From positions 1 through 32,029 of the forward strand of contig JAIPDY010000004.1 in assembly GCA_021737445.1 (NCBI GenBank): a stretch of DNA of 32,029 bases. Direction: 5' to 3'. Below the pieces are notes generated by a model that searched no databases, was not told the DNA's origin, and saw only the letters and a list, made by a program, of their open reading frames with translations. The first letter of the stretch is position 1. Each line of letters opens with the position of its first letter. The position numbers were made by a program, and so were the translations under genes. This DNA is from Desulfotignum sp. (GTDB lineage: Bacteria; Desulfobacterota; Desulfobacteria; Desulfobacterales; Desulfobacteraceae). Below are positions 1-32,029 of this stretch, one piece after another.

Positions 1-8
1 CCTCGTAT

Positions 9-737
9 ATGGGGGCATCAGATGTGCAGGCCATTGAGTGGCTGGCCAGGGAACTGCCCAATGCCCGGATCCGGATCTCCTATGACAGCCGGCGGACCCG
101 GCTGCATGCCAAGGCCTGGCATTTCCGGCGGGATTCCGGGTTTTCCACGGCCTACATCGGGTCGGCCAACATGTCCCATGCCGCGATGACCAGCGGGCTG
201 GAATGGAACCTCAAGGTGACCTCCCAGGACCTGGGCCATATCCTGGAAAAATTTTCCGCTGAATTTGAGACCTATTGGCACAGCCGGGAGTTCCTGCCCT
301 ATGATGCGGCCGATCCCGTGCCGTTCCGCCAGGCCATCGAACGTGCCCGGAAAAAGGATGGTGCGGGTCCGGCTGTGTTTTTTGACTTGCAGCCCCATCC
401 TTTCCAGGAACGCATTCTTGAGAAACTGGCCCTGGAGCGGACGTCCCGCCGCTGTTTCAAGAACCTGGTGATTGCCGCCACGGGCACGGGAAAAACCGTG
501 ATTGCCGCATTTGACTATCAGCGGTTTCGCCGGGACAACCGGGGCCAGGCCCGGGGATACACCATCCTTATTTTTGCCCGGCCGAAGAAAAAACACAATA
601 ACTGCACGGTGCCGTTTGTGTTTTTAGGACCGGCCAGGCATGTGAGCCACCAAAAAGAACGGCCCATCCAGATGGTATGGCAGCTGAGCAGTCCCATGCC
701 TGTGGAGTTGTTTGAGGAGAACAAAAGGGGCGGGTGA
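9..737 (+). pseudogene. PLD-DEAD/DEAH helicase-DUF3427 protein, internally deleted, 5' partial
   Basis: The frame is open to the window edge, so the true start may lie upstream. Residues about 30-65 carry a phospholipase-D-like half-site (LHAKAWHF, then GSANMSHAAMTSGLEWN). Residues about 130-165 carry helicase motif I (AATGTGKTVIA). After YTILIFA the protein jumps straight to a tail resembling the end of DUF3427 helicases (FLGPARHVSH, RPIQMVWQL, PMPVELFEENKRGG). Helicase motifs II-VI and the domains between are absent, so several hundred residues are missing although the frame stays open. Full-length members are about 1000 residues and are thought to be DNA helicases of restriction or defence type. 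The product is unlikely to be an active helicase. Other scraps of the same gene end occur at 2798, 4546, 9331 and 13167. Confidence 0.72.
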
Positions 738-831
738 TGGAAATCCATCATCACCTGTTGAAATCATCTGATGAAATTGACATAAAAATGCAGAAATGCT
801 AATTTTTCTTTAAATATAAAAGGATTGAATC

Positions 832-1035
832 ATGCAGAATGCAATAGAAATAAAACACCTTACCAGAGAGGAAAAACTCAGGATGGTGGATGCTTTGTGG
901 GCGGATTTATTATCAGAAGAGGAACTCCTCGAATCACCCGCCTGGCATAAGGCGGCTCTTCAGGAAACAGAGAAGCGCCTTGTAGAGGGTAAAGAGAGAA
1001 TTCTGGACTGGCATACGGCCAAAAAAGAAAGATAG
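832..1035 (+). CDS. Addiction-module antitoxin, Unstab_antitox (TIGR02574-like) family, orphan
   Basis: A 67-residue protein with the family pattern: LTREEKLRMVDALWADL near the start, then a Glu-rich stretch, SPAWHKAAL, and a C-terminal ERILDWHTAKK. Members of this family neutralise RelE/ParE-type toxins and usually lie directly upstream of the toxin gene. Here no RelE/ParE frame follows; the next 150 bases hold no recognisable gene, so the antitoxin appears to be an orphan. The gene begins about 95 bases after the helicase remnant's stop codon, preceded by AT-rich sequence and a weak AAAAGGA ribosome-binding site. Family assignment is by remembered pattern. Confidence 0.75.
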   Translation: MQNAIEIKHLTREEKLRMVDALWADLLSEEELLESPAWHKAALQETEKRLVEGKERILDWHTAKKER

Positions 1036-1191
1036 TTACCACATGCCACCGGATGCTTTCAAGAAGATTTCCACATGCCGTCTACCTATGTCCAGAGATC
1101 CATTGAACAGCTTATTGTATGAAATAAAGGGAAATTTGATGGTTTTGTTTATCCAAATAGTATAAAAACACTCTTTACAAAAGGGGTGAAG

Positions 1192-1578
1192 ATGCCATAT
1201 ACTTTCTTAAAACTGTTCATGAGGGCATGCAAACATGACCGGAAAAATGTGATCTTGTGGGGAACGGTGCTTGATGATGCTGAAAGAGATTTCAATTTAC
1301 GAACTGCAACTCAGCTCTATGAATTCATAGCACAAGGCGGCCTCGAAAATGTGACACATCAAAACACAAAGGAATGGGAAAAAAACCCGAAACCGGAAAA
1401 CCCCATATTGGTTCATGCCTATACATTCAGGACAATGTGTAAAATCGGTTACATGGCAATCATGCACAATAATTTGACAAAGAAATGGATTATCAAATCT
1501 TTTAAACGCTCTACCGATTCAAACCCGACCATGCAGATAGCACTGGAAAAAGCATTAATTGATTTGAAAGGAAAATAA
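1192..1578 (+). CDS. Hypothetical protein, first gene of a three-gene operon
   Basis: I do not recognise this protein. The ORF track starts at GTG 1186, but ATG 1192 sits at better spacing behind AAAGGGG, giving about 128 residues. There is no signal peptide or membrane segment. It is mixed alpha/beta in character, with a basic C-terminal half (KKWIIKSFKRS). It ends two bases before the next gene, which encodes a Zn-ribbon/HTH protein resembling MqsA-type antitoxins, so this gene sits where a toxin would in an MqsRA-like pair. It does not clearly match MqsR, which is shorter. The toxin role is inference from position only. The low GC relative to the core genes suggests acquisition by transfer. 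Confidence 0.6.
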   Translation: MPYTFLKLFMRACKHDRKNVILWGTVLDDAERDFNLRTATQLYEFIAQGGLENVTHQNTKEWEKNPKPENPILVHAYTFRTMCKIGYMAIMHNNLTKKWIIKSFKRSTDSNPTMQIALEKALIDLKGK

Positions 1579-1580
1579 AA

Positions 1581-2204
1581 ATGGAACAAGTCAGCTGCCC
1601 GGCCTGTGGGGATAACAACCTTGAAAAAAATACAATAAAAAAATCACTCCATGAACCATATGGCGGATCAAAAAATATTGATATAGTCTGTTATACGTGT
1701 AATTTTTGCGGTTTCTCCGGAGACATCTTCAATGAAAACGAGAAAGATCTTCAGGCCGCGATTGATGAACTTAAGGCCAACTCGGTTAAAAATATTTTAG
1801 AAAATTTTCAGAAGCAGCACTATAATTTTTCAGCGATCGAACGAGCACTTGAAATTCCTCAAAGAAGCCTCTCCAAATGGAAAAGCGCGTCCAAACCATC
1901 CGCTTCAGCGGTTGCGCTGTTAAAATATTTACACCTTTTCCCCTGGTTGATAGAGGTGGCGGAACATAAATTTGATTTTAATTCTGCCCAGCGTATCCAT
2001 ATTTCAGATGCATTTAATCAGTTGATCGGTCAGATGACCTTCAACGAAGATGCTCGGGGGTTTGAAACAACCACCACCATGGAAGTCTTGAGATTGAAGA
2101 TTGAAAAAAAATTTGATGCTGATTTGCAGGAAGGGGATGACCAGGATTTCGGGTTTTCTTTTATCAATCAGCGAAACGAATGTTTGGCAACTGTACAGGA
2201 ATAA
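1581..2204 (+). CDS. Zinc-ribbon / helix-turn-helix protein (MqsA-like architecture)
   Basis: A 207-residue protein. Residues 6-9 (CPAC) and 37-43 (CYTCNFC) provide paired cysteines for a zinc ribbon. Residues about 80-120 form a helix-turn-helix (NFSAIERALEIPQRSLSKWK) followed by LLKYLHLFPWLIEVAE. An N-terminal zinc site plus a C-terminal DNA-binding domain is the layout of MqsA/YgiT-type antitoxins, which autoregulate their operons, but this protein is longer. It starts two bases after the upstream gene and is followed two bases later by a DUF6941-like gene, so the three are almost certainly co-transcribed. A transcriptional regulator or antitoxin is the best reading. Residues after about 120 are unassigned. 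Confidence 0.65.
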   Translation: MEQVSCPACGDNNLEKNTIKKSLHEPYGGSKNIDIVCYTCNFCGFSGDIFNENEKDLQAAIDELKANSVKNILENFQKQHYNFSAIERALEIPQRSLSKWKSASKPSASAVALLKYLHLFPWLIEVAEHKFDFNSAQRIHISDAFNQLIGQMTFNEDARGFETTTTMEVLRLKIEKKFDADLQEGDDQDFGFSFINQRNECLATVQE

Positions 2205-2206
2205 CA

Positions 2207-2653
2207 ATGAAACTGATCAATTTTATTATATGTGATGATATCAGGCAGGAACTAGGCAACAAACTTTCTTTGATGGGGGTTTATTCTGATTCCATAAATT
2301 TTCAATCAGTGGCTGAAAAAGATGGCCAGTGGCCAAAAACAAAGCGGATTGGGATATACGTATTGATTGAAACAGAAGAAAAGGAAAACTTAAGAGACAT
2401 CCAATCATTTGAGATTGAGATTGATTATAACGGTGAGGTTCAAAAAATAGGAGGAAGCGACGTTCCACCTCCCAACCTGAAAACACAAAAAGGGGTGGCC
2501 ATTCAAGCCATTTTTGAAAGATTCAAATTCAAAGAGCCCGGCACGATTCTTTTCTCAATTCAATTCTTTGATAAAAAAGGCGGTAAACTTTTCAAAGCCG
2601 AATCCCCTAATCCTTTAAAAGTTGAAGAAACGATTCTCCCCGTTAAAAACTGA
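2207..2653 (+). CDS. DUF6941-like protein
   Basis: The ORF track start (2180) overlaps the previous gene. ATG 2207, two bases after that gene's stop, is preferred and gives 148 residues. The N-terminal FIICDDIRQELGNKLSLMGV is typical of a family I know as DUF6941, whose members begin with a similar C-[ED]-D-x-R-x-E-x-G-x-K-x-S-[LI]-x-G-x-Y pattern. The rest is predicted mostly beta, like a small beta-sandwich (ERFKFKEPGTILFSIQFF). There is no enzyme motif and no membrane segment. It is the third gene of the operon at 1192-2653. Function unknown. The family name is from memory and should be confirmed by an HMM search. Confidence 0.6.
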   Translation: MKLINFIICDDIRQELGNKLSLMGVYSDSINFQSVAEKDGQWPKTKRIGIYVLIETEEKENLRDIQSFEIEIDYNGEVQKIGGSDVPPPNLKTQKGVAIQAIFERFKFKEPGTILFSIQFFDKKGGKLFKAESPNPLKVEETILPVKN

Positions 2654-2676
2654 ACCTATCCAGCATTCTTTCTTTG

Positions 2677-2778
2677 CGCGCCATTCCGTTCGGCAGGCAT
2701 TTATACGACCCGCTCCAGCTCCGACCTGGAGACCCGTCCGTGATCTTGAACATCTTTGTGGTATCCAACACCCCGGTC
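2677..2778 (+). repeat. Decayed gene fragment, homologous to 8519-8635
   Basis: Both segments share CGTTCGG, CATTTATACGA and a downstream CTTTGTGG block, with a length difference in the middle. One frame reads IPFGRHLYDPL here and IPFGRHLYEPLLYLAGAG at the second copy, so both look like relics of the same protein-coding 3' region. The parent gene is not in the window. Helicase or restriction-subunit C-termini are a possible source, but this is a guess. Confidence 0.5.
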
Positions 2779-2797
2779 CATGAAATGGAACATCTCT

Positions 2798-2869
2798 GGG
2801 GGTCACAAGGCAGCTGAGGCATCCCATGCCAGTGGAGATGTTTGAGGAGAACAAACGGGGCGGGTGATA
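2798..2869 (+). pseudogene. DUF3427 helicase 3'-end remnant (copy b)
   Basis: In one frame this segment reads QLRHPMPVEMFEENKRGG followed by TGA, matching the last residues of the helicase remnant at 9-737 (QLSSPMPVELFEENKRGG). Similarity stops just after the stop codon (GGGCGGGTGAT) and the AbiEi-type antitoxin module begins. Upstream it joins the unrelated fragment at 2677-2778. It is too short to encode anything by itself. Confidence 0.7.
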
Positions 2870-2955
2870 AGGATTCAGGTTCGCTGGACCTGGAGCCGGT
2901 TGCAACTGCTGGTGAACAAAAACATTGACACTTTGTTCATAAACATATACCGTTC

Positions 2956-4020
2956 ATGAAAAATGAACACTCTTATTTTATGAACAACGTCACGGCTATG
3001 GAAAAAAAAATACTCAGGCAGGCGATAGAAGCTTTTAAGGAGAACTTTGGTTTTCAAGTGGAAATCATAGATTTTCAGCATGATAATGCTGATTTGAGGA
3101 TCGAAGCAGCAATAAAGATGACTATCCAAAAAAAGGAACTGACATTCCATGCAGAAATAAAACCCACAGTGAATAGATCTGTTATCGGTATCCTGATGCA
3201 GCATAAGAATGATTTTTCCCAGCCCCTGCTGCTGGTCTCTCATTATATAAATCCGGTAATGGCTGAAAAATTAAAAGAGAATGATATCAATTTTATTGAT
3301 ACTGCCGGAAATGCATACATCAATGCACGGCCTGTTTTTATCTTTGTGAAAGGGAACAAAGCAGGAAAATCACCGGCCGCACCCTCCAAAGGCAAAGCAT
3401 TTACCAAATCAGGTCTGAAAATGATATATGCCCTGCTCTGTGACAAAAATCTGTTAAACAGACCCTATAGAGAGATTGCCGGTGCATCCGGGGTTGCACT
3501 GGGGACAGTGGGGCAGGTGATCGAAAATTTAAAAGAACTGGGGTTTATTATCGATTTGGGCACACGGGGAAGGAAGCTGACAAACAATGACGCGTTATTC
3601 AATAGATGGTGCCTGGATTATACTGAAAAGCTGAAACCCAAACTGCTGCTTGGAAGATTTGAAGGGCCTGATGATTTCTGGAAGAACTGTCGTCTTGAAC
3701 CGGATCAGGGGCAATGGGGGGGTGAAGTAGCTGCGTTTAAGTTAACCGGCTATCTTAAACCGCAAAATGTGGTTTTATATGCAAAAGAGGAAAAATTGAG
3801 AGATATCCTGCTCCAGAACAGGCTTAAGAAAACAGAAAACGGGAATATTGAGATCTATAAAAAATTCTGGTCCATCGACGGCATGCAGGATAAGCCTTTC
3901 GTGCATCCGTTTATCATTTATGCGGATTTGCTGGAAATTAACAACCAGAGAACCATTGAAACGGCAAAAGTGATCTATGACCAGAATATCGCTGGATATT
4001 TCAGGAGCAGAGTTACTTGA
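2956..4020 (+). CDS. Type IV TA antitoxin, AbiEi_2 (COG4861-like) family
   Basis: A 354-residue protein. The N-terminal half resembles a nuclease-like fold and contains the family hallmark NFIDTAGNAYINARP (residues about 113-127). A winged helix follows at about 145-195 (YREIAGASGVALGTVGQVI). Members are paired with AbiEii-type nucleotidyltransferase toxins and repress their own operon. A TTGACA box at 2925 with a TATACC-like -10 leaves almost no leader before ATG 2956, so translation may really start at ATG 2983 or 2998. Repeated GTTCAT/ATGAAC half-sites at 2934-2984 are plausible operators. No intact toxin follows; only a possible 3' scrap remains at 4009-4102. Confidence 0.78.
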   Translation: MKNEHSYFMNNVTAMEKKILRQAIEAFKENFGFQVEIIDFQHDNADLRIEAAIKMTIQKKELTFHAEIKPTVNRSVIGILMQHKNDFSQPLLLVSHYINPVMAEKLKENDINFIDTAGNAYINARPVFIFVKGNKAGKSPAAPSKGKAFTKSGLKMIYALLCDKNLLNRPYREIAGASGVALGTVGQVIENLKELGFIIDLGTRGRKLTNNDALFNRWCLDYTEKLKPKLLLGRFEGPDDFWKNCRLEPDQGQWGGEVAAFKLTGYLKPQNVVLYAKEEKLRDILLQNRLKKTENGNIEIYKKFWSIDGMQDKPFVHPFIIYADLLEINNQRTIETAKVIYDQNIAGYFRSRVT

Positions 4021-4102
4021 ATCTGAAGCCTTTGATTATAAAATGGCCAGTATAAGGATCCTGGGCCGGGATTCTGGAGGCGCTTGTATGAAATCTGTAT
4101 AG
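4009..4102 (+). pseudogene. Possible remnant of the AbiEii-type toxin 3' end
   Basis: In the +1 frame relative to the antitoxin, this short stretch reads ESEAFDYKMASIRILGRDS and ends at TAG. It has no start codon or ribosome-binding site of its own. A DYKMA-x-x-R-x-LGRD pattern near the C-terminus is reminiscent of nucleotidyltransferase-type toxins encoded after AbiEi genes, which would make this the leftover of a toxin otherwise deleted. This is inference from a very short segment. Confidence 0.35.
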
Positions 4103-4148
4103 AGTACTGCGGATAAACCACAGATTCTGAGCGTTCGCCTTTAAAAAC

Positions 4149-4182
4149 TTGACATGTACATACATATGTGCATATATATAGT
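4149..4182 (+). promoter_or_regulatory. Promoter and likely operator of brnTA
   Basis: TTGACA at 4149-4154 is followed 17-18 bases later by an AT-only -10 region (ATATATA, 4172-4178), ten bases before the brnT ATG. The spacer holds the palindrome ACATATGT, and alternating CATA/TATG repeats surround it. A palindrome across the promoter is expected for BrnA autoregulation. Confidence 0.6.
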
Positions 4183-4187
4183 GTGCT

Positions 4188-4298
4188 ATGTTTGAATGGG
4201 ATAAATCAAAAGCCAATAAAAATCTGTTAAAACACGGTATTATTTCAGCACGTAAAGCCGTGCGTAGTGAGGTGAAGCAATATGAAAGCGAAATATGA
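4188..4298 (+). pseudogene. brnT: BrnT toxin with in-frame internal deletion
   Basis: ATG 4188 opens a 36-codon frame reading MFEWDKSKANKNLLKHG, the usual BrnT N-terminus, joined directly to IISARKAVRSEVKQYE, the usual BrnT C-terminus. BrnT proteins are about 90 residues, RelE-fold ribonucleases. Roughly 55-60 residues, the central sheet and most of the active-site region, are missing here while the frame is kept. The stop overlaps the start of brnA, as in normal brnTA operons. The product cannot be an active toxin. It is below the ORF-track cutoff and so unlisted there. Confidence 0.85.
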
Positions 4299-4536
4299 TT
4301 TTAGCAAAGGCAAGCGTGGTGCAGTTCTCCCTCAAGCGGGGAATAAAGTCAGGATAACCATCAGGCTTGACCGTGATATTGTCGATTGGTTCCGGTCCAA
4401 AGTTGAGGAACAAGGAAGGGGAAACTATCAGTCGATGCTCAATGACGCCCTAAGAAAACACATTGAATACCAGGATCAACCCCTTGAAGAGGTTCTTCGT
4501 CGTGTTGTACGGGAGGAGTTACGCGCATCCCAATAA
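4282..4536 (+). CDS. brnA: BrnA antitoxin (DUF4415 family)
   Basis: An 84-residue protein with the BrnA signature VRITIRLDRDIVDWFRSKVEEQGRGNYQSMLNDALR, a ribbon-helix-helix DNA-binding and toxin-neutralising domain (quoted here as contiguous parts of residues about 23-57). It starts inside the end of the broken brnT gene and shares its promoter at 4149. The antitoxin looks complete although its toxin does not, so it may now serve only as a DNA-binding repressor or protect against other BrnT proteins. Downstream lies another helicase remnant. Confidence 0.88.
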   Translation: MKAKYDFSKGKRGAVLPQAGNKVRITIRLDRDIVDWFRSKVEEQGRGNYQSMLNDALRKHIEYQDQPLEEVLRRVVREELRASQ

Positions 4537-4545
4537 ATCATGGCT

Positions 4546-4645
4546 GTGCCGGACCTTGGTGCACTGGCAGTCCCAGTCCAATGCGGCCCTGGATTCGCCC
4601 ACCGGACAGAACCTGGTGCATCACAGCAGGGCGGGTGATACTTTT
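4546..4645 (+). pseudogene. DUF3427 helicase fragment (copy c)
   Basis: One frame reads LVHWQSQSNAALDSPTGQNLVHH. The HWQSQ...SPTGQ pattern is typical of the DUF3427 part of DEAD/DEAH helicases, which precedes the C-terminal FLGPA...PMP segment. Shortly after HH the sequence becomes AGGGCGGGTGATA, matching the end of the other helicase copies (737 and 2869), which suggests another internal deletion ending at the gene's own stop codon. The MBL-fold gene follows 39 bases later. Confidence 0.6.
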
Positions 4646-4683
4646 TAACATAGTTGTTGAACATCCAACATGACGAAACGTAA

Positions 4684-5505
4684 ATGAGATTTTGCAAAAC
4701 ATATGAATTTGAATTCCGTATTCAGGGAATCAAACTTGGATGGTCTCTTGCAGGCCCTCCTCTTATGACAGTTTACTGCTTTATTTTTGATAATATCATG
4801 ATTGATACAGGTCTTTCCCATATGGAAAAAGAAGTGGCCGGCATTGCACAGGAAAAGAAAATCGATCGGATTTATCTGACGCATCACCATGAAGACCATT
4901 CAGGAAATGCAGCACATATTAACAAGTCTATTGGTGCAGACGTATATGGACACAGGCTGACCGCAGAAAAACTTAAAAAACCCTATGCCATTTTACCTTA
5001 TCAGAAATATGTCTGGGGAAGGACAACGCCGGTACGTGTAAAAAGATTTCCGCAGACCATTGAAACACCATCAGGCAAAATGATTCCTGTCCATACGCCG
5101 GGTCATGCAAAGGATCATACGGTTTTTTTTCTGCCTGAAAAAGGAATTCTTTTCTCAGGGGATCTCTATCTGGCAGACCACATTAAATTTTTCAGATCAG
5201 ATGAGAACATGGGAATTCAGATCGAATCATTGAAAAAAGTGACAAATCTGGACTTTAACACGCTGCTTTGCGGCCACAACCCCAGGCAGAAAAACGGCAG
5301 AAAACATATTCAATCCAAACTTGAATTCATGGAAAATTTTTATGGTAATATTGTTTATCTCTGGAAGAAAGGTCTTCCTGAAAAGCAGATTTTCAATGAA
5401 CTGAAGCTCAAAGAAGCCTGGTTTACAAAATATTTCTGTTTTGGCAATGTGAGCATGATGAACGGGGTAAGATCAGCTATCCGCCATTATGAGAGTCAGA
5501 ATTAA
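4684..5505 (+). CDS. MBL-fold metallo-hydrolase
   Basis: A 273-residue cytoplasmic protein of the metallo-beta-lactamase superfamily. The metal ligands are visible: THHHEDHSG at residues 66-74, HTPGHAKDHT at about 140, SGDLYLADH at about 158, and a late CGHNP at about 198. The C-terminal 60 residues form a helical extension resembling the lid of the hydroxyacylglutathione hydrolase/RNase-Z-like group. The substrate cannot be told from sequence. ATG 4684 is used; a weaker ATG at codon 28 is possible. The gene lies between a helicase remnant and recQ with no sign of operon linkage. Confidence 0.8.
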   Translation: MRFCKTYEFEFRIQGIKLGWSLAGPPLMTVYCFIFDNIMIDTGLSHMEKEVAGIAQEKKIDRIYLTHHHEDHSGNAAHINKSIGADVYGHRLTAEKLKKPYAILPYQKYVWGRTTPVRVKRFPQTIETPSGKMIPVHTPGHAKDHTVFFLPEKGILFSGDLYLADHIKFFRSDENMGIQIESLKKVTNLDFNTLLCGHNPRQKNGRKHIQSKLEFMENFYGNIVYLWKKGLPEKQIFNELKLKEAWFTKYFCFGNVSMMNGVRSAIRHYESQN

Positions 5506-5647
5506 AAGTATGATTGGTATGATTGTATTGATGATTGGGTCGGGATACACTAACCAGCTGAAACAATATGGAAGGACTTCGAAATAAAATTGAAGAAGAA
5601 TTTGTCTGCATATCTTTTTGACAAATATAAACCGGCAGTAAAGAACA

Positions 5648-7564
5648 TTGATTGAAGAAACCTTAAAGCGAACATTCGGATTTGAAACATTCAAAACCGG
5701 CCAGCGTCAAGTAATAGAAAAGATTACAGCCGGTAATTCAGCTGCGTCCATTTTCCCCACAGGCGCAGGGAAATCCCTTTGCTATCAGCTGCCTGCGATC
5801 CTTGAACAGGGGATGACCCTGGTTGTTTCGCCGCTTTTATCCTTGATGAAGAATCAGATTGATTTTTTGAAAACGAAAAATATCCCTGCTGCGAAACTTG
5901 ACTCCGGGATGAGTGCCCAAGATTACCGGGAGACGCTTGAAGCGGCACGGACGGGACAATTGAAGATTCTGATGATTGCGGTGGAACGGTTTAAAAATGA
6001 AAGATTCAGAACGCAGCTCCGGCAGATGAATGTATCCTTGCTTGTGGTTGACGAAGCCCATTGCATATCTGAATGGGGCCACAATTTCAGACCGGATTAT
6101 CTTAAAATTCCTTTGTATCAAAAAGAATTCGGAATTAAAAAGGCCTTGTTGCTGACAGCCACAGCAACACCGGCGGTCATTGACGACATGTGTGAAAAAT
6201 TTGCAGTCAGCCGGGAAAATGTCGTGAAAACGGGTTTCTACAGGGAAAATCTGTTTCTTCGCATACGCCCTGTGGCTGAAGAAAAAAAAGACGCGCTGCT
6301 TCAGGAGGTCCTGGCAGGAAAACCTGCCGGCCCGGCGATTGTCTATGTGACCCTGCAAAAGACAGCGAACCGGATCACTCAGATGCTCAGGAACAATGGA
6401 CTGGATGCAGCGGCATATCATGCAGGAATGAAAAATGAGGACCGGGAAGCGGTTCAAAATGATTTTATGGCCGGAAAAACCCGAACCGTCGTCGCAACAA
6501 TTGCATTTGGAATGGGGATTGATAAAGAAAACATTCGAAAAGTGATCCACTATGACCTGCCAAAATCCATTGAGGGTTACAGCCAGGAAATCGGCAGGGC
6601 AGGCAGGGACGGCAATCCGTCTCTGTGTTGCCTTTTTGGAAATAAAAACGGGGTGCCGGTCCTGGAAAATTTTGCATATGGAGATACCCCTGATATTGAT
6701 GGCATCCGCAAGGTATTGGAGGATATCACCCAATCCAAAGGGAGTCTGTTTGAATTTCGTCCATACGCCGTAAGCCGGAAGTCGGACATCCGGCTGCTGC
6801 CGCTGAAGACCCTGCTGGTTTACCTGGAAATGGCCAACATCATTTCACCCAAATATACATATTTTGAAATTTATGCGTTCAAATACCTGATCCCTGCCCG
6901 GGCCATCATTGAAAAATTCAAAGGTGAACGGGCGCAGTTCGTAAAAACTATCCTGGATAATTCCAAAACCGCCAGGACATGGACCCAGATCGACATAGAC
7001 AATGCGGTTGACGAATCAGGCGCTGACCGGCAGCGGGTTCTCACGGCCCTGGAATATTTTCATGAAAAAAAATGGATAGACCTTCAACCGAAATCTGCTG
7101 TGGAAGTTTTTGAAATACGCAATTCGGCATTTGATCCGGAATCGACAGCCAGGGATCTCACAGATCTTTTTCTCGAAAAGGAGAAAAAAGAAATCTCCCG
7201 CCTCCATGCCATGGTTGAATTCTTTGAAACAGATCAGTGCCTGGCCAAAAGTTTATCCGGCTATTTTGGAGAACGGTTGGACAATAACTGCCGGAGATGC
7301 TCGGTCTGCATGGAGAAAAAACCGGTTAAACTGGTATCATCACAACTTCCTTCCCTGGAGAGGATGAACTATCATGCCCTTGTTCAACCTTTGCTTGACA
7401 CGGCAGATTCACCCGTGTCCGTGACCCTTGCGACACGGTTTTTATGCGGAGTTTCCTCCCCCCGCCTGGTCGCGTATAAAGCCAGGCAGATGCCGGGCTT
7501 TGGCAGACTCGAAGCCTGGCCGTATAAATCTGTTGAAAAATGGGTCCGGTTGAATCATGGGTGA
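5648..7564 (+). CDS. recQ: ATP-dependent DNA helicase RecQ
   Basis: A 638-residue RecQ-family 3'-5' helicase. FGFETFKTGQRQ (Q-motif), TGAGKS at 38-43, VVDEAHCISEWGHNFRPDY at about 132, and IGRAGRDG in motif VI are all present. C-terminally, CRRCSVC supplies zinc-binding cysteines, and the end (GFGRLEAWPYKSVEKW) fits related RecQ proteins. The start is TTG 5648, because in-frame stops lie just upstream; the ribosome-binding site is weak. The role is recombination and replication-fork repair. It appears intact. A 93-base mini-copy assembled from three separated parts of this gene lies at 9871-9963, so a second recQ copy once existed nearby or this one was copied. Confidence 0.9.
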   Translation: MIEETLKRTFGFETFKTGQRQVIEKITAGNSAASIFPTGAGKSLCYQLPAILEQGMTLVVSPLLSLMKNQIDFLKTKNIPAAKLDSGMSAQDYRETLEAARTGQLKILMIAVERFKNERFRTQLRQMNVSLLVVDEAHCISEWGHNFRPDYLKIPLYQKEFGIKKALLLTATATPAVIDDMCEKFAVSRENVVKTGFYRENLFLRIRPVAEEKKDALLQEVLAGKPAGPAIVYVTLQKTANRITQMLRNNGLDAAAYHAGMKNEDREAVQNDFMAGKTRTVVATIAFGMGIDKENIRKVIHYDLPKSIEGYSQEIGRAGRDGNPSLCCLFGNKNGVPVLENFAYGDTPDIDGIRKVLEDITQSKGSLFEFRPYAVSRKSDIRLLPLKTLLVYLEMANIISPKYTYFEIYAFKYLIPARAIIEKFKGERAQFVKTILDNSKTARTWTQIDIDNAVDESGADRQRVLTALEYFHEKKWIDLQPKSAVEVFEIRNSAFDPESTARDLTDLFLEKEKKEISRLHAMVEFFETDQCLAKSLSGYFGERLDNNCRRCSVCMEKKPVKLVSSQLPSLERMNYHALVQPLLDTADSPVSVTLATRFLCGVSSPRLVAYKARQMPGFGRLEAWPYKSVEKWVRLNHG

Positions 7565-7566
7565 CA

Positions 7567-7760
7567 CCATTTGGAAGGTTTGTCGGGAAAGAAGAAATAA
7601 AGCATTTTCTTGACTGGCAGAACAAGACCATGTCATGGAAGGCCGGCCGGTTAATCTATGTGCCATGTGTGCCTGGGAATTTGATGATAATGACAAGGTG
7701 ACCGAGGTAAGAACGGTATATGATCGATTTTCTACCCTGGAACACGCGGCTACCGGGGTT
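7567..7760 (+). pseudogene. SnoaL-like protein remnant with internal deletion and frame change
   Basis: Directly after recQ, one frame reads TPFGRFVGKEEIKHFLDWQ, like the middle of a SnoaL/NTF2-like domain. From about 7635 a second frame reads EGRPVN, CAWEFDDNDKVTEVRTVYDR and FSTLEHAATG, the usual C-terminal half. The part linking them is missing and the frame has shifted. The second half then runs in frame into the truncated oxidoreductase at about 7755. Family assignment is tentative because each piece is short. Confidence 0.5.
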
Positions 7761-8468
7761 CAGGTGCATTGTGCCCACGGCTTTCTGATCAACCAGTTTT
7801 TATCGCCGTTTTTTAACCGCAGGCAGGACAAATGGGGCGGATTGTCTGAAAACCGGTTCCGGTTCCTCAAACAGGTGATTACGTCCATAAAGAAAAAAGT
7901 GCCAGATGAGTTCTGCATTACCGTCAAGCTGAACACCCATGATTTCACCCCTAAACCGGGGATCACCCCTGAACTGGCTGTTGAATACGCCGGGATGCTC
8001 AAAGATCTCGGGGTTGACATGATAGAGGTCAGCTGCGGTTCATCCACCTTCTCCTACATGAACATGTGCCGCGGGGATGTGCCGGTCAAAGAGCTGGTTC
8101 AGAGCATGCCGCTGTGGAAAAAACCGGTGGCCTGGTTCATGATCCACAGCTTGAAAGGCCGGTATGATCTTGATGAAGGATATAACACGGCAGCGGCCAG
8201 ATCCATCCGTCCGGTGGCAGGAAATATCCCTATTGCCCTGGTGGGGGGAATGCGCACACTGGAGAAAATGTCGCAGGCTGTCAGAGGCGGAGATGCGGAG
8301 TTTATTTCCATGTCCCGTCCCTTTATCAGAGAGCCGTTTATTGTTAAAAAATTCAGGGAAAACAAAAGGGACCAAGTGGCCTGTGTATCGTGCAATCGAT
8401 GTCTGGCCGCCATTCCCAACGGCTTTCCCGTCCGTTGTTACAACAAAGCGTTTCCAAAAAGTTTTTGA
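7635..8468 (+). pseudogene. Old-yellow-enzyme family oxidoreductase, N-terminally truncated and fused to a SnoaL remnant
   Basis: From residue about 41 (VQVHCAHGFLINQFLSPFFN, WGG, ENR) this is the second half of an NADH:flavin oxidoreductase TIM barrel. It includes the FMN-phosphate region (IALVGGMRT, DAEFISMSRPFIREP) and a C-terminal CVSCNRC cysteine motif, and it ends where single-domain family members normally end. The first half of the barrel, with the substrate pocket and early FMN contacts, is missing. The first 40 codons come from the SnoaL-like remnant. Half a barrel should not fold into an active enzyme, so this is called a pseudogene although the frame is open for 277 residues. Confidence 0.75.
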
Positions 8469-8518
8469 AGTTACCGGCTGCTGATCCCGGCAAGCTGACA
8501 CCCTGGCGGTTTGCCGGG

Positions 8519-8635
8519 CTGCGCGTCATTCCGTTCGGCCGACATTTATACGAACCGCTGCTCTATCTGGCCGGCGCCGGCCTGGAGCTCCTTCCGTGAC
8601 CCTGAACAGCTTTGTGGATTTTATAACACCGTCTT
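8519..8635 (+). repeat. Decayed gene fragment, homologous to 2677-2778
   Basis: Second copy of the fragment described at 2677. The frame LRVIPFGRHLYEPLLYLAGAG is the clearest coding relic. It directly precedes the phd-vapC promoter and so marks a module boundary. Confidence 0.5.
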
Positions 8636-8678
8636 GACCAATCATATTTATAAGTTTATACTTTGAAATATAAACTTA
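8634..8678 (+). promoter_or_regulatory. Promoter and operator of phd-vapC
   Basis: TTGACC (8634-8639), a 17-base spacer and TATACT (8657-8662) form a near-consensus promoter. A perfect 10-base inverted repeat, TAAGTTTATA at 8651-8660 and TATAAACTTA at 8669-8678, overlaps the -10 box, as expected for autorepression by a Phd-type antitoxin. Confidence 0.75.
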
Positions 8679-8695
8679 AATGGTTGGAGTTTTTT

Positions 8696-8932
8696 ATGAA
8701 AGCCACAGCAAAAGATCTTCGGTTTCATTCAAAAGAAATTTTGAACACTGTAAATCGAGGGGAAGAAGTCATAATTACCTACCGGGGCAAACCCTGTGCT
8801 AAATTAGTTCCTTATGATGAGTTTGAAAAGGATAAAAACATCAAATCTAATTTATTTGGGATGTGGAAAGACAACGATATTATTGATGATGTTGATAGTT
8901 ATGTCCGAGATATAAGAAAAGGAAGATTTTAG
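8696..8932 (+). CDS. Phd/YefM-family antitoxin
   Basis: The ORF track begins at 8663, but ATG 8696 has GGAG seven bases upstream and gives the usual start MKATAKDLRFHSKEIL, 78 residues. The N-terminal Phd/YefM domain (NTVNRGEEVIITYRGKPCAKLVP) binds operator DNA. The acidic C-terminus (DDVDSYVRDIR) would mask the toxin. The stop codon is immediately followed by the ATG of the PIN-domain toxin, so the pair is translated together. It is regulated by the palindromic promoter at 8634-8678. Confidence 0.88.
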   Translation: MKATAKDLRFHSKEILNTVNRGEEVIITYRGKPCAKLVPYDEFEKDKNIKSNLFGMWKDNDIIDDVDSYVRDIRKGRF

Positions 8933-9310
8933 ATGATTGTAGATACTGATGTTTTGATCTGGTATCTAAAAGGGAACGAAAACGCATTTGAGGCCATTGA
9001 GGAGTTAAATAAATTCTCCATTTCAGTCGTGACCTACATGGAACTCGTTCAAGGAATGAGAAATAAAAATGAATTAAACAGATTACGTCAAGCCCTTAAA
9101 ATTTGGAATACCAAAATCATCTATATCTCGGAGGATATTTCCGCAAAAGCAATGTTCTTTGTAGAACAACATTTTCTAAGCCATTCAATGCAATTAGCTG
9201 ATGCCCTTATCGCTGCAACGGCAGTCTTTTGTGGAGAGCCTGTTCTTACAGCTAATGACAGGCACTACCGGATTCTAACGGATCTTCAAATTAAAAAATT
9301 CAGACCATAA
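8933..9310 (+). CDS. vapC: VapC-type PIN-domain toxin
   Basis: A 125-residue PIN-domain ribonuclease. Acidic active-site residues are visible: MIVDTDVLIWYL (D4), TYMELVQG (E), ADALIAATA (D), and TANDRHY near the end. VapC toxins cleave tRNA or rRNA and are blocked by the upstream antitoxin. The gene starts directly after the phd stop. It appears complete and so, unlike several toxins in this island, is probably functional. It is followed by a short helicase-tail remnant. Confidence 0.9.
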   Translation: MIVDTDVLIWYLKGNENAFEAIEELNKFSISVVTYMELVQGMRNKNELNRLRQALKIWNTKIIYISEDISAKAMFFVEQHFLSHSMQLADALIAATAVFCGEPVLTANDRHYRILTDLQIKKFRP

Positions 9311-9330
9311 CTCTGTAAGGCTCAAATTCG

Positions 9331-9351
9331 TGCCTGTGGAGATGTTTGAGA
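9331..9351 (+). pseudogene. DUF3427 helicase 3'-end scrap (copy d)
   Basis: TGCCTGTGGAGATGTTTGAG matches copies a and b with one mismatch each and encodes the PVEMFE part of the helicase tail. It lies seven bases before the promoter of the next TA module. Confidence 0.5.
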
Positions 9352-9357
9352 TGACCG

Positions 9358-9386
9358 TTGACATCATGACATTGTAACGCTATGAT
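9358..9386 (+). promoter_or_regulatory. Promoter of the CopG-RelE module
   Basis: TTGACA (9358-9363), exactly 17 bases, then TATGAT (9381-9386): close to a sigma-70 consensus. CATCA/TGATG half-sites flank the spacer and -10 box and could bind the ribbon-helix-helix antitoxin. Confidence 0.7.
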
Positions 9387-9414
9387 GTTTATTAATTTTT
9401 TCTGGAGGTGAACG

Positions 9415-9648
9415 ATGACCACATTATCTAAAAGATCAACCATATACCTGGATCCTGCCCTTCATCAGGCATTGCGGCTCAAAGCGCTTGAGACATCAAG
9501 ATCAATGTCTGAAATTATCAATGAGGCTTTAAAAGAAGCGCTGTCTGAGGACGCCGAAGATCTCGCCGTTTTTGATGAAAGGGCAGGCGAGCCTTTGATA
9601 AGCTACGAGCAGATGGTCAAGAGATTGAAAAAAGATGGCCGTTTATAA
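9415..9648 (+). CDS. CopG-type ribbon-helix-helix antitoxin
   Basis: A 77-residue protein whose N-terminus, STIYLDPALHQALRLKALET, followed by RSMSEIINEALKEAL, is a ribbon-helix-helix DNA-binding domain. The acidic C-terminal part ends in VKRLKKDGRL, as in antitoxins of RelE partners. A strong GGAGG precedes ATG 9415. It overlaps the relE-like gene by 14 bases, showing translational coupling. It appears intact, while its toxin has lost its C-terminus. Confidence 0.85.
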   Translation: MTTLSKRSTIYLDPALHQALRLKALETSRSMSEIINEALKEALSEDAEDLAVFDERAGEPLISYEQMVKRLKKDGRL

Positions 9649-9874
9649 AATTTTTTTCAAAGATTCAGTGTGGAAAGATTTTAAATCAATTCCTGATAAG
9701 GATCTTACTAAAATTTTAGCCTGTATTGAATCTCTTGGCAAAAATTCGCGCCAGCCTGGATGTAAAAAATTAAGCAAACAGGAGCGGTATCGGCTCAGAT
9801 ATGGAAGATATAGAATTATCTATTCTATTCAAGAAGATGAGCTGACGATTTGGGTCGTTAAAGTCGGTCTTTGA
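9635..9874 (+). pseudogene. RelE/ParE-family toxin, C-terminally truncated
   Basis: A 79-residue RelE-fold protein (KIFFKDSVWKDFKSIPDKD, KLSKQERYRLRYGRYRIIYSI). Relatives normally end in a segment like WVVKVGHRREVYR, which carries the basic and tyrosine residues used for mRNA cleavage. Here the frame reads WVVKVGL and stops at the exact point where the recQ mini-copy (9871) begins, so about seven terminal residues were replaced. The toxin is probably inactive, or at least impaired. It overlaps its antitoxin by 14 bases. Confidence 0.75.
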
Positions 9875-9963
9875 CGACATGTGTGAAAAATTTGCAGTTG
9901 AATTCTTTGAAACAGATCAGTGCCTGGCCGTATAAATCTGTTGAAAAATGGGTCCGGTTGAAT
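9871..9963 (+). pseudogene. Miniature recQ copy made of three non-adjacent segments
   Basis: Bases 9871-9898 equal recQ 6180-6207 (28 bases), 9897-9929 equal 7214-7246 (33 bases), and 9922-9963 equal 7514-7555 (42 bases), all without mismatch and in the original order. The joints share GT (2 bases) and GCCTGGCC (8 bases), the signature of microhomology-mediated deletion or template switching. It ends in an in-frame AATAATTAG that could be the end of a second recQ allele. Its left edge truncates the relE-like toxin. Confidence 0.92.
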
Positions 9964-10044
9964 AATTAGGTGAATTGCATGGGCAAAATCGTTTGTAAAC
10001 GAGGCGGTTTTCAGTGATGTGACGCTGGTTATCTGGACCACGGA

Positions 10045-10155
10045 TTCGGGAAATGCGTACCATCCCCGCCGCAGGTGAACGAGGTACCCCTTTTTCGTCC
10101 AGCGGACCAGATTATTGCGGTCAAATCCCGGTGCCTCTGACATCGAAATGTTCAA
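10045..10155 (-). pseudogene. AbiEi-type antitoxin N-terminal-domain fragment
   Basis: On the minus strand the frame reads SEAPGFDRNNLVRW, then KKGYLVHLRRGWYAFPE, a pattern found near the N-terminus of AbiEi-family antitoxins. No proper start or continuation exists: after FPE the frame runs into unrelated sequence and then into the antisense of the recQ mini-copy. It is a relic of a gene opposite in direction to its neighbours. Confidence 0.5.
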
Positions 10156-10209
10156 TGGCAGGGTCGAGATACGGCTGTATGGAATAATTTTTAATAAGGA
10201 GGATAAAAT

Positions 10210-11274
10210 ATGAAAGTATTGGCGATCAATTCAAGCGCCAGAATCGGCGGCGAAAGCAAAACTGAATTCATTTTAGATTTTTTGGTGAAAGGTATGAAAG
10301 AAGAGGGTGCTGAAGTAGAGGTGGTGAATATTTTCAAAAAAAAGATCAATTACTGCATCGGGTGCTTTACCTGCTGGAGCAAAACACCGGGGGAATGTGT
10401 ACATAAAGATGACATGACCAAAGACCTTTTTCCCAGGTACATGGCCAGTGATCTATGTATCCTGGCAACGCCGCTGTTTCACTATACTGTAAATGCGAAT
10501 ATGAAAACCTTTATTGAACGCACATTACCATTTGTTTTGCCATTTTTTGAATTCCGGGAAGGGGTAACGACACATCCCCTCCGCCAGGTGCCTCCGCCTG
10601 TAGTTGCAGTGTCTGTTGCCGGTTTTCCTGAATATTCTGTATTTGAACAGCTGAGTTCGTATATGCATTATCTGTATGGCAAACATTTGCGCGCAGAAAT
10701 TTATATCCCCGGCGCTGAGAACCTGGTACAGAAAACCCGGACACCACTGGTAAAGAAAGTGCTGGATGCGGTCATCCAGGGGGGGAGGGAGCTGATCAGA
10801 AATAAAAAGATCTCTGCCGGGACAATGGAACTTATCAATACACCCACCTCAGATTTTAAAACCATGGCCACTCTGGGAAACGCGTTCTGGCAGACCTGTA
10901 TTGACGAGGGCGTAACACCGAAAGAATTTTACAAGCGGAATATGGTACCCAGGCCGAACTCCCTGGAGAGTTTCCTGACACTGATGAAAGAAGGATTTAA
11001 TCCGGAAAAAGCAGACGGCTTTAAAGGCTGCTGCCAGTTTGTTTTTTCCGGCAAACACGAAGGCACCTGTTATTATGAAATAAAGAACAACGAAATCCAT
11101 TGCGGCATGGGATCTGCCTCACGGCCTGATATTACCATCACCACCCCTTTTGAGGTCTGGATGGACATTTTAACCAAAAAGGCAGACGGGGCGGAAATGT
11201 TTATGGCGCAAAAATACACGGTTGAAGGCGATCTCGATTTGTTGATAAAATCAGGTGAATTTTTTGGTAAATAA
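10210..11274 (+). CDS. Flavodoxin-fold NAD(P)H-dependent oxidoreductase with C-terminal SCP2-like domain
   Basis: A 354-residue protein. Residues 1-190 are a flavodoxin-like FMN domain of the NADPH-dependent FMN reductase/iron-sulfur flavoprotein group (KVLAINSSARIGGESKTEF), with the cysteine motif CIGCFTCWSKTPGEC at about 50-64 that may bind an Fe-S cluster or act in redox. Residues about 255-354 resemble a sterol-carrier (SCP2) domain (GCCQFVFSGKHEGTCYYEI, DITITTPFEVWMDIL). A strong AAGGAGG (10196) precedes the ATG. The substrate is unknown. A 32-base scrap of the same coding region lies at 13135-13166. Confidence 0.78.
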   Translation: MKVLAINSSARIGGESKTEFILDFLVKGMKEEGAEVEVVNIFKKKINYCIGCFTCWSKTPGECVHKDDMTKDLFPRYMASDLCILATPLFHYTVNANMKTFIERTLPFVLPFFEFREGVTTHPLRQVPPPVVAVSVAGFPEYSVFEQLSSYMHYLYGKHLRAEIYIPGAENLVQKTRTPLVKKVLDAVIQGGRELIRNKKISAGTMELINTPTSDFKTMATLGNAFWQTCIDEGVTPKEFYKRNMVPRPNSLESFLTLMKEGFNPEKADGFKGCCQFVFSGKHEGTCYYEIKNNEIHCGMGSASRPDITITTPFEVWMDILTKKADGAEMFMAQKYTVEGDLDLLIKSGEFFGK

Positions 11275-11307
11275 CTTGTTTTTCACCAATATTCAATTTG
11301 GCCAGCG

Positions 11308-11598
11308 TTATTCTTTGAGATACTTTTTCAAATCTCTATAGAAATTCTCATGAGATCCGAAAGTATACAGATATAAAGTCGATTCGATGACTTCGTAAGC
11401 CAATAATAATTGTTGATTCTGTAATTTGAACTTAAAAACCTTGACACCCTGTAAATCCCCTGTTTTGGCAACCCCGATGTCTGGATGTTGATAAATCGAT
11501 TTGACAGCCTTGTCCAGGTCTTTGATCTGTTTTTTGTGTAACTTTTTCTTTTGTCTGGCAAAAATCGGTGACTGGATTATTTCAATTATTTGGGTCAT
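11308..11598 (-). CDS. RelE/ParE-family toxin
   Basis: A 96-residue protein with a RelE-like fold: an N-terminal helical hairpin (ARQKKKLHKKQIKDLDKAV) and core strands ending in YLYTFGSHENFYRDLKKYL, the usual conserved end of this subgroup. The start codon overlaps the antitoxin stop in an ATGA, so the pair is coupled. It appears complete. Members either cleave mRNA on the ribosome or poison gyrase; the sequence does not decide which. Confidence 0.82.
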   Translation of the reverse strand: MTQIIEIIQSPIFARQKKKLHKKQIKDLDKAVKSIYQHPDIGVAKTGDLQGVKVFKFKLQNQQLLLAYEVIESTLYLYTFGSHENFYRDLKKYLKE

Positions 11599-11822
11599 TC
11601 ACCTTCTCCAAATACATATGGAGTCCCCTGTCCTGCTTTGATTTGCTCTTTTCCTTCTAAAATGTCCTGAATAAAGGGAAGAGGGAGGTCCGGGTTTTCT
11701 TCAATCAATTGGCCTATTTTTGCCCAGTATTCAATTTGGCCGGCGATGGATCTTTTATACACTTTTGATTTTATTTTTGCTTTTTTAAACAGTTCATCTG
11801 ATACTTTTACTGCGGTTGCCAT
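11595..11822 (-). CDS. ParD-like antitoxin
   Basis: The ORF track extends to 11879, but ATG at 11822 lies seven bases behind AAGGAG and gives the typical start MATAVKVSDELFKKAK, 75 residues. The body (RSIAGQIEYWAKIGQLIEENPDLPL) matches the ParD_like antitoxin family that pairs with ParE/RelE toxins. It overlaps the toxin start by four bases (ATGA). This two-gene unit is the only intact minus-strand module in the island. Confidence 0.82.
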   Translation of the reverse strand: MATAVKVSDELFKKAKIKSKVYKRSIAGQIEYWAKIGQLIEENPDLPLPFIQDILEGKEQIKAGQGTPYVFGEGE

Positions 11823-11850
11823 GGTAATCTCCTTGATAGTAGTTGGTTGT

Positions 11851-11879
11851 AAAATACCATCCAGGGTTGCAAAACGCAA
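11851..11879 (-). promoter_or_regulatory. Putative promoter of the parD-like/parE-like operon
   Basis: On the minus strand TTGCGT, a 17-base spacer and TATTTT form a moderate sigma-70 promoter about 30 bases upstream of the antitoxin start. GTTGC/GCAAC half-sites overlap the -35 box and could be the antitoxin's operator. Confidence 0.45.
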
Positions 11880-11986
11880 CTGAATATTTGAAACGCCCTA
11901 AAACGCTTGGGGTGTACACAAATGCCGGTGTTTTGCGGCGTTCGATGAAAAATATTTGATTTATCAAAAATTATGTATTATTCTTA

Positions 11987-12006
11987 CCAGTAATACGTAA
12001 TACTGG
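11987..12006. promoter_or_regulatory. Palindromic operator upstream of the abrB-vapC module
   Basis: CCAGTAATACGTAATACTGG is a 20-base palindrome broken at only one base pair in each half. It ends eight bases before the antitoxin ATG and includes part of the ribosome-binding site. It is a likely autoregulatory site for the AbrB-type antitoxin. Confidence 0.65.
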
Positions 12007-12014
12007 AGGGAAAA

Positions 12015-12242
12015 ATGAGAGTGACGACAAAAGGGCAGGTTACGATACCAATTAACATCCGGGAAAAATTAGGGATAACCCCAGATACAGAGATTGATTT
12101 TTTACAAGAGGGAGACCGGGTCTTTTTGGTAAAGCGAAAAAGAACAGCCCGTGCAACCCGCAAGTTTAAAAAACTTCGTGGTATTGCGACTGTTAAAATG
12201 ACCACAGAAGAAATTATGGCACTCACAAGAGATGATTTATGA
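12015..12242 (+). CDS. AbrB/MazE-family antitoxin
   Basis: A 75-residue protein with the SpoVT/AbrB swapped-hairpin DNA-binding motif MRVTTKGQVTIPINIREKLG, then EIDFLQEGDRVFLVKR. The C-terminal helix (TRKFKKLRGIATVKMTTEEI) is the usual toxin-binding part in VapB-type antitoxins. GGAGG precedes ATG 12015. Its stop codon overlaps the toxin start in ATGA. The palindrome just upstream is its probable operator. Confidence 0.88.
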   Translation: MRVTTKGQVTIPINIREKLGITPDTEIDFLQEGDRVFLVKRKRTARATRKFKKLRGIATVKMTTEEIMALTRDDL

Positions 12243-12646
12243 AAGGTCTCCTTGTTGATTCCAATATTATCATGGATGTTTTTCTCGATGATCCTGTTTG
12301 GGCTGAATGGTCGGAGGCCGCGCTTTCTGAATATGCCCATCATACTCCTTTATACATTAACCAAATCATATATTCCGAAATTTCCATTGGATTTAATAAG
12401 ATTGAGGAATTGGAAGTTGCAGTTTCAAAAAGCGGATTTCAGATGCTGGAAATTCCAAAGGAATCCCTTTTCCTTGCTGGTAAAGCTTTTCTCAAATATC
12501 GAAAGCATAAAGGTGCAAAGAAGTCCCCATTGCCGGACTTTTTTATCGGTGCACAAGCCGCTGTATTAGATCTTGATTTAATCACACGAGATAAAAACAG
12601 GTACCAAACCTATTTCCCAACTGTTAAAATTATTTCTCCGGAATAA
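12239..12646 (+). CDS. vapC: VapC-type PIN-domain toxin
   Basis: A 135-residue PIN-domain ribonuclease with acidic residues in LLVDSNIIMDVF (D7), IIYSEISIG (E), SPLPDFFIGAQA (D) and a terminal LITRDKNRYQTYFP. This is the longer VapC subtype usually paired with AbrB-type VapB. The start overlaps the antitoxin stop by four bases. It appears intact and is probably active. Immediately after the stop codon a NUDIX-like remnant begins. Confidence 0.88.
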   Translation: MKGLLVDSNIIMDVFLDDPVWAEWSEAALSEYAHHTPLYINQIIYSEISIGFNKIEELEVAVSKSGFQMLEIPKESLFLAGKAFLKYRKHKGAKKSPLPDFFIGAQAAVLDLDLITRDKNRYQTYFPTVKIISPE

Positions 12647-12653
12647 CTGAACC

Positions 12654-12800
12654 CATCGGGCTCGCGGGTGAACTTGACCGGGCAAAACGACGCGCCCGGC
12701 GAAACCCTTGAACACTGCCTCAACCGGGAAATAGCCGAGGAACTGGCCATCAAGGTGACCGTGCACCATTCCCTGGCTGAAAATGGCCGGACCCGGCGGC
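12654..12800 (+). pseudogene. NUDIX hydrolase fragment
   Basis: The frame APGETLEHCLNREIAEELAI carries most of a NUDIX box (GX5EX7REUXEE) followed by KVTVHHSLAEN, as in 8-oxo-dGTPase-type NUDIX enzymes. The first strands, the glycine of the box and the C-terminal half are missing. It is a remnant about 45 codons long, joined within a few bases to the GNAT fragment. Confidence 0.6.
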
Positions 12801-12815
12801 GGCAATCCACATCAG

Positions 12816-13076
12816 AATTCAGAAATTGTGTATCTGTCCACGTTACCTTTTGAAACCATTGATTCATACGATCGGCCATTTTTCCCTTCAAATCGATCTC
12901 AATTTATCAAATCCTGGATCAATCAACCTGACAGTCATGCTCTGGGAATCATGCAAAAAGGCAAACTTGCTGGTTATGGTGTCATTCGCCAGTGCCGCTC
13001 TGGTTACAAAATCGGTCCTCTTTTTGCAGAAAGCCCGGAATTGGCTGAATCGCCTTTTTGGTATGACTTCTTTTGA
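12816..13076 (+). pseudogene. GNAT-family acetyltransferase fragment
   Basis: The frame NSEIVYLSTLPFETI, DRPFFPSNRSQFIKSWI, GKLAGYGVIRQCRSGYKIGP and LFAESPELAE resembles the middle of YitH-type GNAT acetyltransferases, including the acetyl-CoA-binding beta-bulge region. Both the N-terminus and the C-terminal domain are absent; the frame ends soon after ELAE. Upstream it fuses to the NUDIX scrap. Confidence 0.55.
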
Positions 13077-13134
13077 AATCGGATGAGCGAGGTTTGGCGG
13101 CTAACAAAAATCTGCAACGAAAATACTGCTTCAG

Positions 13135-13184
13135 AAGGCTGCTACCAGTTTGTTTTTTCCGGCAAAATGGTATGGCAACTGAAG
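13135..13184 (+). pseudogene. Flavoprotein/SCP2 scrap joined to helicase-tail scrap (copy e)
   Basis: Bases 13135-13166 match 11024-11055 of the flavodoxin/SCP2 gene with one mismatch. Bases 13167-13184 (ATGGTATGGCAACTGAAG) closely match 672-689 of the helicase remnant, encoding MVWQL. Two unrelated gene fragments are thus fused at single-base precision. This is the last island debris before the core-like yhaO gene. Confidence 0.65.
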
Positions 13185-13270
13185 CTTTGGATGTGATATA
13201 CTTCAGTAAGCGTTAATAACCGCCTGACAGATATGGGCCGCCAGTGGCTGATGCACAATAAGGAGCAATA

Positions 13271-14536
13271 ATGTTTAAATTCATTCATGCGGCGGATATT
13301 CATCTGGACAGCCCGTTGCGCGGGCTGTCCAGATATGAGTCCGCACCTGTTGATGCCATTAGAGACGCCTGCAGAAGGGCGTTTAAGAACCTGGTGGATC
13401 TGGCTATCGAAGAAAAAGCCGCTTTCGTGCTTCTGGCCGGGGATCTCTATGATGGGGACTGGAAAGATTACAGCACCGGGATATTTTTCAGCCGGCAGAT
13501 GGGGAGACTGCATCAGCAAGGCATACGGGTATTTGCTGTCGCAGGAAACCATGATGCCGCAAACCGGATGACCAAAGCGTTACAGACGCCCGCTAACATG
13601 AAGATGTTTTCCGCCGGCAAAGTGGAAACCGTCATACTGGAAGACTTTTCCGTGGCTATTCATGGGCGCAGCTTTAAAACCCGGCATGTGGACGAAAACC
13701 TGGCAGCGGGATTCTGCCAGGGCCTCAAAGGCATGTGCAATATCGGGCTGCTGCATACCAGCCTTGACGGCCGGGAGGGACATGCCACCTATGCGCCCTG
13801 CACCCTGGATGATCTGCGCTCCAAAAATTACCAGTACTGGGCCCTGGGACATGTCCACAAGCAGGAAATCGTTTCCGAAGATCCCTTTGTGGTGTTCCCG
13901 GGGTGCATACAGGGCCGCCATATCCGGGAAAGCGGTCCCAAAGGCTGTGTGAAGGTCACGGTTGAGGAAGACACTGTCACACATATGGAACCGGTGTCTC
14001 TGGATGTCCTGCGGTGGACCCTGACAAAAATCGATCTGACCGATATGGAAGACCCCCGGGATGTCCTGGAAAAAGTCCGGGAAGCCATTGAACAGGAACG
14101 GGCACTGGCAGAGGACAGGCCCCTGGCTATGAGAATAAAACTGACAGGGGCCACAAACCTGTCTGATCACCTGGCTGCGTTTCCGGAAAAACTGGAACAG
14201 CAGATGAAAGCGCTGGGTGCTGAAACCGCCGGCGATGAGGTCTGGATTGAACGGGTTGAAAACAGGACCCGGGGAAAATATGATCTAAAAACCGCCCTGG
14301 CTGATGACACGTCACCGGGACAACTGCTCAGAGCCATTGTTTCAACCCCTGATGATCCGGGCCGGATAGACGGCCTGGAAGACAAAATAGCGGAGCTCAG
14401 GCAGAAAGTGCCGCCGGAAGCCTTTGGCACGGGATCTGTTTTGGATTTGAGCGACAAAGAAGCGCTTGAACGGATCACCAGGGAAGCCAAAAAAATGCTG
14501 ATCGGCAGACTGCTGGCAGCAGGGGGAAAAAAATGA
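13271..14536 (+). CDS. yhaO: YhaO/SbcD-like DNA repair exonuclease
   Basis: A 421-residue calcineurin-like phosphoesterase of the Mre11/SbcD group. The metal motifs are in order: AADIHLDSPL (residues 7-16), GDLYDGD, AGNHDAA, LLHTSLDG and ALGHVHKQE. The C-terminal 150 residues are a helical capping or ATPase-binding region. AAGGAG lies five bases before ATG 13271. The gene overlaps the SMC-like ATPase by four bases (ATGA), so the two proteins are made together and probably form an SbcCD-like complex that processes DNA ends or hairpins. It marks the return to higher-GC, intact genes after the island. Confidence 0.88.
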   Translation: MFKFIHAADIHLDSPLRGLSRYESAPVDAIRDACRRAFKNLVDLAIEEKAAFVLLAGDLYDGDWKDYSTGIFFSRQMGRLHQQGIRVFAVAGNHDAANRMTKALQTPANMKMFSAGKVETVILEDFSVAIHGRSFKTRHVDENLAAGFCQGLKGMCNIGLLHTSLDGREGHATYAPCTLDDLRSKNYQYWALGHVHKQEIVSEDPFVVFPGCIQGRHIRESGPKGCVKVTVEEDTVTHMEPVSLDVLRWTLTKIDLTDMEDPRDVLEKVREAIEQERALAEDRPLAMRIKLTGATNLSDHLAAFPEKLEQQMKALGAETAGDEVWIERVENRTRGKYDLKTALADDTSPGQLLRAIVSTPDDPGRIDGLEDKIAELRQKVPPEAFGTGSVLDLSDKEALERITREAKKMLIGRLLAAGGKK

Positions 14537-17500
14537 GAATCAACCGCCTCGATCTCATTGCTTTCGGCCGGTTTACAGAAAAATCCCTGGACCTGTCTGA
14601 AGGTGATCTGGGGCTGCATCTGATTTACGGGGATAACGAAGCCGGGAAAAGTACCTCATTAAGGGCACTGACCGGCTGGCTGTTCGGCATCCCCGCCAGA
14701 ACAAGCGATAATTTTGTTCATGCAAATCCCCAACTTAGGATTGGCGGGGAATTGCAGCTGTCCACCGGAGAAACAATCGAATTTGTCAGGAGAAAAGGGA
14801 ACAAAGACACCCTGCTTGCATATGGAAGTGACGAACCCCTGGATGAAACCCGGTTCAGGCGGTTTCTACCACCAGGTATCGATGAAACCATTTTCACCAG
14901 ACTCTGGGGGATTGACCATGAAAGACTGATTGCCGGCGGCCAGGAACTGCTGGAACAGTCCGGGGACCTGGGCCAGGCCCTTTTCAGTGCAGCGGCCGGG
15001 ACGGCAAATCTTCGGGATATATTGATGGAAATGCAGAACAGTGCCGTTGACATCTTCAAGCCCCGGGGTTCCAAAGCGGTCCTGAACAGGGCCATCTCAG
15101 ACTATAAAGATGCGCTGAAAAGGATGCGGGAAGCCACCCTGCCGGTTTCTACCTGGAAAGCGCTGCAAAATGATTTATCCAAAATCAGTGCGGCTATCAA
15201 AGAGGTGGAAAAAAGAATCGATGAAAAGAACAAACTAAAAAGCGGTCTGAAACGAATCAACCGTGTCAAAGGGGCCCTGGCCCAGCGGCGGAACTGTCTG
15301 GCAAAAATGGAAGCGTTGGGCACGGTCCTGCTGCTGCCGGAAGATTTTTCAGATCAACTGAAAACAGCCCGAAAAACGCTTCAACACGCACTGGATTTAA
15401 AAGAACGCCTCGCGGCCAAACGGGATGCCCTGAATAAGGAATCCGGATCTTTGCAGGTTCGGGAGGATTTACTGAAAAATGAAGATGCCATTTCACGGCT
15501 TTACAAAGAACTCGGTGCGGTTGAAAAAACCCTGGCAGACCGGCCCGGTCAGGATGGAAAACGGCGGCTGCTGCGAAATGAAGCCCAAACCCTGCTCAAG
15601 GGGATCCGGCCGGACATGGGTCTGGATGACGCCGATCATCTCAGGCCGTTTCTCAACAATAAAAAATGGATCTCTGAACTGGCCCGGAAAAAAGGGTTGC
15701 TCATCCAGAAACGAGACGGATACAACGCCGCATTAAAGGATCTTCAGGACGAAATAAAATCGCTTGAAAGCAGACTGGAAAATCTGCCGGCAGGTGACAT
15801 CGATTTGACGGAGTTGAAAGCGGCCGTTGCCTCAGCACGCAAAGCCGGCGACATCGAGCAGCGCCTGAATGACATGACAACACAGGCGGCACAGGAAAAA
15901 GCCGCCTGCGAAAACGAATTTGCAAGACTGGGGAACTTTCACAAGGATGCAGACGCCCTGTTATCCATGGGGCTGCCGGTTGCTGAAACCCTGGACCGGT
16001 TCGAAAAAGAAACCGATGACCTCATGGAGCAATCCAGAACCGCATCCCAAAAAAAACAGGAGATCGAAGCGGAAAAAAGGCAGGCGGAACAGGAGTTAAA
16101 AGCGCTGCTGTTAAAGGAAGATGTGCCCAAAATTGCCGACCTGGAAGCATCCCGAAAAGACCGTGACCAGGGATGGGCCTTGATCAAACAGATATATATC
16201 GAGCAGCGGGATGTCGGCGGCCGTCTTTCAAGTGATGCCCATGACTCTGATTTGCCGGCCGTGTATGAAAAAAAGGTTGCGCTGGCAGACCATATATCCG
16301 ACCGCCTGAGACTGGATGCGGACCAGGTGGTGAAACGGGCAGGCCTGGAGGCGGCAATTGATCACATGACCTCTCGCATCGCTGATCTGTCAACGGTTTT
16401 GGAAAAGATAAATCAGGCCGGGGCTGATTTTGACACCCGATGGGCCGCTATCTGGAAACCGCTGCATGTTGCTGCCGGCACCCCCCGGGAAATGAAGCAG
16501 TGGGTGCTGAAAGCGGAAAAACTGATCGAAAAGATTCATGCGGCAAAGGGGGTTTCAGCCAGAGAAAAAAAACTGCGGGAAGAATGCGGTCATCTGAAAA
16601 CAGTGATGTCCCGCCAGATCGCCGGGTTTGACCCGTCGGCAAACATTCAGGGAAAGAGTCTGGAAGCACTGATTTCCCTGTGTGAACAGCGCATTGAAAA
16701 AGAGCAGAAAGCCCGCGACAGACGTCATAAAACTGCCGATTTACTGAAAGACCTTCACATCCGGCTGAAGCGGACCAGAGATGACCTGAAAACGGTTGAA
16801 ACCGGTTTGATCACCTGGACGGGTGAGTGGGAAAAAGCCATCTCCGGACTGGGACTGAAACGGGATGCCCACCCGGAAACCGCCATGGAAACCTTTGATC
16901 ACCTGGTGTCGTTCTTTAAAAAATTTGATCAGTCTGAAGAGCTGCGTAAACGAATTTACGGCATGGACAAGGTCAAAGAGGAATTTGACAGACGCGTTCA
17001 CGAATTTGCCGGCAGTATGGAAATGAAGACAGAGGACAAGGATGCTTTGACAATTGCCGGCCAACTCCATCGGGACCTGAATGCGGCCCGGGAAGCCCGG
17101 GCAGGTTTGATCAAAATCAAAGAACAGCTGGACGAAAAAAAACAGGAGATCAAAGATGTCTTCATCACCATCCGCCAGTCACAGGAAAAAATCAGTGAAC
17201 TGAAAACCCGGGCCGGGGTGGATACTGTGGAGGAACTGATCGAGGCCGGTGAAAAATCAACCCATAAACGGGAGCTGCTGAAACAGGTTGAAACGCTGGA
17301 ACAGGAACTGAACCGCAATGGGGACGGCTTTGGCATTGAAGCGCTGGAAAAAGAGGTGAACGGTTCAGATATTGACGGCATTGAAGGGGACATAGACAGA
17401 ATATCCAGTGAGCTGGGAGAGCTTCAATCCGAGAGAGACACGCTGCGGGACCAGCGGCAGACCATTCAGCATGACATCCGGCAGAATGACGGGAGTGCCG

Positions 17501-18045
17501 TGGCAGCCAACGCGTCTGAAGAAGCAGAAGCACACCTTTCCAGCATCACGGAAAATGCCGAGCAGTATCTGCGTTTCCAGATCGCCTCCCTTATCCTGGA
17601 ACAGCAGATAGAAACGTACAGAAAAGAAAACCAGGCCCCTGTTTTAGCCAGGGCCGGTGAACTGTTCTCAACACTGACACGGGGATCTTACGCAGGCCTG
17701 AGGGATGAACTGGATGCTTCCGGAAAGCCGGTGCTGCTGGGTGTCCGCCCGGACGATCAGGAGGTGGCCATCGACGGCATGAGTGACGGATCCCGGGACC
17801 AGCTCTATCTGGCCCTGCGCATGGCCACGCTTGAGCAGCATCTGAAAAAGGGGGAACCCATGCCTTTTGTCGTGGATGATATCCTGATCGGGTTTGATGA
17901 TCACCGCACCCGTGTCTGCCTGGAGGTGCTGGCACAACTGTCAAGGTGCATCCAGGTCCTGCTTTTTACGCACCACAGACGGGTACTGGAGCTGGCAGAT
18001 ACCTGTAATGAAACCGACAGGATCTTTCAGCACGCGCTTTTCTGA
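14533..18045 (+). CDS. yhaN: YhaN-like SMC/Rad50-type ATPase
   Basis: A 1170-residue ATPase with split ABC halves. N-terminal Walker A is GDNEAGKST at 33-41. The C-terminal half carries the signature-like MSDGSRDQLYLALRMATL and Walker B FVVDDILIGFDD. Between them, residues about 170-1010 are long heptad-rich coiled coils. I see no CXXC zinc hook at the apex, which fits YhaN rather than SbcC/Rad50. It starts inside the yhaO stop (ATGA). Its stop codon TGA overlaps an ATG at 18045, 21 bases before the preferred hydrogenase start, so transcription may continue into the hydrogenase genes. Confidence 0.88.
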   Translation: MRINRLDLIAFGRFTEKSLDLSEGDLGLHLIYGDNEAGKSTSLRALTGWLFGIPARTSDNFVHANPQLRIGGELQLSTGETIEFVRRKGNKDTLLAYGSDEPLDETRFRRFLPPGIDETIFTRLWGIDHERLIAGGQELLEQSGDLGQALFSAAAGTANLRDILMEMQNSAVDIFKPRGSKAVLNRAISDYKDALKRMREATLPVSTWKALQNDLSKISAAIKEVEKRIDEKNKLKSGLKRINRVKGALAQRRNCLAKMEALGTVLLLPEDFSDQLKTARKTLQHALDLKERLAAKRDALNKESGSLQVREDLLKNEDAISRLYKELGAVEKTLADRPGQDGKRRLLRNEAQTLLKGIRPDMGLDDADHLRPFLNNKKWISELARKKGLLIQKRDGYNAALKDLQDEIKSLESRLENLPAGDIDLTELKAAVASARKAGDIEQRLNDMTTQAAQEKAACENEFARLGNFHKDADALLSMGLPVAETLDRFEKETDDLMEQSRTASQKKQEIEAEKRQAEQELKALLLKEDVPKIADLEASRKDRDQGWALIKQIYIEQRDVGGRLSSDAHDSDLPAVYEKKVALADHISDRLRLDADQVVKRAGLEAAIDHMTSRIADLSTVLEKINQAGADFDTRWAAIWKPLHVAAGTPREMKQWVLKAEKLIEKIHAAKGVSAREKKLREECGHLKTVMSRQIAGFDPSANIQGKSLEALISLCEQRIEKEQKARDRRHKTADLLKDLHIRLKRTRDDLKTVETGLITWTGEWEKAISGLGLKRDAHPETAMETFDHLVSFFKKFDQSEELRKRIYGMDKVKEEFDRRVHEFAGSMEMKTEDKDALTIAGQLHRDLNAAREARAGLIKIKEQLDEKKQEIKDVFITIRQSQEKISELKTRAGVDTVEELIEAGEKSTHKRELLKQVETLEQELNRNGDGFGIEALEKEVNGSDIDGIEGDIDRISSELGELQSERDTLRDQRQTIQHDIRQNDGSAVAANASEEAEAHLSSITENAEQYLRFQIASLILEQQIETYRKENQAPVLARAGELFSTLTRGSYAGLRDELDASGKPVLLGVRPDDQEVAIDGMSDGSRDQLYLALRMATLEQHLKKGEPMPFVVDDILIGFDDHRTRVCLEVLAQLSRCIQVLLFTHHRRVLELADTCNETDRIFQHALF

Positions 18046-18065
18046 TGAATCGATGGAGAAACCCC

Positions 18066-19019
18066 ATGGACAATAACTGCAACGTGCAAAATGTTCAGGA
18101 AAAACATGTTATCTGGGTTCAAGCCGCCAGTGACAGCGGCTGTTCAATATCTGTGTTAAATTCCGTGAGACCGGAAATTCATTCCGTGCTTTTTGATGAA
18201 CTGGTACCGGGGCATCATATAAACCTGCTGTTTCAGGCCACGATCATGGCAGGGCAGGGAGAGCAGGTTGTGTCTGTTCTCGATGACCCGGTCCTGGCAG
18301 ATACGGACTTTCTGCTCGTTGTCGAAGGCGCGGTCCCCTTTGGAAAAAACTATTGTTCCCTGGGTGAGGAAGGGGGCAAAGACATCTCCATTGCCCGGCG
18401 GATAACCGATCTTGCGCGGCACGCCGAAGCGGTGATTGCTGTTGGTACATGTGCGTCGTTTGGAGGAATCTTTGCAAGCTACCCGAACATAACACAATGT
18501 GCAGGGGCGGGAGAACTGCTGGCAAAAGAAAAAATAAACAAACCCCTTATCAATATTCCCGGCTGTCCCCCGCATCCCGACTGGTTCCTGGGCACTCTCG
18601 CTCATTTGATTCTCTTTGGTTTGCCCGGGCCCGAAGAGCTGGATGAGCTGAATCGCCCGAAACTGTTTTACAGTCAATTGATTCATGAAAATTGTCCCAG
18701 ACGTGCGCATTTCGATGCGGGCAGGTTTGCAAAGCGCCTGTCGGAACCTTACTGCCTTTATCTTCTTGGCTGCCGCGGGCCGGTGACCCATGCCGATTGT
18801 CCCACCCGGCAATGGAATAACGGTGTGAACTGGTGCATTGAAAATAATCATCCCTGTATAGGATGTTGTGAGCCGGAGTTTCCAGACGGCACGTCCCCAT
18901 TTTTTGAAAAAAGGCTGGACATCCATGCGCCTGCTTTACGAAAGGACACGTCCGGCAGGCTCAAGGCGCAAAACACGGTAACCGCGTTTTCGGGCCGAAA
19001 TACGGAGGATGGTGATTAA
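18066..19019 (+). CDS. [NiFe]-hydrogenase small subunit, cytoplasmic, with Asp for a proximal-cluster Cys
   Basis: Start ATG 18066 has GGAG seven bases upstream and is preferred to ATG 18045, which overlaps the yhaN stop; 317 residues. There is no Tat signal, so it is cytoplasmic. The motif normally reading CxGC is SDSGCS (D23, C26), so Asp replaces the first proximal-cluster ligand. All other ligands are present: VGTCASFGG and IPGCPPHPDW (proximal); IHENCPRR, LLGCRGP and HADCP (distal); NWC and PCIGCCEP (medial). The body resembles uptake-type (group 1-like) small subunits. The large subunit follows directly, then metV and metF. It should pass electrons from the Ni-Fe site to a partner, here most simply MetV. 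Confidence 0.88.
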   Translation: MDNNCNVQNVQEKHVIWVQAASDSGCSISVLNSVRPEIHSVLFDELVPGHHINLLFQATIMAGQGEQVVSVLDDPVLADTDFLLVVEGAVPFGKNYCSLGEEGGKDISIARRITDLARHAEAVIAVGTCASFGGIFASYPNITQCAGAGELLAKEKINKPLINIPGCPPHPDWFLGTLAHLILFGLPGPEELDELNRPKLFYSQLIHENCPRRAHFDAGRFAKRLSEPYCLYLLGCRGPVTHADCPTRQWNNGVNWCIENNHPCIGCCEPEFPDGTSPFFEKRLDIHAPALRKDTSGRLKAQNTVTAFSGRNTEDGD

Positions 19020-19020
19020 A

Positions 19021-20580
19021 GTGACAGAAATAACGATCGATCCTGTAACGCGGGTAGAAGGGCATCTTAAGGTTACCGCAAAGGTGGATGACAAAGAGGT
19101 CAAGGATGTCGAATGTTCCGGGGTTCTGTTCCGTGGTTTCGAAGTTTTCCTGAAAGACAGAGATCCCAGAGACGCACAACGCCTGACCCAGCGCATATGC
19201 GGCGTATGTCCTTCAGCGCATGCCACTGCGGCCGCGCTTGCCCTGGACAATGCGTTTGGCATTGAGAATCAGATAACTGACAACGGCCGGATAATCCGCA
19301 ATCTTATCCTGGGCTGCAATTTTTTGCAATCGCATATTCTGCATTTTTATCATCTTGCAGCGCTTGATTATGTGGATGTTACTGCCGCCGGCGGCTATGC
19401 CGGGCATGACCCTGATTTACAATCATTGCGCAAATTTCTTGCCAGAAAACATCTTGAGCCTTTTTTTCCCCGGTACGAAGGAGATTACAGATTATCCAGA
19501 AAGCAGAATCAAAAGGCATGCGCCCATTACGTCCAGGCCCTGCGGGTGAGGCGGAAGGCCCATGAAATTCTCTGTGTCTTCGGGGGAAAAATGCCGCATA
19601 GTATGACAATCGTGCCCGGCGGCGTAACCACCACGCCGTCAGCCGACAAGATCACCTCTTTTCTGAGCGGGTTGAACGAAATTCGCAGATTCATCAATAA
19701 TGTGTATCTGCCTGATATACTGATGATCGCCCGGACATATGACGATTATTTTGCGATCGGCAAAGGCGCTGATAGATTTTTGTCTTACGGCGTGTTCGAT
19801 CTTGAAGCGCGCTGCGGAACTCCGGTTGACCGCAGCTGTTTTCTGCCCCAGGGGGTTATGGACAGTTCCTTGAACAGGGCGGATACGGATCTGGCGAAAA
19901 TAACCGAGGAAGTCACGCATTCCTGGTACGATGATCAAGGGGGAAACACCCATCCTTCCAGGGAAAAAACAACCCCTCTCAGGGGAAAAAAACAAGCCTG
20001 TTCGTGGGTGAAGTCGCCGCGTTATCAAGGCAAAGTCACGGAGGTGGGTCCTCTTTCCAGGATGCTCGCTGCGTATGTTTCTGACCATAACGGCGCAAAA
20101 AACATCATCAATTCCGTATTGTCGGAAGTTGGCGCTCAACCGTCTGATCTGCTTTCGGTCTGCGGAAGACATGCGGCACGGGCAATTGAAGCCAAGCTGA
20201 TAGCCGATGCCATGGCAGAGTGGGTTTTACAGGTCAAGCCCGGGGTGCCTGTTTGCGTCGATTATCAGCTGCCCGATCAGGCAGAGGGTGTCGGCATTAC
20301 GGACGCGCCAAGGGGCGCACTGGGTCACTGGATCAAGATAGCAGACAAAAAAATCGCAAATTATCAGCTCGTGGCGCCGACCACATGGAATGCCTCGCCA
20401 AAAGATGCCGGAAATAATCCGGGCCCCATGGAGCAGGCCATACTGGGCACCAAAGTTCAGGATGAGAACAATCCATATGAAATTGTAAGAATCCTGCGGT
20501 CATTCGATCCGTGCCTTGCCTGCGCCGTGCATGCTGTGGACGTTAAGGGACGCAATTTAAGAGAATACAAAATTTCCTAG
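19021..20580 (+). CDS. [NiFe]-hydrogenase large subunit
   Basis: A 519-residue protein from GTG 19021 (MTEITIDPVTRVEGHLKV, the usual start). ATG 19009 is possible but abuts its own GGAGG. The nickel ligands are in RICGVCPSAHA (C60, C63) and, at the end, DPCLACAVH. A 15-residue tail after that His implies removal by a maturation endopeptidase, whose gene is not in the window. It catalyses reversible H2 splitting. VLFRGFE and GHWIKI are also family features. The gene follows the small subunit without a gap and precedes metV by 48 bases. The pairing with MetVF rather than with HdrABC, MvhD or a cytochrome is unusual. Confidence 0.92.
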   Translation: MTEITIDPVTRVEGHLKVTAKVDDKEVKDVECSGVLFRGFEVFLKDRDPRDAQRLTQRICGVCPSAHATAAALALDNAFGIENQITDNGRIIRNLILGCNFLQSHILHFYHLAALDYVDVTAAGGYAGHDPDLQSLRKFLARKHLEPFFPRYEGDYRLSRKQNQKACAHYVQALRVRRKAHEILCVFGGKMPHSMTIVPGGVTTTPSADKITSFLSGLNEIRRFINNVYLPDILMIARTYDDYFAIGKGADRFLSYGVFDLEARCGTPVDRSCFLPQGVMDSSLNRADTDLAKITEEVTHSWYDDQGGNTHPSREKTTPLRGKKQACSWVKSPRYQGKVTEVGPLSRMLAAYVSDHNGAKNIINSVLSEVGAQPSDLLSVCGRHAARAIEAKLIADAMAEWVLQVKPGVPVCVDYQLPDQAEGVGITDAPRGALGHWIKIADKKIANYQLVAPTTWNASPKDAGNNPGPMEQAILGTKVQDENNPYEIVRILRSFDPCLACAVHAVDVKGRNLREYKIS

Positions 20581-20628
20581 CAGGGGCGCAATCCATGACG
20601 AATGAGGCCGTTCAAAGGAGAATAAGCA

Positions 20629-21315
20629 ATGCTTGTCAGTGAAATGAAGCCGGATGAAGAAATCCTGGATATGCTCGAGATGGTTCACAGCATATATCTT
20701 GTGGGATGTAACGGGTGCGCCGAGGTATGCAAAACAGGGGGAGCAAAAGCGGTGGCGGCGTACCGAAAATTTCTGGAGACGCAGGATAAGGAAGTGTCCG
20801 GGATATGCAATGTAGACTTTCTTTGCAATAACGTGCTTACCGGCACCCGGCTGGTCAGAGAGATTGAGCCGATTGACCGGTCAGAAGCGATTCTGGTTTT
20901 TTCCTGTGGCGTGGGCGTACAGGTTGTAGGTGCGGTTGTGGACAAGCCGGTTTTTCCGGCGGCCAATACAATTTCGATGGGGGGGCATTTCGGGCTGTGG
21001 CCTGGGGCAGAAAAATGCGCGCAATGTGGTAACTGCGTGCTTGGCTATACCGGTGGTATATGCCCCGTAACCGGTTGTGCCAAAAGTCTGGTGAACGGAC
21101 AGTGCGGCGGAACCACCCGCGGCGGCGACTGCGAGGTGGAAAAAGGCCGGCCCTGTGCCTGGCTGCAGATTTACGAGCGCCTGAAGACAATCGACAGGCT
21201 CGATCTTTACCGCCGGATACTGGCGCCGCAGGATAAGTCCAAATTAATGCCGGGAGTGAAACAGAGAAAAACCCTTTACTGGGCCATCGATCAGGATGTG
21301 AAACGCAAAGAGTGA
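20629..21315 (+). CDS. metV: MetV, iron-sulfur partner of methylene-tetrahydrofolate reductase
   Basis: A 228-residue protein of the MTHFR C-terminal (MetV) family. The N-terminal GCNGCAEVCKTGGAKAV and the C-terminal cluster region (CAQCGNCVLGYTGGICPVTGC, quoted in part, then GQCGG, GGDCEV and PCAWLQIYERL) supply at least eleven cysteines for Fe-S clusters and zinc. In acetogens MetV passes electrons to the flavin of MetF. AAGGAG stands nine bases before ATG 20629. The hydrogenase large subunit lies 48 bases upstream and metF 34 bases downstream, so the four genes form one operon. No RnfC2, HdrA or MvhD gene is nearby to supply electrons from NADH or ferredoxin. Confidence 0.88.
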   Translation: MLVSEMKPDEEILDMLEMVHSIYLVGCNGCAEVCKTGGAKAVAAYRKFLETQDKEVSGICNVDFLCNNVLTGTRLVREIEPIDRSEAILVFSCGVGVQVVGAVVDKPVFPAANTISMGGHFGLWPGAEKCAQCGNCVLGYTGGICPVTGCAKSLVNGQCGGTTRGGDCEVEKGRPCAWLQIYERLKTIDRLDLYRRILAPQDKSKLMPGVKQRKTLYWAIDQDVKRKE

Positions 21316-21349
21316 TCATGGTCCCTGTATGTTGGAAAAAGAGGATACA

Positions 21350-22240
21350 ATGAGCGTCAGTCAGCTGCAACACAAACTTGAAAACAGGTCATTCGTTGTG
21401 ACCGGTGAAACAGGTCCTCCCAAGGGAACAAACATGAACCAATGTCTGCACAGGGCTGAAAACCATCTCAAGGGCAGGTGTGATGCGGTTAACGTGACTG
21501 ACAATCAAAGCGCGATCATGCGGACAGGATCGCTGGCCACCTGTCGCCTGTTCATGGACAGGGACATGGAACCGGTTTTCCAGATGGTGTGCCGTGATAG
21601 AAATGCGATTGCATTGCAATCCGACATACTGTCTGCATACGCCCTTGGCATCCGCAATGTACTGGCCCTTACCGGTGACCACCAGGCCCTGGGCGACCAT
21701 CCCCAGGCATCCGGGGTATTTGACCTCGATTCGGTAAGTTTATTGAAGGCGCTTTGCACTCTGGAATCGGGCAGGGATATCTCCGGAAATGTGTTGGACG
21801 GTGCCCCGAAATTCTGCAAGGGGGCTGTTGTTACGCCGGGTGCAGAACCCGTGGAGCCCCAGATCATCAAAATGGAAAAGAAGGTTGAAGCAGGCGCACA
21901 GTTTTTCCAGACACAGGCTGTTTACGACATCAAGCAGTTTGAAACGTTCATGAAACGGGTTGAAAAATTCAATGTTCCCGTTCTGGCCGGCCAGGTGATT
22001 CTGAAATCAGCTGGAATGGCGAGGTTCTTGAATGCCAACGTCTCCGGAATAAACGTACCTGAGCATCTTATCTCCAAACTGGAGAAAGATAAAGAAGCGG
22101 CCAAATCCGGTCAAACAGGAGCGAGAATTTGTGCGGACTTTGTAAAGGAAGCCAAAGCAATGTGCCAGGGTGTCCATTTGATGACGCTGGGCTGGGATCA
22201 TCTTGTGCCGGATATTTTTGAGATGGCAGATTTAGGCTGA
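21350..22240 (+). CDS. metF: 5,10-methylenetetrahydrofolate reductase MetF
   Basis: ATG 21350 is preferred to the ORF-track start at 21329 because a GAGGA box precedes it; 296 residues. It is a flavin-dependent TIM-barrel enzyme interconverting CH2-H4folate and CH3-H4folate. The catalytic Glu lies in TGETGPPKGTN, and the flavin and folate contacts lie in VTDNQSA, LALTGDHQALGDHPQA and FFQTQAVYD. The protein is short, lacking any NADH-binding or regulatory extension, as in MetVF-type enzymes that depend on MetV for electrons. It is the last gene of the hydrogenase-metVF operon; no strong terminator follows. Confidence 0.9.
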   Translation: MSVSQLQHKLENRSFVVTGETGPPKGTNMNQCLHRAENHLKGRCDAVNVTDNQSAIMRTGSLATCRLFMDRDMEPVFQMVCRDRNAIALQSDILSAYALGIRNVLALTGDHQALGDHPQASGVFDLDSVSLLKALCTLESGRDISGNVLDGAPKFCKGAVVTPGAEPVEPQIIKMEKKVEAGAQFFQTQAVYDIKQFETFMKRVEKFNVPVLAGQVILKSAGMARFLNANVSGINVPEHLISKLEKDKEAAKSGQTGARICADFVKEAKAMCQGVHLMTLGWDHLVPDIFEMADLG

Positions 22241-22748
22241 AATGGCCGGCATTTCCAGACGATTGCAGCGGAAAATTGCACGATCTTATCCAAAACACGA
22301 TGATGGGCGATCATGTCGGGCGGTCAGTGGAGCAACCCGAGCACGCCGATAATAATGAGATAACCGGCAACGATATAATTCAATAATTTCGGCATAACAA
22401 AAATCAATACGCCGGCGATAATAGAAATTATCGGTTGTAATGTGATATCAATTTGCATGACTTCATCCTTTCCAAGCGCTGCATGAACCGATATTTCATC
22501 CGTTCATGTATTCGATTATGGGGTAAACGTTTCATTCTTTCTTGTTACTTCAATCTTTGTGCCAGCGTTGTAACATGCAGGATCGTTTTCCATATCTAAC
22601 TGATTTCGTTTAATCAATCAATTACAAGCGTACTATCAGGTTGCCATGCGCAGTCATAAAAAAAAGATCATATGCGACCAGTGGCCATATATGGCCGATT
22701 TTTGATATCGCTTGTTTTTAAGGAGGTCTCAGCTGGGCAGGATCTCTG
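22241..22748. other. Intergenic region with one small minus-strand gene
   Basis: Apart from the DUF3096 gene (22324-22458), this stretch has no supported coding region. It holds a CATGAAC/GTTCATG inverted repeat at 22482-22508 in the DUF3096 upstream region. It also holds the palindrome GGCCATATATGGCC at 22683-22696, followed by a plus-strand run of five T, which is at most a weak terminator. Confidence 0.6.
22324..22458 (-). CDS. DUF3096-type small membrane protein
   Basis: This gene is too short for the ORF track. ATG at 22458 (minus) sits behind AAGGATGAAGTC. The 44-residue product (MQIDITLQPIISIIAGVLIF, then MPKLLNYIVAGYLIIIGVLG) has two hydrophobic helices separated by MPKLLN, the pattern of DUF3096 proteins, which are short, widespread and of unknown function in the inner membrane. 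It is convergent with metF and apparently monocistronic, with its own upstream region. Confidence 0.75.
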   Translation of the reverse strand: MQIDITLQPIISIIAGVLIFVMPKLLNYIVAGYLIIIGVLGLLH

Positions 22749-24125
22749 TCACGCCGCCTTTTTTACCATCAATTCTCTTGTTTTTGCCACTTCCGCACTC
22801 TCCACATACGCATCAAAGGTCATCAAACGGTCGATAATACCGGCGGGTGTAAGCTCGATTACCCGGTTGACAAGCGTATTGACAAACTCATGATCATGGG
22901 AGGTGAAAAGCACCACCTCCGGAAAATGGATCAGGCTGTTATTCAATGCCGTGATGGATTCGAGATCCAGGTGATTGGTGGGCTCATCCAGGATCAGGGC
23001 ATTGGATCGGGCAAGCATCATGCGCGAAAGCATGCACCGCACCTTTTCCCCGCCTGAAAGCACATCCGTGGTTTTGAGGGCATCCTCCCCTGAAAAGAGC
23101 ATGCGCCCTAAAAACGTGCGGGCAAAGCTTTCTCCCTCTTTGGGAGGGGCAAACTGAAGCAGCCATTCAATCAGGTTCAGGTTCCCGTTGAAATACCCCT
23201 GGTGCTCTTTGGGAAAATAGGAGTGGCTGATGGTGGTTCCCCACCGGTAGCTGCCTTTATCAGGTTCCATCTCTCCTGCAATGATCTGGAAGAGGGTGGT
23301 TTTGGCCAGGCTGTTACTTCCCATGAAAGCGATTTTGTCATTTTTATTGACGGTAAAACTGACATTATCAAGAACAATTTCCCCGTCAATGGTCTTTGAA
23401 ACCCCTTCCACTTCAAGGATAATATTGCCGCAGGGCCGTTCCGGGGTAAACCGGATAAACGGGTAATTTCTCGATGATACGGGCATGTCTTCAATGGTCA
23501 GTTTTTCCAGCAGTTTTTTTCTGGAGGTGGCCTGTCTGGACTTGGATGCATTGGAAGAAAATCTCTGGATAAAGGTCTTGAGTTCATTGGCCCGGTCCGT
23601 GATTTTTTTGTTGTCCGCCTGTTTTTGGTTCAGGTGCAGCTGACTGGCCTGGTACCAGAAATCATAATTTCCCGCGTACACGGCAATTTTACCAAAATCA
23701 ATGTCTGCAATGTGGGTGCAGACCTGATTCATGAAATGGCGGTCATGGGATACCACAATGACGGTATTTTTAAACCGGTACAGAAAGTCTTCCAGCCAGG
23801 CGATCGAGTGAATGTCCAGATTGTTGGTGGGCTCATCGAGCAACAGCACATCCGGGTTTCCGAACAGGGCCTGGGCCAGGAGCACCCGGTGTGTATCAAA
23901 GGCAAAGTGGTCCTGTCGTAACACGGCAATTCTTTCTTTGGGGCCCACACTGATGTCGCCTGTATCCGGTTCGATCTCTCTGGCCAGAATTTTTAAAAAA
24001 GTGGATTTTCCCGCGCCATTGGCCCCGATAAGCCCGTAACAGTTTCCGGGTTTGAACATAATGTTTACATCTTTGAACAGCACCTGTTTACCATAAGCCA
24101 GGGCTATGTTATTTGCACAGATCAT
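22749..24125 (-). CDS. ABC-F family ATPase with deletion in the first ATPase domain
   Basis: A 458-residue soluble ABC-F protein (YbiT-like) with two ATPase domains. Domain 1 has Walker A GANGAGKST (34-42) and Walker B LLLDEPTNNLD. Between RQDHFAFDTHRVL and LAQALFGNPD, about 80 residues usual in relatives are missing, including the LSGGEK signature. Domain 2 is complete (GSNSLAKTTLF, VLSGGEKVRCML, LILDEPTNHLD). The joint falls at VL (23880-23885), where both flanks of a normal gene would read VL, consistent with a deletion between short repeats that kept the frame. ABC-F proteins bind the ribosomal E site, and loss of one signature should impair ATP-driven cycling. A leader terminator lies upstream. 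Confidence 0.82.
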   Translation of the reverse strand: MICANNIALAYGKQVLFKDVNIMFKPGNCYGLIGANGAGKSTFLKILAREIEPDTGDISVGPKERIAVLRQDHFAFDTHRVLLAQALFGNPDVLLLDEPTNNLDIHSIAWLEDFLYRFKNTVIVVSHDRHFMNQVCTHIADIDFGKIAVYAGNYDFWYQASQLHLNQKQADNKKITDRANELKTFIQRFSSNASKSRQATSRKKLLEKLTIEDMPVSSRNYPFIRFTPERPCGNIILEVEGVSKTIDGEIVLDNVSFTVNKNDKIAFMGSNSLAKTTLFQIIAGEMEPDKGSYRWGTTISHSYFPKEHQGYFNGNLNLIEWLLQFAPPKEGESFARTFLGRMLFSGEDALKTTDVLSGGEKVRCMLSRMMLARSNALILDEPTNHLDLESITALNNSLIHFPEVVLFTSHDHEFVNTLVNRVIELTPAGIIDRLMTFDAYVESAEVAKTRELMVKKAA

Positions 24126-24153
24126 ATGTATGTCAGCTTCCTTGTTATCGAAA

Positions 24154-24184
24154 TAAAAAAAACCACAGGAGAAGTATCCTGTGG
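24154..24184 (-). terminator. Intrinsic terminator in the 5' leader of the ABC-F gene
   Basis: On the minus strand CCACAGGA, a six-base loop and TCCTGTGG form a perfect 8-base-pair stem, followed by a run of eight or nine T. It lies 29 bases before the ABC-F start codon and no minus-strand gene precedes it. That fits a transcription attenuator, as known for several antibiotic-responsive ABC-F genes. The alternative is the leftover terminator of a lost gene. Confidence 0.65.
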
Positions 24185-24335
24185 CTGAAACAACTCACTG
24201 CATAGTGCCGGTTTTTTGAATAAAAAGCAAGACTTTTAAAGGAAAAGACAAGGATCAACTTACACAATGTCCAGCCTCACCGAACTGTGTGAACAGGAAA
24301 CGGATTGAACAGATTCGCATCCGTACTGGATTCCA

Positions 24336-24364
24336 TTGACAAATGAATTTGGACAGACTATTCT
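24336..24364 (+). promoter_or_regulatory. Promoter of hipBA
   Basis: TTGACA (24336-24341), a 17-base spacer and TATTCT (24359-24364) lie about 60 bases before the hipB start. This is a good sigma-70 match. Confidence 0.65.
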
Positions 24365-24425
24365 GTGATTTACAGGAAGAACATTAAGCTGTTTTATGAT
24401 CTATTTGTAAACCATTGGAGAAATA

Positions 24426-24764
24426 ATGCCAACACCTGTCATACGCACCTACTCACGCTATAGCCGCGATGCGGCTGCCTTGCTGGGCGTGTTGATTCGA
24501 AAAGCGCGTAATGAGCGTAAACTGACTGCTCAGGAACTGGCGGAGCGCGCCGGTATTTCCAGAGGATTGCTGCAACGCATTGAAAAGGGGAATCTCAAAT
24601 GTGAAATCGGGGCCGTGTTTGAAGTGGCAGCCATTGCCGGCATCAAGCTGTTTGATGCTGATGAGAGTGCTATGATGAAGCACCTGGAACGAACCAGGGA
24701 AACGCTGGCACTCCTGCCAAAATCTGTTCGAAAGAGATCAAAACCGGTGCACGATGACTTCTAA
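24426..24764 (+). CDS. hipB: HipB-like XRE-family antitoxin/repressor
   Basis: A 112-residue protein with an XRE helix-turn-helix at residues about 20-75 (IRKARNERKLTAQELAERAG, then SRGLLQRIEKGN). The C-terminal tail (LPKSVRKRSKPVHDDF) is basic. HipB proteins repress their operon and hold the HipA kinase inactive. The gene overlaps hipA by 11 bases and is driven by the promoter at 24336. The pair looks intact and is more GC-rich than the TA modules of the left island. Confidence 0.85.
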   Translation: MPTPVIRTYSRYSRDAAALLGVLIRKARNERKLTAQELAERAGISRGLLQRIEKGNLKCEIGAVFEVAAIAGIKLFDADESAMMKHLERTRETLALLPKSVRKRSKPVHDDF

Positions 24765-26013
24765 CCCAGAGAAGGAAGCCTTTGTCTGGATATGGCTGCC
24801 CGGTGAAATCGAGCCTGTCGTGGCTGGACGGCTGGAAGCGGATAACGGCAATATCTTGTTCAATTATGGTAAAAGCTATCTGAATCGTGCCGGCAGCAGC
24901 AACCCTTTGATGGCAATCTATGAACCTGAATTGCCGCTGAAAGCCGGAGTACTCCCCTTGCCGGAGGGGTTGAGCATGCCTGGCTGTATAAGAGATGCCG
25001 GGCCTGATGCGTGGGGCAGGCGCGTGATTATCAATAAAAAATTTGGACGTAAAGGTGCCGGCACTGATACTGCCGAACTGGATGAATTGACCTACCTGCT
25101 GGAGTCTGGTTCGGACCGGATCGGTGCGCTTGATTTTCAACGCTCTCCTGCAGAATATGTTCCGCGTACGGCAGATAATGCCAGTATGGAAGAGTTGATT
25201 GAATCTGCAGAACGGGTCGAAAAAGGTGTCCCCCTCACACCGGAACTGGACCAGGCACTGTTTCACGCCAGCTCCATTGGCGGAGCCCGCCCCAAAGCCC
25301 TGGTTCAGGACCAGGGTAAAAAATACGTGGCAAAATTTTCATCCGGCACGGATCTGTACAGCGTCGTCAAAGCGGAGTTCATTGCCATGCGGCTGGCTGC
25401 ACTGGCTGGATTGAATGTCGCGCCAGTGAAACTGAAAAAAGCAGCCGGCAAAGATGTCTTGTTGATTGAGCGTTTTGACCGCATACCCAAAGGTGACAGG
25501 TGGACACGGAAGGCCATGGTTTCTGCCCTGACGCTTTTGGGCCTGGATGACATGATGGCGAGATACGCCAGCTATGAAACCTTATCCGAAATTATCCGCC
25601 ACCGGTTTACCCGTCCCGGGCATACATTGAAAGAACTTTTCTCCCGGCTCGTCTTCAATATCCTGTGCGGCAATACCGATGATCATGCCCGGAATCACGC
25701 AGCATTCTGGGACGGTAAAGCACTGACCCTGACGCCTGCCTATGACATCTGTCCGCAGGGCCGGACAGGCAATGTAGCATCTCAAGCCATGCTCATATCC
25801 GGTGACAATAACCTGAGCCAGCTGAAAACCTGCATACAGACGGCGCACAATTTTTTTGTTTCAGAACAGGCGGCCCGGGAAACATTCGGCGCCATGACGG
25901 ATGCAATAGAGCAGAACTGGGATGCTGTCTGTGAAGAAGCAGAACTGGGCGAGGTTGATAAAACGCTTCTCTGGAGGCGGCAGTTTCTGAATCCTTTTTC
26001 GGTTGAGCAATAG
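24754..26013 (+). CDS. hipA: HipA-type serine/threonine kinase toxin
   Basis: A 419-residue HipA-family kinase. Residues about 1-100 form the N-subdomain. SSIGGARPKALV is the ATP-binding loop, KYVAKF carries the nucleotide-binding Lys, and NTDDHARNHA is the catalytic loop (D, N). TPAYDICP is the metal-binding motif. In E. coli HipA phosphorylates glutamyl-tRNA synthetase and stops growth; the target here is unknown. It starts inside hipB (11-base overlap), so the two are co-translated. All key residues are visible, so activity is likely. Confidence 0.88.
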   Translation: MTSNPEKEAFVWIWLPGEIEPVVAGRLEADNGNILFNYGKSYLNRAGSSNPLMAIYEPELPLKAGVLPLPEGLSMPGCIRDAGPDAWGRRVIINKKFGRKGAGTDTAELDELTYLLESGSDRIGALDFQRSPAEYVPRTADNASMEELIESAERVEKGVPLTPELDQALFHASSIGGARPKALVQDQGKKYVAKFSSGTDLYSVVKAEFIAMRLAALAGLNVAPVKLKKAAGKDVLLIERFDRIPKGDRWTRKAMVSALTLLGLDDMMARYASYETLSEIIRHRFTRPGHTLKELFSRLVFNILCGNTDDHARNHAAFWDGKALTLTPAYDICPQGRTGNVASQAMLISGDNNLSQLKTCIQTAHNFFVSEQAARETFGAMTDAIEQNWDAVCEEAELGEVDKTLLWRRQFLNPFSVEQ

Positions 26014-26072
26014 CCAAAGGCCTTTGCAGAATCGGGGATGAACGATCAAAAGCAAATATACTGGAATGCACC

Positions 26073-27251
26073 ATGAATAAAAATATAATTTCCTGTCAGG
26101 TAAATGATCTATCAGAAGCACCAGGGGCTGCTTTGTTTGATTTTGCACATCAGGAAACAGTCCGTCATGTCTATCAATTTCACTGCAGCCTGCCTGGTTA
26201 CAGGCCCAGCCCGCTGGTCAGGCTGCCGGGACTGGCCGGTTATCTGGGAATAAACCAGCTGTTTGTCAAAGATGAAAACTACCGCTTTGATTTAAAGGCG
26301 TTCAAGGTCCTGGGGGCAAGCTATGCCATGGCAAAATGCCTGGGTGAGGTGATCGGATTAAAAGATGATGAATTAACGTACCATAATATCATTGCTCACA
26401 AACTTGCATATGATCACCTCACTTTTGTTACTGCCACGGACGGCAATCATGGAAGAGCGGTTGCCTGGGCTGCAAAACTGTTCGGCTGCAAAGCTGTGGT
26501 GTATCTGCCAAAAGGGTCTTCTCCAATCAGATTGGAAGCCATAAAAAAATATGGGGCCCAGGCATCAATCACGGGTATGAACTTTGATGACAGCGTGATG
26601 CATGCCAGCCGCAAAGCTCAGGAGAAAGGCTGGACACTTCTCCAGGACACATCCTGGGAAGGGTACGAAAAAGTACCGCTTCATATCATGCAGGGGTATT
26701 CAACACTGATAACAGAATCCATCGGCCAGGGAAAAGAGAACCTTCCGACCCATGTCTTTGTACAGGCGGGTGTGGGCTCGTTTGCAGCTGCCATGGTTGC
26801 ATCTCTTGTCAGTCTGGCCGGCGGGGATGCACCGACATTTATCGTTGTGGAACCTGAAGGTGCCCCATGTCTGTTTGAATCGATCAAAAAAGGGGGACGG
26901 GTCAGGATCAAAGGCGGTTTGGACACTATCATGGCAGGACTGTCATGCGGGGAGCCCAGCCTTATGGGGTGGCAGATACTCAAATCTGCTGCCAGTGCAT
27001 TTTTAATGTGCTCTGATGAGGTGGCCCGGAGAGGGATGAAGGTGCTGGGCAATCCCCTGGCAGAAGATCCATGTATCATTTCCGGAGAATCCGGTGCTGT
27101 GACACTCGGTGCATTGTTTGAAATAATGTCTGACAAAGAGAATATGAAAATAAGGCAGGATATCGGCCTGGTCAGCGACTCCAGAGTCTTGCTGTTTTCA
27201 ACCGAGGGAGATACTGATCCGGGTGTGTACCGTGATATTGTCTGGGGTTAA
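26073..27251 (+). CDS. dpaL: Diaminopropionate ammonia-lyase
   Basis: A 392-residue fold-type II PLP enzyme (YgeX/DpaL). It cleaves 2,3-diaminopropionate to pyruvate and two ammonia. The PLP Lys is in RFDLKAFKVLGASYA (K78 by alignment with the E. coli AFK). TDGNHGRAVAW binds substrate and PLP phosphate, QAGVGSFAAAM is the glycine loop, and EPEGAPCLFES and SGESGAVTLG follow as in the family. It is near full length. It stands alone about 60 bases after hipA. Its stop codon overlaps the minus-strand HD-domain scrap, so whatever lay to its right was cut at this point. Confidence 0.88.
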   Translation: MNKNIISCQVNDLSEAPGAALFDFAHQETVRHVYQFHCSLPGYRPSPLVRLPGLAGYLGINQLFVKDENYRFDLKAFKVLGASYAMAKCLGEVIGLKDDELTYHNIIAHKLAYDHLTFVTATDGNHGRAVAWAAKLFGCKAVVYLPKGSSPIRLEAIKKYGAQASITGMNFDDSVMHASRKAQEKGWTLLQDTSWEGYEKVPLHIMQGYSTLITESIGQGKENLPTHVFVQAGVGSFAAAMVASLVSLAGGDAPTFIVVEPEGAPCLFESIKKGGRVRIKGGLDTIMAGLSCGEPSLMGWQILKSAASAFLMCSDEVARRGMKVLGNPLAEDPCIISGESGAVTLGALFEIMSDKENMKIRQDIGLVSDSRVLLFSTEGDTDPGVYRDIVWG

Positions 27252-27396
27252 AACAGGCATTCTCTGGTTTCATCTTCGGGAAGGGTGGCCCGGTTATGAT
27301 ATGAGATCACCCGGCAGATCAGATCGGCCTGATCCGGGGGCAGGCAGTCAAGCACCTGGTGTTGCTGCAGAATTCTGACCACCCGTTCTGAATGAT
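27248..27396 (-). pseudogene. HD-domain phosphohydrolase fragment
   Basis: The minus-strand frame [20 protein letters not shown], then ADLICRVISYHNRATLPEDE and TRECLF, matches an internal part of HD-domain hydrolases of the EHS...YHN type. It ends in TAA inside the dpaL stop region. The start, the rest of the HD active site (the RDADKLD part) and any own ribosome-binding site are missing. It is spliced to the GGDEF fragment with a frame change. Confidence 0.55.
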
Positions 27397-27650
27397 TCTT
27401 TTTCAGCCCCTTTGCCCGTGGTCCCCGGCAGGATAATCACGAACTCTTCTCCGCCATATCGAACCGCCACATCGATCCCCCGGATATTTTTTTTAATGAT
27501 GTCAGCCAGGTGCTGAAGTATCCGGTCCCCGGCCTCATGGCCGTGCCGGTCATTGATGGCTTTGAAAAAATCGATATCCAGCATGATGACAGACAATGGT
27601 TTGTTCAACAGCAGGGTACTGGTGAACTCCCGGTTGCCGGAATGGATCAT
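27397..27650 (-). pseudogene. GGDEF-domain (diguanylate cyclase) fragment
   Basis: The frame [20 protein letters not shown], then [17 protein letters not shown] and [14 protein letters not shown], contains the metal-binding Asp, the substrate loop and the GGEEF active-site motif. The domain's first part is reduced to GNREF, and the last helices after LPGT are replaced by the HD fragment. It lies directly behind the kinase fragment and was probably part of another gene or of a kinase-GGDEF fusion. Active-site residues are present, but the truncated fold should not be active. Confidence 0.65.
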
Positions 27651-27988
27651 GAACCGCCGGTATGATCCCTGATAAGGATGTTTTCTGCAGGCAGGTCATC
27701 ATTTTTCCAGGAGATGCTCTGTTTTGTGTCAGGTTGTTTTCCGGTCAGGCCTTTTTCAAGTGTAAAGGAGAATATGGACCCTTTGTTTTCAACAGACCGC
27801 ACAAGGATGTTACCGCCCATAAGTTCCACCAGTTTCCGGGTGATGGGCAGGCCCAGGCCGGTGCCGCCATAGGTTCGAACCGTGGTGCCGTCGATCTGCT
27901 CAAAAGACCGGAAAATGTCATCCAGCATATGTTCCGGTATTCCCATACCCGTATCTTGAACATGGACCATGACAACAGATCCTTTTCA
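27647..27988 (-). pseudogene. Histidine-kinase ATPase (HATPase_c) C-terminal half
   Basis: The frame KGSVVMVHVQDTGMGIPEHM, then DIFRSFEQIDG and YGGTGLGLPITRKLVELMGG, carries the G1, F and G2 boxes of a kinase ATPase domain. The N box and everything before it are missing. The segment lies out of frame with the upstream HisKA part, joined at an AAA run at about 27985. It most likely belonged to the same kinase as 27989-29003, from which about 120 residues were deleted. Confidence 0.75.
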
Positions 27989-29003
27989 GGTTGGCCGTGG
28001 CCTGGCCGGGCAGGCTCCCTGCGATACCGTCGATTAACGAATCACAGATACCGATAATCCCGTTGAGAGGGGTCCGCAGTTCATGGGAGGTGTTGGCGAG
28101 AAATTCATCTTTGAGCCTGTCACTGACCTGGAGTTTATGGGAGAGTGCTTCAACCATTTTATGTTCATTGGCAAATTTAATGGCCAGCATGACCGACTGT
28201 GCGGCAATGAAGAAAGAAAACCACAAAGACAAAAAATATCCTGTGTTGATGACCTGCAGGTAGTGGAGGGTGTCATTGACCACCCCGGCAAAGACAAATA
28301 CAAATCCGGCCAGAAAAATGAGGGCATACCCGTGCCGGGCCACCACCGACCGGACATTGACGGCCATCAGAAACAGGCAGGTTAAGATCGTCAGCATCAG
28401 ATAGGGGGTAAACAGGATTGAATAGGTCATTGGAGAAAGGGTCAGCGGCGCGATCAGATACAGACCATGCAGTGTCAGTAACATGCAGAAAAGCCCGAAA
28501 AACAGCAGTTCCTTTTCTTTTTTGCGCAGTGAAAACAAGATGCAGTGGTAGATTCCGGCAAACAGGCAGACCGCAACCAGTATCATCTCTATGAGTGTGC
28601 TCAGGCGGTACTTTTTGTGAATATTTTCAGGAGAGCCCAGAAAAAAACTCTGGCCGATACCTGCATTTGCATGGTTTTGATTGGCGATGTTAAGCACAAT
28701 GTCGATGGTGTTCCGGTTGTTGTGAAAGGTATAGATCTTTGGCGACAGAAACCGGATTCGTCCATCTGAAAACCGTCCGTGGCTGTCCATGAGATGCCCG
28801 TTGACAAATAACCGGTATTCGGTGAAAATTTCCGGGATCAAAAGGCTGAGCGGTCTGTTTTTCTCTCTGATGTTGACCAGCACCCGGTAGGTGGCATTCC
28901 CTTCCGGCGGCAGTGACAGGCCTTTATAGGATGTCCAGTAGCCGGGAACCGGGTAATATCGCGCCGGTTCAGGTTCATCGGTTTTTAAAAATGCCGCCGG
29001 CAA
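27989..29003 (-). pseudogene. 7TMR-DISM sensor histidine kinase, 5' and 3' truncated
   Basis: Residues about 1-130 are a periplasmic DISM-type beta-sandwich (GNATYRVLVNIREKNR, YRLFVNGHLMDSHG). Six or seven membrane helices follow (LIEMILVAVCLFAGIYHCIL to YFLSLWFSFFIAA), then a HisKA helix with phosphoacceptor His in FLANTSHELRTPLNGIIGI. After TANLK the frame is lost. No signal peptide or good start codon precedes it; the track uses TTG 29003. A run of nine G lies just upstream at 29044-29052. The kinase, ATPase, GGDEF and HD pieces form a string of fragments that cannot make one protein. Confidence 0.78.
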
Positions 29004-29199
29004 CAGGGTAATCCCCTTTATCTATCCTTGAATACCAGATATTGGGGGGGGGATTATAGCACAAACTTTGGTTGCTGCCGGATTTTTTTGCATGGGCTTT
29101 CCACCCGGCCGGAAATGGATGTTGACTTTTCAGCGGTTTATATTTTAACTTTATACTGTCGAACCGGTCACTCATCTAAAAAAAGGAAAAAATCAGATA

Positions 29200-29796
29200 A
29201 TGACAGATTTAGTGGATCTTACCTATTTTACACAACTGGCAGAACAGAATCCGGCAGATGTCTGCCGCAGGGCATTGTGTGCATATGATAAAACGGCCGG
29301 AACCTATGCGGTAAAAGTGTGGGGGAGGCAGTATGCAGTGGATCCTGGGAAGGCAAAAATTTTTTGTGTCAGCCCGGATCATGAACCGCTGCATCCCTAT
29401 TTTGACCTTTTTCTGGTGCATTATCTGCTGGGGGCACAGGAAATCCAGCCGGCAGGCCAATGGATTTCTGAAAAAGATATTGCCGGCGGCGCCACCTTTT
29501 TCAGAGGGCCCCATGAGATTCCGACCCGTCAGATTACCGCCCGGTTTGACGGGGATATCCAGGGATTCAAGCGCCTGTGCGAACAGTATGGAGGCACTGA
29601 ACTGGACCTGGCAGATGCTGCGTTTTCGTTTTTGATCACCCCCAGGGTGCCGGTGGCCGTGCTTTTCTGGGAAGGGGATAAGGAGTTTCCTGCTGAGGCA
29701 AAGCTTCTGTATGACAAAACCATTGTCCGCCATCTGGCATCAGATATTGTGTATGCCCTGGCCGTGGGGGTGTGTGAGCAGCTGGGAAGCGCTTGA
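29200..29796 (+). CDS. DUF3786 protein
   Basis: A 198-residue cytoplasmic protein of a family common in anaerobic, corrinoid- and Wood-Ljungdahl-using bacteria. The C-terminal block FSFLITPRVPVAVLFWEGDK, then EFPAEAKLLYDKTIVRHL, is the family hallmark. The middle contains HYLLGAQEIQPAGQWIS and FFRGPHEIPT. No catalytic function is established. AAGGAAAAAA lies before ATG 29200. It stands alone, with a small terminator-like hairpin downstream. Confidence 0.8.
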   Translation: MTDLVDLTYFTQLAEQNPADVCRRALCAYDKTAGTYAVKVWGRQYAVDPGKAKIFCVSPDHEPLHPYFDLFLVHYLLGAQEIQPAGQWISEKDIAGGATFFRGPHEIPTRQITARFDGDIQGFKRLCEQYGGTELDLADAAFSFLITPRVPVAVLFWEGDKEFPAEAKLLYDKTIVRHLASDIVYALAVGVCEQLGSA

Positions 29797-29901
29797 AACA
29801 ATCCAGCTGCCGGGCATAAAACAGGCAGAAACCCTGCATACCCAAGAATACACATCTGCCAACTCCAGGATACACCCGCCGGCTGGCCCAAATCTTTGCA
29901 A

Positions 29902-29922
29902 CCCCTGCCAACAGGGGCTTTT
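29902..29922 (+). terminator. Terminator-like hairpin after the DUF3786 gene
   Basis: CCCCTG, a four-base loop and CAGGGG form a 6-base-pair stem followed by CTTTTG. The short T-run makes it a modest intrinsic terminator, about 100 bases after the stop codon. Confidence 0.45.
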
Positions 29923-30018
29923 GACTCATAACCCGCGCCGGTATACTACTTGCTTTTATTTCAGGTTTGAACAGTTGCAGTGCTATTGTGTTAACCTTTA
30001 ATCAAAGCGAGGATAATT

Positions 30019-31776
30019 ATGGCAGATAAAAATGACATAGTTGTCGACCAGGGAAAGTGGGAATGGTCGGAAATGTGGAAAAAAGAGGATTGGTGGGCCA
30101 TCTGGATCGGATTTTTTATCCTGATAGCCGCCATGTTCATTTACTTCCCCCACAGCGGAAAAATGAGCGATATCATCACCCAGGCACAAAAAGAATACGG
30201 AGAGCAGGCCGGCAGGACCTCTGCCATCAAGACCATTGCCTGGTATAGATTGTCCGATGCAAAGAAAAAGGCAGAGGCCAGGAAAATACCGGCTGGAAAA
30301 TGGCTGGCCAATGTGACCCATAAAACCCATTCCTGGTCCAACAACCCCCTGGACGCCTTTTTCATGAGCAAGGAAAAGGCCGACGCAAAAGCCGCAAAGG
30401 CCATGGCAGCATATGAGAAGAAAAAGGCGGCGGAAGCCCAGGCCCTTGCTGCGGCCGAGGCGGCAGAAGCCAGGGCCGAGGCGGCCGGATTCAAGGATGA
30501 GACCCTGAATGCCGCTGCCACTCAAGCCATTGACAATTGGCGGGATGCCAAACTTGCGGCTGGTAACGCCAAAAAGAAAACCCAGGTCAGCGCCTATAAC
30601 CAGATCGGAGAACTGATCCTTCTGGGGGTGTTTTTCTGTTTTCTTTTCGGCATTCCCATGGTGATCATGGGCACGCCCTTTAAAAAATTCGCCATCGGTT
30701 TTATATTTGTATACGGAATTACGGTTCTGGCATGGTTCTTCAGTTACCAGACCACCATGAAACACTATGGCATCGGGTATGCGGCCTGGGCAATATTTCT
30801 CGGCATGCTCATCTCCAACACCGTGGGAACGCCCAAGTGGGCGGAACCGGCAATTCAGACCGAATACTACATCAAGACCGGACTGGTGCTGCTCGGCGCC
30901 AAAATCCTGTTTGAAAAAATCATCACCATCGGCACTGCCGGTATTTTTGTGGCCTGGGTGGTCACCCCCACGGTGTGGCTGACCACCTACTGGTTTGGAC
31001 AGAAAATTATCAACATGCCCTCCAAACGCCTGAATGCAGTTATCTGTTCGGATATGTCGGTCTGCGGCGTTTCCGCCGCCATTGCAGCGGCATCCGCCTG
31101 CCGGGCCAAAAAAGAGGAGCTGACCCTGGCTGTCGGGCTTTCCCTGGTATTTACCGCCATCATGATGATCGCCATGCCCGCCGTCATCAAGGCCACATTC
31201 CCTGTGGACAAACAGATGATCCTGGGCGGCGCCTGGATGGGCGGCACCATTGATGCATCCGGCGCAGTGGCTGCTGCGGGTGCTTTTCTGGGTGAAAAAG
31301 CGTTGTACGTCGCCGCCACCATCAAAATGATCCAGAACGTGCTCATCGGTGTCATCGCCTTTTTCGTTGCCCTCTACTTCACCACCCGGGTGGAAGTGGC
31401 GGAAACCGGTGCAAAAGTCGGCCTGAATGAAATCTGGTTCAGATTCCCCAAATTTGTCATCGGGTTTATTGTGGCATCCATCACCTTTTCTTTGATATAT
31501 TCAGGCTTCAATGACAGCCTGGACGGTCTTGGCCGTGCCATGATCGACAAAGGAGCCATCAAGGGCGGATCAGATCTGTTCCGGAAATGGTTTTTCACCC
31601 TTTCTTTTGTCAGCATCGGCCTGGCCACCAATTTCAGGGAACTCAAAGAGCACTTCAAGGGGGGCAAGCCGTTTATTCTGTATGTAACCGGCCAGTCGCT
31701 CAATCTTGTGTTGACTCTGTTGATGGCTTATCTTATGTTCTACGTGGTCTTTCCGGAACTGACGGCGACCATTTAA
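30019..31776 (+). CDS. YeiH-family putative sulfate exporter, long form
   Basis: A 585-residue membrane protein. From residue about 245 it matches the YeiH (UPF0324) transporter core with ten or more helices: GIGYAAWAIFLGMLISNTVG, KTGLVLLGAKILFE, SDMSVCGVSAAIAAASAC, GGAWMGGTIDASGAVAAAGA and FVSIGLATNF. Classical members are about 350 residues. Here an extra N-terminal helix (26-44) and a 150-residue hydrophilic, Ala/Lys/Glu-rich segment with coiled-coil character (about 115-190) precede it. The substrate is unproven; sulfate or a related anion is the family's putative assignment. GAGGA precedes the ATG. A small membrane protein gene follows after a perfect hairpin. Confidence 0.82.
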   Translation: MADKNDIVVDQGKWEWSEMWKKEDWWAIWIGFFILIAAMFIYFPHSGKMSDIITQAQKEYGEQAGRTSAIKTIAWYRLSDAKKKAEARKIPAGKWLANVTHKTHSWSNNPLDAFFMSKEKADAKAAKAMAAYEKKKAAEAQALAAAEAAEARAEAAGFKDETLNAAATQAIDNWRDAKLAAGNAKKKTQVSAYNQIGELILLGVFFCFLFGIPMVIMGTPFKKFAIGFIFVYGITVLAWFFSYQTTMKHYGIGYAAWAIFLGMLISNTVGTPKWAEPAIQTEYYIKTGLVLLGAKILFEKIITIGTAGIFVAWVVTPTVWLTTYWFGQKIINMPSKRLNAVICSDMSVCGVSAAIAAASACRAKKEELTLAVGLSLVFTAIMMIAMPAVIKATFPVDKQMILGGAWMGGTIDASGAVAAAGAFLGEKALYVAATIKMIQNVLIGVIAFFVALYFTTRVEVAETGAKVGLNEIWFRFPKFVIGFIVASITFSLIYSGFNDSLDGLGRAMIDKGAIKGGSDLFRKWFFTLSFVSIGLATNFRELKEHFKGGKPFILYVTGQSLNLVLTLLMAYLMFYVVFPELTATI

Positions 31777-31788
31777 ACTTGTAACCCC

Positions 31789-31826
31789 TCCTTCACCCGT
31801 CCCGGCGCAAACGGACGGGTGAAGGA
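31789..31826 (+). other. Perfect 14-base-pair intercistronic hairpin
   Basis: TCCTTCACCCGTCC and GGACGGGTGAAGGA are exact inverted repeats around a 10-base loop, with no T-run on either side. It lies 12 bases after the transporter stop and 26 bases before the next start. It may protect or process the mRNA and set the ratio of the two products, or act as a partial terminator. Confidence 0.75.
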
Positions 31827-31852
31827 CCGAACCAGGCGTAAACGAGGCAACC

Positions 31853-32029
31853 ATGTCACATACGAAAATACAGACGTCCGGTGTCAGAAAAGGCCTAAAA
31901 CCCTGGGCCATGCTGCTTTTCAGCGTATTTATCATCTGGCTGTTCGGATGGGTGGTCGGCCCGTTTATCGACAACAGTATCCCTGTGTACAAACAGATCG
32001 GCCAGGTGGTTGAGGCAAGGGACATGGAT
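31853..32029 (+). CDS. Small membrane protein, partner of the YeiH-type transporter (3' partial)
   Basis: ATG 31853 opens a frame of 59 codons running off the window: MSHTKIQTSGVRKGLKPWAM, LLFSVFIIWLFGWVVGPFID, NSIPVYKQIGQVVEARDMD. One membrane helix (about 20-38) follows a basic N-terminus, so it should insert with the N-terminus inside. It is not in the ORF track because no stop is reached and the length is below the cutoff. It follows the transporter in the same direction across a hairpin, so the two are probably co-transcribed. Family not recognised. Confidence 0.65.
   Translation, partial: MSHTKIQTSGVRKGLKPWAMLLFSVFIIWLFGWVVGPFIDNSIPVYKQIGQVVEARDMD

Follow-up and report, generated by a model that had tools for sequence, protein, structure and literature searches.

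What does an aspartate do at a hydrogenase position where a cysteine ligand of the proximal iron–sulfur cluster is expected? The question is raised by a [NiFe] hydrogenase small subunit encoded in a 32,029-nucleotide stretch of DNA from a Desulfotignum sp. (the window). An earlier note on this DNA reported the motif S-D-S-G-C at 18129–18143, with the codon GAC at 18132–18134, placed the Asp at the first proximal-Cys position, and proposed that it tunes the cluster to the methylene/methyl-THF couple. Here we consider the residue, its recurrence in other genomes, and the operon in which it lies.

The proximal-cluster motif and its ligands

The sequence bears out the motif and its GAC codon. The features of the small-subunit gene are as follows.

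18066..19019, + strand: [NiFe] hydrogenase small subunit, group 1 type, without Tat signal (TIGR00391, PF14720, PF01058, 4kl8_S)
18129..18143, + strand: proximal-cluster motif S-D-S-G-C (AGT GAC AGC GGC TGT), aligned to C-T-G-C of 4kl8/1cc1
18132..18134, + strand: Asp30 codon GAC, replacing the first proximal-cluster Cys (sequence, 121-row alignment)
18141..18143, + strand: Cys33, second motif Cys, proximal cluster (sequence, alignment)
18450..18452, + strand: Cys136, proximal cluster (Cys in 118/118 rows with a letter)
18564..18566, + strand: Cys174, proximal cluster (Cys in 118/118 rows with a letter)
18684..18773, + strand: distal-cluster ligands His214, Cys217, Cys237 and Cys243 (sequence, alignment)
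18798..18866, + strand: medial-cluster ligands Cys252, Cys264, Cys271 and Cys274 (sequence, alignment, 4kl8/1cc1 match)

The frame is open from an ATG at 18045 (18045–19019, 324 codons), but the ATG at 18066 is the likelier start because GGAG lies just upstream of it. Residues are numbered here from 18045, so that Asp30 is the Asp23 of the earlier count from 18066. The protein scores 242 bits against TIGR00391, above the cut-off of 179.5, matches PF14720 and PF01058 in profile searches, and has 4kl8_S as its top PDB match (E 8e-72). With phmmer, D30 and C33 fall on the two Cys of the C-T-G-C motif in the [NiFeSe] hydrogenases 4kl8 and 1cc1, with no gap in the alignment, and Asp30 therefore occupies the place of the first proximal Cys, as had been claimed. 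Among 121 aligned small subunits this column holds 113 Cys, 4 Asp and 4 gaps. The remaining 11 Fe-S ligand positions carry the standard ligands and are near-invariant across the alignment, in agreement with the earlier reading that all other ligands are present. The proximal site is thus made up of three Cys and Asp30, in place of the four Cys typical of group 1; exceptions to the four-Cys site are on record, hence it is not strictly defining (PMC4070099).

The closest solved sequences are the [NiFeSe] enzymes of Desulfomicrobium and Desulfovibrio (4kl8, 1cc1, 3ze6), which share a four-Cys medial cluster with the window protein. Cys264 stands at a medial position held by Pro in standard enzymes, and on the strength of this residue the medial cluster should be of the [4Fe-4S] type, like that of the [NiFeSe] enzymes. 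The latter differ, however, in their C-T-G-C proximal motif, their periplasmic location and the selenocysteine of their large subunit: at the C-terminal nickel site the window has TGC and TGC codons, with no in-frame TGA. Scores against NF045520 (288.6 bits, cut-off 470) and NF045518 (519.7 bits, cut-off 780) both fall below threshold. An AlphaFold model of the small subunit is of moderate quality (pLDDT 69) and contains no cluster; a fold search with it returned [NiFeSe] small subunits, 4kl8 first (E 3e-22), with low TM-scores and a weak C-terminal model.

The earlier note had named one nearby cysteine, C5 in its numbering and Cys12 in ours, as a residue that might take over the ligand position. 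Cys12 is not conserved in the 121-row alignment. Two of the other D-x-G-C proteins described below have no Cys at all before the motif, and the third has one inside its Tat signal only. Since it is not conserved and is missing from the mature N-termini of these proteins, Cys12 is an unlikely stand-in.

Recurrence and precedents of the first-position aspartate

Sought in other small subunits, as the earlier note had proposed, D-x-G-C is present in three other genomes. A scan of the genome collection with the window protein gave 80 relatives, in which every readable motif is C-x-G-C except that of L056, on an Aerophobetes contig (D-S-G-C). A DNA pattern consisting of an aromatic residue, six positions and D-x-G-C yielded two further small subunits, both from Chloroflexota and both reading D-N-G-C: L121, which is Tat-exported, and L122, which is Huc-like. 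The same pattern gave no more convincing cases in 17 Aerophobota genomes, 395 genomes of the window's own phylum and 289 of the phylum of L032; hits in G172, G775, G970 and G1030 did not resemble a hydrogenase motif and were put down to chance. With Cys instead of Asp, the pattern found 12 hits in 385 Chloroflexota genomes, about eight of them resembling group 1 enzymes. Asp at position 1 is therefore a minority state in Chloroflexota, yet not vanishingly rare.

The Asp codons of the four D-x-G-C genes are GAC, GAT, GAT and GAC, and a change from TGY to GAY takes two base changes. In a small-subunit tree built without the motif columns, the four genomes are spread over three parts: L122 groups within the Huc-like enzymes (support 99), L121 falls outside the MetVF clade, and the sister of the window protein, L032 (SH-aLRT 99), reads C-S-G-C. 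The most parsimonious count is four Cys/Asp changes. Because a constraint holding the window and L056 together was not rejected (p-AU 0.34), four origins are not firm, and the tree points to at least three independent ones. A separate variation at the proximal site is seen in the Aerophobetes small subunits L059, L072, L073 and L077, which have G-D-C for G-T-C directly before Cys136.

Nor is the first-position Asp new. The hydrogenase small subunit YP_305362 of Methanosarcina barkeri was tabulated in 2014 as a Cys to Asp change at proximal position 1, in a list where each ligand substitution has multiple members (Table 1 of PMC4070099; Yonemoto et al. 2014), and the Alteromonas macleodii hydrogenase variant HynS C78D, altered at the equivalent position, is active (PMC4070099). 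The substitution is therefore of an already known kind, and the window Asp is an uncommon tolerated variant, not a new kind of cluster. Both precedents differ from the window protein: the M. barkeri enzyme, cited here after that table, is archaeal, whereas HynS is Tat-exported and C78D was engineered in the G1 background, in which Asp variants are less active. At C78 and two other 'privileged' positions only Asp or nothing is tolerated, and the variants purified did not include C78D (PMC4070099).

The Ralstonia enzyme carries its Asp elsewhere. HofK (Ralstonia/Cupriavidus), of the actinobacterial type or group 1h, is identical to PDB 5AA5 chain A and reads C-D-G-D; it resembles the window protein in having one Asp among its proximal ligands, but at the second motif position, the group 1h hallmark that the D-S-G-C of the window lacks. 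The earlier note was thus correct both in placing the Ralstonia Asp at the second Cys and in calling the window position a different one. In several Huc-like enzymes the second position is Asn or Asp, and Huc itself reads C-S-G-N. The window's own genome encodes a second, Huc-like small subunit (L002, G000:C196) with C-G-G-D, so Asp occurs at either motif position within one genome. We also note that the gene table of PLSDB names HofK (L113, 3963–5018 on megaplasmid pHG1, NC_005241) 'hydrogenase expression protein HypE'.

The hydrogenase-MetVF operon

The small-subunit gene opens an operon (18045–22240) in the order small subunit, large subunit, metV, metF, of which the downstream members are:

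19009..20580, + strand: hydrogenase large subunit (NF033181, PF00374; active-site Cys64, Cys67, Cys502, Cys505)
20629..21315, + strand: MetV-like Fe-S protein, methylene-THF reductase C-terminal domain family (PF12225, 1.4e-29)
21329..22240, + strand: MetF, methylene-THF reductase flavoprotein (PF02219, 2.9e-40)

The large subunit scores 658 bits against NF033181, above the cut-off of 600, and also matches PF00374; its two CxxC nickel motifs are RICGVC (C64, C67) and DPCLAC (C502, C505), with Cys and not Sec. Its residue 331 (19999–20001) is Cys, against Tyr in 72 of the 73 rows aligned. Eleven Cys are kept in at least 95% of 68 MetV rows.

The arrangement recurs widely. Of the related loci, 60 extend at least 3.3 kb downstream, and every one of these has metV there; among all 80, MetV is matched in 70 and MetF in 64, most of the others ending too soon. 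These operons (L032–L111) come from metagenome-assembled genomes carrying labels of more than 10 phyla. A Tat signal is absent from the window protein and the MetVF clade; L094 and L106 carry one, and neither shows a MetVF match. Between the large subunit and metV the window has no maturation protease gene (20580–20629), whereas this gap exceeds 350 bp in 33 of 67 related operons and holds a protease in L032 and L056. The operon, small-large-(protease)-metV-metF, is conserved and cytosolic, and its composition suggests a direct H2:methylene-THF oxidoreductase. The same genome encodes a CODH/ACS beta subunit. Beyond the operon, on the minus strand at 22749–24125, an ABC-F ATPase frame seems about 80 residues short within its first ATPase domain (its best stretch against NF011646 begins at residue 79 and profile position 163).

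In the open-licence literature searched, outside which most subscription papers lie, we found no paper describing a hydrogenase-MetVF operon. The MetVF-type methylene-THF reductases in the passages of PMC8760232 consulted have the same MetV and MetF core but differ in their partners, RnfC2 or HdrCBA-MvhD, and none of those typed there is paired with a two-subunit [NiFe] hydrogenase.

Role of the aspartate and meaning of the operon

On balance we favour a reading in which the window hydrogenase is the H2-oxidising partner of MetVF, with a proximal cluster bound by three Cys and one Asp, a tolerated and recurring swap without adaptation to MetVF. The cytosolic [NiFe] dimer would oxidise H2 and hand the electrons, via its distal cluster, to MetV, a step we infer from gene order only; from this Fe-S protein they would reach the flavin of MetF, which would reduce methylene-THF to methyl-THF as part of the Wood-Ljungdahl pathway. 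The most likely role of Asp30 is to bind a [4Fe-4S] proximal cluster along with Cys33, Cys136 and Cys174. That Asp serves as the fourth ligand is the most economical interpretation, given the mutant data and the parallel with the group 1h enzymes, which are described as having a [4Fe4S] proximal cluster coordinated by an Asp (PMC7174314). Asp30 would then be an occasionally recurring replacement that leaves electron transfer working, and probably no adaptation to the MetVF partner. With potentials of -414 mV for H2 and -200 mV for methylene-THF, as given in PMC8760232, the calculated reaction is exergonic by ~41 kJ/mol, so no special tuning is needed.

The main rival to Asp ligation, possible though considerably less probable, is that the three-Cys site holds a [3Fe-4S] cluster, with Asp unbound and the potential raised by ~250 mV as in Huc. 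The high-affinity hydrogenase Huc, with its C-S-G-N motif, does have a proximal [3Fe-4S] cluster (PMC10017518), and in PsaC the replacement of Cys by Asp can yield either [3Fe-4S] or a lower-potential [4Fe-4S] cluster (reviewed in PMC4070099). Against this, the Ralstonia group 1h enzyme is the solved case, and there the Asp is a ligand (PMC7174314); Asp is the best-tolerated replacement at proximal position 1 (PMC4070099), and a retained Asp is plausible as fourth ligand. Rather improbable, in our estimate, is a bolder reading: that a two-subunit [NiFe] hydrogenase plus MetVF acts as a direct cytosolic H2:methylene-THF oxidoreductase in a wide range of uncultured bacteria, and that in the lineage studied here Asp at position 1 naturally binds the proximal cluster, altering its potential and shifting the catalytic bias.

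The hypothesis of the earlier note, that the Asp tunes the cluster to the methylene/methyl-THF couple, fares worse and appears very unlikely. Two of the four D-x-G-C genes, those of the window and L056, do sit in MetVF operons. These are, however, the only two MetVF-clade small subunits with Asp: the rest of the readable ones keep Cys beside the same MetV and MetF partners, and the Tat-exported L121 and Huc-like L122 have Asp with no MetVF match within the 15–16 kb fetched around each. That nearly the whole operon family retains Cys makes an adjustment to this partner unlikely.

We give still less credence to a decaying enzyme in which Asp marks lost function. The Asp30 site is otherwise near-invariant and Tyr331 of the large subunit is replaced, but the four frames are intact, every other ligand is retained, and so are almost all of the 95%-conserved positions of the large subunit and MetV. 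A mistake in sequencing or assembly is scarcely credible, even though the genome is a fragmented metagenome-assembled draft of 260 contigs with 88.9% completeness, because one codon would need two base changes and D-x-G-C is seen in three other genomes (Aerophobetes and two Chloroflexota). Mis-binning of the contig was rejected on tetranucleotide use: the distance to the own genome is 0.12 for the downstream flank and 0.24 for the operon, at the upper edge of the 0.135–0.253 spanned by the genome's own 4.2-kb chunks, whereas the operon-bearing loci L032, L034 and L056 lie well above, at 0.38–0.45.

The D-x-G-C enzymes are natural, evolutionarily independent cases of Asp for Cys at a hydrogenase site among the least tolerant in laboratory mutagenesis, and through them effects on cluster type and potential become testable in a native setting. 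Of greater interest than the Asp is the hydrogenase-MetVF operon with its wide distribution. In MetVF-type acetogens the physiological electron donor for methylene-THF reduction is still debated (PMC8760232); judging from the operon, many uncultured acetogen-like bacteria may have a simple way of passing electrons from H2 to methylene-THF.
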